Below are positions 1-64,000 of a stretch of DNA of 64,000 nt, piece by piece. Position 1 is the stretch's first letter. Each line of letters begins with the position of its first letter. The DNA comes from Myxococcales bacterium. GTDB taxonomy: Bacteria > Myxococcota > Myxococcia > Myxococcales > Myxococcaceae. The notes below the pieces were generated by a model. The model saw only the letters and a list, made by a program, of their open reading frames with translations, ran no database searches and was not told the origin of the DNA. The stretch lies in contig JADLDB010000094.1 in the NCBI GenBank assembly GCA_020846875.1, forward strand, positions 62,001 through 126,000. Reading direction: 5' to 3'. Made by a program: the position numbers and the translations under genes.

Positions 1-79
1 GAGTGAGATTGACCCGGGCGGTCGGCGGAAACCCTCCCCGGTACTGGGTAACTGTCTGGAGGCCGATGGGAAACGAGGG

Positions 80-95
80 GGGCAGAGCGCTTGCA
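80..95 (+). promoter_or_regulatory. Putative sigma-54 promoter of the receiver/kinase pair
   Basis: The site reads GGGCAGA-GCGC-TTGCA and keeps the GG-N10-GC spacing that sigma-54 needs. The predicted transcript start is near position 106, which leaves a leader of about 27 bases before the start codon at 133. No other gene-like feature is supported in bases 1-132. Confidence 0.55.
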
Positions 96-132
96 TCACC
101 GGCCAGTACCTCGCTTTCCCCGGAGTCTCCCC

Positions 133-639
133 ATGATTGCCTCCTCGGCCCGCCGCGTCCTGATCGTCGACGACGAGGCCAACGTCTGCAGCGCGCTGCG
201 CCGCTCCTTGAGCCGGGAGGGGTACCAGATCGAGGCCTGCACCAACCCGGACGAGGCGCTGGCGAAGATGAAGACGCGCTCTTTTGACCTGGTCATCTCC
301 GATCACCTGATGCCCGAGATGACCGGACTGGAATTCTTGAAGCGCGTGCGCGACCGGTACCCGGACGCGGTGCGGATCATCCTCACCGGGCACGCCGACA
401 TGCAGACCGCGATCGACGCCATCAACCAGGGAGAGATCTACCGCTTCCTCACCAAGCCCTGGGACGACCTGGAGCTCAAGGTGTGCATTACCCTGGCCTT
501 CGAGAAGCTGGATCTGGAGCGAGAGAATCGCGCGCTACTCTCCCGGCTGCGTGCTCTGTCGGACCGCCTGGTGCGGGAGAAGCCGGCGCTGGGCTCCCTG
601 CGACGGGACGAGACCGGGGCCATCCTGCTCGACGCCTGA
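133..639 (+). CDS. Single-domain response regulator with coiled-coil tail
   Basis: This 168-residue protein is a CheY-like receiver. The acidic pair is D13/D14, the phosphoacceptor is D57 in ISDHLMPE, the conserved threonine is T85 and the lysine is K108 in FLTKPWDD. After about residue 120 only a short charged helix follows, so there is no DNA-binding or enzymatic output domain. The ATG at 133 is preferred over an in-frame GTG at 91 because the receiver fold begins there. A kinase follows 15 bases downstream, which makes a two-gene unit. The protein probably acts by protein contact or as a phosphate sink. Its partner and target are not visible in the sequence. Confidence 0.88.
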
Positions 640-654
640 AAGGAAGGTGCGGGC

Positions 655-2460
655 ATGGGGCGCACGCACGAACAGTGGCTCGAGCAGGTCAATCGCTTCG
701 CCTGGGATGTCGCCCGCCAGCTCTTCCTGCCCAACGTGCGGCGGGTGGCGGTGATGCGCACCCGGGAGCTGTGCGATGCCGACGGGGCCACGCTGCTGCT
801 GCACGACTCGGAGACGGGCGCGCTGTCCTTCGAGTTGGTGGAGGGCGCGGGGGCCGGCGCGCTGGAGCACCGGCGGCTCGCGCCGGGGGAAGGCATCGCC
901 GGCCGGGTGGCCCTCGAGCGCGCGCCGCTGCTGGTGGAGGACGTGGGCTCGAGTCGCGACTTCGCCCGCGGCTTCGACGCCGCCTCGGGCTTCGTCACCG
1001 GCTCCATCATCGCGGTGCCGCTGATCTTCGACGAGCGCCTGCTGGGCGTGCTGGAGGCGGTTCGCTGCGCCGAGCGGCACCCCTTCACCCAGGAGGACCT
1101 CACCCACCTCAGCGCCCTGGCGCCCCACGTGGCCGCGGCCGTGCAGCACCTGCGCACCGAGGAGTCGCTCCGCCAGGCCCGCGAGAGCCTGCAGAAGAGC
1201 CACGATCAGCTGGAGAAGCGAGTGGCGGAGCGCACCCGCCTCATCGCCCGTGCCAAGCAGCAGTGGGAAGCCACCTTCGACGCCATGCAGGATCCGGTGG
1301 TCGTGCTGGACGGTTACAAGGTGCGCCGGGCCAACCGCGCCTTTCAGGTGCTGGCCGGCGGTCGCCCGTGGGCGGACATCATCGACGCGACCTGCCACCA
1401 GGTGCTCGCTGGCCGGAGCACTCCCTGCTCGGGCTGTCCGCTCCAGGTGCCGGGCAAGCTGACCGAGGTGCGCTTCGCCGACGCCACCTTCCACGCTTCC
1501 CGGTCGCAGGTGGAGCTCGGTGACGTGCCGGCCAGCGTGGTGCACTACCGCGACGTCACCGAGCAGCGCCGCCTGGCGGGGCGCCTGCGGGAGAGCGAGC
1601 GGCTGGCCTCGGTGGGACAGCTCGCCTCCGGCGCGGCCCACGAGATCAACAACCCGCTGTCCATCGTCCTGTCCAGCCTGCGGCTGCTGCGCGACACCTT
1701 GGCCGACGTGCTGATGCCCGCGACCGACGCGCTGCGCCGGGCCCACGCCGCCTTCGGCCGAGGTGACTCCACCCAGGCGAAGCAGGTGCTGGCGGGCGCA
1801 CAGGTCGACCCGGCGGACGTGGCTGACGCGCTGGAGGTCATCGACGAGGCGGTGGTGGGCGCCCAGCGGATCAACGAGGTGGTGAGGAGCCTGCGCGAAC
1901 TCTCACGCCAGGAGCAGGGCCGAGCGGAGGCGGTGCCGGTCAACCCGGTGGTGCAGCGGACCGTGGCGCGCGTGCTGGGGCCGCAGCACCGGGAAAGGGT
2001 GGAGACGGGCAGCACCGGACGTGTCCAGGTAGTGCCCCAGCAACTGGAGCGCGCCTTGGAGAACGTGCTGCGCAACGCCCGGCAAGCGATTCGCGACGAC
2101 GCCGGCGTCGCCGTGCGCACCTTCGACGACGAGCGGGGCGTGGTGGTGGAGGTGGTGGACCGCGGCTGTGGCATTCCGGCCGAGCACCTGGCGCACGTCT
2201 TCGACCCCTTCTTTACAACCCGGCGGGTAGGCGAGGGGATGGGCCTGGGCCTCACCGTCACCTGGGGCATCGTGAAGCGCTTCGGTGGGACCGTGGAGGT
2301 GCGCTCCGAGGTGGGACAGGGTACCACCGTGACGCTGGTACTGCCCCACTTCGAGGGGTCCGTCGCGCCGGTGGCGGAGGCGCCCGAAGTGCAGCTGGGG
2401 CGCTACGCCGAGCGGACCCGCGAGTCCGGCATCTTCCGGGTCGAGGCGCCGCCCCCGTGA
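655..2460 (+). CDS. GAF-PAS sensor histidine kinase
   Basis: This is a soluble 601-residue histidine kinase with no membrane segment. A GAF domain covers about residues 30-168, a coiled coil 170-205, a PAS domain 207-305, a dimerisation helix with phospho-acceptor H329 in [10 protein letters not shown], and a catalytic ATPase domain to about residue 580 (DRGCGIP and GMGLGLTV motifs). The PAS domain holds a cysteine group, C247, C258 and C261, in the pattern C-x10-C-x2-C-P, which could bind a metal or sense redox state. It follows the receiver gene at 133, and an NtrC-type activator gene starts 92 bases further on. It probably phosphorylates one or both of these. Confidence 0.9.
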
Positions 2461-2552
2461 CGGCGCCGTGTGGGCCTTAAGGCGCGCCGCCGGGCGGGTC
2501 GAAGCGACCCCGCAGACGGTGACTCACCACAGTCGTGTGGAGGCAGAAATCG

Positions 2553-4007
2553 ATGACGACGCAGACTGGTCCGGCGCGGGTGTTGGTGATCGACGACGAG
2601 GTGTCGGTGGCGAGGGCGCTGGAGGTGCTCCTGGGCCGCGCCGAGTTCGACGTGGCCTGCTGCACCGAGCCCGAGGACGCGATGGCCGCGGCGATGGACC
2701 CCGGCCTCTCGGTGGTGCTGGTGGATCTGAACCTCCCGGGCACCAACGGCATGGAGATCCTCTCGGCGGTGAAGGTGCGACACCCCGAGGTGCAGGTGGT
2801 GGTGATGACGGGCCAGGGGACCATCTCCGCGGCCACCGCGGCGGTGAGGAAGGGCGCCTGGGACTTCATCACCAAGCCGTTCGACAGCCTGGACGACGTG
2901 GTGGACCTGGTGACCCGCGCGGCGTCCCACTGCCGGCTGATGCGACGGAACCGGGAGCTGGAGGAGTTGGTGACGGCGCGTCCGGGGGCGGACTTCGTGG
3001 GCACCTCCGAGGGCATGCGCGAGGTGTTCCGGCTGATCGAGCAGGTGAGCGGCTCCAGCGCCACCGTCCTGGTGACGGGCGAGAGCGGCACGGGGAAGGA
3101 GTTGGTGGCGAGGAGCCTCCACCAGAAGAGCCCGCGCGCGAGGCGCCCCTTCATCGCGGTGAACTGCGCGGCGATGACGCCCACGCTGCTGGAGAGCGAG
3201 TTGTTCGGTCACGTGAAGGGCGCCTTCACCGGCGCCACGTCCAGCAAGCGGGGCCTGTTCGAGGCGGCCAACGGAGGCACCCTCTTCCTCGACGAGATCG
3301 GCGACGTGCCGCCGTCCACCCAGGTGGCGCTGTTGCGCGCGCTGCAGGAAGGCGAGGTGCGGCCGGTGGGGGCTACCGAGCACGTGAAGGTGGACGTGCG
3401 CGTCATCGCCGCCACCAACGCGGACTTGAAGAAGGCGATGGCACAGGGCCGCTTCCGGGAAGACCTCTTCTACCGGCTGAACGTCATCAGCATCGCCCTG
3501 CCGCCGCTGCGAACGCGGCGGCAAGACGTCGCGCTGCTCGCCTACCACTTCCTGGCCCAGCACTCGGCGCGCGCGAGGAAGAAGGTGGAGCGCTTCTCGC
3601 CCGAGGCGCTGCGCGCGCTCGAGGCCTTCTCCTGGCCGGGCAACGTGCGGGAGCTTGAGAACGTGGTGGAGCGCGCCGTGGTGCTGGCGCGCGGGCCCGA
3701 GGTGACGGTGGGCGAACTGCCGCAGCCGGTGGCGCGCGCCGCGGCGGCTCCAGAGGAAGTGGCCGAGGTGCCGGCGGCCACCGGGGAAACCCCGCTGGTC
3801 CCCTACGTCCAGGCGAAGAGGGCGGCGTTGGGCGCCTTCGACCAGCAGTACCTCGCCCGGGTGCTGAAGAAGACGAGCGGGAACATCACCGCCGCGGCGG
3901 CGCTGGCGGGCCTCGATCGCTCCAACTTCCGCCGGCTGGTGAAGCAGTACCAGGCGCCGCGGGCGCAGAGCCTCGAGGCCGCGCCCGTGAGCAGCGCGAC
4001 GCACTGA
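2553..4007 (+). CDS. NtrC-type sigma-54-dependent response regulator
   Basis: This 484-residue protein has the full NtrC layout. The receiver has phosphoacceptor D58 in VLVDLNLPG and K108. The AAA+ domain has Walker A GESGTGK at 176-182, the sigma-54 contact loop GAFTGA at 223-228 and Walker B TLFLDEIGD near 243-251. A Fis-type helix-turn-helix sits near the C terminus (ITAAAALAGLDRSNF). The ATG at 2553 is preferred over a GTG at 2535 because GGAGG lies nine bases before it. It belongs to the kinase/receiver cluster just upstream and could be one of the activators for the sigma-54-type sites found across the window. Confidence 0.9.
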   Translation: MTTQTGPARVLVIDDEVSVARALEVLLGRAEFDVACCTEPEDAMAAAMDPGLSVVLVDLNLPGTNGMEILSAVKVRHPEVQVVVMTGQGTISAATAAVRKGAWDFITKPFDSLDDVVDLVTRAASHCRLMRRNRELEELVTARPGADFVGTSEGMREVFRLIEQVSGSSATVLVTGESGTGKELVARSLHQKSPRARRPFIAVNCAAMTPTLLESELFGHVKGAFTGATSSKRGLFEAANGGTLFLDEIGDVPPSTQVALLRALQEGEVRPVGATEHVKVDVRVIAATNADLKKAMAQGRFREDLFYRLNVISIALPPLRTRRQDVALLAYHFLAQHSARARKKVERFSPEALRALEAFSWPGNVRELENVVERAVVLARGPEVTVGELPQPVARAAAAPEEVAEVPAATGETPLVPYVQAKRAALGAFDQQYLARVLKKTSGNITAAAALAGLDRSNFRRLVKQYQAPRAQSLEAAPVSSATH

Positions 4008-4056
4008 AGGCCCCTTCCCCGGGGGACGCTGGTCCGCCTTGTGCCATGCTGCCCCG

Positions 4057-4839
4057 ATGGCACTCACCGGTACGGCCCGCCTTCTCTGGGCGCTGGGGCT
4101 CGCGTTCACCGGCCTGCCTGCCGGCATCCTGTTGCTCGTCGGCACCAGCCTGGCCGGCGAGTCGGCCGGGCTGTTGGCGCGCCTCGACGGCGCGGAGCAG
4201 GGGATGTCCCAGGAGCGACTCGTCTCGGGCACGGTTCGCCTACCCGCGGAGAGGCGGGCCCTGGTGGCGCCTGCTTCGGCGAGGCGCTGTGTCGCGTGGG
4301 AGGCCAGAGTGTCAGTCCGCTGGACGGAGAAGGGCTCCGACGGCCGTGACACGCGGAAGTCGCGGGTGCTCCGACAGGGTGGCGCTGCGGCGCGCTTCGA
4401 CGTGGACGACCCCCACGCCGGTCTGCTGGCCACCATCGAGGAGCCGCGGCTCACCCTCTTGCGGCCGCCAGAGACGAGGCGCGAGGACGGGGTTCCGGCC
4501 TGGGCGGACGAGCTGCGCGACGCCGCCGGCGCCGACCCGGTGCGAGAGGGCCGGTGGTACGAGTCCGAGGAGTGGACGCTGCAGCCAGGCGAGGTGGTGA
4601 CCTTCTTCGCCGTTCCCGCGGACTCCGGTAGCCAGCGCCTCACCGCGCCACCGGGGGACGGCCGCCTGCGCGTCTACCTGGGCAGCCCCACTCAGTGGCG
4701 CGAGGAGGCGAGAGGTATGGCGTCGGCGGCGAGGACGGTGCTGCTCATCTCCCGCGTGCTCTCCGCCGTCTTCATCGGGCTGCTCGCCGCCCTGGCCTGG
4801 ACCTGGCTCAGGGGCCGCCGCCGCCCCCAGCAAGCCTGA
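4057..4839 (+). CDS. Membrane protein with two helices and a GIDE-like middle domain
   Basis: This 260-residue protein has one hydrophobic helix near residues 8-32 and another near 226-250, with a soluble domain between them. The middle contains C-W-E-x-R, a stretch about DPHAG, and a W-Y-E-S-E-E-W-x-L-x-P-G-E segment. That order resembles the GIDE domain of membrane-bound proteins, but this is a pattern impression only. There is no RING finger. The ATG at 4057 was chosen over a GTG at 4039 because the first helix begins directly after it. The gene ends 20 bases before the converging fliT-like gene. Its function is unknown. Confidence 0.6.
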   Translation: MALTGTARLLWALGLAFTGLPAGILLLVGTSLAGESAGLLARLDGAEQGMSQERLVSGTVRLPAERRALVAPASARRCVAWEARVSVRWTEKGSDGRDTRKSRVLRQGGAAARFDVDDPHAGLLATIEEPRLTLLRPPETRREDGVPAWADELRDAAGADPVREGRWYESEEWTLQPGEVVTFFAVPADSGSQRLTAPPGDGRLRVYLGSPTQWREEARGMASAARTVLLISRVLSAVFIGLLAALAWTWLRGRRRPQQA

Positions 4840-4858
4840 CTGCCTTTGGGGTGGCGCT

Positions 4859-5116
4859 TCAGCGCGTCTCGTAGGCCCGGCTGGCCCGCACCCCGGCGCC
4901 CAGCTCGCCCAGCTGCTGCTCCAGGCGCACCCGGACGCGCTCGAGGAGCGGCTGACAGTCCGCCACCAACCGCGCCACCGCTGCTGTCAGAGGCAGCCTG
5001 GCCCGCTTCGCCTCATCCAGCGCCGCCAGAGCCTGCGTCATCGCGTCGGCGGCCGCCTCTGCGTCACCGTGCTCCAGGGCCACCTTCACCGCCTCGAGGG
5101 CGCCCTCCAGCGTCAC
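4859..5116 (-). CDS. Small FliT-like putative flagellar chaperone
   Basis: This 85-residue, all-helical protein is the last gene of the long minus-strand flagellar run. Its GTG start overlaps the fliS stop codon in a GTGA, which indicates coupled translation. The position directly after fliD and fliS, the size and the alanine- and leucine-rich helical makeup match FliT, the chaperone of the filament cap FliD. Sequence identity with known FliT cannot be judged here, so the name rests on context. It could be another small export chaperone. Confidence 0.6.
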   Translation of the reverse strand: MTLEGALEAVKVALEHGDAEAAADAMTQALAALDEAKRARLPLTAAVARLVADCQPLLERVRVRLEQQLGELGAGVRASRAYETR

Positions 5117-5502
5117 CGGCTGACCTCTGGCGGCGCGCCCTGCTGGACGACCACCTGGGCGAAGGCCTCCACGATGGGCGCGAAGGCGCGCTCCGCTTCC
5201 CGCGCCGCCTCTGCCTGGCCCACGGCCGCCGCGCGGAGGAGCCGGCCCGAGACGAACAGGTACACGTCCTTCAACGCCTGGCCGAGCTCCGGCGCGCGCG
5301 TCACGTCGAGGGTAGCGGACAGCTCGCTGACGATTTCCCCTGCCCTGGTGAGCGGCACCACCGCGTCCTGCTTCTTTCCCTCCTCCAGGGCCGCCGCTCC
5401 GGCGCGGATGTGCTTGAGCGCGGCTTCGAAGAGCAGCACCATCAACCGCTCCTTCGAGGCGGTCTCGTGCTGGGTGCGGGCGTAGGCGCGGGCGGCGTTC
5501 AC
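5113..5502 (-). CDS. fliS: Flagellin export chaperone FliS
   Basis: FliS binds the C-terminal tail of flagellin in the cytosol and keeps it from polymerising before export. This 129-residue protein shows the family pattern: an N-terminal AARAYARTQHETASKERL-like segment, then LMVLLFEAALKHIRAG and a helical bundle. Its GTG start overlaps the fliD stop codon (GTGA), with GGAGG just upstream. The order fliD-fliS-fliT-like is typical. Confidence 0.93.
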   Translation of the reverse strand: MNAARAYARTQHETASKERLMVLLFEAALKHIRAGAAALEEGKKQDAVVPLTRAGEIVSELSATLDVTRAPELGQALKDVYLFVSGRLLRAAAVGQAEAAREAERAFAPIVEAFAQVVVQQGAPPEVSR

Positions 5503-6860
5503 GACTCACTCCCTCCGATCTTCGGGAACGGGTTGTTGGTCAGGTAGCTGCCGATGGACTTGAATCCGCTCACCACCGTCTCCATTGCGGTGAACTGGGC
5601 GATCAGGTTGCGCCGGTAGCCGTCCAGCCGGGCGTTCAACTGCTCCAGCGTCGAGTCCATCCGCTTGATGCTCTGGTTGAGCCCATCCTTGCGGGCGCTG
5701 AGGAGGCCCGAGGACGGCGCGGTGTATTGGTCGACCAGGCCGTCCACCACGTCGGACAGCCCGGCGGTGGCCTTGGTGAACAGCGCGTCTACCGAGGTGC
5801 TCTCGCGGGTGATGGCGGCGCTCAGCTTGCTGTCGTCGATGGACAGCGTGCCGTCGCGGTTGGTCTGCAAGCCCAGGTCAGCCAGGGCGCGTACGGTGCC
5901 CAGCCCGGGCACCGTCGTCGACACGACCTTCTGCAGCGCAGATTGCATGTTGCGCACCACTGAGTCGCCGGCGAGCGTCCTCGCGCGATCGACGCCGGGC
6001 CCCAGGTTGAGCTGCCGCTGCACCGCGGACAGCACGTCGTTGTAGGCGGTGACGAAGGCCTGCAGGTTCTTCTTCGTGGCCTCGGTGTCATAGCCCAGCA
6101 CCACGTCCTCGGCGGGGCCGGTGCGCTTGAGCGACACCTTCGCGCCCGGCAGCACGTCGGACAGCTCGTTGCTCAGCCGCGTCATGGTGAGGCCGTCCAC
6201 CACCACCGTGGCGTTCGCCGCGGCCTGGGTGAGGGCGAGGCCCAGCGGCTGGCCCAGGCTGCCGGTGGGCGTCTCGGTGATGGACAGCGCGTCGCCCGGC
6301 CCACCCGTCAGCGGGTACCCGGTGTCGCGGTTGGTGAGCGACAGGTAGTCGTGGGTGCCGTCCGACAGCACCGCCGCGCTCACCGGTGCGCCCGACGCGT
6401 TGAGCGCCGTGGCCACCTCGGACAGCGTCATCCCATCGGTGAGGGTGAGGGAATAGCTCTGCCCCATCACCGAGAGGTCCAGCGTGCCGCCGCGCACCAC
6501 GTCTACACCGGGCGTGAAGGCCGCGCTGCGCGCCTTCGCCGCCTGCGCCAGGGCCTGCACCTCCACCGAGTAGCGGCCGGCCGTCCCGCCGGTGGTGGGG
6601 GTGATGCCGAAGCTCGCGGGACTGGAGCCGGTGGACAGCCGCAGCACCCCGTCGCGCTTCAAGTTCTTCGCGGCCGTCTGCAGCGCCGAGAGCCGGTTCG
6701 CCAGGTCGCCCAACAGGCTCACCTGCAGCTTCAGCGCGTCCTGCCGCGCGGTCATCAGGTCGATGGGCCGCTTCTCCAGCGACACCAGCTGTTCGATGAT
6801 CGCGTTGGAGTCGAGGCCCGAGGCGAGGCCACCGGCACGGAAGCGAGCGTCGATGGTCAT
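5499..6860 (-). CDS. fliD: Flagellar filament cap protein FliD (HAP2)
   Basis: FliD forms the cap at the filament tip and guides flagellin folding after export. The 453-residue protein has the N-terminal GGLASGLDSNAIIEQLV segment of the family, a central variable part, and a C-terminal helical half (RMDSTLEQLNARLDGYRRNL, then QFTAMETVVSGF). There is no signal peptide, as expected for a type III export substrate. GGGAGG lies seven bases before the ATG. The stop codon overlaps the fliS start. The gap to fliC upstream is 90 bases. Confidence 0.95.
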   Translation of the reverse strand: MTIDARFRAGGLASGLDSNAIIEQLVSLEKRPIDLMTARQDALKLQVSLLGDLANRLSALQTAAKNLKRDGVLRLSTGSSPASFGITPTTGGTAGRYSVEVQALAQAAKARSAAFTPGVDVVRGGTLDLSVMGQSYSLTLTDGMTLSEVATALNASGAPVSAAVLSDGTHDYLSLTNRDTGYPLTGGPGDALSITETPTGSLGQPLGLALTQAAANATVVVDGLTMTRLSNELSDVLPGAKVSLKRTGPAEDVVLGYDTEATKKNLQAFVTAYNDVLSAVQRQLNLGPGVDRARTLAGDSVVRNMQSALQKVVSTTVPGLGTVRALADLGLQTNRDGTLSIDDSKLSAAITRESTSVDALFTKATAGLSDVVDGLVDQYTAPSSGLLSARKDGLNQSIKRMDSTLEQLNARLDGYRRNLIAQFTAMETVVSGFKSIGSYLTNNPFPKIGGSES

Positions 6861-6950
6861 CGCGGTGCCTCCCGTCCTTTCTCACTTCTTCACGGAGAGA
6901 GGCCCGGGCGTGTCTGGTGCCCGGGCCTCGCCCCCTGCTTCATCGGCTCA

Positions 6951-7778
6951 TCACCCGAGCAGCTTGAGGGCGATCTGCGGCATCTGGTTGGCCTGCGCGA
7001 GCACCGACACGCCGGCCTGCATCAGCACCTGCGAGCGGGCCATGCGGCTGGTCTCCTCGGCCACGTCCACGTCGCGGATCCGGCTGTTGGCGGCCGACAG
7101 GGACTCGCTGGAGGCCTGGATGGACGCCACCGCGGAGTTGAAGCGGTTGCCCGCGGCGCCGAGGGTGGCGCGCGCTGTCGACAGCGTCTGCAGGGCGGTG
7201 TCGATGACGCCCAGCGCCGCCTGCGCGCCCGCCTTGGTGGACAGGTCGAGCGTGTCCACGCCAAGCGTCGCGGTGGTGGCGTCGACGGTGGTGACGGTGA
7301 TGCGGTCGTTGGCCGCCACGTTCCGAATGCCGACCTGGAAGTCGAGCGCGACCGCGCTGCCGTCCAGCAGCATCTGCCCGTTGAACTCGGTGGCCTGGGC
7401 GACCCGCTCGACCTCGGCCACCTGCTCATCGACCTCGCTCTGGATGTAGCCGCGCTCCGTGGCGCCGATGCCGTCGGACGCCGACTGCATGGCCAGCTCG
7501 CGCAGGCGGGCGAGGATGTTGGACTGCTCGTTCATCGCCGCCTCGGCCGTCTGGATGAGCGAGATGCCGTCGTTGGCGTTGCGGACGCCCTGGTTGAAGC
7601 TGCGAATCTGCGCCTCCAGGTTGACGCTGATGCCGAGCCCCGCGGCGTCGTCGCCGGCCTTGGTGATGCGGTAGCCGCTCGACAGGCGGGACAGGGACGA
7701 GTCCAGCTGCCCCTGGGTCTGGTACAGGTTGCGTTGAGCGTTCAGCGACGAGACGTTGGTGCGAATCGACATTGCCAT
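6951..7778 (-). CDS. fliC: Flagellin
   Basis: This is the filament subunit, 275 residues long. It is close to the minimal form: the conserved N-terminal D0/D1 part (MSIRTNVSSLNAQRNL near the start, and SGYRITKAGDDAAGL), a very short middle, and the C-terminal D1/D0 part ending QMPQIALKLLG. The middle keeps only a small loop around LLDGS to DTLDLS, so the surface-exposed D2/D3 domains are absent. The ATG at 7778 is chosen because GGAG precedes it and the family starts here; a second ATG two codons on is possible. A sigma-28-type promoter lies directly upstream, so this gene can be made late and alone even though it sits in a long run. Confidence 0.97.
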   Translation of the reverse strand: MAMSIRTNVSSLNAQRNLYQTQGQLDSSLSRLSSGYRITKAGDDAAGLGISVNLEAQIRSFNQGVRNANDGISLIQTAEAAMNEQSNILARLRELAMQSASDGIGATERGYIQSEVDEQVAEVERVAQATEFNGQMLLDGSAVALDFQVGIRNVAANDRITVTTVDATTATLGVDTLDLSTKAGAQAALGVIDTALQTLSTARATLGAAGNRFNSAVASIQASSESLSAANSRIRDVDVAEETSRMARSQVLMQAGVSVLAQANQMPQIALKLLG

Positions 7779-7831
7779 GGTGGTTGGTTCTCCTGTGGTG
7801 AGGGCAACGTGAAGTCGTCGCCTCCGCTGAA

Positions 7832-7859
7832 TGTTCGGCACCGCGGCCGCAACTCTTTA
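7832..7859 (-). promoter_or_regulatory. Sigma-28 (FliA) promoter of fliC
   Basis: Read on the minus strand, TAAAG (7859-7855) is followed by 15 bases and then GCCGAACA (7839-7832). This fits the FliA consensus of TAAA, about 15-16 bases, then GCCGATAA. The -35 element shares its bases with the TAA stop codon of the upstream 756-residue gene. The fliC start codon is about 54 bases further on. FliA and its inhibitor FlgM are both encoded in this window. Confidence 0.8.
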
Positions 7860-10127
7860 GGTGCGCGTGAGGGCCTCGATGTGGGTGTGGAGCCGGCGCA
7901 GCGCCAGCGAGCGGGCGTAGAGGCGCAACAGGCCCGACGCCGGCTCGTCTTCCGTCAGCACGTTGACGGCGGCAAAGCAGACGCGGCCGCGCACCCCCAG
8001 CGGCCACCGGGAGAGGACGGCGAGGGCCGCCGCGTGCCACGACAACAGGGAAGGCCCGCCGTAGCGCTCGCCGTCCAACTCCAGCTCGAGCCCGAAGGGC
8101 AGCCGTCCCTGGAGCGTCACCACCACGTTGGGCGCAGGGGTGGACGGCAGGGTGAGGGCCGCGCGCGTCAGGCCGTTGGTGGCGCGTACCGAGAGCGCTG
8201 CCTGGGGCTCGGCGCGCAAGAGGGCCTGCGCCTCGCTCAAGTACGCCTCGGCGTGCAGGAGCGGCACGCTCTCGCGCAGCACGTAGCCGGCTTCGTCGGT
8301 GGTGAGCAGCCGGGCCGTCTTCTCGTCGTCGCTCCAGGCCAGGCACTGCAGCTGCGGGCTGGAGCGCACCTCGCGGCCCTGGGTGGCGTCGACGCCGAAG
8401 TCCGGCGCTTCCGGGTCGAAAGCGCAGCGGACCGGCCGGCGCGCGAAGGTCGGTTCGGAGTGCTGCCTGAAGCCGTCCGGCGAGACCACCACCACGTCTC
8501 CGCCCACCTCCACCGCCAGCGGGCGCGCGGGCACTTGGGCGCGGACGCGCCGCGCGAGGCGGGTGAGGCGCGCTTCCAGCGACTGGGCCTCGGCGCCGCG
8601 GGCGACGAAGTCCAGTTGGGTGCCGGCGAGGGACTCCTTGAGGACGAGCCGCGGCACCTCCACCGCGCGCACCTCGCGCGCCGACGGCCGCCTCTGCGGC
8701 TTGAGGGACACCAGCAGGCCACCCGAGAGCGCCAGCCGTCGTCCCTCGCCACGGTTGAGCGGATCATACGGAGGCCCGGGGACGTCCAGCGGTGTCACGT
8801 CCAGCACCAGGGTCCGCCGCGCTGCGGGGGCCAGGAGCCGCGGGGCCAGCTTCTTCCACTCGGCCGGCGCGGGCGTGGGCGCCACCGGGCGGCCCAGCAC
8901 GTGTCCCAGCAGCGCCAGCGCGCGGACCCAGGCCTGTGCCGGGTGGGCACCCTGGCCCAGCACGCCGCCGGAGGAGAGGCGCACCTCCACGCCCTTCGGC
9001 CCCAAGGTTTCGCGCAGCGGAGGCAGCTCTCCGCGGCGCCCAGCGCGGGTGAGTGCCTCGGCCAACGGCGGCATCAACAACCGCGGGAAGCCCGCGGCCA
9101 GCGCCGTCTGGGAGAGGGCCGTCCGCAGCGCGGCGCCGTCCTCCAACGGCAGGCGGCGGACCGCGCGGCTCAATTCGAGCGCCAGGGCGCGCCCCACCGC
9201 GAGGACGCCCGGGGGGCTGGGCTCGTCGACGGACCTGGGCGCGCCCAGGTGCGCGGCCAGCGCGCGGGCGGTGCGCCGCACGGAGTTGTTTGGGGCGACC
9301 AGGGCGCAAGCGGAGAAGGGCAGGGCAGGCGTCTTCGAGCGCAGCGCGGCGCGAGCGGCCATGAAGAGGCCTGGCTCGGCGAAGTGCGACAGAGGCTGCG
9401 CCACCGCGCGGGCCAGGTCGGCCACCTCTTCCAGCTCCGCGGCTTCGCCCGACGGCCAGGCGTCGAGGGTGAGGTAGGCCATCACCCGCGCGGCCTCGGT
9501 GGGGGCCGTGCGCCAGAGCTCGGCGGCCAGAGGATCGCCGGTGGGGCCCCCGGAGGCGAAGAAGGCGTCGGGCAGGCGTCCAGCGAGGAGCGCGCCGCCG
9601 GAGAGGAGGCGGCTCTTCGAGGCCGCGTCGTAGGGCTGGGCGGAGGGGCCGGTGGCGGTGATGCCGACGCGGAGGAGGCGCCGGCGCAGGAGTGTCTCTA
9701 CCGCGCGGGCCCGCTGGGCGATGCGCTGCTCGTCGGCGGGCGTGAGGTTGGGCGCGGGCACCACGTGTACGTCGAGGCCCGCGTCGTGGGGCGTGAGGAG
9801 CAGCGCGGCGACGAGGCGGCGGCCCCGCTGGATGCCGGTGGGCGGTGGGAGGTCGAAGTCGCGGGCCAGCTTCATCCACCGCATCGAGGCTCGGACGTCT
9901 TCCACCCCCGGGGCGTCACTCTTGAGGCCCGCCCACGGGAAGGTGGCGTGGAAGAGGGCGGGCAGCAGAACCACCGCGGCCCCGGTCGTGGGGTCGAGGC
10001 GCTTCTTGATGCCGCGCAGCCGCGCCCGGAAGAGGGTGAGGAGCCGCCGGGTGCGCACGTCCGCCACGCCGCGGCCGCGCTGCTCGGGCCGGCGGACGGG
10101 GGCGTCGAGAGGGACGGCCGCTGGCAT
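7857..10127 (-). CDS. Protein of unknown function between flgL and fliC
   Basis: This 756-residue protein is not recognised. It has no signal peptide and no clear membrane segment. It is rich in Ala, Arg and Leu and shows no Walker, glycosyltransferase or methyltransferase motif that can be named with confidence. The ATG at 10127 has AAAGGA a few bases before it. It lies 15 bases after flgL, and its stop codon overlaps the fliC promoter, so it is inside the late flagellar run. Genes in this slot in other bacteria often modify flagellin or act in its export or regulation, but this is only context. Codon use and base composition look like those of its neighbours. Confidence 0.75.
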   Translation of the reverse strand: MPAAVPLDAPVRRPEQRGRGVADVRTRRLLTLFRARLRGIKKRLDPTTGAAVVLLPALFHATFPWAGLKSDAPGVEDVRASMRWMKLARDFDLPPPTGIQRGRRLVAALLLTPHDAGLDVHVVPAPNLTPADEQRIAQRARAVETLLRRRLLRVGITATGPSAQPYDAASKSRLLSGGALLAGRLPDAFFASGGPTGDPLAAELWRTAPTEAARVMAYLTLDAWPSGEAAELEEVADLARAVAQPLSHFAEPGLFMAARAALRSKTPALPFSACALVAPNNSVRRTARALAAHLGAPRSVDEPSPPGVLAVGRALALELSRAVRRLPLEDGAALRTALSQTALAAGFPRLLMPPLAEALTRAGRRGELPPLRETLGPKGVEVRLSSGGVLGQGAHPAQAWVRALALLGHVLGRPVAPTPAPAEWKKLAPRLLAPAARRTLVLDVTPLDVPGPPYDPLNRGEGRRLALSGGLLVSLKPQRRPSAREVRAVEVPRLVLKESLAGTQLDFVARGAEAQSLEARLTRLARRVRAQVPARPLAVEVGGDVVVVSPDGFRQHSEPTFARRPVRCAFDPEAPDFGVDATQGREVRSSPQLQCLAWSDDEKTARLLTTDEAGYVLRESVPLLHAEAYLSEAQALLRAEPQAALSVRATNGLTRAALTLPSTPAPNVVVTLQGRLPFGLELELDGERYGGPSLLSWHAAALAVLSRWPLGVRGRVCFAAVNVLTEDEPASGLLRLYARSLALRRLHTHIEALTRT

Positions 10128-10142
10128 CGGGCGTCCTTTCGC

Positions 10143-11024
10143 CTACAGCTTGTCCAGCAGCGAGGGTTGGAAGGTCCTGGCCGCCGCGGTGAGGGCCGCG
10201 TCCAGCGCGCGCTCGGCCTGGGCCAGGCGAGACGCGGCGTCGATGATGTCGGCGTCGGCGAGGTGAGAGAGGCGGACCCTGGCGTCGGTGCTCGCGGCGA
10301 CGGCGGCGGCACCGGCGACCTCCAGCACGTTGAGGTGGCTACCTGCTTCACTGCGCTTACGCGCCACCTGGGCGATGCCCGAGTCGAGCGCGTCGAGGGT
10401 GCCCTGTACGCCGGCCACGTTGTTGGTGGACAAGGCGGTGGCCAGGGACTGCAGGGTGGCCAGCACGTCCACGCCGCCCCCCACGCCCTTGAGCGCCACG
10501 TCCGCGCGCACCGAGGCAGGCACGGTGACGCCTGGCGCCACCTCCACTTCGCGCACCCCGGTGTCGCCCAGGTAGTTGCCCGCCGCGTCGAAGGGCGGGG
10601 CGTCGTCCTGGAAGCCGCCGAAGACGTAGCGGTGGCCCACCTTGCGATTGAGCTGCCCCAGGACTGTTTCGAAGAGGCCGTTCACCTCCTGGGCGGCGGC
10701 GGCCCGCTCGTTGGCGCTGTAGGTGGCGTTGGACAGTTGCACCGCCAGCTCGCGCGCGCGGGAGAGGGCGGTGGACACGCCGTCCAGCGCCACCTCGGCG
10801 TGGGCGAGCTCATCGGAGGCGGTACCCAGCGTCTTCGCGATGGCCTGGTCGCGGCCTGCCTGGGCGATGGTGCGGGCCATCAGGCTGGCGGCGGCGGGGT
10901 CGTCCTCCGGGTGCCGTACCCGCACCCCGGTGGCGGCTTCGCGGCTGGCGGCCTCGAAGCGCTCCCGGGCGCTGGCGGCGCGCCGGGCGGCGTTCTCGAA
11001 GAGGAGGCGATCGGTGACGCGCAT
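10143..11024 (-). CDS. flgL: Hook-filament junction protein FlgL (HAP3)
   Basis: FlgL joins the hook to the filament. The 293-residue protein is related to flagellin at both ends: it starts MRVTDRLLFENAARRAASA with the following PEDDPAAASLM stretch, and it has the typical VNGLFETVLGQLNRKVGHRYVFGG segment in the middle (read in two parts around residues 118-140). The C-terminal helix ends near FQPSLLDKL. It follows flgK by seven bases. Confidence 0.93.
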   Translation of the reverse strand: MRVTDRLLFENAARRAASARERFEAASREAATGVRVRHPEDDPAAASLMARTIAQAGRDQAIAKTLGTASDELAHAEVALDGVSTALSRARELAVQLSNATYSANERAAAAQEVNGLFETVLGQLNRKVGHRYVFGGFQDDAPPFDAAGNYLGDTGVREVEVAPGVTVPASVRADVALKGVGGGVDVLATLQSLATALSTNNVAGVQGTLDALDSGIAQVARKRSEAGSHLNVLEVAGAAAVAASTDARVRLSHLADADIIDAASRLAQAERALDAALTAAARTFQPSLLDKL

Positions 11025-11031
11025 GGGGGCC

Positions 11032-12438
11032 TCAGCGGAGCTTCAGCAGGGTGTCAAGCATCTCGTCGGTGGTCTGGATGACTTTCAGCACTGCCTCGTA
11101 GGCGCGCTGGGAGGTGGTGAGGGCGATCATCTCCTCGTCGATGGAGACGCCCGACGCGGACTCGCGCAACGCCGAGAGCTGATCGAGGACCGCCTCGTCA
11201 CGGGCGCCGGCCGTGCGCGCCGCGTCCACGGCGCTCCCCCAGGTGGCGATGGCCGCGGCGATGCCGTCGAAGACGTCGAGGCCGTTGGAAAGGGCGGCGC
11301 CCTCCGTCTGGATGATGGCGAAGAGGTTCGACCCGTCTCCGGGCAGGGAGGCGGCGTTGGTGGCGGCGCCCAGCCGGCGCGGATCGGCCAGGAGGCCGGG
11401 GTCCACCGCGAGGCCCCGGGCGGCCCCCGTCGCGGCGGCAGGCGCAGAGAAGAAGTCCCGGCCTCCTACGCCGTCCAGGCCCACGCCACTCTGGTGCGCG
11501 GAGTTGAGGGCGTTGGCGAAGTCGAAGGCCAGGGTGTCGAGCGAGGCCTCCGCGGTAGCCAGCGCCCCGTCGCGCGCGTCCAGGGCGCCGCCCATCGAGC
11601 CGCCCAGGGCGCCAGCGCCCAGCTGCGCCGCCGCGCTCGAGCCCGCCGGGGTGAGGAAGACGGCCAGGTGTCCGCCGTTGGCGAGGTCGGGCTGGGTGGA
11701 GAGGGTGGCGGAGAGGTCGGCGTTCACCAGGGCGCCGCCCGTGGGCAGCTGGAGGTTCGCGTTGCCGTCGTCGTCAGGGATGACGGACGCGCCGGTGAGC
11801 TGCACCAGCTCGTCCTGCACGCGCAGGCGGGCGTCGAGCAGGTCGTTCGGGACCGCGCCGGAGGCCTGCTCGATCCGCACCTGCTTGTTCAGCGCGGCGA
11901 GGCTCTGCGCGAGGTCGTTGACGCGCGCCACGTTTGCCTGCAGCTGCGTGTCCAGCCCGTCGCGTGCCCCGTCGACGTTCTGCGCGGCGCGGTTGAAGGC
12001 CAGCGCTACGGTGCGCCCCTGGGCCAGCACTGCCTGGCGGCTGCCTACGTCGCCCGGAGCCTGGGTGAGCTGCCGCAGCGAGCCGAAGAAGGCGTCGAGC
12101 GCGTTGGTGAGGCCGGCGCCGCCGTCCGGGTCGAGCGCGGTGAGGCCCTCCATCGCCTGGGCCTTCGCGCCCGAGTACGCGGACGAGGCGAGGGCCTGGG
12201 GCAGCTGCCGCTCGAGGAACTGGTCGCGCGCCTGGCTGACGCCCCCCAGCAGCGCACCGCGCCCGATGAAGGCGCCACCGAGGCGATCGGCCGGCAGGGT
12301 GGCCTCCAGCTGGGCGCGCTGCCGGGAGAAGCCCGAGGTGTTGGAGTTGGCCAGGTTGTGGCTGGCGGTCGCGGACGCCGCGCGGTGTGCCGAGAGGCTC
12401 GAGCTGGACCAGGACAGCAGGGCGAAGAGGTCGGCCAT
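11032..12438 (-). CDS. flgK: Hook-filament junction protein FlgK (HAP1)
   Basis: FlgK is the first junction protein on the hook. The 468-residue protein has the family N-terminal motif ATASHNLANSNTSGFSRQR, a long middle with the RTVALAFNRAAQNVDGARDG-like segment, and the C-terminal SIDEEMIALTTSQRAYEAV motif shared with rod and hook proteins. The ATG at 12438 is used because the conserved motif starts about 24 residues later; the frame stays open upstream through flgN in another reading frame. The gene lies five bases after flgN. Confidence 0.95.
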   Translation of the reverse strand: MADLFALLSWSSSSLSAHRAASATASHNLANSNTSGFSRQRAQLEATLPADRLGGAFIGRGALLGGVSQARDQFLERQLPQALASSAYSGAKAQAMEGLTALDPDGGAGLTNALDAFFGSLRQLTQAPGDVGSRQAVLAQGRTVALAFNRAAQNVDGARDGLDTQLQANVARVNDLAQSLAALNKQVRIEQASGAVPNDLLDARLRVQDELVQLTGASVIPDDDGNANLQLPTGGALVNADLSATLSTQPDLANGGHLAVFLTPAGSSAAAQLGAGALGGSMGGALDARDGALATAEASLDTLAFDFANALNSAHQSGVGLDGVGGRDFFSAPAAATGAARGLAVDPGLLADPRRLGAATNAASLPGDGSNLFAIIQTEGAALSNGLDVFDGIAAAIATWGSAVDAARTAGARDEAVLDQLSALRESASGVSIDEEMIALTTSQRAYEAVLKVIQTTDEMLDTLLKLR

Positions 12439-12443
12439 GGCTC

Positions 12444-12917
12444 TCAGGCGCTGCGCGAAAGGGTGACGGCGCGGGGCAGGGAGGTGGCGGTGCCGGTGCG
12501 GCCGTAGGCGGCGCCCTGGACGGGCAGTCGTTGGGTCAACCTGCGCACCAGGTCCAGCGCGCGCTCGGTGACGCCGCGGTTGAAGCGCTGCAGCTCGTCG
12601 AGGCGTCGGGCCGCGGCCTTCGAGCGCTCCACGGCGGCGCGGACGCGGGCCCCCGGCTCGGGCGCGGCGCACTCCAGCGCCTCCAGCGTCTCTCCGTCGG
12701 CGCGCACCACCACGCAGAGGTCGCGCAGCCGGCCGCGCGCGCACGCGAGCAGCTGGGTGAGGTGGGCGTTGAAGGCGGTGCGGGCCTCGGCGCGGGCCAG
12801 CAGGCGTGGGCCGTCCAGCCGGCGGATCCACTCGCGCTCGGCCTTCACGGCGTCCAGTTCGTCCAGCAGCGCTGCTTCGAGCTCGAGGAAGGCGGACACG
12901 GTGGCTTCGAGCGGCAT
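12444..12917 (-). CDS. flgN: FlgN-like chaperone for FlgK and FlgL
   Basis: FlgN keeps the junction proteins FlgK and FlgL soluble before export. This 157-residue, helix-rich protein has a heptad-like N-terminal part (FLELEAALLDELDAVKAERE) and lies directly before flgK and after flgM, the standard order. Sequence match with the family is weak, as is usual for FlgN, so position carries much of the call. Confidence 0.82.
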   Translation of the reverse strand: MPLEATVSAFLELEAALLDELDAVKAEREWIRRLDGPRLLARAEARTAFNAHLTQLLACARGRLRDLCVVVRADGETLEALECAAPEPGARVRAAVERSKAAARRLDELQRFNRGVTERALDLVRRLTQRLPVQGAAYGRTGTATSLPRAVTLSRSA

Positions 12918-12936
12918 GGCATTCCCCGAAGGAGAC

Positions 12937-13230
12937 TCACCCGTTCAGCAGCGCGCGCAGCCGGGCGTCCAGCTCGGCCGACTGGAGCAGCTTCTCCGCC
13001 AGCTGCTGCGGGCTGGGCCTGAAGGCGCCGTTGCGGATGGCGGCCTCGAGCGCCTGCAGCTGCGCGGCGCGCCCGGCGCTGGCGGCCAGCTTCGCGCGCT
13101 CTATGTCGGCCTGCAGCTCTCTGGCGCGCTCCAGGCTGACCCGGTCCTTCTCCTCCTTCGCGCGGGCAGGCGTGGTGGAGCTGTTCGCAGCCTGCAGGGG
13201 TACGGCGGTGTGCGTGTCGTTGACTTTCAT
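12937..13230 (-). CDS. flgM: Anti-sigma-28 factor FlgM
   Basis: FlgM holds FliA inactive until the hook is finished and FlgM itself is exported. The 97-residue protein has a disordered, charged N-terminal half and the conserved C-terminal FliA-binding helices (IERAKLAA, then ALEAAIRNGAF and QQLAEKLLQS). Its ATG overlaps the flgJ stop codon in ATGA. Its target FliA is encoded at 55354 in this same window. Confidence 0.93.
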   Translation of the reverse strand: MKVNDTHTAVPLQAANSSTTPARAKEEKDRVSLERARELQADIERAKLAASAGRAAQLQALEAAIRNGAFRPSPQQLAEKLLQSAELDARLRALLNG

Positions 13231-13922
13231 GGCGACCGATCCTGGTCCGGCTGGTGGTGCTCAACGGGCGCTTCGACACGGACTCCGTATTTCTTCAGGG
13301 CGGTGCGGGGGTCGACGGGCCGGCCCATCACCCGGACTTCGAAGTGCAGGTGATTGCCGGTACTTCGGCCCGTGCTACCGACGGTGGCGATCACCTCGCC
13401 GGCGTGCACTTGCTGACCGCGCTGCACCCTCACCGTGTCGGCGTGGGCGTAGAGCGAGGTGGTTCCGTCGGGGTGCGACACCTCCACCGCGTTGCCGTAG
13501 CCGCCGCGGGGGCCCGCGAAGACGACGACGCCGGCCTGCGCCGCCAGGATGGGGGTGCCTGCGGGGGCTGCGAGATCGACGCCGGTGTGTGCGCGCGGCT
13601 GGCCGGTGAAGGGGTCGACGCGGGTGCCGAAGCTGCTGGTGACGGCGGCGGCGCCGGAGGGGAGCGGAAAGGCCGTGCTGTCTCGGGCGGGGAGGGGGAG
13701 AGGCCCCAGCCCCAGTCCGTGGCCCGAGGAGGCGACGGCGTCGGAGATGGCCTCGGCGAAGACGTCGCTCCAGACGTGGGCGCCGGCGGCCTCACCGCCC
13801 TTGAAGGCGCCGGAGGTGGCGATGAGCTGCTTGAGGACCAGCGACTCCAGCGCGCGGGCAGCTTCCCGGCGGGGATCGTCCGTGGTGCGCAGCAGTTGGT
13901 GGGTGGCGCTGAGCAGGCTCAT
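13227..13922 (-). CDS. flgJ: FlgJ rod-assembly domain fused to an M23 endopeptidase
   Basis: This 231-residue protein joins two parts. Residues 1-70 match the FlgJ rod-binding domain (AARALESLVLKQLIATSG, then DVFAEAISDAVASSGHGLGL). Residues about 90-225 are an M23/LytM metallopeptidase with the zinc ligands H112-x3-D116 (HTGVD) and H191-L-H193 (HLHFE). In enterobacteria the second domain is instead a glycosaminidase. The role is to cap the growing rod and cut the peptidoglycan so that it can pass. There is no N-terminal signal peptide, as expected if export is by the flagellar apparatus. The start overlaps the flgI stop (TGATG) and the stop overlaps flgM (ATGA). Confidence 0.92.
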   Translation of the reverse strand: MSLLSATHQLLRTTDDPRREAARALESLVLKQLIATSGAFKGGEAAGAHVWSDVFAEAISDAVASSGHGLGLGPLPLPARDSTAFPLPSGAAAVTSSFGTRVDPFTGQPRAHTGVDLAAPAGTPILAAQAGVVVFAGPRGGYGNAVEVSHPDGTTSLYAHADTVRVQRGQQVHAGEVIATVGSTGRSTGNHLHFEVRVMGRPVDPRTALKKYGVRVEAPVEHHQPDQDRSP

Positions 13923-15007
13923 CACAGCACCTCGAGGTCCGCGTCCAGCGCGCCCGCGGCGTGCAGCGCCTGCATGATGGAGACGAGATCGCGCGGGGTG
14001 GCGTGCAGCGCATTGAGCGCCTTCACCAGGTCCTCCACCGTGCTGGTGGCGGGCAGGGCCACCGCGTTGGCCTGCTGCTCGGTGGCGTTCACCTCGGCGT
14101 AGGGCAGCACGATGTTGCCGGCGTAGGTGAACGGCTGGGGCTGCATCACGATGGGCCGGCTGGTGATGTTGACGGTGAGGCCCCCGTGGGCCACCGCCGC
14201 GGGCCGCAGGTGCACGTTCTCTCCCGCGACCAGGGTGCCGGTGCGCTCGTTGATGACGACGCGCGCGCGTTCCACCACGTCCACTCTGAGCTCCTCGAGC
14301 TCGGCCAGCAGCACCAGCGGCGTGTCGGAGAAGCTCGCGGGCGGCGTCACCTCCACCGCCGCTGGATCCAGCGCCTTCGCGGTGCCCTGGCCGTACCTGG
14401 CGTCGATGGCCGCGGCGATGCGCACGGCGGTGCTGAGGTCCGGCTTCTTGAGACCCAGCAACACCGGCCCCTTCGGCATCGGCGGGGTGAACGTCTTCTC
14501 CACCACCGCACCTCCTGGCACGCGCCCGGAGTTGGTCTGGTTCTTCCGCACCATGTTTCCCAGCCAGGCGGTGTCGTAGCCGCCCACCTGCAGGGCGCCC
14601 TGCGCCACCGCGTACACCTGGCCGTCGGCGGCGGTGAGGGGCGTCATCAGCAGCACCCCGCCCGAGAGGCTGCGGGCGTTGCCCATGCTGGACACGTTGA
14701 CGTCGAGGCGGGCCCCGCTGCGGGTGTAAGTGGGCAGCCGGGCCGTCACCATCACCGCGGCCACGTTGCGGCTCTTCACGTCTCGCGGGTCCACTCGAAT
14801 GCCGAGGCGCGCCAGCATGCCGGCGATGGACTGGCTGGTGAAGAAGACGCGGTCCGTGTCCCCGGTGCCCTGCAGGCCCACCACCAGGCCGTAGCCGAAC
14901 AGCTCGTTGTCGCGCTGGCCCTGCACCTGGGTCAGCTCCTTCACCCGCGCGTTGGCGGCGGAGGCGGCCAGCGGGGCGAGCAGCAGGGCGAGGAGGACGG
15001 TGCGCAT
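13922..15007 (-). CDS. flgI: Flagellar P-ring protein FlgI
   Basis: FlgI forms the ring around the rod in the peptidoglycan layer. The 361-residue protein begins with a Sec signal peptide (residues 1-20, cut near ASAANA) and continues with the family segment RVKELTQVQGQRDNELFGYG. The LVVGLQGTGD motif follows. The C-terminal end carries the usual VEDLVKALNALHATPRDLVS segment. It lies between flgH and flgJ in the standard order. Confidence 0.96.
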   Translation of the reverse strand: MRTVLLALLLAPLAASAANARVKELTQVQGQRDNELFGYGLVVGLQGTGDTDRVFFTSQSIAGMLARLGIRVDPRDVKSRNVAAVMVTARLPTYTRSGARLDVNVSSMGNARSLSGGVLLMTPLTAADGQVYAVAQGALQVGGYDTAWLGNMVRKNQTNSGRVPGGAVVEKTFTPPMPKGPVLLGLKKPDLSTAVRIAAAIDARYGQGTAKALDPAAVEVTPPASFSDTPLVLLAELEELRVDVVERARVVINERTGTLVAGENVHLRPAAVAHGGLTVNITSRPIVMQPQPFTYAGNIVLPYAEVNATEQQANAVALPATSTVEDLVKALNALHATPRDLVSIMQALHAAGALDADLEVL

Positions 15008-15018
15008 GGCTCAACGCC

Positions 15019-15699
15019 TCAGAAGGGGAAGGCCCAGTTGATGAAGCGGGACAGCCAGCCCTGGCGCTGGTTGTCGGTGAGGTTCCCGGTGGCGGTGAAC
15101 TCCACCTCCGCGTCGGCCAGGAGGCTGCTCTTCACGCTGTTCTGTTGATCGATGTCGATGGGGCGCACCACCCCGGAGATGTAGAAGTGGTGCTCTTCCT
15201 GGTTCACCAGCACCACCCGGTGCCCCTCGACGAAGAGGTTGCCGTTGGGCAGCACCTTGCGGACCAGCGCGGGCACGGTGGCCACCAGGCGCTCGGTACG
15301 GCGCGTGCTGCCCAGGCCCTGGAAGTCGGACTCGATGCCTCCGGCGGCGCCGGCGCCCACCGACGCCTGGGGCTGCCCCGCGGCCTGGATGAAGGCGGAC
15401 ATGTCGGTGGACATCTTCGAGCGCCGGCGCAGGTCCGTGTCAGCTTGGCGCTGCGCGTCGGCCAGCTCCTCCACCTTCACCACCACCAGGTCGTGCACGC
15501 GCAGCGCGCGCATGTCGGTGAAGAGCATGTTGGCGCGATCACCCGCGTGGAACAGGCTGCCTTCCGCCTGCTCGGAGCCGGGCGCGGCGGACGCCTCGGG
15601 GACGTCGTACACGCGCTTCCTCGGCTCGTACTTCGCGATGTGCTTCGGGCCGCAGGCGATGGAGACGAGGGCCAGCAGCAAGGGCAAGAGCTTCGTCAC
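15019..15699 (-). CDS. flgH: Flagellar L-ring protein FlgH
   Basis: FlgH forms the outer-membrane ring. The 226-residue protein starts with a short hydrophobic segment that ends in C16, fitting a lipoprotein, although position -3 of the lipobox is Ser and not Leu. The family motifs SLFHAGDRANMLFTDMRA (split around residue 55) and HHFYISGVVRPIDI are present, and the end reads WLSRFINWAFPF. The GTG start overlaps the flgA stop in GTGA. Confidence 0.95.
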   Translation of the reverse strand: MTKLLPLLLALVSIACGPKHIAKYEPRKRVYDVPEASAAPGSEQAEGSLFHAGDRANMLFTDMRALRVHDLVVVKVEELADAQRQADTDLRRRSKMSTDMSAFIQAAGQPQASVGAGAAGGIESDFQGLGSTRRTERLVATVPALVRKVLPNGNLFVEGHRVVLVNQEEHHFYISGVVRPIDIDQQNSVKSSLLADAEVEFTATGNLTDNQRQGWLSRFINWAFPF

Positions 15700-16313
15700 G
15701 GCGTCACCTTGAGCTTTCCGTCCTCGAAGCGCCCCTCGACGCGGGCGCCGTTGGACAGGCGGGCGCAAGGCCCCTGGGGACAGGCCATGGCCACCGCGGG
15801 CTGCTCGAGGACGACGCTGCCCACCTGCACCTGCACCACTACGCGATCGCCCGGCGTCGGGCCGGCTCCCTTCAGGTGTCGCGCCTCCACGATGGTCCCC
15901 TTGGAGAGGGCCACCCGGGCCTCGGCGCCGGCGGGCAGCGCCTCGAGCGGCTGGACCGGACCGGACAGCTCCCGCTCCTCTCTCACCACCGCGCCTCCGA
16001 GGGGCTCCCCCGCGCGGACGGACTGCGTGACGCGCCACACTGGCGCGAAGACGCGCACCCGCGCCCAGCCCTTCCCGCGGCACGGCCCGTGGCGGCTCGT
16101 CCCCTCGACGGCCAGGGCGATGACGCCGCTGCGCGCGGGCGGTGAGGTCGCGGTGACGATGGTCGCCGCGCAGCCTTGAGGAAGTCCGAGCCGCGTGTCG
16201 ATGATGTCCACGCGCAGCGCAGACGACGCCGGGAGCGCGCGCCGCAGCAGCTCGGCAGGAGAAGGCTCCGCGGCGAGCACTGCGATCGTCAGGATTCCGG
16301 CGGTGAGCGTCAT
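15696..16313 (-). CDS. flgA: P-ring assembly chaperone FlgA
   Basis: FlgA is a periplasmic chaperone for P-ring formation. The 205-residue protein has a short hydrophobic start, and a C-terminal SAF/FlgA part with VRAGEPLGGAVVREERE, a KGTIVEARHLKGA segment and the closing NGARVEGRFEDGKLKV. It sits between flgG and flgH. The stop codon overlaps the flgH start. Confidence 0.92.
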   Translation of the reverse strand: MTLTAGILTIAVLAAEPSPAELLRRALPASSALRVDIIDTRLGLPQGCAATIVTATSPPARSGVIALAVEGTSRHGPCRGKGWARVRVFAPVWRVTQSVRAGEPLGGAVVREERELSGPVQPLEALPAGAEARVALSKGTIVEARHLKGAGPTPGDRVVVQVQVGSVVLEQPAVAMACPQGPCARLSNGARVEGRFEDGKLKVTP

Positions 16314-16316
16314 GAA

Positions 16317-17102
16317 TCACCTCAACGAGGTGAGGCGCTGCAACATCTGGTCCGCCGTCTGGATGACCTTGGAGTTGAGCTCGTACGCGCGCTGGGTGGA
16401 GATGAGGTCGATCATCTCCTCCACCGCCTGCACGTTGGAGTTCTCCAGGAAGCCCTGGGCGATGGATCCCGCGCCTTGCTCCCCCGGCGCCACGCGCAAG
16501 GGCTCACCGCAGGCGGGGCTGGCCGCGAGCAGGTTCCGTCCCAGGGACACCAGCCCGTTGGGGTTGGGGAAGAGCGTCAGCTCCAGCTGGCCGAGCGCTT
16601 GCGGCTCGTCGCGCCCCGGCACCCTCGCCTCCACCGTGCCGTCCCGCTGGATGGTGACTTGCGTGGCGTCGGTGGGGATGGAGATGTCTGGCTCCAGCGC
16701 GTCCCCGTGGGCCGTCACCAGCCGGCCTTGCGAGTCCACCCGCAGGTTGCCAGCGCGCGTGTAGCCCAGGTCTCCGCCGGGCAGCCGCACCGCGAGCAGG
16801 CCGGCGCCCTCGATGGCCACGTCCAGCGGGTTCTTGGTGTTGAGCAGCTCGCCCTGGTTCAACGAGCGCGCGGTGGCCGCGGTGCGCACGCCCATGCCCA
16901 CCTCCAGGGGCGACGGCTCGGAGGGGGAAGTCTGATCCGCCGCGCCGGGCAGCCTCTGCACGGTGCTCATCAGATCCTCGAACTCGGCCCGCCCCTTCTT
17001 GAAGCCGGTGGTGTTGGCGTTGGCCAGGTTGTTGGCCGTCACGTCCATGCGTGTCTGTTGTGCTTCCATGCCGGTGGCGGCGGTGTACAGCGAGCGGATC
17101 AT
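16317..17102 (-). CDS. flgG: Distal rod protein FlgG
   Basis: FlgG builds the distal rod. The 261-residue protein begins MIRSLYTAATGMEAQQTRMD and has the ANNLANANTTGFKKGRAEFE motif. It ends with the family pattern SNVQAVEEMIDLISTQRAYE and then KVIQTADQMLQRLTSLR. The ATG at 17102 matches the family start; the reading frame is open further upstream inside flgF but not supported as coding. Confidence 0.96.
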   Translation of the reverse strand: MIRSLYTAATGMEAQQTRMDVTANNLANANTTGFKKGRAEFEDLMSTVQRLPGAADQTSPSEPSPLEVGMGVRTAATARSLNQGELLNTKNPLDVAIEGAGLLAVRLPGGDLGYTRAGNLRVDSQGRLVTAHGDALEPDISIPTDATQVTIQRDGTVEARVPGRDEPQALGQLELTLFPNPNGLVSLGRNLLAASPACGEPLRVAPGEQGAGSIAQGFLENSNVQAVEEMIDLISTQRAYELNSKVIQTADQMLQRLTSLR

Positions 17103-17131
17103 CTCGAAGCCTCCTGGTTGATGAAGGTGGG

Positions 17132-17839
17132 TCAGCGCGTACGGCCCAGCTCGTTGGCGCGCTCGTCGAGGCGCCGGTAGGTCTGCACGGCCTGCATGGA
17201 GGTGTCGAAGTGGCGCTGGGCGCTGATCATCTGCACCGCGGACTCGAGCGGGTTGGCGTTCGACAGCATGAGTTCGCCGGTGCGCACGGTGGCCTCCACG
17301 GCGGTGGCCTGGCCGCGCGGGCCCGGCGCGTACAGCGCTTCTCCTCGGCGCTCCACCTCGCCCGACAGCTGGAAGAGGGCCAGGCGCCCCACCTCCTGCC
17401 CGTTGGCCAGCACCGTCCCCTGTCCGTCCACGCTCCATGATGAGGCCTCGGGGATGATCAACGGCTGACCGTCGATGCCCAGCACCGTACGCCCCAGCAC
17501 CGACACCCGGCCCGCGCTGTCCGCCACCAGCCGGCCGTTGCGGGTGAAGGCCATTCCGCCGTCGCCGCTCGCCACTGCGAGGAAGGCCCCACTGTCGGGC
17601 AACACGTCGGTCGGCAGCCCCGTCACCATCGTGGCGCCGGGCCTCAGGTCCACCCCGCCGCCCACCACCGCCGTGTAGCCGAGCTGTCCCGCGCCCTCTT
17701 CCGGGAGGAAGGACTCGAAGGCCGGCCGCGAGGCGAGGTAGCCGGTGGTCTCGGAGTTGGCCAGGTTGTCGGCCACCGACTCCAGCTGGGCAGCCCGCGC
17801 CGCCGCGCCGCTCATCGAGACGTACAGGCCGTCAGCCAT
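17132..17839 (-). CDS. flgF: Proximal rod protein FlgF
   Basis: FlgF is a rod subunit related to FlgG. The 235-residue protein starts MADGLYVSMSGAAARAAQLE, has VADNLANSETTGY, and ends with the ANPLESAVQMISAQRHFDTS pattern. The first eight bases overlap the end of the kinase gene upstream, and the ribosome site GGAG lies inside that gene, so translation is probably coupled. Confidence 0.95.
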   Translation of the reverse strand: MADGLYVSMSGAAARAAQLESVADNLANSETTGYLASRPAFESFLPEEGAGQLGYTAVVGGGVDLRPGATMVTGLPTDVLPDSGAFLAVASGDGGMAFTRNGRLVADSAGRVSVLGRTVLGIDGQPLIIPEASSWSVDGQGTVLANGQEVGRLALFQLSGEVERRGEALYAPGPRGQATAVEATVRTGELMLSNANPLESAVQMISAQRHFDTSMQAVQTYRRLDERANELGRTR

Positions 17840-19832
17840 GGCGTGCTCCTTCTTCGTCCACCGCCTGGACCAGCTCTACGGTGAAGGTGGTGCCCGACGC
17901 GCCGGTCTCGAAGCGCAGCGTGCCGCCGAACTTGGAGATCAGATCGCGGCTGATGTGCAGCCCCAGGCCGGTGCCCTTGCCCACGCTCTTGGTGGTGAAG
18001 AAGGGCTCGAAGATGTGGGCTCGCACCTCCTCGGGGATGCCCGGCCCCGAGTCCGCCACCCGGACCACCACGTGGCGCCCCCGCGCCTCCGCGGTGACGA
18101 GGATGCGCCCGCGCCCGCCGACCGCGTCGTAGGCGTTGTCCAGCAGGTTCAGCACCACCTGCGAGAGGCCGCCCGGCTCGCCCACCACCGTCGGCAGCTC
18201 CGGCACCTCCACCGTCACCAGGTCCTTGCAGTGGCGCCCACCTACGAAGAACTGCACCGCCTGGGTGATGGCCTGCGAGGGATCGAAGCGCTGCTTCTCG
18301 TCGGGGCGCGAGCGCGCGGTGCCCTTGAGCGCCTGGACGATGGCGGCGATCCGCTCCACCCCCTGCATCGTCTCGTCGGCCAGCGCGACGAGATCCTGGG
18401 AGAGGAAGTCGAACACCGTCTGCGCCTGGGTCCGCGCGCCGTCGTCCGGCGCCTGCAGCACCCGGGCGGTGGCGGCGGCGATGTCGCTCACCAGGTCGCG
18501 CGCCATGGTGAGGTTGGACTTCACGAAGGACAGCGGGTTGTTGATTTCGTGCGCCACGCCGGCGGCGAGCTGGCCGATGAGGGCCAGGCGGTCGCGCTTC
18601 ATCGCCATCTCCCGCGAGCGGCTCACCTCCTCCTCGAGGTGCTTGCGCTGGGTGATGTCGCGGAACACGGCGCGCACCACCGGCTCCCCTGCGGTGTTGT
18701 GGGCGATCCACGCCGACACCTCGCAGGGCACGCGCACCTCGTCGGACCGCTCCAGCGCGAACTCGCCCAGCACCAGCGCGGTGGCGGTCACGCTGGTGAC
18801 CAGTTCCTCGAAGCGGGCCTGGTCCTCGGGGATGAGCAGCGCGCCCAGCCGCTGGCCCACCACCGCCTTCGCCTCGCGCCCCAGCAGCGCCTCCACCTTC
18901 CCCGCCGCCTGGCTGATGGTGCCGTCCGGCGCCTGCTCGAAGATGGCGTCGGGCAGGTTGGACAACAGCGAGGTGAGGGCGAGCTGGTGGCGCTTGAGCT
19001 GCGAGTCGCGCTGCGCGTGGCGGATCAGCGTGCCCACCGCGTCGGCCAGGCCCTGCACCAGCTTGAATTCGCCGGTGGTGAGCAGGCCCTGTGGCCCGCA
19101 CACGTACAGCGCCCCCAGCGTCTCCTTCTCCGCGGTCACCGGCAGCGCCAGGGCCGACAGCTTCTCTCCGCCGGGCAGGGCGCGCTCGAAGGGGAAGAAG
19201 GAGCGGTTCAGGTTCGCCACGTGCAGCGGCTGGTTCACCAGGATGGAGCGGCTCACCAGCGAGGTGGCGCCGTCCACCGGGCGCGGGGCCAGCATCATCG
19301 AGTGACCGTCGGGTAGGTTGACGTGGGCCATGCAGCGCAGCTCCCGCCGCGGCGCGTCGAGCTCGTAGAGGACCAGGCTGCACCCGGCCAGCGCCGAGGA
19401 CAGGGTGGTGAGCGCGCGGTGGGCGGCCACCTCCGGCGACACGGCGTCGGTGGCGGCGGAGAGCAGCGAGCGCATCACCCGGCTCTCGGCGCGGACGCGG
19501 GTCACGGTGTTGCGCTCCAGCACCGCCAGGTAGCCGCCCAGGCAACGCGCCTGAGAGAGGAGGATGCGCAGCTCGCCCTGGGCACCGAAGGACAGCGCCG
19601 TCTCCACCGGCTCGCTCGATCCCTGGGCCAGGCGGCACATCTTCCTGAGTTGATCTTCCAGCGCCGGGCCCCCACTGCCGTCGAAGAGCATCGCCGCGGT
19701 GGAGTTCTGGTGCTGGACGCGCCCCGCGTCGTCCAGGTGCACGACGCCGAGGGTGAGCTCGTCCAACAGCCGCTCCAGCGGCTCTTCTACCCACGCGAGG
19801 GGCTCACCACCTGGTGACGACGGCTCGTTCAC
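17832..19832 (-). CDS. FleS/FlrB-like PAS-GAF-PAS histidine kinase
   Basis: This soluble 666-residue kinase heads the minus-strand flagellar run. It has a PAS-like domain (about 15-110), a GAF domain (120-275), a second PAS domain (286-395), the phospho-acceptor H428 in [10 protein letters not shown], and a catalytic domain with DSGPGIPEE and GKGTGLGLHISRDL. The GTG at 19832 is preferred over a TTG at 19922 because GGAG lies six bases before it. The divergent gene at 20148 is a sigma-54 activator, so the pair recalls FlrB/FlrC or FleS/FleR. That activator lacks a receiver domain, however, so the phosphate acceptor may be one of the receivers at 133 or 2553. Confidence 0.88.
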   Translation of the reverse strand: MNEPSSPGGEPLAWVEEPLERLLDELTLGVVHLDDAGRVQHQNSTAAMLFDGSGGPALEDQLRKMCRLAQGSSEPVETALSFGAQGELRILLSQARCLGGYLAVLERNTVTRVRAESRVMRSLLSAATDAVSPEVAAHRALTTLSSALAGCSLVLYELDAPRRELRCMAHVNLPDGHSMMLAPRPVDGATSLVSRSILVNQPLHVANLNRSFFPFERALPGGEKLSALALPVTAEKETLGALYVCGPQGLLTTGEFKLVQGLADAVGTLIRHAQRDSQLKRHQLALTSLLSNLPDAIFEQAPDGTISQAAGKVEALLGREAKAVVGQRLGALLIPEDQARFEELVTSVTATALVLGEFALERSDEVRVPCEVSAWIAHNTAGEPVVRAVFRDITQRKHLEEEVSRSREMAMKRDRLALIGQLAAGVAHEINNPLSFVKSNLTMARDLVSDIAAATARVLQAPDDGARTQAQTVFDFLSQDLVALADETMQGVERIAAIVQALKGTARSRPDEKQRFDPSQAITQAVQFFVGGRHCKDLVTVEVPELPTVVGEPGGLSQVVLNLLDNAYDAVGGRGRILVTAEARGRHVVVRVADSGPGIPEEVRAHIFEPFFTTKSVGKGTGLGLHISRDLISKFGGTLRFETGASGTTFTVELVQAVDEEGARHG

Positions 19833-19847
19833 GCTCAGCTCCGCTTC

Positions 19848-19863
19848 TGCAAGCGCGCTGCCT
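19848..19863 (-). promoter_or_regulatory. Possible sigma-54 promoter of the kinase-flgF run
   Basis: On the minus strand the site reads AGGCAGC-GCGC-TTGCA with GG-N10-GC spacing. The -12 base is 17 bases from the GTG at 19832, so the leader would be only about five bases and the GGAG ribosome site would lie in the promoter. Either translation is nearly leaderless or this site is not used. Confidence 0.4.
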
Positions 19864-20080
19864 GCCAGCACGGTGACGGCGCGCAGATGGTTCCCGGGTG
19901 AAACTGCCCTCGCGAGTCGCAACCGACCGCAGCTCGTTGGGCCCCGCAGATCGGCTGATCCACTGGAGGACGTCGTTGGGATCTGTCACCACTGGAACAC
20001 ACCCGGGTGAGCAGGCACCCACGCGCGCGGAACCCGTCGTCACGGCGGTGACAGAGGGAAACGTCAGGCGCGTGGCGCGT

Positions 20081-20096
20081 TGGCAAGCCACTTGCT
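20081..20096 (+). promoter_or_regulatory. Sigma-54 promoter of the receiver-less activator
   Basis: The site reads TGGCAAG-CCAC-TTGCT, close to the consensus TGGCACG-N4-TTGCA. The predicted start of transcription is near 20107, which leaves a leader of about 41 bases with GGAGG before the ATG at 20148. The product is itself a sigma-54 activator, so a feedback loop is possible. Confidence 0.75.
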
Positions 20097-20147
20097 CATG
20101 TGGCCACCGCTGCGCACCCCGGGGGGACCGGCGCAGGCGGAGGGTAC

Positions 20148-21596
20148 ATGGCAGACGGGACGGCGAAGGCGGCGGGGAAGGCGCTGGTGTTTGGCGACAC
20201 CTCGCTGATGCAGGGCGTGGTGCGGGCCGCGCGGCGGATCGCCCCGGCGGAGGCGACGGTGCTGATCACCGGAGAGACGGGGACGGGGAAGGAAGTGATG
20301 GCCCGCTACATCCATGATCATTCCTCGCGGGCGACCAAGGCCTTCATGCCGATGAACTGCGGGGCCATTCCCGAGGCGCTGCTGGAGAGCGAGCTGTTCG
20401 GCCACGTCCGCGGTGCTTTCACCGGCGCGGTGGCGGGGCGCAAGGGACGGCTGGCGATGGCCGACGGCGGCACCCTCTTCCTCGACGAGGTGGGCGAGCT
20501 GCCGCTGGCGCTGCAGGTGAAGCTATTGCGGGTGCTGCAAGAGCGCGTGTACGAGCCGGTGGGCGGCAACGAGTCCGTGGCCGCCAACTTTCGGTTGATC
20601 GCCGCCACCAACCGAAACCTGGAGGCGGAGGTGGAGGCGGGGCGCTTCCGGCGCGACCTCTACTACCGGCTGATGGTGTGCCCGCTGGAGCTTCCGGCGC
20701 TGCGCGAGCGCGCCGGCGACGTGACGCGGCTCTTCCTGCACTTCTGGCGGGAGCGCGGGGAGACGCGGCAGCTCGAGCCGGGCGTGCTGGACGTGCTGGG
20801 CGCGTACGGCTGGCCGGGCAACGTGCGCGAGCTGGAAAACCTGGTGGAGCGCGTGTCGGTGCTGACCGAAGGCCCTTCAGTCCGCGTAGAGGACATTCCC
20901 GCGCCGGTGCGGCCGGGCACCCCTCGGCCCACCGCGCCGGGCCCGTGGGCGTCGCCGGGTGAAGTCGTCCCTCTTCCGGAGGTGCCGCCTTCGGCCCATG
21001 TCCCCGCCAGCGCACCGCGCGCCGTGCCTTCCGCGCCGGGCCCGTGGGCGTCGCCGGGTGAAGTCGCCCCTCTTCAGGAGGTGCCGCCTTCGGCCCATGT
21101 CCCCGCCAGCGCACCGCGCGCCGTGCCTTCCGCGCCGGGCCCGTGGGCGTCGCCGGGTGAAGTCGCCCCTCTTCCGGTGGTGCCGCCTTCGGCTCCGGTC
21201 CCCGCCAGCGCGCCCCGCGCCCCGCCTTCCGCGCCGGCGGCGCCGGCCGAGCTCCCCGCGCAGGCGCCGGAGGCCGTGCGGGCGCCGCCCACTCCCCCAC
21301 CGCCCACCGTCCTCCCGCAGGCCGTCGCACCGGAAGCCATGGGCCCCGCGTCGGCAGATCCACCGTGGCCTGGCGCCGCGCGGCCAACGCCGCCGTCCTA
21401 CTTCCCCGTCGACCTCCCGTCACTGCTGCGCAGGCTGGAAGACGACTACATCGACGCCGCGCTGCAGCAGGCCGGGGGCAACAAGAAGGCCGCCGCAGAT
21501 CTCCTCGGCCTTCAGCGCACGACCCTGGTGGAGAAGCTGCGCCGTCGCATGCGCGAGGTGCCGCTGCCCACCCCGGCGCTGGCGTCGGGCGCTTGA
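20148..21596 (+). CDS. Sigma-54 activator without receiver domain, with tandem-repeat linker
   Basis: This 482-residue protein opens directly with the AAA+ domain: Walker A GETGTGK at 42-48, GAFTGA at 89-94, Walker B TLFLDEVGE at 109-117. There is no receiver or other N-terminal sensor domain. Between about residues 263 and 361 lies a Pro/Ala-rich linker made of three 33-residue repeats, and a Fis-type helix-turn-helix follows at about 425-470 (ALQQAGGNKKAAADLLGLQR). The ATG at 20148 has GGAGG before it. It is divergent from the FleS-like kinase and lies upstream of the rod/MS-ring run, so it is a good candidate for the flagellar class activator (FlrC or FleR role). The lack of a receiver means control must come from elsewhere. 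Confidence 0.88.
   Translation: MADGTAKAAGKALVFGDTSLMQGVVRAARRIAPAEATVLITGETGTGKEVMARYIHDHSSRATKAFMPMNCGAIPEALLESELFGHVRGAFTGAVAGRKGRLAMADGGTLFLDEVGELPLALQVKLLRVLQERVYEPVGGNESVAANFRLIAATNRNLEAEVEAGRFRRDLYYRLMVCPLELPALRERAGDVTRLFLHFWRERGETRQLEPGVLDVLGAYGWPGNVRELENLVERVSVLTEGPSVRVEDIPAPVRPGTPRPTAPGPWASPGEVVPLPEVPPSAHVPASAPRAVPSAPGPWASPGEVAPLQEVPPSAHVPASAPRAVPSAPGPWASPGEVAPLPVVPPSAPVPASAPRAPPSAPAAPAELPAQAPEAVRAPPTPPPPTVLPQAVAPEAMGPASADPPWPGAARPTPPSYFPVDLPSLLRRLEDDYIDAALQQAGGNKKAAADLLGLQRTTLVEKLRRRMREVPLPTPALASGA
20934..21230 (+). repeat. Three tandem copies of a 99-bp in-frame repeat
   Basis: Copies begin at 20934, 21033 and 21132, each 99 bases long, so each adds exactly 33 residues. Copies one and two differ at only a few bases (for example near the CCTCTTCCGGAGG / CCTCTTCAGGAGG point); the third has drifted in its second half. 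The repeat encodes a Pro-Ala-rich linker between the AAA+ and DNA-binding domains of the activator. Confidence 0.95.
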
Positions 21597-21599
21597 CGC

Positions 21600-21615
21600 G
21601 GGAACGCCGGTTGCA
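21600..21615 (+). promoter_or_regulatory. Putative sigma-54 promoter of the secreted TPR gene
   Basis: The site reads GGGAACG-CCGG-TTGCA with correct spacing. The -12 base is only 14 bases before the ATG at 21628, so the leader would be about two bases. No ribosome-binding sequence is seen in those bases, which fits a leaderless transcript. Confidence 0.55.
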
Positions 21616-21627
21616 GCCAGACGGCCC

Positions 21628-22965
21628 ATGACGGTGAAGGTGGCGCTCCTCGGCCTGTGGGTGCTCGCGGCCGCGCCGGCCGGGGCACAGAGCGCGCTGG
21701 TGGTGGCCTCCGAAGCCATGGAGCGTCTTCCGCTGCCCGTCGCTCCGGCTGCGCTGGAGGTGGACGTGTGGGCGCGCGAGGTGCGCCTCACCACGGACCG
21801 GCCTGCGGACGTGGTGCGCGCGGTGAAGACGTCGCGGCTGTGCCCCTCGGTGCTGGTGCGCGACGGCGTGGTGGTGCTGCGGTGCCGCACCGGGCAGGTG
21901 GAAGCGACCCTGGCCCGGGGAAGGAAGGGAAGGGAATTGGCGCTGTCGGTGCCCCGCGGGCTGCCGCGGGACGACGGGCAGGCCTCTGGCGCATCATGGC
22001 ACTACCCGCCGGAGGTCTTTCAGCTCGGTGGCGCCTGCCCGGGCACCACGCCGGAAGGGAAGGCCGAGTGCCTGCTGGCGGCGGGGAAGGTCGACGACGC
22101 GGTGCCGCTGCTGCGCGAGGCGCTCCTGCACGGCAACGGCGACTTCGCGGCCCTGCGCCTGGGGGACATCGCCCTGGCTGGAGGCGATCTGCTGGGCGCG
22201 CTGGCCAGCTACCAGGCCGCCGGGCGCAAGGACCTCTGGGGACGGCTGGCGGCGATGCGGCTGTGCGAGCTGGCGGGCTGCGCCCGGGAAGAATTCGTCT
22301 TCGACAGCGCAGGCCTCTCGGAGCCCCTCGCCACCGAGGTGGACCTGCGCCTGGCGCGCACCCTCGCCCTGCAGGGGCACGATCGCCGCGCCGCGCTGGC
22401 CCTGCGCCGCCGGATGATGGACCGGGAGCGCCAGCCGGTGTGCCCGTCCTGGCCGCGGGTGTGCGCCGGGGTTGCGCTGGCGGCGCTGCGCGACGAGGAC
22501 GCCGAGCTGCAGGCCCTGGGGCTGGAGCTCTTCTTGGCACAAGAGCAGGAACTGGGGGCCTCGTCCGATCCGGTGCTCCTCCGGGCGGCGTCCGATGCGG
22601 CCGCGGCCGCCGGCGCGCCCTTCTTCGCGGCCAACGTGCTGGCCACCGCGACGCCGCACGTCCCTCCCTCGCGCCTCTGGGAGCACCTCGCCCGCGTGGC
22701 CTCGCTGTACGAGGCGGCTGGCGATCGCCACCGGGCCGACGTGGCGCGCGAGTACGCGAAGGCCCGCCTCGGCCGCCCGCTGCGCGTCAAGGCTCCGGCG
22801 CCGCCGCCGCCCGACACCGCCACCGTCGCGCTGCAGCAGAAGTTGACGCGGGTGCTGGAGGAGGCCACCGCTTCCCTGGAGGTGGCCGCCGCCCTGTCCG
22901 CCGCGGGCCGTTCCCGGGCTTCCGCTGTCCTGGGCGCGCGCGCCGTCACCGCGACGACGCCTTGA
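21628..22965 (+). CDS. Secreted TPR-like protein of the flagellar cluster
   Basis: This 445-residue protein has a Sec signal peptide (residues 1-21, cut near PAGAQS). A small N-terminal domain with cysteines at CPSVLVRDG and LRCRTG is followed by helical repeats from about residue 140 (ECLLAAGKVDDAVPLLREAL and ALRLGDIALAGGDLLGALASY are TPR-like pairs) and a charged C-terminal helix. It lies between the activator gene and flgB with a sigma-54-like site in front, so it is probably part of the flagellar regulon. A periplasmic or outer-membrane accessory role is an inference. It is not one of the standard named flagellar proteins. Confidence 0.75.
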   Translation: MTVKVALLGLWVLAAAPAGAQSALVVASEAMERLPLPVAPAALEVDVWAREVRLTTDRPADVVRAVKTSRLCPSVLVRDGVVVLRCRTGQVEATLARGRKGRELALSVPRGLPRDDGQASGASWHYPPEVFQLGGACPGTTPEGKAECLLAAGKVDDAVPLLREALLHGNGDFAALRLGDIALAGGDLLGALASYQAAGRKDLWGRLAAMRLCELAGCAREEFVFDSAGLSEPLATEVDLRLARTLALQGHDRRAALALRRRMMDRERQPVCPSWPRVCAGVALAALRDEDAELQALGLELFLAQEQELGASSDPVLLRAASDAAAAAGAPFFAANVLATATPHVPPSRLWEHLARVASLYEAAGDRHRADVAREYAKARLGRPLRVKAPAPPPPDTATVALQQKLTRVLEEATASLEVAAALSAAGRSRASAVLGARAVTATTP

Positions 22966-22975
22966 CAGGCGCTCG

Positions 22976-22991
22976 CGGCACGGTCTTCGCA
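22976..22991 (+). promoter_or_regulatory. Putative sigma-54 promoter of the flgB run
   Basis: The site reads CGGCACG-GTCT-TCGCA. The -24 half is near-perfect, the -12 half has one change (TCGC for TTGC). The -12 base lies 15 bases before the flgB ATG, so the leader would be about three bases. No ribosome site is visible before flgB. Confidence 0.5.
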
Positions 22992-23004
22992 CGGCGTCGG
23001 CTTC

Positions 23005-23373
23005 ATGAAGCTCTTCGACAACGCCATGACGCTGCTCCAGCGCGCCCTGGACGTGCGGCTGCAGCGGCAGAACGTGCTGGCGTCCAACGCAGCGAACATC
23101 GACACGCCGGGCTTCAAGGAGAAGGACGTCGACTTCGACCGCGCCATGGCGGGCGTGTTGGCGGCCGAAGGCAGCGAGGGGCGCGGCGACGCGGTGCGCG
23201 CGGCCACCCGGGAGGTGGACAACGCGCTGGCCGGCCTCGACGGGAACTCGGTGGACCTGGATCGCACCATGGTGGCCATGGCGGAAAATGGCCTGCAATA
23301 CGGCGCCGCGACCCGGGCCATCGGGAAGAAGCTGGCCATTCTCAAGTACGTGGCCAACGACGGCATCGGCTGA
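23005..23373 (+). CDS. flgB: Proximal rod protein FlgB
   Basis: FlgB is the first rod subunit above the MS ring. The 122-residue protein has the family start MKLFDNAMTLLQRALDVRLQ and the motif ASNAANIDTPGFKEKDVDF. The end carries DRTMVAMAENGLQYGAATR. It opens the run flgB-flgC-fliE-fliF. The start codon lacks a ribosome site and may be translated from a nearly leaderless message. Confidence 0.94.
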   Translation: MKLFDNAMTLLQRALDVRLQRQNVLASNAANIDTPGFKEKDVDFDRAMAGVLAAEGSEGRGDAVRAATREVDNALAGLDGNSVDLDRTMVAMAENGLQYGAATRAIGKKLAILKYVANDGIG

Positions 23374-23386
23374 GGGAGACGCACCC

Positions 23387-23809
23387 ATGGACTTCCTGTC
23401 TGCCCTGAGAATCAGCGCCTCCGGCCTCTCCGCAGAGCGCACCCGCGTCAACGCGGCGTCGTCCAACCTGGCGAACGCCGACTCCACCCGTGGCCCGGAC
23501 GGCGAGCTGTACCAGCGCATCGACCCCGTCTTCTCGGCCGAGCCCATCGAAGGCGCGGGCCCAGTCAGCGGCGGTGGCCCCGCGGGGGTGAAGGTGGAGG
23601 AGCTGCAGCGGGACGACGGGCCTGGCCGCCGCGTGTACCTGCCCAGCCACCCCGACGCCGACGCCCAGGGCTACGTCACCCTGCCCAACGTGAACCCCAT
23701 TCACGAGGTGGTGAACCTGATGTCCGCGTCGCGCGCCTACGAGGCCAACGCCACCGCGGTGGACACGCTCAAGACCATGGCGCAGCGCGCCCTGGACATC
23801 ACGAGGTGA
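23387..23809 (+). CDS. flgC: Proximal rod protein FlgC
   Basis: FlgC is a rod subunit. The 140-residue protein begins MDFLSALRISASGLSAERTR with the NAASSNLANADSTRGPDG motif, and ends with GYVTLPNVNPIHEVVNLMSA and the helical segment YEANATAVDTLKTMAQRAL. GAGGGAG precedes the ATG. Thirteen bases separate it from flgB and its stop overlaps the fliE start. Confidence 0.95.
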   Translation: MDFLSALRISASGLSAERTRVNAASSNLANADSTRGPDGELYQRIDPVFSAEPIEGAGPVSGGGPAGVKVEELQRDDGPGRRVYLPSHPDADAQGYVTLPNVNPIHEVVNLMSASRAYEANATAVDTLKTMAQRALDITR

Positions 23810-24111
23810 CGCGCGTGCGGACCGTCTCTGTCAACACCGTCGAAGCCCCGCAGGTGGAAGGCCCCCGCGACGTCGCGCGCCCTGAGGACTCGGGGGCCGA
23901 CTTTGGACAGGCGCTCTCCAGCGCCATCGCCGGAGTGGAGCGCGCCCAGGCAGAGGCGGACCTCGAGTCGGCGAAGGCGGCGATGGGCGGCGGCAACCTG
24001 CACGAGCTGTCCATCGCGCTGGAGAAGGCGGACGTGGTGATGCGGGTCGCAACCAAGGTCCGCAACAAGGTGGTCGACGCGTACCACGAGATCATGCGGA
24101 TGAGCGTGTAG
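23806..24111 (+). CDS. fliE: MS-ring-rod junction protein FliE
   Basis: FliE links the MS ring to the rod. The 101-residue protein has the family C-terminal pattern LHELSIALEKADVVMRVATK and NKVVDAYHEIMRMSV. The GTG start overlaps the flgC stop in GTGA. Confidence 0.93.
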   Translation: MTRVRTVSVNTVEAPQVEGPRDVARPEDSGADFGQALSSAIAGVERAQAEADLESAKAAMGGGNLHELSIALEKADVVMRVATKVRNKVVDAYHEIMRMSV

Positions 24112-24129
24112 CGCGAGGCCTGGACACCC

Positions 24130-25722
24130 ATGGAACCCCTGCAGAAGCAGCTCGCCGAGCTCCCGAAGAAGCTGGCCGCGCTCTCCACCGGCCTCAAGGT
24201 GGCGCTGGGCCTGGGCCTCTTCGCGGCGCTGGGGCTGGTGGCGGCCGTGGCCACGCTGGGCAGCGCAGGCGAGTACCAGTACGCGTACACCAACCTCTCC
24301 ACCGAGGACTCCACTGAGATCGCCGCCAGGCTGAAGGCCGCGGGCGTACCGCACCGCTTCGAGGCCGGCGGGGCGGCGCTCTCGGTGCCGGCGCCCAGGG
24401 TGTACGAGGTGCGGCTGCTGCTCGCGTCCGAGGGGCTGCCCCGCGCCAGCGGCAACGGCTTCGAGCTCTTCGACAAGGGTGACTTCGGCGTCTCCGAGTT
24501 CACCCAGAAGGTGAACCTGCGCCGCGCCACCGAAGGCGAGCTGGCGCGCACCATCGGCCGCATCGCCGGGGTGCGGTCCGCGCGGGTCCACCTGGTGCTG
24601 GCGGAGAAGGGCGTCTTTCGTGGAGAAGATCGCCCGGCCTCGGCGGCGGTGATGGTCAATCTGCAGCCCGGCCACGCGTTGTCCGAAAGAGAGCTGGCGG
24701 GCATCCGGCACCTGGTCGCTTCGGCAATCCCCGGGCTGCCTGCCGACGGCGTCACCATCGTCGACGGCCGCGGCGCCGTGCTGACGGCCCAGGAGGCGTG
24801 GGGCGCGGACGTGCAGGGCTACCAGAGGAAGGTGGAGCGCGACCTCGAGCAGCGGGTGGTGTCCCTGCTGGAGCCGGTGGTGGGCGCGGGGCAGGTGGTG
24901 GCGCGGGTGACGGCGGACGTGGACTCGACCGAGGTGACGTCCACCAACGACGCATTCGATCCCGACGGCGCGGTGCTCAAGAGCGAGCGCACCGTGGCGC
25001 AGAACGAGAGCCAGGACTCGCAGAAGCGCCAGGGCGTGGTGGGGGCGGCCGCCAACCAGCCGCTCGCGCCGCAAGCGCAGGAGCAACCGGGTACGGTGTC
25101 GAAGTCCAACTCCAGCAACAACGAGGAGACGCGCAACTACGAGGTCAGCCGCACGACGACCCGCACAGTAGTGAAGTCGCCCCGGCTGGCGCGTCTCTCG
25201 GTGGCGGTGCTGCTCGACGGCGCGGACGGAAGGCCCCGGCCCGAGGCCGACGTGCAGCGGTTGGGCGAGCTGGTGCGGCGCGCGGTGGGCTTCGACGAGG
25301 CGCGCGGCGACAAGCTGGAAATCAGCTCGGCTGTCTTCTCCCACTCCGCTGAGGAGCCCGTGGCGGCGGCGGTAGCGACGGACGGCAGGCCGGCCTGGCT
25401 GTGGCCCGCCGTGGGCGGCGGCCTGGCGCTGCTGGTGCTGCTGGCGGTCACCCTCTTTGGCCGGCGTCGGCGGGAGCCGGTGAAGGACCTGGTGCTGCGC
25501 CCCGGCGCGCGGGTGGCCGAGTTGGAAGCGTCGGGCGCGTCGGTCATCGAGGGTCAGGCGAAGGCGCAGGGGGCGCTGCCGCCGCTGCCTGCGCCCACGC
25601 CGCTGCCCGACGCCACCGAGAACTTCCGCGAGAAGGCGCGGGACCTGGCGAAGTCCGACCCGGTGCGGGCCGCGCACCTGATCCGCGCGTGGCTCAGTCT
25701 CGAAGCACCCCAGGCGAGGTGA
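24130..25722 (+). CDS. fliF: Flagellar MS-ring protein FliF
   Basis: FliF forms the inner-membrane ring that houses the export gate and carries the switch. The 530-residue protein has two membrane helices, one at about residues 24-45 and one at about 418-438 (WPAVGGGLALLVLLAVTLFG). Between them are the ring-building modules with YTNLSTEDSTEIAARLKAAG and GNGFELFDKGDFGVSEFTQK. The last residues (KARDLAKSDPVRAAHLIRAW) form the FliG-binding tail. fliG follows after three bases. Confidence 0.96.
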   Translation: MEPLQKQLAELPKKLAALSTGLKVALGLGLFAALGLVAAVATLGSAGEYQYAYTNLSTEDSTEIAARLKAAGVPHRFEAGGAALSVPAPRVYEVRLLLASEGLPRASGNGFELFDKGDFGVSEFTQKVNLRRATEGELARTIGRIAGVRSARVHLVLAEKGVFRGEDRPASAAVMVNLQPGHALSERELAGIRHLVASAIPGLPADGVTIVDGRGAVLTAQEAWGADVQGYQRKVERDLEQRVVSLLEPVVGAGQVVARVTADVDSTEVTSTNDAFDPDGAVLKSERTVAQNESQDSQKRQGVVGAAANQPLAPQAQEQPGTVSKSNSSNNEETRNYEVSRTTTRTVVKSPRLARLSVAVLLDGADGRPRPEADVQRLGELVRRAVGFDEARGDKLEISSAVFSHSAEEPVAAAVATDGRPAWLWPAVGGGLALLVLLAVTLFGRRRREPVKDLVLRPGARVAELEASGASVIEGQAKAQGALPPLPAPTPLPDATENFREKARDLAKSDPVRAAHLIRAWLSLEAPQAR

Positions 25723-25725
25723 TCC

Positions 25726-26763
25726 ATGGCTGACGGTGGGACGGTTCCGGCAGGGACGGAGGGCGGCAAGGCGGCGCCCGGCTCGGTGCGCGCGGCGGCG
25801 GTGCTGCTCACCCTGGGGCCCGACGTGGCCACCCAGGTCTTCCGGCTGCTCGACGAGGACGAGGTGCGGCGGGTCGCGTCGGGCGCGAAGGAGCTCAAGC
25901 GCACCGGCACCGCCACGGTGATGGACGCGCTCAAGGCCTTCATCGAAGGCATGCAGGGCCTCGCCGGCGATCTGGTCTCGGGAGACCAGGTCTTGCGCGA
26001 AGTGGCCGAGAGCGCGCTGGGCGCCGACGTGGCCCGCCGCGCCTTCGATGGGGTGGCCGCGCCGCCGCCGCCCGACGAGGTGCTGGGGCCGATCACCGAG
26101 GCGGATCCCGAAGCGCTGGCGATGGTGCTGGCGCGTGAGCAACCGCAGACGGTGGCCCTGGTGCTCTCGGCGATGGCGCCGGAGAAGGCCGCGTCGGTGA
26201 TGATGCACGTGCCCGAGCCGTTGCGGCCGGCCATCGTGCGGCGCATGGCCATGGTGGAGTCGGTGGCCCCCGAGGTGCTGCGCGAGGTGCGCAGCGCGCT
26301 CACCAGCGAGCTGCAGGCGGTGGTGGCGGAAGGGATGCGGCGGGTGGACGGGAAGGGCGCGGCCCTGGAGGTGCTGCGGCGCGCGTCGGCGGCCCAGCAG
26401 GCAGAGGTGATCGACACCATCGAGAAGGACGATCCCAGCCTGGCCGCGGACCTGCGCACCAAGCTGTTCACCTTCGACGACCTCACCCGGCTCACGGATC
26501 GCGACATCCAGACGCTGCTCAAGGATGCGGACCCCAACCAGCTGCCGATGGCGCTCAAGGGCGCGTCGGAGGAGCTGCGCGGCAAGCTGTTCAAGAACAT
26601 GTCCACCCGAGCCGCGCAGATGCTGCAGGACGACATCGCCGCGATGGGCCCGGTGAAGTTGTCCATCGTCGAGCAGGCGCAGCAGGCCATGACTCGCCTG
26701 GCGATGGAGCTGGCGGAGAAGGGGAAGCTCACCATCATCCGCGCCACCGACAAGCTGGTGTGA
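25726..26763 (+). CDS. fliG: Flagellar motor switch protein FliG
   Basis: FliG is the rotor protein that meets the stator. The 345-residue protein starts with the FliF-binding domain (AAAVLLTLGPDVATQVFRLL), carries the middle-domain motif as REQPQTVALVLS (usual EHPQ here EQPQ), and has the C-terminal torque helix with charged residues in TFDDLTRLTDRDIQTLLKDA. It lies between fliF and fliH. Its stop overlaps a possible upstream fliH start. Confidence 0.96.
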   Translation: MADGGTVPAGTEGGKAAPGSVRAAAVLLTLGPDVATQVFRLLDEDEVRRVASGAKELKRTGTATVMDALKAFIEGMQGLAGDLVSGDQVLREVAESALGADVARRAFDGVAAPPPPDEVLGPITEADPEALAMVLAREQPQTVALVLSAMAPEKAASVMMHVPEPLRPAIVRRMAMVESVAPEVLREVRSALTSELQAVVAEGMRRVDGKGAALEVLRRASAAQQAEVIDTIEKDDPSLAADLRTKLFTFDDLTRLTDRDIQTLLKDADPNQLPMALKGASEELRGKLFKNMSTRAAQMLQDDIAAMGPVKLSIVEQAQQAMTRLAMELAEKGKLTIIRATDKLV

Positions 26764-26774
26764 GGAGCCCGCCC

Positions 26775-27500
26775 GTGTCCCGTGACCCCTCCGTCCGCCC
26801 GCCGCGCTTCCTTGACGAGCAGCGGAGCGACCCGCGGCCCTCAGCGGTGGCCTTCGCCCGGCTGTCCAGCCCACGGTCCGCCGCGCCGGTGGTGCCGCCG
26901 AGGACCGCTTTGAGCCCGGTTCCGCGCCCGCCGCCCACGCCGCCGGGGCCGTCCGCTGAGCCGGGTCTTCCTCAGGAGGCGCCCACGCCGGCCCCGTCGG
27001 TGTCCCCGCCCCCGCCGGTGCTGGCGGGGATGATGGTGCCGCCGCCGTCGGTACCGAGCCCGTTCGCGGTGGACGCGTCGACGCGGCTGGCCGCCGCGGT
27101 GGAGCGGCTCAAGCTGGAGGCGTCCCGGCTCGCCGATCAGGCTCGGGCCGACGCGCTGGAGATCGGCTTCCAGGTGGCACGCCGCATCCTGGAGCAGGAG
27201 CTCTCGTCCAGCCCGGAGGCGCTCTTCTCGCTGGTCCGCAGCGCGGTGCGCCGGGTGGGAGACGCGCGGCGGCTGGTCATCAGGCTGCACCCCGGCGACG
27301 TCGAGCGGGTGGGCTCGCAGGAGGGGCGGCAGCGCCTCGGCCTCTCGCTGATGCAGGTCGAGGTGGTGGCCGATCCAGCCCTCGGGGCGGGCGACTGCGT
27401 CATCGAGTCCGAGCAGGCCACCGTCGACGGGCGGCTCGCGACGCGGTTGGACGAGGTGAGGCGCGGCGTGGAGAGCGCCCTCGCCGGGGAGGAGCCTTGA
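26775..27500 (+). CDS. fliH: Flagellar export ATPase regulator FliH
   Basis: FliH binds the ATPase FliI and docks it at the export gate. The 241-residue protein has a long Pro-rich N-terminal part (to about residue 95), then a helix (AAAVERLKLEASRLADQARA) and a C-terminal globular part (LVIRLHPGDVERV, then QVEVVADPALGAGDCVIESE) that match the FliH/YscL family. The GTG at 26775 has GAGGAG eight bases before it; a GTG at 26760 overlapping the fliG stop is the alternative start. Confidence 0.9.
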   Translation: MSRDPSVRPPRFLDEQRSDPRPSAVAFARLSSPRSAAPVVPPRTALSPVPRPPPTPPGPSAEPGLPQEAPTPAPSVSPPPPVLAGMMVPPPSVPSPFAVDASTRLAAAVERLKLEASRLADQARADALEIGFQVARRILEQELSSSPEALFSLVRSAVRRVGDARRLVIRLHPGDVERVGSQEGRQRLGLSLMQVEVVADPALGAGDCVIESEQATVDGRLATRLDEVRRGVESALAGEEP

Positions 27501-28831
27501 GCCTGGTGGATCTGGAGCGCCTGGCCGCGGCCCTCAAGCGCGCCGAGCCGTTGCCGTTGCAGGGTCGCGTGCTGCGCGCCACCGGCCTGGTGGTGGAGGC
27601 CACGCTGCCGCGCGTCCCGGTGGGGACGTCGTGCGAGATCAGGGTGGACCGGCAGCGTTGGGTGCCTGCCGAGGTGGTGGGCTTCTCTGGCGCCACCGCG
27701 CTGCTCATGCCTTTCGGCGAGATGCAGGGTATCGGTGAGGGCTGCGCGGTGATTCCCCGCGACAGCGCCGCCGAGGTGCCGGTGGGCGAGGCGCTGCTCG
27801 GGCGGGTGGTGGACGCGGGGATGCGCCCCATCGACGGCTCCGTGTCTGCGCGCCTCGAGGGGCGCGCGCCGCTCAACGGCCGTCCGCCGCCGGCAATGCG
27901 ACGGCGGAGAATCAGCCAGCCGCTGGGGCTGGGCATCAAGTCGCTCGACGCGCTGCTCACCGTGGGGGAAGGGCAGCGGCTGGGCGTGCTGGCCGGCCCC
28001 GGCGTGGGGAAGAGCGTGATGCTGGGCATGGTGGCGCGGAACGCCAGCGCCGACGTCATCGTGGTGGCGCTGGTGGGTGAGCGCGGGCGCGAGGTGCGGG
28101 AGTTCGTCGAGCGCGACCTGGGCGAGGGGCTGGCCCGCTCCGTGGTGGTGGTGGCCACCGCGGACGAACCTCCGCTGGTGCGGGTCCGCGCGGCGATGGC
28201 GGCGACCAGCGTGGCGGAGCACTTCCGCGCCCGGGGGCTCAAGGTGTTGTTACTGGTCGACTCGCTGTCGCGGGTGTGCATGGCGCAGCGGGAGATCGGC
28301 CTGGCCGCCGGGGAGCCGCCCACCTCCAAGGGCTACCCGCCTTCGGTGTTCGCGCTGATGCCGCGGCTGGTGGAGCGGGCCGGCAACGACGAAGGCCCGG
28401 GCAGCATCACCGCGCTGTATACTGTCCTGGCCGAGGGTGACGATCTGACCGATCCGGTGGTCGACGCAGCCAAGGCGATCCTCGACGGGCATGTGGTGCT
28501 GTCGCGGCGACTGGCGGGCGCGGGCCACTTTCCGGCCATCGACGTGCTGCAGTCGGTGAGCCGCGTGATGAGCGACGTGGCCTCGCAGCAGCACCTGGAG
28601 TTGGCCCGCGCTGCGCGCGAGGTGCTGGCGACTTACCGGGAGTCGGCAGACCTGGTGGAGGTGGGGGCCTACGTACCCGGCACCAACCCACGACTCGACC
28701 ACGCCCTCAAGTGCATCAACGCGCTCAACGGCTTCCTGAGGCAGAGGCCCGACGAGCACTTCACTCTGCCCACCGCGCTGGAGCAGTTGGCCCGCGCGCT
28801 GGGGGGAGCAGGGGAGGCGCCCCGTGCTTAG
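27497..28831 (+). CDS. fliI: Flagellum-specific export ATPase FliI
   Basis: FliI is the hexameric ATPase of the flagellar type III exporter. The 444-residue protein has the P-loop GPGVGKS near residue 168, the ERGREVREF segment, and Walker B LLVDSLSRVC. The family segments GEPPTSKGYPPSVFALMPRL and GSITALYTVLAEGDD follow. It starts with TTG, overlapping the fliH stop in TTGA, with GGGGAGGAG just upstream. The next gene overlaps its end by eight bases and is not fliJ. Confidence 0.96.
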   Translation: MSLVDLERLAAALKRAEPLPLQGRVLRATGLVVEATLPRVPVGTSCEIRVDRQRWVPAEVVGFSGATALLMPFGEMQGIGEGCAVIPRDSAAEVPVGEALLGRVVDAGMRPIDGSVSARLEGRAPLNGRPPPAMRRRRISQPLGLGIKSLDALLTVGEGQRLGVLAGPGVGKSVMLGMVARNASADVIVVALVGERGREVREFVERDLGEGLARSVVVVATADEPPLVRVRAAMAATSVAEHFRARGLKVLLLVDSLSRVCMAQREIGLAAGEPPTSKGYPPSVFALMPRLVERAGNDEGPGSITALYTVLAEGDDLTDPVVDAAKAILDGHVVLSRRLAGAGHFPAIDVLQSVSRVMSDVASQQHLELARAAREVLATYRESADLVEVGAYVPGTNPRLDHALKCINALNGFLRQRPDEHFTLPTALEQLARALGGAGEAPRA

Positions 28832-29561
28832 TGCCCTCTGTGTCTTGCTCCTCGCCGTAGACGCGCCCACGCCGCCCATTCCACCGAAGCACCCGGATGA
28901 GCCGGTGGTGGCAAAGCCGGAAGACGGGGGCACCGCGAAGGACGCCGCGGCGAGAGAAGCGGCGGTGAAGGCCGCCGCGGATCAAGCGCCGAAGGCGCCG
29001 GCTGAGCCGGCGACCTCGAAGGAAGGGGGCGGGAAGGAGGAGGTAGGGAAGAAGGCGTTGCCTCCACCTCCGGCGCTCACCTCGGAGTCGCTGTGCGCGG
29101 AGCTGCAGAAGCAGGCCAACGGGCGGAAGGCGGAGAAGGCGCGGCTCGACGCAGAGCGGAAGGCCCTCAACGGGGAGAGGAAGAAGCTGGAGGCGAAGGC
29201 GGAGGAAATCGAGAACGCCCGCGCGCAGCTCAAGGCCGAGACGGAGCGCCTCGAGCAGCTCCTCGACCAGGCGGGGAAGGCGGGCCTCGGCGCGCCGTCG
29301 CCGGTGAAGGCCGGCACGACGGGCAGGGCGCAGGGCAACGCGCCCGCCCTGGCGAAGACGATCAAGTCGATGAAGCCGCCCCAGGCTGCCGCGCTGGTCT
29401 CGAAGCTGGACGTCGGGCTGGCCGCCCGGGTGCTGCAGCTGATGAGCGCGAAGGACTCGGGCGCGGTGCTGGCCGCGGTGAAGCCGGAGCTCGCCGCGGA
29501 GCTGGTGACGGCGATGTCCACGCTGGCGCCGGTAGACACGAAGTCCGGGCGGCGCCCGTGA
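28824..29561 (+). CDS. MotE-like protein in the fliJ position
   Basis: This 245-residue protein has a hydrophobic start of about 12 residues (secretion signal or anchor), a Lys/Ala/Pro-rich stretch, a coiled coil at about residues 90-150, and a C-terminal domain (KTIKSMKPPQAAALVSKLDV, then RVLQLMSAKDSGAVLAAVKP) that resembles the MgtE N-terminal-like domain of MotE and FliG. MotE proteins are periplasmic and stabilise motor parts. It takes the place that fliJ usually has after fliI. The GTG start overlaps the end of fliI by eight bases; its stop overlaps the fliK start. Confidence 0.8.
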   Translation: MLSALCVLLLAVDAPTPPIPPKHPDEPVVAKPEDGGTAKDAAAREAAVKAAADQAPKAPAEPATSKEGGGKEEVGKKALPPPPALTSESLCAELQKQANGRKAEKARLDAERKALNGERKKLEAKAEEIENARAQLKAETERLEQLLDQAGKAGLGAPSPVKAGTTGRAQGNAPALAKTIKSMKPPQAAALVSKLDVGLAARVLQLMSAKDSGAVLAAVKPELAAELVTAMSTLAPVDTKSGRRP

Positions 29562-30526
29562 GGCCGGGTGGCCTCCGCGGTCTGCCGGACTTCGCGGCCT
29601 CGGCCGAGGCCCGGCTTCGGCAAGAACCAAAGGACCGCGCGGCGAAGAAGAGCGCGGCCGTCGTCGACGACGACTGGCTTCAGGCCCTCCATGCACCGCC
29701 AGAGAAGCCCCGGCCGGGTGGGCGGAGCGCGCGAGCCGGCGGCGACGCGGTGAAGGCAGAAGGAGCGCACCCCGCTCCCGGGGCGAAGCAGTCGCGCCGC
29801 GCGCCCGGGCGCGGAGAGGCGCTCGAAAGACCGGTTGGCGCCCGCGCGACGGAGGCCTCCGCCGGCCCCCCCGTGGCGCCTGGGACCTTCGCCGTGCTGC
29901 AGGCAGCTCCGGTGACATCCGCACCGCCCAGGGAGAAGGTCCCCTCGGAGGGGCTGGAGCCGCGCACCACCAGCGTCCAGCGTTCGCCGCCGCGCGAGCC
30001 GCCTCCAGGGGTGGACGGCGTCACCGGGCAGGCGCCCGCGTCCGGCGCGCTCGCCGTGTTCGGGCCGACACCGCCCTCGGCGGCGAGCGGCCCCGGGGAG
30101 GCCTCCTCGCCAGTGCTTGCCGCCGAGGCGCCCCACCCCACGGCGCCCCCGCCCCCTCTTGGCGAGGCGGCGCAGACGCTCCTGCTGCTGGCGATGACCG
30201 ATGTCTCGCTCGGCGTCGACGTCCACCAGCAGGTGGTGAACGTCGTGCTGCAGACGGAAGCCGCCGGACCGCTGGAGCTCGAGCTGCGGCTGCACGAGGG
30301 CCGCGCCCACGTCACGGTGGAGGGCCCGGGCTCTCCCCTGCTGGCGCAGCACGCCCCGGCCTTACGCGAGGTGCTGTCGCGAGAAGGGCTGTCGCTGGGG
30401 GAGTTCTCCACGCCTCAGGGCGACCGCCCCCGGCAAGAAGAGAGGGAAGACGAGGCGGCCGGGCCCAGCGTCAGCGCGCCGTCGCCCAGGCGTCGGCACG
30501 AAGGTCGCATCGACGTCGAAGCCTGA
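29558..30526 (+). CDS. fliK: Hook-length control protein FliK
   Basis: FliK measures hook length and switches export from hook to filament proteins. The 322-residue protein has a long Pro/Ala-rich, low-complexity body and a compact C-terminal domain, near residues 220-290, with the family pattern PLELELRLHEGRAHVTVEG and LREVLSREGLSLGEFS. The GTG start overlaps the previous stop in GTGA. It lies directly before flgD. The N-terminal body is too variable to compare. Confidence 0.87.
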   Translation: MRPGGLRGLPDFAASAEARLRQEPKDRAAKKSAAVVDDDWLQALHAPPEKPRPGGRSARAGGDAVKAEGAHPAPGAKQSRRAPGRGEALERPVGARATEASAGPPVAPGTFAVLQAAPVTSAPPREKVPSEGLEPRTTSVQRSPPREPPPGVDGVTGQAPASGALAVFGPTPPSAASGPGEASSPVLAAEAPHPTAPPPPLGEAAQTLLLLAMTDVSLGVDVHQQVVNVVLQTEAAGPLELELRLHEGRAHVTVEGPGSPLLAQHAPALREVLSREGLSLGEFSTPQGDRPRQEEREDEAAGPSVSAPSPRRRHEGRIDVEA

Positions 30527-30537
30527 AGGAGCACGTC

Positions 30538-31224
30538 ATGGATGTGAGCGCCATCTCCACGCCGGTGTCGCAGGTGTCCGACGCCGCTCCCCAGCCGTCC
30601 CGGCTGGGGAAAGACGAGTTTCTCAAGCTGTTGATGACGCAGCTGGGCAACCAGGACCCGCTGTCGCCTATGGACAACCAGGCCTTCGTGACGCAGTTGG
30701 CGCAGTTCGCCCACGTCGAGTTGGCCCAGCAGACCAGTCAGCAACTTGACGCGCTCCTGATGGCGCAGGCGTCGAGCAACCAGCTGCAGGCGGCGTCGCT
30801 GGTGGGCAAGGACGCGGTGCTGCGTCACGACGGCTTCACCTGGGAAGGCGCGTCTGACAGCCCGGGGCAGACGCCGACCGTGCACCTCTCGGGAGACGTC
30901 AGCGGCCGGGCCGCCCAGGTGACGGCGGTGGTGAAGGACTCCAGCGGTAAGGCGGTGCGCCGCGTCGAGCTGGGGCCGCACGACGCCGGGCCTTTCGACT
31001 TCGAGTGGGACGGCCGCGACGACGCCGGCAGCTACGCCGCGCCCGGGCAGTACACCGTGTCCTTCACCGCGTCCGACGCGGACGGCGGCCCGGTGGCGGC
31101 GCAGGCGCTCAGCAGCAGCCGCATCAGCGGCGTGTCCTTCGAGACCGGCTACGCCGAGCTCCTCCTCGCCAACCACCAGCGCGTCAAGCTGGCCGACGTG
31201 CTGCGGATCACAGAGGCCGGCTGA
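30538..31224 (+). CDS. flgD: Hook cap and scaffold protein FlgD
   Basis: FlgD caps the growing hook. The 228-residue protein has the family motif KDEFLKLLMTQLGNQDPLSP followed by MDNQAFVTQLAQFAHVELAQ, and a C-terminal Ig-like region with FEWDGRDDAGSYAAPGQYTV. It lies between fliK and flgE, with AAGGAG before the ATG. Confidence 0.96.
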   Translation: MDVSAISTPVSQVSDAAPQPSRLGKDEFLKLLMTQLGNQDPLSPMDNQAFVTQLAQFAHVELAQQTSQQLDALLMAQASSNQLQAASLVGKDAVLRHDGFTWEGASDSPGQTPTVHLSGDVSGRAAQVTAVVKDSSGKAVRRVELGPHDAGPFDFEWDGRDDAGSYAAPGQYTVSFTASDADGGPVAAQALSSSRISGVSFETGYAELLLANHQRVKLADVLRITEAG

Positions 31225-31250
31225 CTCACCTCACCCACGGGAGCAACACA

Positions 31251-32543
31251 ATGGCGCTCATGTCCTCGCTGTACACCGGCATCTCGGGCCTCGAGAGCAA
31301 CTCTACCGATCTCTCGGTCATCGGCGACAACATCGCCAACGCCAACACCATTGGCTTCAAGGGCAGCCGCGCCGCCTTCGAGGACGCGCTGTCCCAGTCG
31401 CTCATCGGCGGCAGCCAGGTGGGCCTGGGCGCGCGGGTGCAGGCGATCCAACGGCTGGTGACGCAGGGAGCGCTGATGAACACCGGGCTGGCCACCGACC
31501 TCGCGGTGCAGGGCCCCGGCTTCTTCGTGGTGCGCGGCAACCATGACGGCGTCGACGGGCAGTTCTACACGCGCGCCGGGCAATTCACCGTGGATCGAGA
31601 CGGCTACCTGGTGAACCTGGACGGGCTGAAGGTGCAGGGCTACCCGGCGGACGCGGCGGGCAACCTTCAGACGATGCCGGGCGACCTGCGCGTCGGCTCG
31701 GTGTCCGCGCCGCCCAGCGCCACGAGCATGGTCACCGTGAAGGGCAACCTGGACTCCAACGCCGTCGCCCCCACGGCGGCGTGGAGCGCGGCCACGCCCG
31801 TCTCCATGGCCAGCGACCCGGTGAACGGCACCTACAACTTCAGCACCAGCACCACCGTCTACGACTCCCTGGGGAACGCAATTCCGGTGGACATCTACTT
31901 CCGCAAGACGGCGGCGGGCGCGTGGGAATGGCACGCCACCACCGACGGCGCGAACCAGAGCGGAGGTACAGCGGGGACCAACACCGAGATCGCCTCGGGC
32001 ACGCTCACCTACGACGCGTCCGGCAACTTGACCGCCAGCGCCGTCACCGCCACCAACTTCAACCCCATCGGCGCTGTCAACCCGCAGCCGCTCGCCTTCG
32101 ACTTCGGCAGCGCCACCACGCCCGGCATGACGCAGTACGCGGGGACCTCGGCGGTGTCCTTCCTGGCGCAGGACGGGTACGCGGCGGGCGAGCTGGCGCG
32201 CATCTCCATCGGGGAGGACGGCGTCATCCAGGGCACCTTCACCAACGGAGAGAACCGCGACCTGGGCCAGGTGGTGCTGGCGGACTTCGAGGCGCCGGAC
32301 CGGCTGGAGCGCATCGGCGGAAACCTCTTCGGGCAGATGCCGGCGTCGGGACAGCCCACCATCGGCCAGCCGTCCTCGGGCGGTCGCGGGAGCCTGGTCG
32401 CCGGGGCGCTGGAGCAGTCAAACGTCGACCTCGCCACCGAGTTCGTCCGGATGATCAGCGCCCAGCGCGGCTTCCAGGCCAACTCCAAGACGATCAGCAC
32501 CGCCGATCAGTTGCTGGCCGAGTTGATGAACCTGAAGCGGTAA
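31251..32543 (+). CDS. flgE: Flagellar hook protein FlgE
   Basis: FlgE builds the hook. The 430-residue protein starts MALMSSLYTGISGLESNSTD, has GDNIANANTIGFKGSRAAFE, a Ser/Thr/Ala-rich middle, and ends with the family pattern SNVDLATEFVRMISAQRGFQ and ANSKTISTADQLLAELMNLKR (read in two parts). The ATG at 31251 has GGGAG eight bases before it. Confidence 0.96.
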   Translation: MALMSSLYTGISGLESNSTDLSVIGDNIANANTIGFKGSRAAFEDALSQSLIGGSQVGLGARVQAIQRLVTQGALMNTGLATDLAVQGPGFFVVRGNHDGVDGQFYTRAGQFTVDRDGYLVNLDGLKVQGYPADAAGNLQTMPGDLRVGSVSAPPSATSMVTVKGNLDSNAVAPTAAWSAATPVSMASDPVNGTYNFSTSTTVYDSLGNAIPVDIYFRKTAAGAWEWHATTDGANQSGGTAGTNTEIASGTLTYDASGNLTASAVTATNFNPIGAVNPQPLAFDFGSATTPGMTQYAGTSAVSFLAQDGYAAGELARISIGEDGVIQGTFTNGENRDLGQVVLADFEAPDRLERIGGNLFGQMPASGQPTIGQPSSGGRGSLVAGALEQSNVDLATEFVRMISAQRGFQANSKTISTADQLLAELMNLKR

Positions 32544-32561
32544 CGAGGAAGGAGCTCCGCC

Positions 32562-32774
32562 ATGATTCGCGTCACCCGCCTCGACGGGAAGGAAGCGGTG
32601 GTCAACGACGAGCAGGTGTTGATGGTGGAGGACACTCCCGACACGGTGCTCACCTTCATGAACGGCCACCGGTTGGTGGTGCGCGAACCGGTGGAGGAGA
32701 TCATCGACCGCGCGGTGCAGTTCCGGCGGCGCCTTCAGAGCGGCCTGCAGGTCGTCTCCAATCGGGAGCGCTAG
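32562..32774 (+). CDS. flbD: FlbD/SwrD-family small flagellar protein
   Basis: This 70-residue protein matches the FlbD/SwrD family found just after flgE in many bacteria, with MIRVTRLDGKEAVVNDEQV and the following ESTPDTVLTFMNGHRLVVRE-type stretch (here EDTPDTVLTFMNGH). In Bacillus SwrD raises motor power. Here it links flgE to motA, so a stator-related role is likely. Confidence 0.9.
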   Translation: MIRVTRLDGKEAVVNDEQVLMVEDTPDTVLTFMNGHRLVVREPVEEIIDRAVQFRRRLQSGLQVVSNRER

Positions 32775-32777
32775 CCC

Positions 32778-33554
32778 ATGGATATCCTGAGCATCGGCGG
32801 GATTCTCCTGGCCATCGTGGCGATCCTCGGCGGCCAGGCGTTGGAAGGCGGGCACGCCGGTTCTCTGGTGCAGTTGACGGCCTTCATCATCGTGATTGGC
32901 GGCACCATCGGCGCGGTGATGCTGGCCTTTCCCCGGGCCGACTTCCTGCGGGGCCTCAGGCTGGGCAAGACGGTGTTCAAGGAGGAGAAGATCGACCTCG
33001 AAGGGCTGGTGAAGCAGTTGGTGGAGATGGCCGCTGTGGCGCGGCGCGACGGCGTGCTGGCGTTGGAAGGCAAGCTGGCCACCATCACCGATCCGTTCCT
33101 CAAGCGGGCGGTGGGCTTCGTGGTGGACGGCGTGGACGCCACGGTGGCGCGCTCGGCGCTGGAGGGGCAGATCGAAGCGGAGGCCGAGGAGAACACCGTC
33201 GGAGCGAAGGTCTATGAGTCAGCGGGCGGTTTCGCCCCCACGGTGGGGATTCTCGGCGCCGTGCTCGGCCTCATCCACGTGATGGAGAACCTGTCCAACC
33301 CCGACGCCATCGGTCCTGGCATCGCGGTGGCCTTCGTCGCCACGGTGTACGGTGTCGGCGCCGCCAACCTGGTGTTCCTCCCCATGGCCACCAAGATCAA
33401 GCGGCGCATCGCCATCGAGAAGGAACGCAAGACGCTGATCGCCGAAGGCGTGCTGTCCATTCAGGAAGGCCTCAACCCGCGGGTGCTGGAAGAGAAGCTG
33501 CGGGCGCTGACCGGCGGGCACGTCGACGGCCACGGTGAGGCGAAGGCCGCCTGA
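32778..33554 (+). CDS. motA: Flagellar stator protein MotA
   Basis: MotA is the ring-forming stator subunit that drives the rotor. The 258-residue protein has four membrane helices (residues about 5-22, 33-52, 148-170, 180-200) and a cytoplasmic loop between the second and third. The conserved proline is in GGFAPTVGILGAVLGL and the end of the fourth helix is followed by a charged tail. GGGAG lies nine bases before the ATG. Its partner motB is not adjacent but lies 11.5 kb away at 45057. Confidence 0.95.
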   Translation: MDILSIGGILLAIVAILGGQALEGGHAGSLVQLTAFIIVIGGTIGAVMLAFPRADFLRGLRLGKTVFKEEKIDLEGLVKQLVEMAAVARRDGVLALEGKLATITDPFLKRAVGFVVDGVDATVARSALEGQIEAEAEENTVGAKVYESAGGFAPTVGILGAVLGLIHVMENLSNPDAIGPGIAVAFVATVYGVGAANLVFLPMATKIKRRIAIEKERKTLIAEGVLSIQEGLNPRVLEEKLRALTGGHVDGHGEAKAA

Positions 33555-33594
33555 CCAAGTGCGCTCCGAAAGCCGGGCGGTTTGGCGCCGCCGC

Positions 33595-35145
33595 CTACGT
33601 CGCCTGGGGTCGCGGCAGCACCCGCATCAAGCCCACGTACACCGCGGCCGACAGCCCGAAGCCGAGGAACCACGCGTACACGTAGATGGCGTCGAAGAAG
33701 TTCTTCTCGCCCGCGAGGACGCCGGCGCTCTTCAAGAAGCCGGGCACGTTGGGCAGCACGCCCGCTACCAGCGCTACCACCGCCGCGAGGTTGATGCCCC
33801 GGTAGCGCCCGTGGACCCGGTAGAGGTCCGGCACGTCCAGCTCCCGCTTCCGCAACAGCCAGTAGTCCGCCACCATGATCCCCGCGATGGGGCCCAGCAG
33901 CGCCGAGTAGCCGATCAGCCAGTTGAAGATGTACGTGTCCGCGCTGGCCAGGAAGCGCCACGGCATCATCAGAATGCCCAGCACGCCGGTGATGAGGCCG
34001 CCCGTCTTGAAGCTGATCAGGCGCGGCGCGAGGTTGGCGAAGTCGTTGGCGGGGCTCACCACGTTGGCGGCGATGTTCACCGAGATGGTGGCGATGCCCA
34101 CGCCCAACAGGGCGATGACCGCCACCAGCAGGCGCGTGCCCGGGCTGGCGATGAGCGGCGCGTCCAGGCCGGCGGGCGCGGTGGGCGAGGTGAGCTGCGA
34201 GAGGATGAACACCGGATCCCACAACTGCTTCACGTCGACCCCCTTCAGGATGGCGTGCGACGCGCTGGTGATCACCACCCCCATCGCCGAGAAGGCGATC
34301 ATCGTGGTGGGCAGGCCCAGCGTCTGGCCCAGCATCTGCTCCCGCTGGCCTCTGCCGAAGCGGGTGAAGTCGGGGATGTTGAGCGACAGGGTGGCCCAGA
34401 AGCCCACCATGCCGGTGAGCGACGGGACGAACACCGCCCAGAACTCGCCCACGGTGGAGAACTTCGACGGCTGCGCCAGCATGGTGCCCACGCCGCCCGC
34501 GCGCCCCACCGCCCACACCAGCAGCACGCCAGCCATCACCAGCACCAGCGGCGCGGCCCAGTTCTCGAACACCCGCACCGCGTTCATCCCGCGCAGGATG
34601 ATGAGGATGTTCAGCGCCCAGAAGACCAGGAAGGTGAGCGCCGACGGCAAGGAGAGGCCGAGGAAGGTGGCGCCGCCGCCGAGGTGCGCGTAGCCGGGCC
34701 ACAGCGCCTCCACGAAGGTCTTCACCGCCTCGCCGCCGATGAAGGTCTGAATGCCGAACCACCCGCACGCGACGATGGCCCGCAGCACCGCGGGGATGTT
34801 GGCCCCCACCGTGCCGAAGCTGGAGCGCGCCAGCACCGGAAAGGGAATGCCGTACTTCGTCCCCGGGTGTGCGTTGAGGAGGATCGGCACCAGGACGATG
34901 ACGTTTCCCAGGCCGATGGTGAGCAGCGCCTGCCACCAGTTCATCCCCACCGCCACCAGGCCGCCGGCCATCATGTACGTGGGAATGCAGTGCGCCATGG
35001 AGATCCACAGCGCCGCGAAGTTGTACGTCGTCCAGTTGCGCCGGCCCTTCGGCACCGGGGCCAGGTCGGCGTTGAAGAGGGGGCTGTCGCCGATGTCGGG
35101 AGGCAGCTCCGCCAGGGCCTCTTTCGCGAGCGCGGGGTCGTGCAT
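33595..35145 (-). CDS. NCS1-family nucleobase/hydantoin transporter
   Basis: This 516-residue protein has about twelve membrane helices and the NCS1 hallmarks: NADLAPVPKGRRNWTTYNFA near the start, then WISMAHCIPTYMMAGGLVAV, and later SLNIPDFTRFGRGQREQMLG. The family imports purines, pyrimidines, hydantoins, allantoin or thiamine in symport with a cation; the substrate cannot be told from sequence alone. It is next to a class V aminotransferase on the same strand, which hints at ureide or purine nitrogen. It opens the non-flagellar insert and converges on motA. Confidence 0.92.
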   Translation of the reverse strand: MHDPALAKEALAELPPDIGDSPLFNADLAPVPKGRRNWTTYNFAALWISMAHCIPTYMMAGGLVAVGMNWWQALLTIGLGNVIVLVPILLNAHPGTKYGIPFPVLARSSFGTVGANIPAVLRAIVACGWFGIQTFIGGEAVKTFVEALWPGYAHLGGGATFLGLSLPSALTFLVFWALNILIILRGMNAVRVFENWAAPLVLVMAGVLLVWAVGRAGGVGTMLAQPSKFSTVGEFWAVFVPSLTGMVGFWATLSLNIPDFTRFGRGQREQMLGQTLGLPTTMIAFSAMGVVITSASHAILKGVDVKQLWDPVFILSQLTSPTAPAGLDAPLIASPGTRLLVAVIALLGVGIATISVNIAANVVSPANDFANLAPRLISFKTGGLITGVLGILMMPWRFLASADTYIFNWLIGYSALLGPIAGIMVADYWLLRKRELDVPDLYRVHGRYRGINLAAVVALVAGVLPNVPGFLKSAGVLAGEKNFFDAIYVYAWFLGFGLSAAVYVGLMRVLPRPQAT

Positions 35146-35212
35146 GGAAGGGCGGACCCATAGCCCAACGCGCGGCGGCGTTGAATGCCCCGCAGGCGAG
35201 GCGGTGACACCT

Positions 35213-36373
35213 TCAGCGCAGCGCGCGCTCGGCGGCGGCCACCCCGGCGCCCACGTCCTTCGCAGCGCCCGTCTGGGCCAGCGCCCGCTCCACCGCGCCC
35301 ACCGCGGCCAGCACGTCGTTGCCGCTCACCGCGCCCATATGCCCCACGCGGAAGTACGTGCCCTTGAGCTGCGGGTGCAGCCCGCCCGCGACGGTGACTC
35401 CCTGCTGGGCGATGGCCTTCACCAGCGCCGCGTCGACGCCGCTCGGGTAGCGCACCGCGGACAGCGCGTGGGCCATCACCTCGTCGCGCGCCGGCAGGAA
35501 GGTGAGCCCCAGCGCGCGCATCCCCGCGCGGAACGCCTGCGCCAGCTTCACGTGCCGGGCGAAGCGCGCGTCCATGCCCTCCACCAGCAATTGGCCCAGG
35601 CTTGCGTCCAGCGCGCTCACCAACTGCACCGGCGGGGTGGCAAAGTACGACGGCCGCTCCGCCTCGTACGCCTGGTGGACGGGCAGCCACTCGCCGAAGT
35701 CCAGGTACAGCGACGGCACCGGCTTCTTCCTCTCCCGCCACGCCGTCATCGCCCGCGGCGAGGCCAGCAGCACGGCCAGGCCGGGTGGTGCCCCCAGCGC
35801 CTTCTGGCTGGCGGTGAGGGCCACGTCGACGTTCCACGCGTCCATCCGCAGGGCCTCGGCGCCCACGCTGCACACCCCGTCCACCAGCGACAGCGCGCCG
35901 TGCTCTCGGGCCAGCGCCGCCAGCGCCTCCACCGGGGCCAGCACGCCGGTGGAGGTGTCCACGTGCGTCACGGTGAGGGCCTTGAAGCGGCCGGACGCCA
36001 GCACCTTCTTCACCGCGCTCACCTCCGGCACCTCGCCCGGCTCCGCGCGCACGTGCGTCACCTGGGCGCCGTAGCGCTCGAGGATGAGCGCCAGGCGATC
36101 GCTGAAGTACCCGGTGTTCACCACCAGCACCGCGTCGCCGGGCTCGATGACGTTGGCCACCGCCAGCTCCATCGCCAGGGTGCCGCTGCCCGCCACCACG
36201 AAGGGCTGCGCGGTGGTGGTGAGGAAGACGTCGCGCAGGCGCTTCAGGGCGCGGGAGAAGGCGGCCATGAAGCGGGGGTCGAGGTGGCCGCGCTGCTTCT
36301 CGGCCAGCACCTGCGTCACCGTCGGCTCGAGCTCGATGGGCCCGGGGATCATCAACAGCGAGCGATCGCTCAT
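35213..36373 (-). CDS. Class V aminotransferase, alanine-glyoxylate type
   Basis: This 386-residue pyridoxal-phosphate enzyme starts with the family pattern MIPGPIELEPTVTQVLAEK. It has VAGSGTLAMELAVANVIEPG, the aspartate in VDGVCSVGAEAL, and the cofactor lysine in ALTASQKALGAPPGLAVL. The closest named groups are alanine- or serine-glyoxylate transaminases, and ureidoglycine-glyoxylate transaminase PucG is possible given the NCS1 transporter downstream. The ATG overlaps the stop of the YtfJ-like gene (ATGA), so the two are co-translated. The substrate is an inference. Confidence 0.88.
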   Translation of the reverse strand: MSDRSLLMIPGPIELEPTVTQVLAEKQRGHLDPRFMAAFSRALKRLRDVFLTTTAQPFVVAGSGTLAMELAVANVIEPGDAVLVVNTGYFSDRLALILERYGAQVTHVRAEPGEVPEVSAVKKVLASGRFKALTVTHVDTSTGVLAPVEALAALAREHGALSLVDGVCSVGAEALRMDAWNVDVALTASQKALGAPPGLAVLLASPRAMTAWRERKKPVPSLYLDFGEWLPVHQAYEAERPSYFATPPVQLVSALDASLGQLLVEGMDARFARHVKLAQAFRAGMRALGLTFLPARDEVMAHALSAVRYPSGVDAALVKAIAQQGVTVAGGLHPQLKGTYFRVGHMGAVSGNDVLAAVGAVERALAQTGAAKDVGAGVAAAERALR

Positions 36374-36987
36374 GGAGCGGGCTGGGCGGCGGTGGGCGCG
36401 GCGTCGGGGGCAGGCGCGGGAGGTGCGGCCTCGGGAGCGGGAGCAGCCACCGGCGCCGGCGCGGCGCCGGGCGCGGGCTCGGCCATCAGCTTCTCCACCA
36501 GCGCGACGATGGTCTCGATGTCCTTCCCGCGGATCGCCCCGCGCTGCACGTGCGCCACCTTCTTGTCCTTGCCGATCACCAGCACCACCGAGTCGTTGTT
36601 GCAGTCGCCCAGCGCCCACTCCTTCGCCACGAGGCGATCCGGATCCGTGAGGATGACGGACTTGTACTTCTCGATCTTCCCGCGGACGACGGACTTGATG
36701 ATGAAGTTGGGCGCCTTGGAGTCGGCCAGGTTCGCCACGCCGATGCCCTGGTACTTCGACTCGTCCAGGTTCTTCGCCTTGAGCGCGTCGGCCAGCGGAT
36801 CGTTCAGGTCGGCTACGTCGGCGTCGTTGTAGAAGATGGTCAGCACCTTCTGGCCGAAGCCGGGGAAGGGCGCCGGCTTGTCGGTGGTGCCGTCGCGCAG
36901 CTCCACGTTCTTCACTTCCTTCCCCACCTCGGCGGCGAGGGCGGAGACGGACAGGGCGGCGACGAGCACGGCGGAGAGTCGAGTCAT
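36370..36987 (-). CDS. YtfJ-family periplasmic protein
   Basis: This 205-residue protein has a Sec signal peptide (cut near SALAAEV) and a thioredoxin-like core that resembles YtfJ: PGFGQKVLTIFYNDADVADL, APNFIIKSVVRGKIEKYKSV and LTDPDRLVAKEWALGDCNND. No CXXC redox pair is present; the single cysteine is in GDCNND. The C terminus is a 40-residue Ala/Pro tail. It is the first gene of a unit with the aminotransferase. The role is unknown. Confidence 0.75.
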   Translation of the reverse strand: MTRLSAVLVAALSVSALAAEVGKEVKNVELRDGTTDKPAPFPGFGQKVLTIFYNDADVADLNDPLADALKAKNLDESKYQGIGVANLADSKAPNFIIKSVVRGKIEKYKSVILTDPDRLVAKEWALGDCNNDSVVLVIGKDKKVAHVQRGAIRGKDIETIVALVEKLMAEPAPGAAPAPVAAPAPEAAPPAPAPDAAPTAAQPAP

Positions 36988-37133
36988 GGCGTGTGGGGCT
37001 CCCGGAAGGAGGCGCTGCTTGAGAGGCGCAGCATCTCCGACGAGGGCCCAAAGGACAAATTCGGCCGGCAGGCTCCGGGGGCAGGCCTTCCTGTGGCACG
37101 CTCTGGCCGCGAGACGCTCTGTTTCCCGTCCGA

Positions 37134-39209
37134 ATGGCGCCCCTCACCTGTCCCCACTGCCGCAGCGTCGCCGAGGTCGCCCTCGAGCCCGGTGTCCGCC
37201 GGCGCACCTGCGACGCCTGCCGCCGCGAGTTCTGGGTGAGCTGGGCGGCGCCGACGGTGAGCAAGCTGGCGCCCGCGGGTGGGGTCGAGGAGACGGGGAG
37301 AACGCTGAGCGATCTGGGCATGGGCATCGAGACGGTGCCGACGGTGGTGGGGCAGCGCGCACTGTCGGCCCGGCCGCCGGCGCACCTCCCCATCGAGGAG
37401 GAGGTCACCGACAGGCCGCTGTTGGCGCGCGGGCCTCGCGGACAGGTGCCCGAAGGTCAGCGCACCACGCGCGCGGCGTCGGACAAGCAGCACCCGGTGA
37501 AGCGGCCCTCCGAGAGGCGGCTGGCTCCGTCCACACCCGAGCCCGCGCAGCCGGGGTTGCAGTTGGGCGGCCTGCGGTTGCTGGCGCGCATCGGCGGCGG
37601 GGGCATGGGCACGGTGTGGCTGGCCCGGCAGATGTCCCTCGATCGCAACGTGGCGGTGAAGGTGCTCAAGCCCGCCCTGGGGGACGATCCCGCCTTCGTC
37701 ATCCAGTTCAACCGCGAGGCCATGGCCGCGGCGCAGTTGGTGCACCACAACATCGCGCAGATCTACGACATCGGCTTCGACCGCGATCTCCACTACTTCT
37801 CCATGGAGTACGTGGACGGCGAGCCCCTGTCGTCGCTGGTGAAGCGGGAAGGCCGCCTCGATCCAGAGGTCGCCGCCGGCTACGTGCTGCAGGCCGCGCG
37901 CGGGCTCAAGTTCGCGCACGACCGGGAGCTGATCCACCGGGACGTCAAGCCCGAGAACCTGCTGCTCAACCGCGACGGCATCATCAAGGTGGCGGACCTG
38001 GGGCTGGTGAAGCGCGTGGAGCGCCGCGAGGAGAAGGACAAGCCCAGCAGCACCCTCACCGATCTCGACTTCGTGTCCGGCGACGTGGTGATGGGCACGC
38101 CGGCGTACATGGCGCCCGAGCAGGTGGTGGACTCGAAGAAGGTGGACGCGCGCGCCGACATCTACTCGCTGGGCTGCACGCTGTACGAGCTGCTCACCGG
38201 CCGCGCTCCCTTCGAAGGTGAGACGACCGGCCAGGTGCTGGCCCAGCACGTCGGCGAGCCGCCCGTGCCGCCGGATCAACGCAACAAGCGTGTCCCGCCG
38301 GCGCTGGCCGCCATCACCCTGCAGATGATGGCCAAGAAGCCCGACCAGCGCTTCCCCGACATGGGGGCGGCGATCGCCGCGCTGGAAAGCTTCCTCGGGG
38401 TGGAGGCGGGGGTGGCCTTTTCGCCCCGCGAAGAGCACGCCGCGCTGCTGGAGAAGAGCGTGGACGCCTTCCTCCGCTCGCCCTGGGCCTTCCGGCAGCG
38501 GCTGGCGCGCTTCGCCTTCCTGGCGCTCTCGCTGGCGGTGGTGGGCGGCGCGCTGGCCCTGGGCTTCGCCGCCTTCGCGCCGTGGGCGGCCCTCTTCATC
38601 GTCACCAGCGCGCTCACCTCGGCGCTCATCAACGGGGTGGTGGGGCGCTCGCCGCTGGTGCTGCGGCTGCGGCACCTGGCGCTGGGCGCGCCCCTGTGGA
38701 CGTGGGCGCTGTGCTTCCTTCTGCTGGGGCTGCTCGCGGGGACGTTGGGCTGGCTGGGGCACCTGGGGGCCCTGCTGCAGAACCTGGCGCTGGCGGTGGC
38801 GGTGGGGCTGGTGTCGGTGCTGGCGCTCGATCGCCGGGTGCTGCGCGAGCGCCGCCCGCAGGTGGCTGAGGTGGAAGAGATGCTCAAGGGGATGCGCCTG
38901 CGCGGCCTCGAGGAGCAGACGCTGCGACAGTTCGTCTGCCGTTACAGCGGCGAGCGCTGGGAGGCCTTCTACGAGGCCCTCTTCGGCTACGACGCCAAGC
39001 TGCAGGCCCGGGCCCGCTGGGGCCGCGACGAGAAGGGCGAGCCGCGCCGGCGGTCCGGGGCGTGGAGGGATCCGCTCATCCGCTTCATCGACGGACGGCT
39101 GGAGAAGCGGCGCCAGCGCCGCGAGGCCCGGCGGCTGGCTCAAGCGGAGCAGGCGCCCAGCCCGCCGCCCCCCGCGCAGAAGCGGCCGGTGCGCGCGCGG
39201 CCGACGTGA
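37134..39209 (+). CDS. Membrane-bound Ser/Thr protein kinase with zinc ribbon
   Basis: This 691-residue protein begins with a zinc-ribbon pattern, C6-x2-C9 and C26-x2-C29. The kinase domain spans about residues 145-410: glycine loop GGGGMG near 154, catalytic K176 in VAVKVL, HRD at 268-270, and DLG (288-290) in place of the usual DFG. APE is present as YMAPEQ. A membrane region of about four helices lies near residues 455-570 and a basic cytosolic tail follows. DLG is common in bacterial kinases of this group and does not by itself imply loss of activity. The target is unknown. Confidence 0.92.
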   Translation: MAPLTCPHCRSVAEVALEPGVRRRTCDACRREFWVSWAAPTVSKLAPAGGVEETGRTLSDLGMGIETVPTVVGQRALSARPPAHLPIEEEVTDRPLLARGPRGQVPEGQRTTRAASDKQHPVKRPSERRLAPSTPEPAQPGLQLGGLRLLARIGGGGMGTVWLARQMSLDRNVAVKVLKPALGDDPAFVIQFNREAMAAAQLVHHNIAQIYDIGFDRDLHYFSMEYVDGEPLSSLVKREGRLDPEVAAGYVLQAARGLKFAHDRELIHRDVKPENLLLNRDGIIKVADLGLVKRVERREEKDKPSSTLTDLDFVSGDVVMGTPAYMAPEQVVDSKKVDARADIYSLGCTLYELLTGRAPFEGETTGQVLAQHVGEPPVPPDQRNKRVPPALAAITLQMMAKKPDQRFPDMGAAIAALESFLGVEAGVAFSPREEHAALLEKSVDAFLRSPWAFRQRLARFAFLALSLAVVGGALALGFAAFAPWAALFIVTSALTSALINGVVGRSPLVLRLRHLALGAPLWTWALCFLLLGLLAGTLGWLGHLGALLQNLALAVAVGLVSVLALDRRVLRERRPQVAEVEEMLKGMRLRGLEEQTLRQFVCRYSGERWEAFYEALFGYDAKLQARARWGRDEKGEPRRRSGAWRDPLIRFIDGRLEKRRQRREARRLAQAEQAPSPPPPAQKRPVRARPT

Positions 39210-39218
39210 CGAGGCTGC

Positions 39219-40892
39219 TCAGAAGGGGGCGGGCGCCTCGAGCTCCAGCACCTCGTCGCGCCCGGGGTGCGTGAAGCGCAGCGCCTGGGCGTGCAGCATC
39301 AACCGGCGCTCCGGGCGGCCATAGAGGCGATCTCCCACGATGGGAATGCCCAGGCCCAGAGGATGCGAGGCGTGCACGCGCAGTTGGTGGGTGCGCCCCG
39401 TCTCGGGGAAGAAGGCCACCCGGGTGCGGCCGGCCGAGGCGGAGAGCACGCGGTAGCGGGTGCGGGCGGGCTTGCCGTGCTCGAAGTCCACCACCTGGCG
39501 CGGGCGCTGCTCGAGGTCGACGCGCAAGGGGAGCTCGATGACGCCGTCGGCCTGCGGCACCGCGCCGTCGAGGAGCGCCACGTACGTCTTCTCTACCGTG
39601 CGGGCGATGAACTGCCGCTGGAGCGCGGCGTGGGCCGCTTCGTCCTTCGCGGCGACCAGGAGGCCCGAGGTCTCCACGTCCAGGCGGTGCACCAGCAGCG
39701 GGCCGGTGGCGTGGGGGTAGCGCTGCCGCAGGCGCTCCAGCACCGAGTCCGTCACCGTCTCGTCCGTCCCCGGCACCGAGAGGAGGCCCGCGGGCTTCTC
39801 CACCACCACCAGCCGCTCGTCCTCGTAGACGACGGGCAGCTCGTGGTGGGCGAGGTCGGGCGGGCGGTAGCGGCGCGAGGGCGCCACGTCGAGGCCGTCG
39901 AGGAGGAAAGGGAGCAAGGGCCCGCACTTGTCCTTGCACGCCGGGTAGAAGGCGCCTTCCACGCGGGCGCCACCGGGCGGCGGTGCGCCCCACCAGAACT
40001 CGGCCAGCGCCAGAGGCGTGAGGCGACTTGCCAGCGCGTGGACGAGCAGCTTCGGCGCCGCGCAGTCGCCGGTGCCGGAGGAAGGGACGCGGGGCTCGAA
40101 GAGGGCGCGCAGGGAGAGGTGGCGGCCGCGGGCGCTCTCGAACTGGTAGGTGTCGTAGAGCTGCCAGGACACCTCCTGCGAGACGAGCCGGCGCAGGCGC
40201 TCCAACGCCGTGAGCCGCCGGGTGAGGCGCTTGCGCTGTTGCTCGACTTCCTCCCGCTCGGTGCGCCAGCGGGCCTTCTCGCGACGAAGTTCCACGTCGT
40301 CCTGCTGGCTCAACCTCGCGAGCATGTCCCCCCGCTCCCATCGGGGGAGAGGGAAAGAACCCGCCTTCAACCGGTCGCGTTCGGCATCGCGCTGCTTCTT
40401 GTTCTCGGCGTGCTTCTCCTTCAACACCCGCGCCTCTTCTGCCTGTCGCTGCGCGAGGAGTCGCATCGCCTCCTCCACCTCACTCCACGCAGGCGCGCTC
40501 CTCGCTTCCTCCACCCGCCGGGTGAGCGCCTTCACCTGCGCCTCTCCCGGCACCTCCACCCGCGCCCGGGCGGAACGGTCGAACACCGGCGGCACCCACC
40601 CCTCGACGTCCCACGCGCGCAGGAGCTGCCCCGAGAAGGACTTCACGTACCCGACCTGCCCCTGCGCGTCCCGCACCACCAGCACGCCGAACATCTTCCC
40701 GCCCTCGGGGCCGTGGAGGGCGGACGTGGCGAGGCCGGGGCCGATCGACCCACCGCGCAGGTGCGCCATCACCTCTTCCGCGGCGCGGCGGGCGAGCGCA
40801 GGAGGGTCTTCCGCGTCGAACGGGCTGTTGAGCCGCGCGGGCAGCTCCGCGGATGGGGGCTGCGGCGTGAAGAAGGTGAGGAGCGGCGTCAC
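39219..40892 (-). CDS. RluA-family RNA pseudouridine synthase with long N-terminal extension
   Basis: This 557-residue protein carries an RluA-type catalytic domain in its last 220 residues, with the nucleophilic aspartate in LLVHRLDVETSGLLVAAK and the motif GRTHQLRVHASHPLGL. The first 330 residues are an extra part with a charged coiled coil (about residues 120-230) of the kind found in long RluA-like proteins. Start choice is uncertain: GTG at 40892 or 40895; no clear ribosome site precedes either. It uridylates rRNA or tRNA; which site is unknown. Confidence 0.88.
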   Translation of the reverse strand: MTPLLTFFTPQPPSAELPARLNSPFDAEDPPALARRAAEEVMAHLRGGSIGPGLATSALHGPEGGKMFGVLVVRDAQGQVGYVKSFSGQLLRAWDVEGWVPPVFDRSARARVEVPGEAQVKALTRRVEEARSAPAWSEVEEAMRLLAQRQAEEARVLKEKHAENKKQRDAERDRLKAGSFPLPRWERGDMLARLSQQDDVELRREKARWRTEREEVEQQRKRLTRRLTALERLRRLVSQEVSWQLYDTYQFESARGRHLSLRALFEPRVPSSGTGDCAAPKLLVHALASRLTPLALAEFWWGAPPPGGARVEGAFYPACKDKCGPLLPFLLDGLDVAPSRRYRPPDLAHHELPVVYEDERLVVVEKPAGLLSVPGTDETVTDSVLERLRQRYPHATGPLLVHRLDVETSGLLVAAKDEAAHAALQRQFIARTVEKTYVALLDGAVPQADGVIELPLRVDLEQRPRQVVDFEHGKPARTRYRVLSASAGRTRVAFFPETGRTHQLRVHASHPLGLGIPIVGDRLYGRPERRLMLHAQALRFTHPGRDEVLELEAPAPF

Positions 40893-40991
40893 CACGGGGT
40901 GAAGCCATAGCGAAGACCCGGGGGAAGAGTCGATGGACTCCAAGCCCCCGCGGGTGAGCGTTTCGGCGCGCTCCGGGCTACGGTCGCCTGC

Positions 40992-41966
40992 ATGCCCATC
41001 AAACTCCCCGACCTCGGGAAGCCGCTGCAGAGCGCGCTGCGCACCGTGGACCGCGAGGTGCAGAAGGTCGCCGCAAAGGTGCAGACCGCTACCTTCCGCG
41101 GCCCGGTGGGCGACGTGATGGCCAACGGCACGAAGCAGGGGTGGGTGGCGGAGTTCGCCTCGAAGCTCAACCTGTCCGCCTTCAAGCCCGCGCCGCCCCC
41201 GCCCACGCTGAAGCGGCCGATGGTGATGGTGACGGGGCTGACCATGCAGGCGGCCTCGTACGATCCCATGGCGAAGCACCTCGCCGGGAACAAGGCCAAC
41301 GGCCCGGTCGTCACCTACGTGGTGGCGGACGGGAAGTTCCACCTCGGGGGCGTGAACGGGAAGGTGCTGACCGACGCGGAGGCGGCCAAGGCGAAGCTGT
41401 TCCAGGTCCAGTACACCGAGGTGCGGGGCGCGCCGTCGGACAAGGCGCCGCAGCTGGCGCAGGCCTTCTCGGCCATCGAGCGGGTGACCCAGGCGCCCAC
41501 CATGGACGTGGTGGCGCACTCCGCGGGCTGCACCGACTTCCGGCTCTACCTCGACTCGCGCACGCCCGAAGAGAAGGCGGCGGTGAAGTTCAACCAGGCG
41601 GTGCTGATCGGCCCGGCCACGCGCGGCACCTTCATGGGCAACGTGGGCGACGCGGTGGGCGGCGTCCTCGGAGTGGAGGAGGCGGGGCAGGAGCTGGAGA
41701 TCGGCAGCAAGTTGGTGGGGCAGCTCAACCAGACGTGGGATCGCCAGCGCGCGCAGGTGAAGGCCGTCACCATCGTGGGCATCTCCGGGGCGCCCACCAT
41801 GGGGCAGGGTGGCCTGGGCGACGGCGACGGCTTCATGCGGGTGAAGGACCTGCCGCTGCCGCACGCGGACACGGTGGTGCTGCGCGGCGCGGATCCCTCA
41901 CCGGTGGCGCACCTGATGGAGGTCGCCTACTCCGGCGTCATCGCCGAGGTGCAGAAGCGGCTCTAG
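40992..41966 (+). CDS. Lipase-like alpha/beta hydrolase
   Basis: This 324-residue protein has a hydrolase core with RPMVMVTGLTMQAASYDPMA near residue 77 and the nucleophile motif VVAHSAGCTD (A-H-S-A-G in place of G-x-S-x-G) near residue 174. A predicted catalytic acid and histidine lie further on (HAD near residue 293 and HLM near 309). There is no signal peptide. The substrate is unknown. Its stop codon shares the CTAG at 41963-41966 with that of the converging gene. Confidence 0.65.
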   Translation: MPIKLPDLGKPLQSALRTVDREVQKVAAKVQTATFRGPVGDVMANGTKQGWVAEFASKLNLSAFKPAPPPPTLKRPMVMVTGLTMQAASYDPMAKHLAGNKANGPVVTYVVADGKFHLGGVNGKVLTDAEAAKAKLFQVQYTEVRGAPSDKAPQLAQAFSAIERVTQAPTMDVVAHSAGCTDFRLYLDSRTPEEKAAVKFNQAVLIGPATRGTFMGNVGDAVGGVLGVEEAGQELEIGSKLVGQLNQTWDRQRAQVKAVTIVGISGAPTMGQGGLGDGDGFMRVKDLPLPHADTVVLRGADPSPVAHLMEVAYSGVIAEVQKRL

Positions 41967-42643
41967 AAGCGGAAGCCGGAGAGGGCCGCGGCGTAGTCGT
42001 GCGCGCGCTCTTCGGCGAAGTGGTCGATGAGCAGCATCACCAGCGCTTCGCCCACCAGCGTGAGCCCCACGCCCAGCGCCGCGTCCGAGTGGGACACCCC
42101 GCCGATGCCGGCCACCAGGATGCCGCTGAAGGCCGCGGTGATCTCCACCGCGCGGTAGATCCACCAGCGCGAGTTGACCTTCCCCATGCGCGCGCCCTCC
42201 TCGGCGGCGTACTGGGCCGGGCTCTCCGTCACCTGCGCGTCGAGGCGCGCCACCTGTTTCGGCGTGCGGATGGACAGCGCGAGGCCAGCCGCCAACTGCA
42301 GCGCGCCCATGGCGATGAGGGGAAGGGCCACGCCCAGGCGCGTCTCTCCGCCGCTGGCGATGAGGCCGATGCCGGTGCCCACCGAGGCCAGGCCCAGGCC
42401 GCTGGCGAACAACCCCGTGCGCTGCTCGCCTTCGAAGTAGCGCGTCAGGCGCGCGCGCATCACCGTGGTGTCGACGGCCTCGGTGGGGGCGAGGGAGGGC
42501 GTCACCGCCGGTGTGTCGGGCGAAGGCGCCACCACGTCGGGAGGCATCGGGTCTCCTGAAGTCCCGTCCTGGGCCAACGCCGGTGCGGCCACCGCGCAGA
42601 CGAGTGAGGCCGCCAGGAGTCCCCGTGTCCACCATCCGGTCAT
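41963..42643 (-). CDS. Exported protein with several membrane helices, function unknown
   Basis: This 226-residue protein has a signal peptide (residues 1-26, cut near ALAQDG), a Pro-rich linker, and at least four hydrophobic stretches around residues 80-120 and 160-205. GGAGG lies four bases before the ATG. It ends tail-to-tail with the lipase-like gene and the two stop codons share four bases. No family is recognised. Confidence 0.65.
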   Translation of the reverse strand: MTGWWTRGLLAASLVCAVAAPALAQDGTSGDPMPPDVVAPSPDTPAVTPSLAPTEAVDTTVMRARLTRYFEGEQRTGLFASGLGLASVGTGIGLIASGGETRLGVALPLIAMGALQLAAGLALSIRTPKQVARLDAQVTESPAQYAAEEGARMGKVNSRWWIYRAVEITAAFSGILVAGIGGVSHSDAALGVGLTLVGEALVMLLIDHFAEERAHDYAAALSGFRF

Positions 42644-42768
42644 GTCCCCTCCGCGGCGTGGGCCACCGACACCTGCGCGTAGCAGGCGTGGCGGGAACGT
42701 CAACCGGTGGCGGGCTCTCGAATCAACTTCGCGCGAGGCTCGAGGTGAGGCTCGAAGCTTCCTGGGCC

Positions 42769-43203
42769 TCAGCCGGTGCGCGCGAAGCGCATCAACGTCA
42801 AGTCGTCGCTGGCGCGGCGCTCCTGCCTGTCCGCCAGTTGCTGCACCTCGGCCCGTCGCGTGTCCGCCACCCGCCGTACCGCGTCCGTCTGGCTGCGGGC
42901 CGTCACCCAGGCAGCGCGCGTCGACTCCACCGCCTTCACCGCCGCGCCAACCGCCAGGCGCGCGCGCTTCACTGCCTCCAACGCGCGGGCGCGGGCTGCT
43001 TCGTACACGCAGAAGTCCGCCGCCACGCCGCACCCGGACAAGTCCCTGTCGGCCTGTGCCTGGGCGTCGCGCAGGGCCGCCCTCGCGACCTCCACCTGCC
43101 GCACCGCCTGCGCCATGGCCTCGAGGCGCTTGTCTTCCTCGCGCGCCTTCACCTTCACCACCACGTCCAGCCTGACCGGGACCATCCTTGTGCCTTTCGT
43201 CAC
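42769..43203 (-). CDS. fliJ: FliJ-like coiled-coil export protein
   Basis: This 144-residue protein is almost wholly a coiled coil (EDKRLEAMAQAVRQVEVARA, and further heptads to about residue 130), with an N-terminal RLDVVVKVKAREED that resembles the start of FliJ. FliJ helps load the export ATPase and recycles chaperones. It lies away from fliI, directly after a MinD-like gene whose stop it overlaps in GTGA. The call relies on size, fold pattern and absence of fliJ next to fliI. Confidence 0.65.
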   Translation of the reverse strand: MTKGTRMVPVRLDVVVKVKAREEDKRLEAMAQAVRQVEVARAALRDAQAQADRDLSGCGVAADFCVYEAARARALEAVKRARLAVGAAVKAVESTRAAWVTARSQTDAVRRVADTRRAEVQQLADRQERRASDDLTLMRFARTG

Positions 43204-44171
43204 GCGGCCGCCGTCTCCGCAGTCATCGGCGCCGGCACACCCCGGCCCACCGACGGCGACTCCTCTTCCAGCGGCTCCTGCAGCAACGCCCGTGCCGCGG
43301 CGCGCAGCGCCAACGCAGACTCCTCGTGCTTCGCGAGGAGGAGGTAGGGGCGCCGCTGCGTGGCCGAGTCGTGCATCAGGCGGCTGGCGCGCGCGAAGCC
43401 CAGCAGCGGCGCCGCCACCGAGAGAAAGTCCGTCATCATCTTCCCCACCGCGCGGAAGACGCCGGCCTCACGTGGGTCGTACACCTGGTTGCCGAAGAGG
43501 CGCAGGCGAAAGCGGGACAGCTCGCGCCGCACCTCGGCCTCCAGGGCCGGCGACGCCGCGAAGACGTCGCGGAGCACCGCGCGCAGGCTGGCCATCTCGT
43601 GGCCTGGCCCGTCATGCTTTTCCGCCAGCGCGCCCTCGAGGCCGTGCGTCTTCATCAGCCGGCCCAGCCGCCGGTACACCGTGCCCTTCACGAAGGCGTA
43701 GGCATTCTGAATGGACGTCAGCTGTGGCGTCATCACCGCCAGCTTCAGGTCACCGACGTCGAAGAGGTCGACCTGGTTGAAGCCCGTGCCGGCGCCCACG
43801 TCCACCACCACCACGTCCGCGGTCAGGTCCCTCAAGTGCCGCAAGAGGCGCTGCTTCTGGCCGTGGGAGATGTTCGCCGAGCCCACCACCGCCGACGCGC
43901 CCCGCACCAGCGACAGACCCGGCACGTTCGTCTCTACCCGCGCCTCCTCCAGCGACTCCACCTCGTGCTCGAGGAAGGACTGCAGCGTCGGGCCCGGCCG
44001 CTCCAGGCCAAGCAGCGTGTGGAGGTTGGAGGCGCCGAGGTCCGCGTCCACCAGCACCACCCGCCGGCCCTCCTGCGCCATGGCGATGGCGAGGTTGGTC
44101 GACACGAGGCTCTTCCCCACGCCTCCCTTGCCCCCTCCCACAGAGATGATGCGCTCGGCCACTCGCGACAT
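43200..44171 (-). CDS. Second MinD/FlhG-like P-loop ATPase
   Basis: This 323-residue protein has the deviant Walker A motif GGKGGVGKS at about 13-21, VVLVDADLGASNLHTLLGLE and DVVVVDVGAGTGFNQVDLFD, which mark the MinD/FlhG group. It lacks the N-terminal DQAxxLR motif that the FlhG at 54456 has. The C-terminal third (YDPREAGVFRAVGKMMTDFL) is longer than usual. It pairs with the FliJ-like gene, and a possible weak sigma-54 site (AG-N10-GC, with TTGCA at 44216-44212) lies upstream. A role in flagellar placement or number is likely but shared or divided with FlhG. Confidence 0.85.
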   Translation of the reverse strand: MSRVAERIISVGGGKGGVGKSLVSTNLAIAMAQEGRRVVLVDADLGASNLHTLLGLERPGPTLQSFLEHEVESLEEARVETNVPGLSLVRGASAVVGSANISHGQKQRLLRHLRDLTADVVVVDVGAGTGFNQVDLFDVGDLKLAVMTPQLTSIQNAYAFVKGTVYRRLGRLMKTHGLEGALAEKHDGPGHEMASLRAVLRDVFAASPALEAEVRRELSRFRLRLFGNQVYDPREAGVFRAVGKMMTDFLSVAAPLLGFARASRLMHDSATQRRPYLLLAKHEESALALRAAARALLQEPLEEESPSVGRGVPAPMTAETAAA

Positions 44172-44355
44172 CGCCAGAAGTCCTCCGCCTTCAAAGTGCA
44201 GCTCACCTCCGTGCAAGCGGCTTGCTCAGCGCCACGCCGCCACCCACCCGAGGCGGATCAGCTGCTTCGAGGCGCGCGCGCCCGGGTCGAAGTGGACCGC
44301 GCGGGTCAACGCCGCCCACGCCGGCGCGGCGTCAGCGCGCTGACGTTTAGGGCGC
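44172..44355. other. Divergent intergenic stretch before the cyclase and MinD-like genes
   Basis: This spacer holds no gene. It contains the palindrome GCAAGCGGCTTGC at 44213-44225 and the weak minus-strand sigma-54-like site noted for the MinD-like gene. Confidence 0.4.
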
Positions 44356-44371
44356 GGGCACGAGTGTTGCG
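44356..44371 (+). promoter_or_regulatory. Sigma-54 promoter of the diguanylate cyclase-motB unit
   Basis: The site reads GGGCACG-AGTG-TTGCG, one base away from consensus in the -24 half. The transcript should start near 44382, just ahead of the GGGAGG ribosome site for the ATG at 44398. Confidence 0.75.
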
Positions 44372-44397
44372 AAGAGCGCTGTAGGGAGGTCACCGTG

Positions 44398-45018
44398 ATG
44401 TTGGCCGAGGACCAGATGCAGGGCTTCGACACCGGAGACGCACGCCGGGCGTCCAGCCCGTCCCGGGCGCTGCAGGAGCGCGTGGAGTCGCTGGAAGCCG
44501 ATCTGGAGCGCGCCCGCGCGGAGGTGGCGCTCCTCAAGCAGATGGCCTTCAGCGATCCCCTCACGGGCCTCCACAACCGGCGCGCCTTCGACGAGCGCCT
44601 GCGTCAGGAGATCAGCCGCTGCCGCCGCCACCCCCAGGCCACCTTCACCCTGGTCCTCTTCGATCTCGACGACTTCAAGCAGCTCAACGACACGCTGGGC
44701 CACCTGGCCGGCGACGAGCTGCTCAAGCGGGTGGCGCAGACGCTGATCGGCACCCTGCGCGAGCACGACGTGGTGTGCCGCACCGGCGGAGACGAGTTCG
44801 TCGTCATCCTCCCTGACACGCCCAGGGACGCGGCCCAGCGGGCGATAGCGCGGGTGCTGGGCTGCCTGGACAAGCTGGAGCACCTCGGGTGGAAGGCCGC
44901 CGCCTCGGTGGGCCTGGCCAGCTGGCCGTCAGACGGCGCCTCGGCCGAGGCCCTCCTCGCTCACGCCGACGCGCAGATGTACGCCAACAAGCAGCGGCGC
45001 AAGGGTGCGCCCAGGTAG
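44398..45018 (+). CDS. Diguanylate cyclase (GGDEF) ahead of motB
   Basis: This 206-residue cytosolic enzyme makes cyclic di-GMP from two GTP. A short coiled coil (about 22-48) leads into a complete GGDEF domain: FDLDDFKQLNDTLGH and the active site G130-GDEF134. The inhibitory I-site RxxD is intact at 121-124 (REHD), so the product can shut the enzyme off. The ATG at 44398 has GGGAGG eight bases upstream; an in-frame GTG at 44395 is possible. It is 38 bases before motB, so stator and signal are made from one message. Confidence 0.9.
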   Translation: MLAEDQMQGFDTGDARRASSPSRALQERVESLEADLERARAEVALLKQMAFSDPLTGLHNRRAFDERLRQEISRCRRHPQATFTLVLFDLDDFKQLNDTLGHLAGDELLKRVAQTLIGTLREHDVVCRTGGDEFVVILPDTPRDAAQRAIARVLGCLDKLEHLGWKAAASVGLASWPSDGASAEALLAHADAQMYANKQRRKGAPR

Positions 45019-45056
45019 GCCTTCACGCCTCGGCGTCGCCGTGCCGAAGACGCCGC

Positions 45057-45830
45057 ATGGCGAAGAAGCACAAACACGAAGAGCATGAGAACCACGAGCG
45101 GTGGTTGGTCAGCTACGCCGACTTCATCACCCTGCTCTTCGCCTTCTTCGTGGTGATGTATTCGGTGTCCCGCGTGGACAACAAACGCATGGTGGCGGCC
45201 GCCCAGTCCATCAAGTGGGCGCTGCACTTCTCCGGCAGCGGCGGGGTGGGGGAGCTGCCCATCTTCCAGGGGCCTCCGTCCAGCGGCGGCACGGCGACGG
45301 GCGCGGGCTCGGGTGGCGCGATGACCAGCGAGAAGCTCAAGCAGATGGATCAGATCAAGAAGCGCTTCGAGAAGCGGCTCAAGCCCTACCTGCTGGAGCG
45401 CAAGGTGTCCCAGGCGGTGGCGATCGAGCTGGCCAACGGGAAGCTGACGGTGCGGCTGGCGGCCGAGGCCTTCTTCGATCCTTCCCAGGCCGCGCTGCGA
45501 CCCGAGGCGCTGCCGGTGCTGGACGCGATCGCCGGTGAGCTCAAGGTCACCGCGCGCCCGGTGCGGGTGGAAGCGCACACCGACGACAGCCGAGTGGGCT
45601 CGGCCCGCTTCCGCACCAACTGGGACCTGTCCGCCGCGCGCGCCGCCACCGTCACCGCCTTCCTCGAAGAGGCCCACGCCTTTCCCCCCGGCCTCCTCAC
45701 CGCCGCTGGCCTGGCTGCCGCGCACCCGCTGGTGGCCAACGACTCTCCGGAGCACCGCGCGATGAACCGCCGCGTCGAGATGGTGGTCGACCTGTACAGC
45801 TCCGACGTCGGCGCCACCATCGCACACTGA
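45057..45830 (+). CDS. motB: Flagellar stator protein MotB
   Basis: MotB anchors the stator to peptidoglycan and carries the proton path. The 257-residue protein has one membrane helix (about residues 20-38) with the proton-binding D22 in SYADFITLLFAFFVVMYS, a plug and linker, and an OmpA-like domain with VRVEAHTDDSRVGSARFRTN and a NRRVEMVVDL end. Its partner motA is at 32778. The cell probably uses protons rather than sodium, but the sequence does not prove it. Confidence 0.94.
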   Translation: MAKKHKHEEHENHERWLVSYADFITLLFAFFVVMYSVSRVDNKRMVAAAQSIKWALHFSGSGGVGELPIFQGPPSSGGTATGAGSGGAMTSEKLKQMDQIKKRFEKRLKPYLLERKVSQAVAIELANGKLTVRLAAEAFFDPSQAALRPEALPVLDAIAGELKVTARPVRVEAHTDDSRVGSARFRTNWDLSAARAATVTAFLEEAHAFPPGLLTAAGLAAAHPLVANDSPEHRAMNRRVEMVVDLYSSDVGATIAH

Positions 45831-45838
45831 GCGCGACG

Positions 45839-45855
45839 CTGACCCGGCGGGTCAG
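45839..45855. repeat. Inverted repeat after motB
   Basis: The sequence is a perfect 17-base palindrome, CTGACCC-GGC-GGGTCAG, eight bases past the motB stop. It could end transcription or bind a regulator, but it lacks a run of T residues. Confidence 0.4.
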
Positions 45856-45940
45856 TCCCTACCCCGGCCAAATCCAGTCATCTCGTTGACATGAGCGGGC
45901 CAAGCGCGCCACGCGGCTGACGGATTTGGGGCTGATGACA

Positions 45941-45956
45941 GGGCACGCGGGTTGCT
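45941..45956 (+). promoter_or_regulatory. Sigma-54 promoter of the fliL-fliA run
   Basis: The site reads GGGCACG-CGGG-TTGCT. The transcript should start near 45967, 18 bases before the fliL ATG, with GAGGTG as ribosome site. It could drive the whole fliL to fliA run of about 10 kb. Confidence 0.8.
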
Positions 45957-45984
45957 CTGTCCATCGCCGACGAGGTGACGACGC

Positions 45985-46518
45985 ATGAGTGACGCGATCG
46001 CGCAGGCCCCAATCGCAGTGAAGCCCGACGCAGACCTGGCCGCGGCCGGGCTGGCGCCGAGGCCGTCGAAGGCGGTGCCGATCATCCTCCTGGTGAACAG
46101 CCTGCTGGTGGCGGTGTTGCTGGCGCGCAGCTTCATGGCGCCGCCGGCCTCGCCCTCGGAGCACGGGTCTCCGCCCGCCGCCGAGCACGCCGCGCCCGGC
46201 GCCGCCCCGCTGGGCTTCGGCCCTACGGTGCGCATGCCGGAGTTCGTGGTGCACCTGCGAAACCCCGAGGCCGAGCGCTACGCGAAGATGACCTTCGAGC
46301 TGGAGGTGGGCGTCGAGGCGGACAGGGACAGGGTAAACTCCGCGATGCCGAAGGTGCGGGAGCTGTTCATCGCCTATCTCTCGGACCGCACCACCGAGGA
46401 CTTGCGCGGCTCCGAGGGCATCGAGCGCACCAAGAGAGACCTGCTGGCCCGAATGTCCCAGGAGGCGCCGGGCTTGCCGGTGCGCGCCATCTTCATCACC
46501 GACATCGTGGTGCAGTGA
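45985..46518 (+). CDS. fliL: Stator-supporting protein FliL
   Basis: FliL surrounds the stator and supports its function. The 177-residue protein has one membrane helix (about residues 30-48), an Ala/Pro-rich linker, and the family domain with VRMPEFVVHLRNPEAERYAK and EDLRGSEGIERTKRDL. It heads the run and lies ten bases before fliM. Confidence 0.9.
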   Translation: MSDAIAQAPIAVKPDADLAAAGLAPRPSKAVPIILLVNSLLVAVLLARSFMAPPASPSEHGSPPAAEHAAPGAAPLGFGPTVRMPEFVVHLRNPEAERYAKMTFELEVGVEADRDRVNSAMPKVRELFIAYLSDRTTEDLRGSEGIERTKRDLLARMSQEAPGLPVRAIFITDIVVQ

Positions 46519-46528
46519 GAGAGCGCCC

Positions 46529-47545
46529 ATGGCTACGTTGAACCCCGACGAAGTCAACGCCTTGATGGACGCCATCAAGGAGGGCCGGGTGTCCGAGGAG
46601 GGCGCCGCCGCGTCGCCGAAGGCCAGGGTCGCGCCGTACGATCTGACCAACCGCGACCGGATCATCCGCGGGCAGATGCCCACCCTGGACGCGATCAACG
46701 AGCAGATCTCCTCCATCCTCGGGACCGGGCTGGCCGGGCGGACGCGGCTCAACCTGAAGGTGTCGTCGACGCCGGCCACGCTGATCAAGCTGGTGGACTT
46801 CAACGCCCTGCTGGCGCCGCCCACCATCGTAGGCGTAATCGCCCTGGGGCCAGGGCAGGGGCTGGCGCTGGTGGCGCTGGAGCCGGGGCTGGGTGACGGC
46901 CTGCTGGCCGCGGCGCTGGGCGATCGCAAGGCGCGGGTCGACGACCTGGGAGAGGCACGGCACGAGCTGACCAGCGTGGAGCGGCTGGTGCTCAAGCGCC
47001 TCCTCACCCTGCTCACCGACGCGATGAGGCGGGCGTGGGCGCCGGTGCTGGCCCTGCAGCCGGAGCTGCTGCGCTTCGAGTCCGATCCCCGCCTGGCGAT
47101 CATCGGCCCGCCCAACGAGGCGGCCATCCTCACCACCTTCGAGGTGTCGGGGGCGATGAGCGGGCGTGTGCAGTTGGTGCTGCCCTTCGCCACGGTGGAG
47201 CCGGTGAAGAAGTCGCTGGCCAGCCCTCCGCGGGTGAACGCGGGCAGTGACTCGCGCTTCGCCGCGCGGCTAGCGGACGAGCTGGCGGCGGTCCCGGTGG
47301 AGGTGGCCGCGGTGCTGGGCCACGCGCAGCTGTCGGTGCGGAGGGTGCTGGAGCTGGGAGTGGGCGACGTCATCACCCTCGACACCGACGAAGGCTCCCC
47401 GGTGCCGGTGTTGATCGAAGGTCGGACCAAGCTGGAAGGGCAACCCCGCATCGTCGGCGGCAGCCACGCCGTGGTGCTGGAGGCTGGCCTGACGCAGAGG
47501 GCGTTCCCGCTGCGCCGCCACGACGAAGAGGAACAAGCCGCCTGA
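46529..47545 (+). CDS. fliM: Flagellar motor switch protein FliM
   Basis: FliM is the switch protein that binds CheY. The 338-residue protein has the N-terminal CheY-binding-like segment LNPDEVNALMDAIKEG, then YDLTNRDRIIRGQMPTLDAI, the middle domain with GALGPGQGLALVALEPGL-like parts, and the C-terminal domain with RRVLELGVGDVITLDTDEGS. fliN follows after 14 bases. Confidence 0.95.
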   Translation: MATLNPDEVNALMDAIKEGRVSEEGAAASPKARVAPYDLTNRDRIIRGQMPTLDAINEQISSILGTGLAGRTRLNLKVSSTPATLIKLVDFNALLAPPTIVGVIALGPGQGLALVALEPGLGDGLLAAALGDRKARVDDLGEARHELTSVERLVLKRLLTLLTDAMRRAWAPVLALQPELLRFESDPRLAIIGPPNEAAILTTFEVSGAMSGRVQLVLPFATVEPVKKSLASPPRVNAGSDSRFAARLADELAAVPVEVAAVLGHAQLSVRRVLELGVGDVITLDTDEGSPVPVLIEGRTKLEGQPRIVGGSHAVVLEAGLTQRAFPLRRHDEEEQAA

Positions 47546-47559
47546 GGAACGAGGAGATC

Positions 47560-47853
47560 ATGGACCGTACGCTCGCCGATGAAGGTACCCCCAACCAGCG
47601 CTTCGAGCTGCTCATGGACGTGCCGCTCGAGGTGATGGTGCAGCTCGGCCGCACGCGGATGACCATCCACGAGCTGTTGTCCCTCGGGCCGGGCAGCGTG
47701 GTGGAGCTGGACAAAGTGGCCGGTGAGCCGCTGGACATCATCATCAACGATCGCCTGGTGGCGCGCGGCGAGGCGGTGGTGGTGAACGACAAGTTCGGCG
47801 TGCGCATCACCGACATCGTGAGCAAGGCCGAGCGCATCGCGCGGCTGCGCTGA
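47560..47853 (+). CDS. fliN: Flagellar motor switch protein FliN
   Basis: FliN completes the switch ring. The 97-residue protein has the SpoA fold pattern LMDVPLEVMVQLGRTRMTIH, LSLGPGSVVELDKVAGEPLD and INDRLVARGEAVVVNDKFGV. GGAG lies upstream of the ATG at 47560. Confidence 0.95.
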   Translation: MDRTLADEGTPNQRFELLMDVPLEVMVQLGRTRMTIHELLSLGPGSVVELDKVAGEPLDIIINDRLVARGEAVVVNDKFGVRITDIVSKAERIARLR

Positions 47854-47911
47854 CGCCTGGCGCTCCGGGTTGGCGCGCTGGGTGCAACCCATCAGCGTCG
47901 GAGCCAACCGA

Positions 47912-48346
47912 ATGACACCCGACGCCACGCCGCTGACTCAATCGACCGCGCTCACCACCGCCTCCGCCGGCGCCCCCTTCACCGCCGGTCCCGTCTGGGG
48001 CGGACTTGGGCTGCTGGCGCTCGCCGTCGTCGCCTTCCTGCTCTCCCGCCGGCGGGCACGCGTCGCGCGCCGCCTGGAGCTGGTGGAGTCGATGTCCCTG
48101 GGTCCCCGGCGCTCGATGTGCCTGGCCCGCGTAGACGGGCGGCTGCTGGTCCTGGGCGTGAGCGAGGCGGGCGTGCAGCTCCTGACCCAGTACGACGCGC
48201 CGGCCTCGGCAGAGGAAGCCGAGCCGAGCGATGTCTCCGAGCCGGCCGAGGCGCTCGCCTTCGAGAACCTGTTGGTGGAGTCGACCGCTGAACAGGAGCT
48301 CAGGGCGCGGTTCTCTGCCGCGCGGCTGAACGAGGTGGCGCCTTGA
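47912..48346 (+). CDS. fliO: Flagellar export protein FliO
   Basis: FliO supports assembly of the FliP pore. The 144-residue protein has one membrane helix (about residues 26-48, VWGGLGLLALAVVAFLLSRR) and a short cytosolic domain with RRLELVESMSLGPRRSMCLA and LLVLGVSEAGVQLLTQYD. ATG at 47912 has GGAG eight bases ahead; an upstream TTG at 47870 is less likely. Its stop overlaps fliP. Confidence 0.87.
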   Translation: MTPDATPLTQSTALTTASAGAPFTAGPVWGGLGLLALAVVAFLLSRRRARVARRLELVESMSLGPRRSMCLARVDGRLLVLGVSEAGVQLLTQYDAPASAEEAEPSDVSEPAEALAFENLLVESTAEQELRARFSAARLNEVAP

Positions 48347-49032
48347 CGTCGCTGCTCACGCTCGCCGCGGCCGAGCCCGGCTTCGCCCTGCAGGTGACGG
48401 GCGGGGGCAGCTCGGCGGTGAAGCTGTTCCTCCTGATGACGCTGCTGTCCTTCGCGGCGGCGGTGCTGCTGTCCGTCACCAGCTTCACCCGGATCATCAT
48501 CGTGCTGTCCTTCGTGCGCCAGGGGCTGGGCACGCCGCAGCTCCCGCCCAACCAGGTCCTCATCGGCCTGGCGCTGGCGCTGTCCGCCTTCGTCATGGCC
48601 CCCACGGCGAAGGCGGTGTGGACCGAAGCGCTCGATCCATACCTGTCCGACACCATCTCGGCGGACGAGGCGCTGGGCCGCGCGTCAACGCCCGTGCGCC
48701 GCTTCATCTTGAAGCATGTGCGGCAGGACGACCTGCAGCTCTTCTTCGGCATCTCCGGAGGGCCGCGCCCCGAGTCGGAGGGCGACGTGCCGCTCACGGT
48801 CCTGGTGCCGGCGTTCATGGTGTCGGAGCTCACCACCGCTTTCCGCATGGGCCTCACCGTGCTGGTGCCCATGCTGCTCATCGATCTGCTGGTGAGCGCC
48901 ATCCTCCTCTCGCTGGGCATGATGATGGTTCCCCCCACGCTGGTGTCCCTGCCGCTCAAGGTGGGCGTCTTCCTCCTCGCCGGCGGCTGGCACCTGATCG
49001 TCGAGTCGGTGCTGCGGAGCTTCTCTCCGTGA
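48343..49032 (+). CDS. fliP: Flagellar export gate protein FliP
   Basis: FliP is the main part of the export pore. The 229-residue protein has an N-terminal leader and four membrane helices. The family motifs are LLSVTSFTRIIIVLSFVRQG, LGTPQLPPNQVLIGLALAL and VLVPAFMVSELTTAFRMG. It starts with TTG in TTGA, overlapping the fliO stop. Confidence 0.94.
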   Translation: MTSLLTLAAAEPGFALQVTGGGSSAVKLFLLMTLLSFAAAVLLSVTSFTRIIIVLSFVRQGLGTPQLPPNQVLIGLALALSAFVMAPTAKAVWTEALDPYLSDTISADEALGRASTPVRRFILKHVRQDDLQLFFGISGGPRPESEGDVPLTVLVPAFMVSELTTAFRMGLTVLVPMLLIDLLVSAILLSLGMMMVPPTLVSLPLKVGVFLLAGGWHLIVESVLRSFSP

Positions 49033-49292
49033 CGGACGCCGGCGCCTCCCTCTTCCGCGAGGGCCTCGTGCTGCTGGCCGTGGTGGGCGGGCCGGTCTTC
49101 GCGGTCCTCTTCTTCCTGGGGCTGGGGCTGGGCGTCTTTCAGGCGGCCACGCAGGTGAACGACCCGGCGGTGGGCTTCCTGCCTCGCGTCGTGGCGGCCT
49201 TCGCGGTGTGCGGCGCGCTGGGCGGGTGGATGGTCGAGCACCTGGCGGCCTTCCTCAGGGCCGCCCTCGAGCGCATGGCGCAGGGAGGGTGA
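49029..49292 (+). CDS. fliQ: Flagellar export gate protein FliQ
   Basis: FliQ is a pore subunit with two membrane helices. The 87-residue protein shows EGLVLLAVVGGPVFAVLFFL, LGVFQAATQVND and a second helix at about 50-72. The GTG start overlaps the fliP stop in GTGA. Confidence 0.92.
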   Translation: MTDAGASLFREGLVLLAVVGGPVFAVLFFLGLGLGVFQAATQVNDPAVGFLPRVVAAFAVCGALGGWMVEHLAAFLRAALERMAQGG

Positions 49293-50042
49293 GTGCCGCT
49301 CCTGCTCCCCGGTGCGGTGTACGGCTTCGCCCTGGTGCTCTTCCGCACCGCGGGCCTCGTCACCGCCGCGCCCCTCTTCGGGATGAAGAACGCGCCGCTG
49401 CAGGTGCGGGTGGCGTTGTCCTTCTCGCTGGCCCTGGTGGCCTTCCTGGCCGCGGGGGCCGGGCCGGCGCCGCTGCCTCCTCACCTGGGGGCGCTCGCGG
49501 TGGACGTGCTGCTCGAGACAGGCCTCGGCCTGGTCGCGGGCCAGGCAGTGCGCTTCGTCTTCGAGGCCGCGGCCACCGCCGGACAGCTCGCCGCGCAGAC
49601 GATGGGCCTGGGCTTCGGCGCCACGCTCGATCCATTGAGCGGCGCGGAGTCCACCACCCTGGGGCAGCTCTTCCGCCTCCTCTGCCTGGGGCTGGCGCTC
49701 GGCCTCGGCCTGCACCGCGAGCTGGTCACCTGGCTGGCCGCCTCGGTGCAGCAGGTGCCCCCGGGAAGCGTGGAAGGGCTGGAGGTGCTGGCCAGGGCAG
49801 CGGTCCTCCAGGGGACGCAGGCGATCGCCCTGGGCGTGCGGCTGGGCTTCCCCTTCCTCGCGGCCATCACCCTGGGCCACCTGGTCCTCGGCCTCGTCGG
49901 GCGCGCCGCGCAGCAGCTGCACTTCTCCAACGTCGGCTTCTCCGTCTCCATCCTCTTCGGCGGCGGGGCGCTGTGGCTGCTCGCGCCCCAGACCCTCGCG
50001 CTGTGTGCCGAGGCCTCCTTCCGCTTCCTCCCAACCCCCTAG
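49293..50042 (+). CDS. fliR: Flagellar export gate protein FliR
   Basis: FliR is a pore subunit. The 249-residue protein has about six membrane helices, AGLVTAAPLFGMKNAPLQVR-like pattern (here RTAGLVTAAPLFGMKNAPLQ), LLETGLGLVAGQAVRFVFEA and QTMGLGFGATLDPLSGAEST. The GTG start follows the fliQ stop directly. Confidence 0.93.
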   Translation: MPLLLPGAVYGFALVLFRTAGLVTAAPLFGMKNAPLQVRVALSFSLALVAFLAAGAGPAPLPPHLGALAVDVLLETGLGLVAGQAVRFVFEAAATAGQLAAQTMGLGFGATLDPLSGAESTTLGQLFRLLCLGLALGLGLHRELVTWLAASVQQVPPGSVEGLEVLARAAVLQGTQAIALGVRLGFPFLAAITLGHLVLGLVGRAAQQLHFSNVGFSVSILFGGGALWLLAPQTLALCAEASFRFLPTP

Positions 50043-50051
50043 CGCCCCGCC

Positions 50052-51131
50052 ATGTCCGCCGACGCCAGCGACAAGACGGACTTCCTGAGCGCGCGGCGCC
50101 TGAAGGAGGCGTGGGACACGGGGAAGATCCCCATCGGGAAGGACGCCTCGGGCGTGGCCGCGATGATGGCCGCGTGCTGCACGCTCCTGGTGCTCGCCCC
50201 GCAGCTCAAGCAGGCGCTCATCAGCCTCACCCACCAGTCCCTGCTCCTCGTGCCGTCCGCGCCGCTGTCGGAGCTGCTGCGCTTCCTGATGCGGCCGCTG
50301 GGGTTGCTGTTGCTCGCGCTCGCGGCGGCGGCGCTGGCGGCCTCGGCGGTCACCTTCGCCCAGACGCGCGGAGGCCTGTGGGCCGACCTGGTGCTGCCCG
50401 ATCCCGAGCGGGTGGTGAGGAACCCCTTCCAGCGCACCTTCTCGAAGGAGTTCCTCGTCGACCTGGCCCTGATGTCGGTGAAGGTCGTCGCGGTGGGCAC
50501 GGTGGCGGCGCTGGCGGTGCGCGACGACCTGCTCGGCCTGCCCCGGCTGCTCACCGCCACTCCTGAGGCGCAGCTGACGGCGGTGTTCGCCCCCCTCGGG
50601 CGGTTGGCGGTGCGCACGGTGGCGGTGTTGGCGGTGTTCGCCGGCGTCGACCTGGCGCTCACCCACTGGCGCTTCCGCGAGAAGCTCAAGATGACGAAGG
50701 AAGAGGCGAAGCGGGAGATGAAGGAGGACGAAGGTGACCCGCTGCTCAAGGGGAAGCGGAAGAAGCGCGCCCGTGAGCTGGCGAAGGGCCGCCTCGCGGT
50801 GGACGTGCCGAAGGCCGACGCCGTGGTGGTGAACCCGACGCACATCGCCGTCGCCCTCCGCTACCGGCAGGAAGAAGGCCGCGCCCCGCGCGTCATCGCC
50901 AAGGGAAAGGGCGAGGTGGCCGAGCGGATCCGCGAGCTGGCGCGCGCCCACGGCATCCCCATCGTGGAGGATATCGCCCTGGCGAGGTTGCTCTACAAGC
51001 GCGTCAAGCTGGGGAAGGCCATCCCCGCGGAGACGTACCGCGCGGTCGCCGCGGTCCTCGCCTTCGTCTACCGCGTCACCGGCCGCCGCGCGAGCCAGAG
51101 CGCCGCCGCCGCGCCGAGGGCCGCCGCATGA
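50052..51131 (+). CDS. flhB: Flagellar export switch protein FlhB
   Basis: FlhB changes export specificity by cutting itself. The 359-residue protein has an N-terminal membrane part of four helices, a charged linker (DEGDPLLKGKRKKRARELAK) and the cytosolic domain with the self-cleavage motif N-P-T-H at about 261-264 in VVVNPTHIAVALRY. The ALARLLYKRVKLGKAIPAET segment follows. Confidence 0.94.
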   Translation: MSADASDKTDFLSARRLKEAWDTGKIPIGKDASGVAAMMAACCTLLVLAPQLKQALISLTHQSLLLVPSAPLSELLRFLMRPLGLLLLALAAAALAASAVTFAQTRGGLWADLVLPDPERVVRNPFQRTFSKEFLVDLALMSVKVVAVGTVAALAVRDDLLGLPRLLTATPEAQLTAVFAPLGRLAVRTVAVLAVFAGVDLALTHWRFREKLKMTKEEAKREMKEDEGDPLLKGKRKKRARELAKGRLAVDVPKADAVVVNPTHIAVALRYRQEEGRAPRVIAKGKGEVAERIRELARAHGIPIVEDIALARLLYKRVKLGKAIPAETYRAVAAVLAFVYRVTGRRASQSAAAAPRAAA

Positions 51132-51165
51132 GTGACACCCAGCGCAGCCCGAGGGGCACCCCACC

Positions 51166-53259
51166 ATGACCCCGACCACCGCCTCCCGCCTCCCGGCCGA
51201 AGGGCTGCTCGCCCTCGGTGTCCTCGGCGTGCTGGCCATCATGTTGCTGCCGCTGCCGCCGGCGGTCCTCGACGCGCTGCTGGCCGTCAACATCGCGCTC
51301 TCGGTGTTGATGCTGCTGATCAGCCTCGGCCTCTCGAAGGCGCTGGAGTTCTCCGTCTTCCCGTCCATCCTCCTGATCACCACGCTCTTCCGCCTGGCGC
51401 TCAACGTGGCCTCCACGCGCCTCATCCTGCTCAGGGGCGGCGAGGGCCCGGGCGCCGCCGGCCACGTCATCGAAGCCTTCGGGCGCTTCGCGGTGGGCGG
51501 CAGCTTGATCGTCGGGGGAGTGGTCTTCCTCATCCTCCTGGTGGTGAACTTCGCGGTCATCACCAAAGGCTCCGGCCGGGTCTCGGAGGTGGCCGCCCGC
51601 TTCACCCTCGACGCGCTGCCCGGCAAGCAGATGGCGATCGACGCGGATCTCGCCGCCGGTATCATCAACGACAAGGAAGCGCGCGCGCGCCGGACTGCGC
51701 TGGACGGCGAAGTGGAGTTCTTCGGCGCCATGGACGGCGCGTCGAAGTTCGTCCGGGGCGACGCCATCGCCGGCCTGTTCATCACCGCCATCAACATCGT
51801 GGGCGGGCTGATCGCCGGCCTGGCGCGCGACCACCTCTCGCTGGCCCAGGCCGCGGAGACGTACACGCTGCTCACCGTGGGCGACGGCCTGGTCTCGCAG
51901 ATGCCCGCGCTGCTCGTCTCCACCGCCGCCGGCATCCTCGTCACCCGCGCCGCCGGCTCGGACATGGGCACCCAGGTGGGTGGGCAGTTGTTCGGCCGGA
52001 GCCGGGTGCTGACCTACACCGCAGGCGTGCTGGCGCTGCTGGGCGTGCTGCCCGGACTGCCCGCGCTCGTCTTCCTTCCCACCGCGGCGGTGCTGGCGCT
52101 GCTTTCCCGCCGGGCGGCGGCGCGGGAGGCGTCTGCCAGAGGCCAGCCGGCGAAGAAGGCCGAGGACGCCGCCCCGAAGTCGGAGCGGATCCAGGACGTG
52201 CTGCTGTTGGACACCCTGGAGCTGGAGGTGGGCTACCAGCTGTTGTCCCTCATCGATCTCGAGAAGGGCGGTGAGGTGCCCGGCAGGGTGACGGCGCTGC
52301 GCCGGCAGGTGGCGCAGGAGCTGGGCATCGTGCTGCCCGCGGTGCACCTGCGCGACAACCTGCGCCTCGAGCCTGGCGAGTACCGCATCAACCTGCGCGG
52401 CGTGGAGGTGGCGAAGAGCCAGCTGCACCTCGACCGGGTGATGGCGCTCGACCCCACCGGTCGCGCCCCCGAACTGGACGGCATCGCCGCGAAGGAGCCC
52501 GCCTTCGGCCTGCCCGCGAAGTGGATCCGCCTCGAGGATCGCGCCGCCGCCGAGGCCCAGGGCCTCACCCTGGTCGACCCGGCGAGCGTGCTCGTCACGC
52601 ACCTCTCCGAGCTCGTGCGCCGCAGCGCCTGGGAGCTGGTCGGCCGGCAGGAGGTGCAGGAGCTGCTCGCCGCGACCGCGAAGGACGCGCCGAAGCTGGT
52701 GGAGGACGTGGTGCCCGCCACCGTCACGCTGGGCGAGCTGGTGCGCGTGGTGCGCGGGCTGTTGCGAGAAGGGGTGTCGGTGCGCGACATGAGGACGGTG
52801 CTGGAGGCGGTGGCCGACGCCGCGCCGCGCAGCAAGGAAACCGGGTACCTCATCGAGCAGGTCCGCCGCCGCCTCTCCCGGCAGCTCACCAGCCACCTCG
52901 TCGACGCGCGCGGCGTCCTGCACGCCCTCGTCCTCGACCGGCCCACCGAGGAGCTGCTGCGTCAAACCCTTGGCGCCTCCGACGGCGAGCCCACCCTCGC
53001 GCCGGATGTGGACACCGCGCGCCGGCTCATCCAGGCCGTCGAGCAGCACGCCGCGAAGTTGTCGGCCGCCAACCGCCCCGTCGTCGTCTTGGCGCCGCCG
53101 GACCTCCGCCGGCCCCTCTTCGACTTCCTCGGCCGCTTCGTCGGGGACTTATCCGTCGTCTCCGCCCGGGAATTGACGCCCGGCACCGCGGTGGAGCCGG
53201 CCGGGACCTTGCAAGTCGCTGCGTCCGTTCCCCTGGTGGCGCGAGGTGACAAGCGATGA
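51166..53259 (+). CDS. flhA: Flagellar export gate protein FlhA
   Basis: FlhA forms the large export-gate ring. The 697-residue protein has an N-terminal membrane half with eight helices and the FHIPEP-type signature RFTLDALPGKQMAIDADLAA. The cytosolic half starts near residue 320 and has DVLLLDTLELEVGYQLLSLI. The end overlaps the flhF start in ATGA. Confidence 0.96.
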   Translation: MTPTTASRLPAEGLLALGVLGVLAIMLLPLPPAVLDALLAVNIALSVLMLLISLGLSKALEFSVFPSILLITTLFRLALNVASTRLILLRGGEGPGAAGHVIEAFGRFAVGGSLIVGGVVFLILLVVNFAVITKGSGRVSEVAARFTLDALPGKQMAIDADLAAGIINDKEARARRTALDGEVEFFGAMDGASKFVRGDAIAGLFITAINIVGGLIAGLARDHLSLAQAAETYTLLTVGDGLVSQMPALLVSTAAGILVTRAAGSDMGTQVGGQLFGRSRVLTYTAGVLALLGVLPGLPALVFLPTAAVLALLSRRAAAREASARGQPAKKAEDAAPKSERIQDVLLLDTLELEVGYQLLSLIDLEKGGEVPGRVTALRRQVAQELGIVLPAVHLRDNLRLEPGEYRINLRGVEVAKSQLHLDRVMALDPTGRAPELDGIAAKEPAFGLPAKWIRLEDRAAAEAQGLTLVDPASVLVTHLSELVRRSAWELVGRQEVQELLAATAKDAPKLVEDVVPATVTLGELVRVVRGLLREGVSVRDMRTVLEAVADAAPRSKETGYLIEQVRRRLSRQLTSHLVDARGVLHALVLDRPTEELLRQTLGASDGEPTLAPDVDTARRLIQAVEQHAAKLSAANRPVVVLAPPDLRRPLFDFLGRFVGDLSVVSARELTPGTAVEPAGTLQVAASVPLVARGDKR

Positions 53260-54428
53260 GCGCGATGGTGAAGACGTTCCGGGCGCGTGACGCACGCAGC
53301 GCCCTGGCGGCGGTGAAGGCCGCCCTGGGCCCTGACGCCGTCATTCTGTCGACGCAGGAGGTCAGCGGCGGGCTCTTCCGCAAGGCGGAAATCGAAGTGA
53401 CCGCCGCGCTCGACCCGGCGGCCCCCGCGCGGCAGCGCGTGGCCCGGGCGCCCCTGTCCACCCCCAAGCCCGCGCCGGTGCGCCACGGCGCCGCGCGCTA
53501 CGCCGTCCCGCCGCCTCCAGCGCCCGACGACGCTCCCGGGCCGTCCCTCATCGCCGAGGAGCTGATCGCCCTGCGCGGCGCAGTCGAGAACGTGCGCAGC
53601 CAGCTCAAGCAGCAGGCGCTCGCCGCGCCAGCCGAGGACGTGCGCTTCCCCGCGCCGGTGATGGAGCTGTTCGAGCACCTCATCGCCCGCGGGCTGGACG
53701 AAGGCCTGGCGGAAGACCTCCTCCGCCTCGCCGCCGGCGCCCACGGCACCCAACCTGCCCTGATGTGGCGGGCGGTGCGCGAGCTGCTCGCCGAGCGCCT
53801 CATCCCCAGCCGCGCCCCATGGATGCCGGGCCCGCGCCGCGCCATCGCCCTCATCGGCCCCACAGGGGTGGGGAAGACCACCACCCTCGCGAAGATCGCC
53901 GCCCGCGCGCTGATGGAGTCGCGCCTCAAGGTGGCGCTCATCACCGTGGACACCTACCGGATCGGCGCCGCGGAGCAGGTGGCCCGCTACGGCAGCATGA
54001 TGAACGTGCCTACCCGCGTGGCCCACACCGAGAAGGAGCTGGCCCGCGCGCTGGAGTTCAGCCGCACCGCCGACCTGGTGCTCATCGACACCGCGGGGCG
54101 CAGCAAGCCCGACGACATCGCCCGCCAGGCGCAGCTGCTGAGGAGCGCCCCGGGCGTGGACCTCTACCTGTGCCTGTCCGCCGCCACCGGCGCGCGCGAG
54201 GTGGCCGCCGCCGCCGCCCGCTACGCGCCCCTCAAGCCCAGCCGCCTCATCTTCACCAAGCTGGACGAGGCCGACGGGCCGGCCTCGCTGGTGTCCGCCC
54301 TGGGGCCCGTGGGCCGGCCCATCGTCTGCGTCACCGACGGGCAGCGGGTGCCCGAAGACATCCACGCCCTCACCGCCAACGAGCTCGTCGGGCTGGTGGC
54401 CGGTGACCTCCAGCTGGGACGCGGCTGA
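53256..54428 (+). CDS. flhF: Flagellar GTPase FlhF
   Basis: FlhF is an SRP-type GTPase that fixes the cell pole or site where flagella form. The 390-residue protein has a basic N-terminal B-domain, the P-loop GPTGVGKTTT at 201-210, DTYRIGAAEQ, DTAGRSKPDD and TKLDEADG. It is followed by its regulator flhG 27 bases on. Confidence 0.94.
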   Translation: MSAMVKTFRARDARSALAAVKAALGPDAVILSTQEVSGGLFRKAEIEVTAALDPAAPARQRVARAPLSTPKPAPVRHGAARYAVPPPPAPDDAPGPSLIAEELIALRGAVENVRSQLKQQALAAPAEDVRFPAPVMELFEHLIARGLDEGLAEDLLRLAAGAHGTQPALMWRAVRELLAERLIPSRAPWMPGPRRAIALIGPTGVGKTTTLAKIAARALMESRLKVALITVDTYRIGAAEQVARYGSMMNVPTRVAHTEKELARALEFSRTADLVLIDTAGRSKPDDIARQAQLLRSAPGVDLYLCLSAATGAREVAAAAARYAPLKPSRLIFTKLDEADGPASLVSALGPVGRPIVCVTDGQRVPEDIHALTANELVGLVAGDLQLGRG

Positions 54429-54455
54429 CGACGTCGCGAAGGAGACCTTCCCACC

Positions 54456-55337
54456 ATGGACCAGGCAGAGAGCCTCCGGCGGATGATGAGCCAGCAGTCG
54501 GGCGGTGAAGTCCGCGTCATTGCCGTCACCAGCGGGAAGGGCGGGGTGGGGAAGACGAACGTCACCTCCAACATCGCCATCCTCGCGGCGCAGACCGGCA
54601 AGCGGGTGTTGATCGTCGACGGCGATCTCGGCCTGGCCAACGTAGAGATCGTCTTCGGCCTCACCCCCCGCTACCACCTCGGCCACCTCCTCGACGGCAC
54701 CGCCGAGCTCCGCCAGGTGCTGGCCACCGGCCCGGAAGGCGTGCGAGTGCTGCCCGGCGGGAGCGGCGTGCGCAGCCTGACCGTGCTGGACGACGCCCAG
54801 AAGCTGCGCTTCATGTCCGCGCTGGACACCATTGAAGACGAGTTCGACCTGGTGCTGATCGACACTGGCGCGGGCATCGGGGACAACGTGCTCTTCTTCG
54901 TGGGCGGCGCGCAGGAAGCGCTGTTGGTGCTCACGTCCGAGCCCACCTCGCTCACTGACGCCTACGCCGCGGTGAAGGTGTTGTCGCTGGAAGGCGGAGT
55001 CGAGCACTTCAACGTGCTGGTCAACCAGGTCGCAACCGAGCAGCAGGCTCGGGAGATCTACGAGAAGCTGTGCACCGTCACCCGGCGCTTCCTCAAGGCG
55101 CGTCTGAAGCTGCTGGGCCAGCTCCCCCGGGACGAGAACATTCACCGCGCAGTGCTGCTGCAGCGGCCGGTGGTGCAGGCCTTCCCCCACTCGCCCGCCA
55201 GCCGCGCGCTCAAGGCCGTGGCCGACAAGCTGTTCACCGAGCCGCCGCCTCAGAGCAACGTCGGGGGCCTCAAGTTCCTCTGGCAGCGCCTGCTGCGCGG
55301 CGGCGCGGGCGCCGGCGCCGTACCGCCCGCGCCCTGA
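54456..55337 (+). CDS. flhG: Flagellar number regulator FlhG (FleN)
   Basis: FlhG is a MinD-like ATPase that limits flagellar number and stimulates FlhF. The 293-residue protein begins with the FlhF-activating motif DQAESLRRM at 2-10. The deviant Walker A is SGKGGVGKT at about 26-34. VLIVDGDLGLANVEIVFGL and DLVLIDTGAGIGDNVL follow. In other bacteria it also blocks the master activator FleQ. fliA follows 16 bases on. Confidence 0.93.
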   Translation: MDQAESLRRMMSQQSGGEVRVIAVTSGKGGVGKTNVTSNIAILAAQTGKRVLIVDGDLGLANVEIVFGLTPRYHLGHLLDGTAELRQVLATGPEGVRVLPGGSGVRSLTVLDDAQKLRFMSALDTIEDEFDLVLIDTGAGIGDNVLFFVGGAQEALLVLTSEPTSLTDAYAAVKVLSLEGGVEHFNVLVNQVATEQQAREIYEKLCTVTRRFLKARLKLLGQLPRDENIHRAVLLQRPVVQAFPHSPASRALKAVADKLFTEPPPQSNVGGLKFLWQRLLRGGAGAGAVPPAP

Positions 55338-55353
55338 AAGGAGCTGCTTCGCC

Positions 55354-56079
55354 ATGCACCGCGCCGAGGCCCGCTACAGCCTGCCCACCAGCGACGCCGA
55401 GCTCTTGCGCCGGTACGGCGTGCTGATCGATCGCGTGGGCCGGCGGCTCGCCGCGCGCCTGGGCATGGCCCACCTGGCTGACGAGCTGTGGAGCGTGGGC
55501 GCGATGGGGCTGCTGGAGGCCGCGCGCCGCTTCGACGCCGCGCGCGGCGTGCGCTTCGAGACCTTCGCGGAGCACCGCATCCGCGGGGCGATGCTGGACG
55601 AGCTGCGGAAGATGGATCACCTCCCTCGGCGGCTGCGCGCCGACACCGAGAAGGTGGAGAAGGGCCGGGCCGCGCTGGGCAAGCAGCTGGGCCGCGAGCC
55701 GACGGGCGAAGAGCTGGCCGGGCACCTGAAGTTGTCGGTGGACGAGCTGGCCGAGCTGGAGCAGCTCAGGCAGCCCCTGTTGCCCCTGGTGGGCGCACTG
55801 TCGGTGGCGTCCGGCGAGGAGGGCGCGGAGGAGCGCGTCGAGCGCACCCTGGTGGTGCAGCGGCTCACCCAGGCCATCTCCAGGCTGGCCGAGCGGCTCC
55901 AGCTGCTGCTGACGCTCTACTACGTGGAGGAGCTCACCTTCCGGGAGATCTCCGGCCTGCTGAAGGTGAGCGAGGCGCGGGTGTGCCAGCTCCACGGTGA
56001 AGCGGTGAAGCGCCTGCGCGGGCTGCTGGCGGACGAACGCGGGGCCCCGCTCCCCGAGTCCCCAGCGCTGGCCGGCTGA
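55354..56079 (+). CDS. fliA: Flagellar sigma factor FliA (sigma-28)
   Basis: FliA directs RNA polymerase to the late flagellar genes. The 241-residue protein has region 2 motifs (GAMGLLEAARRFDAARGVRF, then FAEHRIRGAMLDELRKMD, then LPRRLRADTEK), a region 3 segment, and a region 4 helix-turn-helix (TFREISGLLKVSEARVCQLH). Its inhibitor FlgM is encoded at 12937 and a matching promoter lies before fliC. Confidence 0.95.
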   Translation: MHRAEARYSLPTSDAELLRRYGVLIDRVGRRLAARLGMAHLADELWSVGAMGLLEAARRFDAARGVRFETFAEHRIRGAMLDELRKMDHLPRRLRADTEKVEKGRAALGKQLGREPTGEELAGHLKLSVDELAELEQLRQPLLPLVGALSVASGEEGAEERVERTLVVQRLTQAISRLAERLQLLLTLYYVEELTFREISGLLKVSEARVCQLHGEAVKRLRGLLADERGAPLPESPALAG

Positions 56080-56086
56080 GCTGACC

Positions 56087-56716
56087 TCAGCGCGTGGCCA
56101 CGGTGTCCTCAGGCAGGCGCTCGAAGCGCAGCACCCATTCCACCGGGCCCCGGCGGAACGAGAAGGTGAGCGTCTGCCCCGCGTCGAAGGTGCGCCCCGC
56201 GCCCCAGTGCGCCAGGGGCCCCTCCAACCGCACCGCGTCGTCGCTGATGATCCACCTGCCGCGGGCCTGCCCCACCCGGTAGCTGCCGTCGAGGCTCAGC
56301 ACCAGCTCGCCCAGGCTCGCCTCGGACGGCTGGCCGTTCACCGTGACGGCGGCCCTCTTGAAGTGCGCTGGAGGCCGGAGGCCGAGGGTGTGACGCGCGT
56401 TGAGCAGCTCCACGCGCACGAAGCCCTCGCTCAGCACCGAGACGCGCACCCGGTGCTCGGCGCCGCGCCGGTCGAGCACCACGTAGACCTCGCCCAGCGC
56501 CAGGCCCACGCTGGAGGAGAACTGCTCGCGCCCGGCCTCTCGCCGTACCCCGTGGAGCGCCCGCAGCACCCGTGAGGTGACCGTCAGGTCCGCGTCCTCC
56601 TCGAGCGTCAGCGAGGTGCGCTCTACGGACACATGGGCCGGCTCCCGGGCGTGGAAGACGTCGTCGGCGAGGGTGGGCAGGGCAGCCAGGGCGAGCGCGA
56701 AGGGCAGGAGCTTCAT
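56087..56716 (-). CDS. Secreted protein of unknown function beside fliA
   Basis: This 209-residue protein has a signal peptide (cut near PTLADD), then a mostly beta-type domain with EDADLTVTSRVLRALHG and GYVYVVLDRRGAEHRVRVS-like strands (here GEVYVVLDRRGAEHRVRVSV). It ends with a FSFRRGPVEWVLRFERL strand. It converges on fliA with only seven bases between them. A sigma-54-like site lies 15 bases before the ATG. No family is recognised. Confidence 0.7.
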   Translation of the reverse strand: MKLLPFALALAALPTLADDVFHAREPAHVSVERTSLTLEEDADLTVTSRVLRALHGVRREAGREQFSSSVGLALGEVYVVLDRRGAEHRVRVSVLSEGFVRVELLNARHTLGLRPPAHFKRAAVTVNGQPSEASLGELVLSLDGSYRVGQARGRWIISDDAVRLEGPLAHWGAGRTFDAGQTLTFSFRRGPVEWVLRFERLPEDTVATR

Positions 56717-56729
56717 GCCGGCCACCCAG

Positions 56730-56745
56730 TGCAACCTCGCGGCCC
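56730..56745 (-). promoter_or_regulatory. Putative sigma-54 promoter of the secreted protein
   Basis: On the minus strand the site reads GGGCCGC-GAGG-TTGCA with GG-N10-GC spacing. The -12 half is perfect and the -24 half is weaker. The -12 base is 15 bases from the ATG at 56716, which would leave a leader of about three bases; no ribosome site is visible. Confidence 0.5.
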
Positions 56746-56835
56746 GGCGGGCGCTGGCCCAGTTTCCGCGACTTGGGGCGCCGGCCTCCGGGTCAAGAGC
56801 GCCGGTGAGACCTGGCGCACCCTGTCGGCCGCACC

Positions 56836-57792
56836 TCAGGGCCACTGTGCGATGACGCTCTTCACCTCGCTGGTGAAGGGGCCGTCGGGCTCGAGTTCGA
56901 GGTACTTCGCGTACAGCTTCTTCGAGGCGGCGACGTCGTGCCGTTGCTGGGCGAGGAAGGCGAGCAGCAGCGTGGCTCCTGCGTGGGAGGGGTTCAGCTT
57001 GAGTGCGCGCTCCGCGGCCCGGCCGGCGAGGAGGCCCTGACGGAGATCTGTGCGGGCCAGCGCCAGCCCGAACCACGCGTCGGGGTTTTTCGGTGTGCGG
57101 ACCACCGCCTTCTTGAAGCGGGCCAGGGCCGCCCTGGCCCGCCCATCGTCCAGCTGCTTCTTGCCAGCGGCGAAGAGGCGAGCTGCCGCCTCCGCCGACG
57201 TCGCAGGGGAACGCACCCGCGCGCCCAGCGTCACCGGCGCGGTCGTCACGACCGGAGGCGTTGCCTCGGCCTCCGTCTCCCCGGCGGTGGTTGGGGAAGC
57301 CTCGTCGGCGGATGCCGCTGCCTCTGGGTCGGGAGCGTCACCAGCCGGCGGCGCCTCCTCGGCCGTCCGCGCCAGGGCGTCCTGGCCAGGAGTGCGCCTC
57401 GTCGTCCGGGCCACGCTCGCCGGAGCCTGGGCGGTCTCCGCCGTGGGGTGGGCCACCGGTGCCACCGCTGCACCGGCTGCGTCTTGAACTCCCTTCCTGG
57501 CCGTGGACGGTTCTCCTTGCAGCGCCGGCCCCTCCACGGAGAGCGCCACGTACCCGCCCATCGCCGCCAGGGACACGGCGGCGAACACCCACGGCAGCCG
57601 CGAGGCGCGCGGGGGGCGCGGCTGGCTTTCCTCGTCCTCCAGTGGCGCGGGGGAGGAGGGGGCCTCGAGGCGCGGCGGGGGAACGGAGGGCGTGAGGCGA
57701 CCCGCGGCGTGCGGCTGGTACTTCGGCCACCGCCCGCTGCGGGCCCGGCGGCGTGGGTGTGCGTGTGACTGGGAGAAGGCGCGTGGATCCAC
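56836..57792 (-). CDS. Single-pass membrane protein with TPR domain
   Basis: This 318-residue protein has a basic cytosolic N-terminal part, one membrane helix at about residues 67-86 (RLPWVFAAVSLAAMGGYVAL), a long Ala/Pro/Glu-rich spacer, and three or so TPR repeats near the C terminus (ARLFAAGKKQLDDGRARAAL, then WFGLALARTDLRQGLLAGRA). GGAGG lies eight bases before the GTG start. It is divergent from the PilZ gene. A periplasmic assembly role is an inference. Confidence 0.8.
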   Translation of the reverse strand: MDPRAFSQSHAHPRRRARSGRWPKYQPHAAGRLTPSVPPPRLEAPSSPAPLEDEESQPRPPRASRLPWVFAAVSLAAMGGYVALSVEGPALQGEPSTARKGVQDAAGAAVAPVAHPTAETAQAPASVARTTRRTPGQDALARTAEEAPPAGDAPDPEAAASADEASPTTAGETEAEATPPVVTTAPVTLGARVRSPATSAEAAARLFAAGKKQLDDGRARAALARFKKAVVRTPKNPDAWFGLALARTDLRQGLLAGRAAERALKLNPSHAGATLLLAFLAQQRHDVAASKKLYAKYLELEPDGPFTSEVKSVIAQWP

Positions 57793-57816
57793 TCGGACAC
57801 CTCCGCGTCGGGAACC

Positions 57817-57832
57817 AGCAACAAACGTTCCG
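57817..57832 (-). promoter_or_regulatory. Sigma-54 promoter of the TPR gene
   Basis: On the minus strand the site reads CGGAACG-TTTG-TTGCT. The transcript should start near 57806 and the leader of about 14 bases contains the ribosome site. Confidence 0.6.
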
Positions 57833-57955
57833 GGGCGAGCCCTCCGGGAGAGGGCGTCACCGTCCGGGGTGCGGGCGACCCCCTGCGGTCACGTCGACCC
57901 CGGTGTCCACGGCGCCAGGTAAAGGCGGGGCTGCGATCTTCCGTGGATCCTCGCA

Positions 57956-57971
57956 AGGCACACCGGGTGCA
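57956..57971 (+). promoter_or_regulatory. Putative sigma-54 promoter of the PilZ gene
   Basis: The site reads AGGCACA-CCGG-GTGCA with correct spacing; the -12 half has one change. The leader would be about 12 bases, starting just ahead of the GGAAGAG ribosome site. Confidence 0.5.
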
Positions 57972-57993
57972 AGGTGGGCCGGAAGAGACGACC

Positions 57994-58884
57994 ATGACGG
58001 ACACTGAACTGGAACGCCTGGAGAGCGAGTTGGCTGTCGAAGAGACGACGCTGCTCACCGAGTTGGGGGCCCTGAAGGCGGCGGCCGAAGCCTTGGAGAA
58101 TCGGGCGCGGGCTGCCCAGGCCTTGGCGGCCGAGGTGGCGGCGCGGGGCGGTGACGGAGGCGTGGCGACGCGCCTGCAGCAGTTGGCCGTGCCCCGCACC
58201 TTCGGCGAGACGGCCTTCGAGCGCGCACGCCGGGCCCGGGAAGAGGCGGTCCGGGTACGACGGGAGGCTACCGCCCACGTGCGCCAGATGTTTGGCGTCC
58301 ACAGGCGCACCCTGTCGGAGCTGACCAGCCAACTGCAGGCCGATGAGAGCCTCGCTCGGCGCCAGCTGGACGACCTCAAGCGCCGCGCCGAGGCCCGGGT
58401 CGAGGCCGCCCGCGCCGAAGCTGCCCGGGTCCAGGCCCCGCCGCCGCCTCCCCCGCCCAGCTCGCCTGCGGGGGCCACGGCGCTGGGCGCCATGTCCATC
58501 GACGAAGCCATCGCCCGCACCGTGGTGGCCGCCCGGCCTTCGCAGCGCCGCGTGCAGCCGCGCGTCAAGGTGCAGACCCAGGTGGACTTCTCTTCCGACG
58601 CCAACTTCTACATGGGCTTCTCCGCCAACGTCTCCGAGGGCGGCATCTTCGTGGCCACGGTAGCCGTGGCCCCCATCGGCACCGAAGTCGACCTGTCCTT
58701 CTCGCTGCCCACCGGCAAGCAGATCGCCTGTCGCGGGGTGGTCCGCTGGGTGCGCGAGGTGAATGACAAGCTGCCGGACAGCTTCCCGGGCCTGGGCATT
58801 CAGTTCGAGAACCTCGATCCGCAGTCCCTCGAGGCGATTCGCCACTTCGTGTCTGAGCGCGATCCGATGTTCTACGTCGACTGA
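57994..58884 (+). CDS. PilZ-domain cyclic di-GMP receptor with coiled-coil N terminus
   Basis: This 296-residue protein has a long coiled-coil N-terminal half (to about residue 145), a proline run, and a C-terminal PilZ domain of the type common in myxobacteria. The cyclic di-GMP motif RxxxR is seen as RVQPR and the second motif as NVSEGG, with Asn in place of the usual Asp. The domain continues with VDLSFSLPTGKQIACRGVVR. It may sense the product of the diguanylate cyclase at 44398. The ATG at 57994 follows GGAAGAG. Confidence 0.88.
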   Translation: MTDTELERLESELAVEETTLLTELGALKAAAEALENRARAAQALAAEVAARGGDGGVATRLQQLAVPRTFGETAFERARRAREEAVRVRREATAHVRQMFGVHRRTLSELTSQLQADESLARRQLDDLKRRAEARVEAARAEAARVQAPPPPPPPSSPAGATALGAMSIDEAIARTVVAARPSQRRVQPRVKVQTQVDFSSDANFYMGFSANVSEGGIFVATVAVAPIGTEVDLSFSLPTGKQIACRGVVRWVREVNDKLPDSFPGLGIQFENLDPQSLEAIRHFVSERDPMFYVD

Positions 58885-58921
58885 AGCGACCAGTCCGCCA
58901 CAGCGAAGCCCGGGGGGCCTC

Positions 58922-59411
58922 ATGGACCTGGATACCGAGATAGTCAGGCTGATCAACAGAGCGCGGTGCGCGTGCCCCCTACCCGACCAGCGCCCTCGAG
59001 TTGCAGGCGCTCCTGGGGCAAGCGGGCCATGAGCTGACCGCGGGGCAGCGTCACGAGGTGGCGGAGGCGCTGGCCGCCGCGCGTGCGCGCAGAGCCGGCT
59101 TCGAGCCCGAAGCCTCACCTGCGAAGGGCTGGCGCCGTGCGCCGCCAGGTGCCCCTCGCTGGTGGCCACGGCCGTCCCGGAGTTCTCCGTGCGCCTCGTC
59201 TCCAGGCACCTGGCCGCGAGCTGGCGCCGGCGACGGTCCGCTTTTCCAGCCCCATGGCGGTGGCCCCCAGCTTTCTCACCGAGCTCGAGGTGCAGGTGGG
59301 GGGGAGCAGGTGCGCTTCTGGGCGAAGGTGTCCCGCTGTGTGCCCTGCGGCGCCACTCACCAGGTGGAGGCGGCGCCCTTCGCCCTCTCTGGGCACGCAC
59401 TCGAGCCCTGA
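58922..59411 (+). pseudogene. Multiply frameshifted gene remnant
   Basis: A G-rich ribosome-like site and an ATG open a frame that reads MDLDTEIVRLINRAR. Protein-like sequence then jumps frame near 58971 (TSALELQALLGQAGHELTAG, and RHEVAEALAAARARRAGFEP). It jumps again near 59160 (VATAVPEFSVRLVSRHLAAS), again near 59220 (VRFSSPMAVAPSFLTELEVQ), and finally near 59305 (QVRFWAKVSRCVPCGATHQV) to a stop at 59411. At least four indels are needed to join them. The original protein is not recognised. It could also reflect local sequencing errors, though all neighbours are intact. Confidence 0.55.
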
Positions 59412-59490
59412 CGCCGGATCACGTCGGCGACGCACCCGAGCGGAGGGACCGGCGGCCAGCAGCGCTCCCAGGTCGCGGCTCACTGACGCT

Positions 59491-62400
59491 TCAGAAGTCC
59501 AGCGGCAGCACGAAGGCCGTGCCGTTGGCCGTCCCGCTGCGGTAGCTCAAGGGCGCGCCCAGGCCCAGCGCCGCCGGCGCGCCTCCACCCGCGGGCGACA
59601 CCCACAGGTCGGCGCCGAAGGACGCGCGCTCGCGGTGATCCGCCACCACCGTCAGCGCGGGCACGTTGGGCCCGGGCGTCACCGAGCCGCCGGCGAAGAC
59701 GAACACCGCGCCGGTGCCGTCGCCGTTGACGTTGGCGTCCGGCGCGCTCACCACCAGGTCCGGCACCCCGTCGCCGGTGACGTCCACGCTGCCCCACAGC
59801 GCCCGGCCGAAGCCCGGCGCGCGCTCGGCGTAGACGACGGGCACTGGATTGAGCCCGTCTCCCAGGATGCTGGCCAGCCGCTCGCCCGCGGGTGGCCGCT
59901 TCGCCACGATGGCCGCCGCGTCGATGAGCAACACCGTCGGCTGCGCCTGCCCCAGGAAGGGGTACAGCTCGGCGCTCACCGCCACGAAGTCCCGCGGGTC
60001 GCCGCGCAGCACCCGCCCGGCGCGCGTCGCCGCCAGTCCCAGCCGCATGGTGGTGACGCCCGTCTCCGTGTCTCCTGAGATGCGCACCCACGACGCCGTC
60101 GTCCGCCCGCCGCAGCGCGCCCCGCCTGGATCGAAGCCGAACAGCACCAGGAGGCCGCGCCGGTTGGAGTTGTCCGAGTAGCGCAGCGACACCTCGTCGC
60201 AGCCGTCGCCGTCCAGGTCCCCCAGCGAAGACGGCGTGAAGGTGGCCCAGGGCAACGCGGGCAGCGAGTAGAGCGGGTCGCACCCCATCGACGGCTTCGC
60301 CAGCGTCGCGTCGTCCGGCGCGCGGCCACCGAAGATCTCCAGCCCGTTGGTGCGGGCCAGCGCCAGGTCGTTTCGCCCGTCGCCGTCGAAGTCGAAGTTG
60401 CCCTCCACCCCGTTGCGGCCCAGCCCGCTGCGCTGGCACACCGAGGCGGCGCCGCCGTCCGGCACCGTGCAGTTGGCCAGGTCGCGCAGGGCCCACACCC
60501 GGAAGCCCTCCTTGAAGGTGCCGTCGGCCTGGCCCAGGTGCACCATCACCGCGCCCGGTGACTGGCTGGCGGTGGGCAGGCACTCCAGGCGGTTGGTGGC
60601 GTAGTCCACCACCGTCGTCCCGCCGTCGGCCATCTTCGTGGGCAGCGTGAAGCTGGGCGCGGGGAAGACGGCGTCGAGCCGCCCGTCCCCGTCGAAGTCC
60701 GTCAGCGCCACGTCGGAGCCGATGGGGCGCCCGCCGAAGGCCGCCCAGCCGCCGTCGCGCACGTAGGCGGTGTTGGCGCCCTCCATCAGCACCCGCGGCG
60801 CGTCGGGCGTGGCCAGCGCGAAGGCGATCGCCTGCCCCGCGCCCGTCTCTCCGCCCGTGTCGTCGCGCGCCGGCCCGGAGATGTTGGGCACCCCCACCAC
60901 CGCCCGCAGCCCACCGCCCAGCACGCCCACCGCCACCCCCGCGCCGAATTGCTGGCTGGCCGGCTTGTTGGGCAGCGACACCGAGGCCGCGATCCACGCC
61001 GAGGGATCTCCCCCGGCGGTGAAGGCGTCCAGCCGTCCGGTGAAGTCCCCCAGCGCCGTGGAGGCCCGCCCGGCGTACGCCACCACCCGCCCGGTCCAGG
61101 TGGCCAGCCCCGTGCCCAGCGTGTCCGCGCGCCCCGTGCCCTGGCGGACCGCGTCAGGCTTGTTGGATTGCTCGCCCGCCATGCGGCCGGTGAGCCGGAA
61201 GAAGAGCAGCCTCCCGGCGAGCGGCACGCTGACGTTCATCCCCGACACCATGAAGGTGGACGTGGCGTACGGCGCACCCAGCGCCAGCTCCGGGGCCCTG
61301 TCGCCGTCGATGTCGGTGATCGCGAAGCTGCGCCCCGCCTGGAGGTTGGACTGATCGCCGAAGAGGCGGAGGTACGCGTCGGTGCGCCCCACCTGCGTGG
61401 GCGACCTTCCAGGCGTGGCCGTGGGCCGGAACGAGGACAGGTCGAAGAGCAGCGCGCCGCCGCCGTTGCTGCCTCCGGTGTTGCCGCCCATCATCGACAG
61501 GTTGGGCGAGTCCGCGCGATCCTCCGAGACGATCAGCAGCGGCGGAAGCCCCGCGGCCCCCGGGCTGAAGCCGAGCCGCACCGTGCCTTCGTCACCGTCG
61601 GCGGTGTTGGCTGGCAGCACGAAGAGGTCCGGCTGATCCTCGAAGCGCTTCGTCGCGTTGCGGCCGAAGTGCACCTGCACCGCGTTGACCGCGCGGGCCA
61701 CCGCCAGGCCACCCAGCAGCGTGTTGTTCACCGCGCCGTGGAAGGCCAGGTCCACCAGCCCGTCGCCGTTCAAGTCCGCCGCCACCAGCGAGCGCCCGAA
61801 GCGGAGGTTGGAGAAGCGCCGCAGCGTGCCGTCCGCCGCGAGGTCCGCGCCGGAGAGGCGGATCGCCCCGAGGTCGGGGATGGGCTGCCCCTTCTGCAGG
61901 ACGAAGAGATCGACGACGCCCCGCGCAGTGAAGCCCGCGCCGGGGGCGAGGTCCGCGCCGGGCGAGCCCACCGCCAGGTCGTTGTCCGAATCGCCGTCCA
62001 CGTCGGCGATGGCCAGCGCCGCTCCGAAGTTGCCGCGGCCGAGGCCGGTGAGCGGCGCCCGCAGCGCGCGGGGACCCTCGGGGCCGATCGCGTACAGGTA
62101 CACCGCGCCCGAGTCCGCCACCGTCACGTCGTCGCCCGGCGCGGAGATGGCCAGGTCCGCTTTGCCGTCACCGTCCAGGTCGCCCGCCGCCATCACGCTG
62201 CCGAACTGCGCGGTGTCGGTGCTGCCGGTGATGGTCCACGTCGGCTCCGCCGGCAGGCCAGTGGCGCTCCCCTTGAAGATGAAGACCGCCCCGCCCTGGG
62301 GGCGGCTCAAGTCGCTCTCAGGCACGCCCAGGGCCACGTCCGCCACCCCGTCGCCGTCGAAGTCGCCCGTCACCACGTTGGCCACGTCGCTGCGCCGGCC

Positions 62401-63237
62401 CTGCGCCACCAGATTCGGGCGGGTCAGCTCGGTGAGGAGCCGCACGCTCACGTGCGCCGTCTCCTGGGTGAAGCGATCCGTGCCCTCGAGCTCGGCCGTC
62501 CCTGCCTCGCCCGCCGCGGCGCGGTAGACGTCTGCCTCGCCGCCGCGCTCCACGGAGCCCGGGCCGCTCACCTTCTGCCACGACACCACGCCCGAGCCGT
62601 CGGCGGTGAAGAGCCGCACGAAGCTGCCGGCGGGCAGGGCCAGCTTCGCCGGCGTGGCGCGGAAGGTCGCCGCGGTGGACACCTGGTACTGCACCAGCGC
62701 CTGGTCCCCGGTGGCGGAGTCGCGCACGATGATCAGGTCCAGGCCCTGCGCCGCCCCGGCCAGGTACTCGCCCGCCGCCGAGATGCTCCCGCCTGAAGGC
62801 AGCGCCTGCGCCTGGAACAGCGCGGTGCCCTCGAGCCCCATCACCTCCAGCGTGAAGCGCGTCCCCGGCCGCACCGTGGCCCGCGCGGGCTGGACGCTGA
62901 AGGCCAGACCCACCACCACCGACACCGTGGCCGCGTTCCCGCAGTCGTCCGCCGCGGTGAGGACGTCGGTGCCCGGGGTGGGACCCGCCACGTAGCGGTC
63001 GCCGCTGACGCTGCCCCCCGAGGCGTTGGTGCTGAGCGCGAAGGTGTAGCGCCCGCTGCCGCCCGTGGCCGAGACGGTGGCCGCCCCGTTGACCCGCACC
63101 TCCGTGGGGACGAGCTGCGCCGTCATGGCGGTGAGCCCCGTGCATGGATCGATGGGCGGCGGCGGCGGCGGCGGCGGCGGGACCGCGGGCTCGCACGCGC
63201 AGGCGAGGAGGGACAGGGCGAGCAGCAGCCGCCTCAT
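59491..63237 (-). CDS. Large FG-GAP/VCBS-repeat lipoprotein
   Basis: This 1248-residue protein has a lipoprotein signal with LLAC and C13 as the modified cysteine, a run of nine prolines, two Ig-like stretches, and then many FG-GAP repeats from about residue 285 on, each with a calcium-type DxDxDG core (GDFDGDGVADVALGVPES, DLDGDGKADLAISAPGDD, DFDGDGRLDAVFPAPS). Together they should form one or two beta-propellers on the outer membrane. Its start overlaps the stop of the truncated gene upstream in ATGA. The role may be adhesion or surface binding; it has no sign of a link to the flagellum. Confidence 0.9.
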   Translation of the reverse strand: MRRLLLALSLLACACEPAVPPPPPPPPPIDPCTGLTAMTAQLVPTEVRVNGAATVSATGGSGRYTFALSTNASGGSVSGDRYVAGPTPGTDVLTAADDCGNAATVSVVVGLAFSVQPARATVRPGTRFTLEVMGLEGTALFQAQALPSGGSISAAGEYLAGAAQGLDLIIVRDSATGDQALVQYQVSTAATFRATPAKLALPAGSFVRLFTADGSGVVSWQKVSGPGSVERGGEADVYRAAAGEAGTAELEGTDRFTQETAHVSVRLLTELTRPNLVAQGRRSDVANVVTGDFDGDGVADVALGVPESDLSRPQGGAVFIFKGSATGLPAEPTWTITGSTDTAQFGSVMAAGDLDGDGKADLAISAPGDDVTVADSGAVYLYAIGPEGPRALRAPLTGLGRGNFGAALAIADVDGDSDNDLAVGSPGADLAPGAGFTARGVVDLFVLQKGQPIPDLGAIRLSGADLAADGTLRRFSNLRFGRSLVAADLNGDGLVDLAFHGAVNNTLLGGLAVARAVNAVQVHFGRNATKRFEDQPDLFVLPANTADGDEGTVRLGFSPGAAGLPPLLIVSEDRADSPNLSMMGGNTGGSNGGGALLFDLSSFRPTATPGRSPTQVGRTDAYLRLFGDQSNLQAGRSFAITDIDGDRAPELALGAPYATSTFMVSGMNVSVPLAGRLLFFRLTGRMAGEQSNKPDAVRQGTGRADTLGTGLATWTGRVVAYAGRASTALGDFTGRLDAFTAGGDPSAWIAASVSLPNKPASQQFGAGVAVGVLGGGLRAVVGVPNISGPARDDTGGETGAGQAIAFALATPDAPRVLMEGANTAYVRDGGWAAFGGRPIGSDVALTDFDGDGRLDAVFPAPSFTLPTKMADGGTTVVDYATNRLECLPTASQSPGAVMVHLGQADGTFKEGFRVWALRDLANCTVPDGGAASVCQRSGLGRNGVEGNFDFDGDGRNDLALARTNGLEIFGGRAPDDATLAKPSMGCDPLYSLPALPWATFTPSSLGDLDGDGCDEVSLRYSDNSNRRGLLVLFGFDPGGARCGGRTTASWVRISGDTETGVTTMRLGLAATRAGRVLRGDPRDFVAVSAELYPFLGQAQPTVLLIDAAAIVAKRPPAGERLASILGDGLNPVPVVYAERAPGFGRALWGSVDVTGDGVPDLVVSAPDANVNGDGTGAVFVFAGGSVTPGPNVPALTVVADHRERASFGADLWVSPAGGGAPAALGLGAPLSYRSGTANGTAFVLPLDF
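63155..63181. repeat. GGC trinucleotide run
   Basis: Nine GGC units on plus encode the nine-proline run near the N terminus of the FG-GAP lipoprotein. Gain or loss of units would keep the reading frame. Confidence 0.85.
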
Positions 63238-64000
63238 GGCTGGGCCCCTCCGTTCACCCAGCGCTGGATGGCGAGGATGCCCGCGGGATCGAGCGGCCCG
63301 TCGGCGGGCATGCGGCGGTCCCTCACCGCGGTCGCGATGGCCGGGGCGTTAGCCACCCACTGCTCATAGGTGCGCAGCTCCGGCTGGGTGCCGGCGGCGT
63401 GGCACTTCGCGCAGCGCCCGTCGCTGAGGGGCCGGATGTCGCGCTCGAAGGACAGCACCGCGCTGGCGCTGCCCAGAAACTCGAAGTGCAGCCGGCGGGC
63501 GCTGGTGGTGGCCGCGGCGCCTTCCCCGTACGTCACGGTGAGCTCCAGCGTGTGGCGCCCGTCCTCCAGCGTGGCGAAGGACACCGGCTTCTGCTCCGTC
63601 GCCGACTGTTGTCCGCCCAGCGCGAAGGACAACAGGCCGGCGGTGGGCCCCGTGCCGGCGGCGGCGTTCATCACCGGCACGTCGTGCGCCTGCCCGTCGT
63701 CGAAGCGCCAGGAGAGCGCGGTGGGCGCCGGCGTGGCCGGCACCAGGCCCGTCACCGGCAGCTCCGGCTCGTACACCCGCATGTTCTCGAACAGGCCCAC
63801 CAGGCGGGCCGCCGGACCGGGGCTGACTGAATACGTCTTCTCACCCACCCGCACCCAGGCCACGCCCGCCGCGTCCACGGCCACCAGGGTGGGCACCGCG
63901 GGCAGTCCCTTCGCTTCCGTCCAGCGCTGCGCGTCCGCGTCGTAGCGGAACAGCCCGTCGCCCGCCTGCAGCCAGGCCACCCGCCCGCTGGACATGATCT
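63234..64000 (-). CDS. Truncated cytochrome-type protein, start beyond the window
   Basis: Only the C-terminal part, about 254 residues, is in the window; an ATG at 63995 exists but the frame stays open to the edge. A propeller- or strand-like first part (SGRVAWLQAGDGLFRYDADA) is followed by a heme-binding motif CAKCH in SFERDIRPLSDGRCAKCHAA, and a closing segment DRRMPADGPLDPAGILAIQR. It is likely an exported or outer-membrane cytochrome c-type protein that works with the FG-GAP lipoprotein, with which it shares an ATGA overlap. Confidence 0.75.
   Translation of the reverse strand, partial: IMSSGRVAWLQAGDGLFRYDADAQRWTEAKGLPAVPTLVAVDAAGVAWVRVGEKTYSVSPGPAARLVGLFENMRVYEPELPVTGLVPATPAPTALSWRFDDGQAHDVPVMNAAAGTGPTAGLLSFALGGQQSATEQKPVSFATLEDGRHTLELTVTYGEGAAATTSARRLHFEFLGSASAVLSFERDIRPLSDGRCAKCHAAGTQPELRTYEQWVANAPAIATAVRDRRMPADGPLDPAGILAIQRWVNGGAQP

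Follow-up and report, generated by a model that had tools for sequence, protein, structure and literature searches.

Some flagellated Myxococcota encode a putative class I adenylate-cyclase-like pseudo-enzyme between flgL and fliC

Between flgL and fliC in the flagellar operon of a Myxococcales bacterium lies a gene, here called gene X. Sequence comparisons give good support for two statements about its product: it is homologous to class I adenylate cyclases, though far diverged, and it has lost their catalytic residues. With moderate confidence, we regard X as a pseudo-enzyme that shares descent with a class I cyclase of the flgL-fliC slot and has been retained for a regulatory, non-catalytic task at the filament stage. 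From the loss of the catalytic loop and the constant flagellar position, we infer a regulatory role: X probably helps to control filament production without cAMP.

The window, that is, the whole stretch of DNA analysed, is 64,000 nucleotides long. The features under study are listed in Table 1. The minus-strand gene order is flgI-flgJ-flgM-flgN-flgK-flgL-X-fliC-fliD-fliS. The original prediction of a 756-residue gene 15 bases after flgL and before fliC was confirmed: X occupies 10127-7857 on the minus strand, with an ATG at 10127 and a TAA at 7859-7857, and ends 84 bases upstream of the fliC start. A 1576-aa open frame on the plus strand (6351-11081) spans X and is antisense to fliC, X and flgL. 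It is an artefact of high G+C content, and the codon log-likelihood preferred X over it. No orthologue has an interrupted X reading frame, and unbroken copies stay close to full length across deep divergence; relative to the flgL stop, the X start was found at -3 to +27 bases in the relatives. By a crude Nei-Gojobori estimate, dN/dS between X and its nearest relative was 0.47, similar to that of fliD (0.48). X is a real gene. No strongly hydrophobic segment was found in the product, which is consistent with the cytosolic location that had been predicted.

Table 1. Gene X, its regions and its neighbours in the window
Feature	Position	Strand	Basis
Gene X, 756 aa, putative catalytically degenerate class I adenylate-cyclase homologue	7857..10127	minus	
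X aa 27-163, N-terminal region, probable homologue of the class I cyclase N-terminal domain (PF12633)	9639..10049	minus	hhalign
X aa 112-117, GSxGTxAQT loop about 8 residues shorter, SDxD replaced	9777..9794	minus	motif lost in 18 of 18 X, present in 12 of 12 class I cyclases
X aa 430-756, C-terminal region matched by the C-terminal end of the class I cyclases found in the flagellar slot of Myxococcota	7860..8840	minus	hhalign
flgK	11032..12438	minus	NCBIfam TIGR02492
flgL	10143..11024	minus	NCBIfam TIGR02550
fliC, 273-aa flagellin	6951..7772	minus	PF00669/PF00700
fliD	5499..6860	minus	PF07195/PF02465
sigma-28-like fliC promoter, overlapping the X stop codon	7832..7859	minus	sequence TAAAGAGTTGCGGCCGCGGTGCCGAACA

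As had been predicted, the TAA stop codon of X overlaps the -35 part of the fliC promoter. The promoter is a sigma-28-like element, TAAAG-N-TGCCGAACA, so that fliC can be transcribed separately. The TTAAg/TGCCGAA pair was kept at the same place in related genomes of the f1 family, and it also overlapped the TAA stop in loci L032, L044, L046 and L047. The Anaeromyxobacter-like loci L034-L036 and L040 did not show the pair. FliC is the sole flagellin of the genome, the other PF00669 match being FlgL, and the flagellin chaperone FliS is encoded in the same run, after fliD. The flagellin had been called very small; at 273 residues it is small, yet this size is ordinary for a flagellin without outer domains. 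Elsewhere in the window, a cytosine/purine/uracil/allantoin-type permease gene was observed within the flagellar region (33595-35145, minus strand), and a sigma-54 activator gene (20148-21596) was found to carry three near-identical 99-base tandem units at 20927-21237, in the linker before the HTH.

X had been described as matching no nameable family, and for searches with the single sequence this description held. X alone detected no Pfam or NCBIfam family at E<=1, gave nothing usable against PDB sequences, and found no relatives in the related-locus search, for which an alignment of 18 X sequences offered no sufficiently conserved pattern either. Among 16 orthologues, one matched PF12633 (Pfam, E 0.035) and one the class I adenylate cyclase model PRK09450 (E 0.057), both below threshold, and none matched PF01295. 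The description did not hold for profile comparison and for the occupant of the slot in relatives, both of which tie X to class I adenylate cyclases. The X profile retrieved the true class I cyclase of genome G001 at E 3e-5. When the profile of 18 X sequences was compared by hhalign with a profile of 12 class I cyclases, E. coli CyaA among them, the N-terminal region matched over 136 columns with Prob 93.7 and E 1.9e-7. A separate match was obtained between the C-terminal 327 residues of X and the C-terminus of Myxococcota cyclases (Prob 81, E 1.2e-5; E 1.5e-4 for the last ~73 columns alone). These E-values refer to single pairwise comparisons, not to database searches. As controls, profiles built for FlgK and FliD of these operons gave Prob 0.1 and 0.2, and column-shuffled decoys reached the real score in 0 of 100 cases for the N-terminal match and 0 of 150 for the C-terminal match. 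Where columns aligned, X and the cyclases were about 15-18% identical; for the middle third of X (aa ~190-430), no match to them was detected.

Profile-profile and structure-based searches had both been proposed with the original prediction; the former led to the class I cyclases as given above, and the latter, a Foldseek search of the X model against PDB, gave no significant match (mostly reverse transcriptases, TM 0.08). The AlphaFold2 model of X was confident, with a pLDDT of 86. By VIA-align, residues ~41-330 were nearest to minimal nucleotidyltransferases (MNT) and AadA with a weak Z of about 6, a value that noise can produce with models of this kind; the Pol-beta-like nucleotidyltransferase fold would lie in residues ~41-190. 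Sequence searches of PDB matched no solved class I cyclase. A model of the flagellar f11 cyclase predicted by AlphaFold2 from three sequences was poor (pLDDT 52); in its better-predicted C-terminal part, the order of strands and helices was the same as in X 467-561. The secondary-structure order hinted that the C-terminal alpha/beta domain might be duplicated in tandem, but sequence comparison gave no support for this.

The nucleotidyltransferase core motif GSxGTxAQT...SDxD was present in all 12 class I cyclases and in none of the 18 X sequences. Invariant positions of X carry Arg, Pro, Gly or Trp, and none of them carries Asp, Glu, Lys or His. Since the motif was lost in 18/18 orthologues, X would make no cAMP. 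Genome G000 encodes eleven class III cyclase domains, which could make cAMP. Compared with the E. coli CyaA type (PF12633 plus PF01295), X is alike in the N-terminal region (helix-helix-LLPxLxH...PG, followed by nucleotidyltransferase strands) and similar in overall length, and its C-terminal region matches the Myxococcota members of class I. In contrast to the CyaA type, it has neither the GSxGTxAQT loop nor SDxD, PF01295 is not recognisable, the middle is unmatched, and the gene is fixed inside a flagellar operon.

The phylum sample comprised 195 genomes and was searched with the X profile. X was detected in 27 of them, after removal of the true cyclase of G001 and a spurious short match in G030; weak matches in G156 and G030 were rejected, having no flagellar neighbours on those stretches. 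The original prediction had suggested a check of whether the gene always sits between flgL and fliC in related flagellated species, and its position proved constant: stand-alone X adjoins flgL upstream and/or fliC downstream in 27/27 genomes. Both neighbours were seen in 21 (two of these on split contigs), and in the other six the contig or fetched stretch ends before the second neighbour. G171, in which stand-alone X sits between flgL and fliC, has a further X-like domain in a fusion protein, where it follows a zinc-ribbon Ser/Thr kinase (L038:8718-12491, minus strand); the fusion gene is away from the flagellar genes. In the flagellar region of the window, the gene at 37134-39209 has a zinc-ribbon-like start followed by a kinase, similar to the G171 fusion.

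FliD marks 44 genomes of the sample as flagellated. X was missing from three flagellated Anaeromyxobacter-like genomes (G031, G032 and G037), in which flgL is directly followed by fliC. Thus, X is specific to flagellated genomes but dispensable for flagella. Genomes that we take to be A. dehalogenans were without X. In the parts of the A. dehalogenans 2CP-C genome paper considered here, flagellar genes are listed with no mention of an X-like gene (PMC2330069). No description of a gene like X came up in our literature searches.

True class I cyclases (PF12633) were detected in only three of the 195 genomes: G001, G002 and G007 (MAG contigs JALVPF010000223.1, QMME01000012.1 and JAAZNF010000012.1). 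In all three, the gene order is flgK-flgL-csrA-fliW-cyaA-fliC with the cyclase intact (loci L088, L089 and L090 = L109, L110 and L108). An intact cyaA between fliW and fliC suggests that cAMP may be made at the filament stage. X shares the slot and the N-terminal homology with these cyclases, and the C-terminal homology with the two longer ones, whereas the cyclases retain the catalytic motif and adjoin csrA-fliW, and the X genomes are without csrA or fliW. Since an intact cyclase and the most diverged member, X, have a rare genomic address in common, the slot gives independent support for descent. In the fetched flanks of class I cyclases of Spirochaetes, Nitrospinota, Nitrospirae, Syntrophus and Desulfovibrio, no flagellar neighbours were found.

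The contents of the slot vary among flagellated Myxococcota, from csrA-fliW, csrA-fliW-cyaA or X to histidine kinase/response regulator hybrids, and in some the slot is empty; the hybrids were observed in two genomes (L096:7706-9637 and L102:10028-11470, minus strand). The flagellin-control module CsrA-FliW combines translational control with a partner switch that binds flagellin. This module occupies the same slot in some other Myxococcota and is a plausible functional counterpart of X, although the two have no sequence relation. FliW (PF02623) and CsrA (PF02599) had no match in the whole genome G000 or in the other X genomes. Both were also absent from flagellated genomes without X, such as G031, G182 and G189; thus, a replacement of CsrA-FliW by X is not demonstrated.

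Several other explanations of X were weighed. The position between flgL and fliC, which in Pseudomonas holds glycosylation genes, is the one point that favours a flagellin glycosyltransferase, methyltransferase or export chaperone. Such a role, close to the flagellin-modifying or export-related function of the original prediction, now appears improbable: no family or signature of these kinds was found by Pfam and NCBIfam in the 16 orthologues, the X profile matches class I cyclases instead, the flagellin chaperone FliS is already present, and elsewhere the slot holds regulators or nothing. X could also still be a nucleotidyltransferase-fold enzyme whose active site is altered and which modifies flagellin or some other protein of the flagellum, perhaps by nucleotide transfer. 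The weakly nucleotidyltransferase-like N-terminal fold and the adjoining fliC would agree with this; the deleted GS loop, the absence of a kept Asp pair, and invariant residues that include none of the catalytic types Asp, Glu, Lys and His make it very unlikely.

The low identity and the unmatched middle would be expected if the likeness to cyclases were due to chance or composition and X were a protein of separate origin that came to occupy this slot. We give this explanation little credence, since two separate regions match collinearly, decoys and control families from the same genomes score far lower, and the matched family occupies the same slot in relatives. The lost catalytic residues would also fit a decaying, functionless remnant. 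This is extremely improbable for a gene that remains open and near full length over deep divergence, holds its start close to the flgL stop, and has a dN/dS like that of fliD. As for the loss of activity itself, X may have been inherited from an ancestor that was already inactive.

For X as a non-catalytic filament-stage regulator, the following course is proposed. A cyclase ancestor would have occupied the flgL-fliC slot of the Myxococcota flagellar operon. X would be translated after FlgL, just ahead of flagellin synthesis, and would serve as a cytosolic regulator or scaffold, without catalysis, when assembly switches from hook to filament. Most likely it would tune flagellin synthesis through protein-protein or ligand binding, in genomes without CsrA-FliW control. 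A bolder version, which we offer as a rather doubtful one, is that a cyclase recruited to a flagellin-control slot lost catalysis and, as CsrA-FliW was lost too, came to serve flagellated Myxococcia as their flagellin homeostat, reading the state of assembly instead of making cAMP.

Class I cyclases are familiar chiefly from Gammaproteobacteria, where they make cAMP in metabolism. An intact cyclase in a csrA-fliW-fliC operon of some Myxococcota, together with a probably dead relative that holds this slot in others, points to a so far overlooked level of regulation where hook assembly gives way to the filament. A gene annotated as hypothetical thereby gains a name and a test, and X becomes a candidate answer to how flagellin may be balanced in bacteria without CsrA-FliW.
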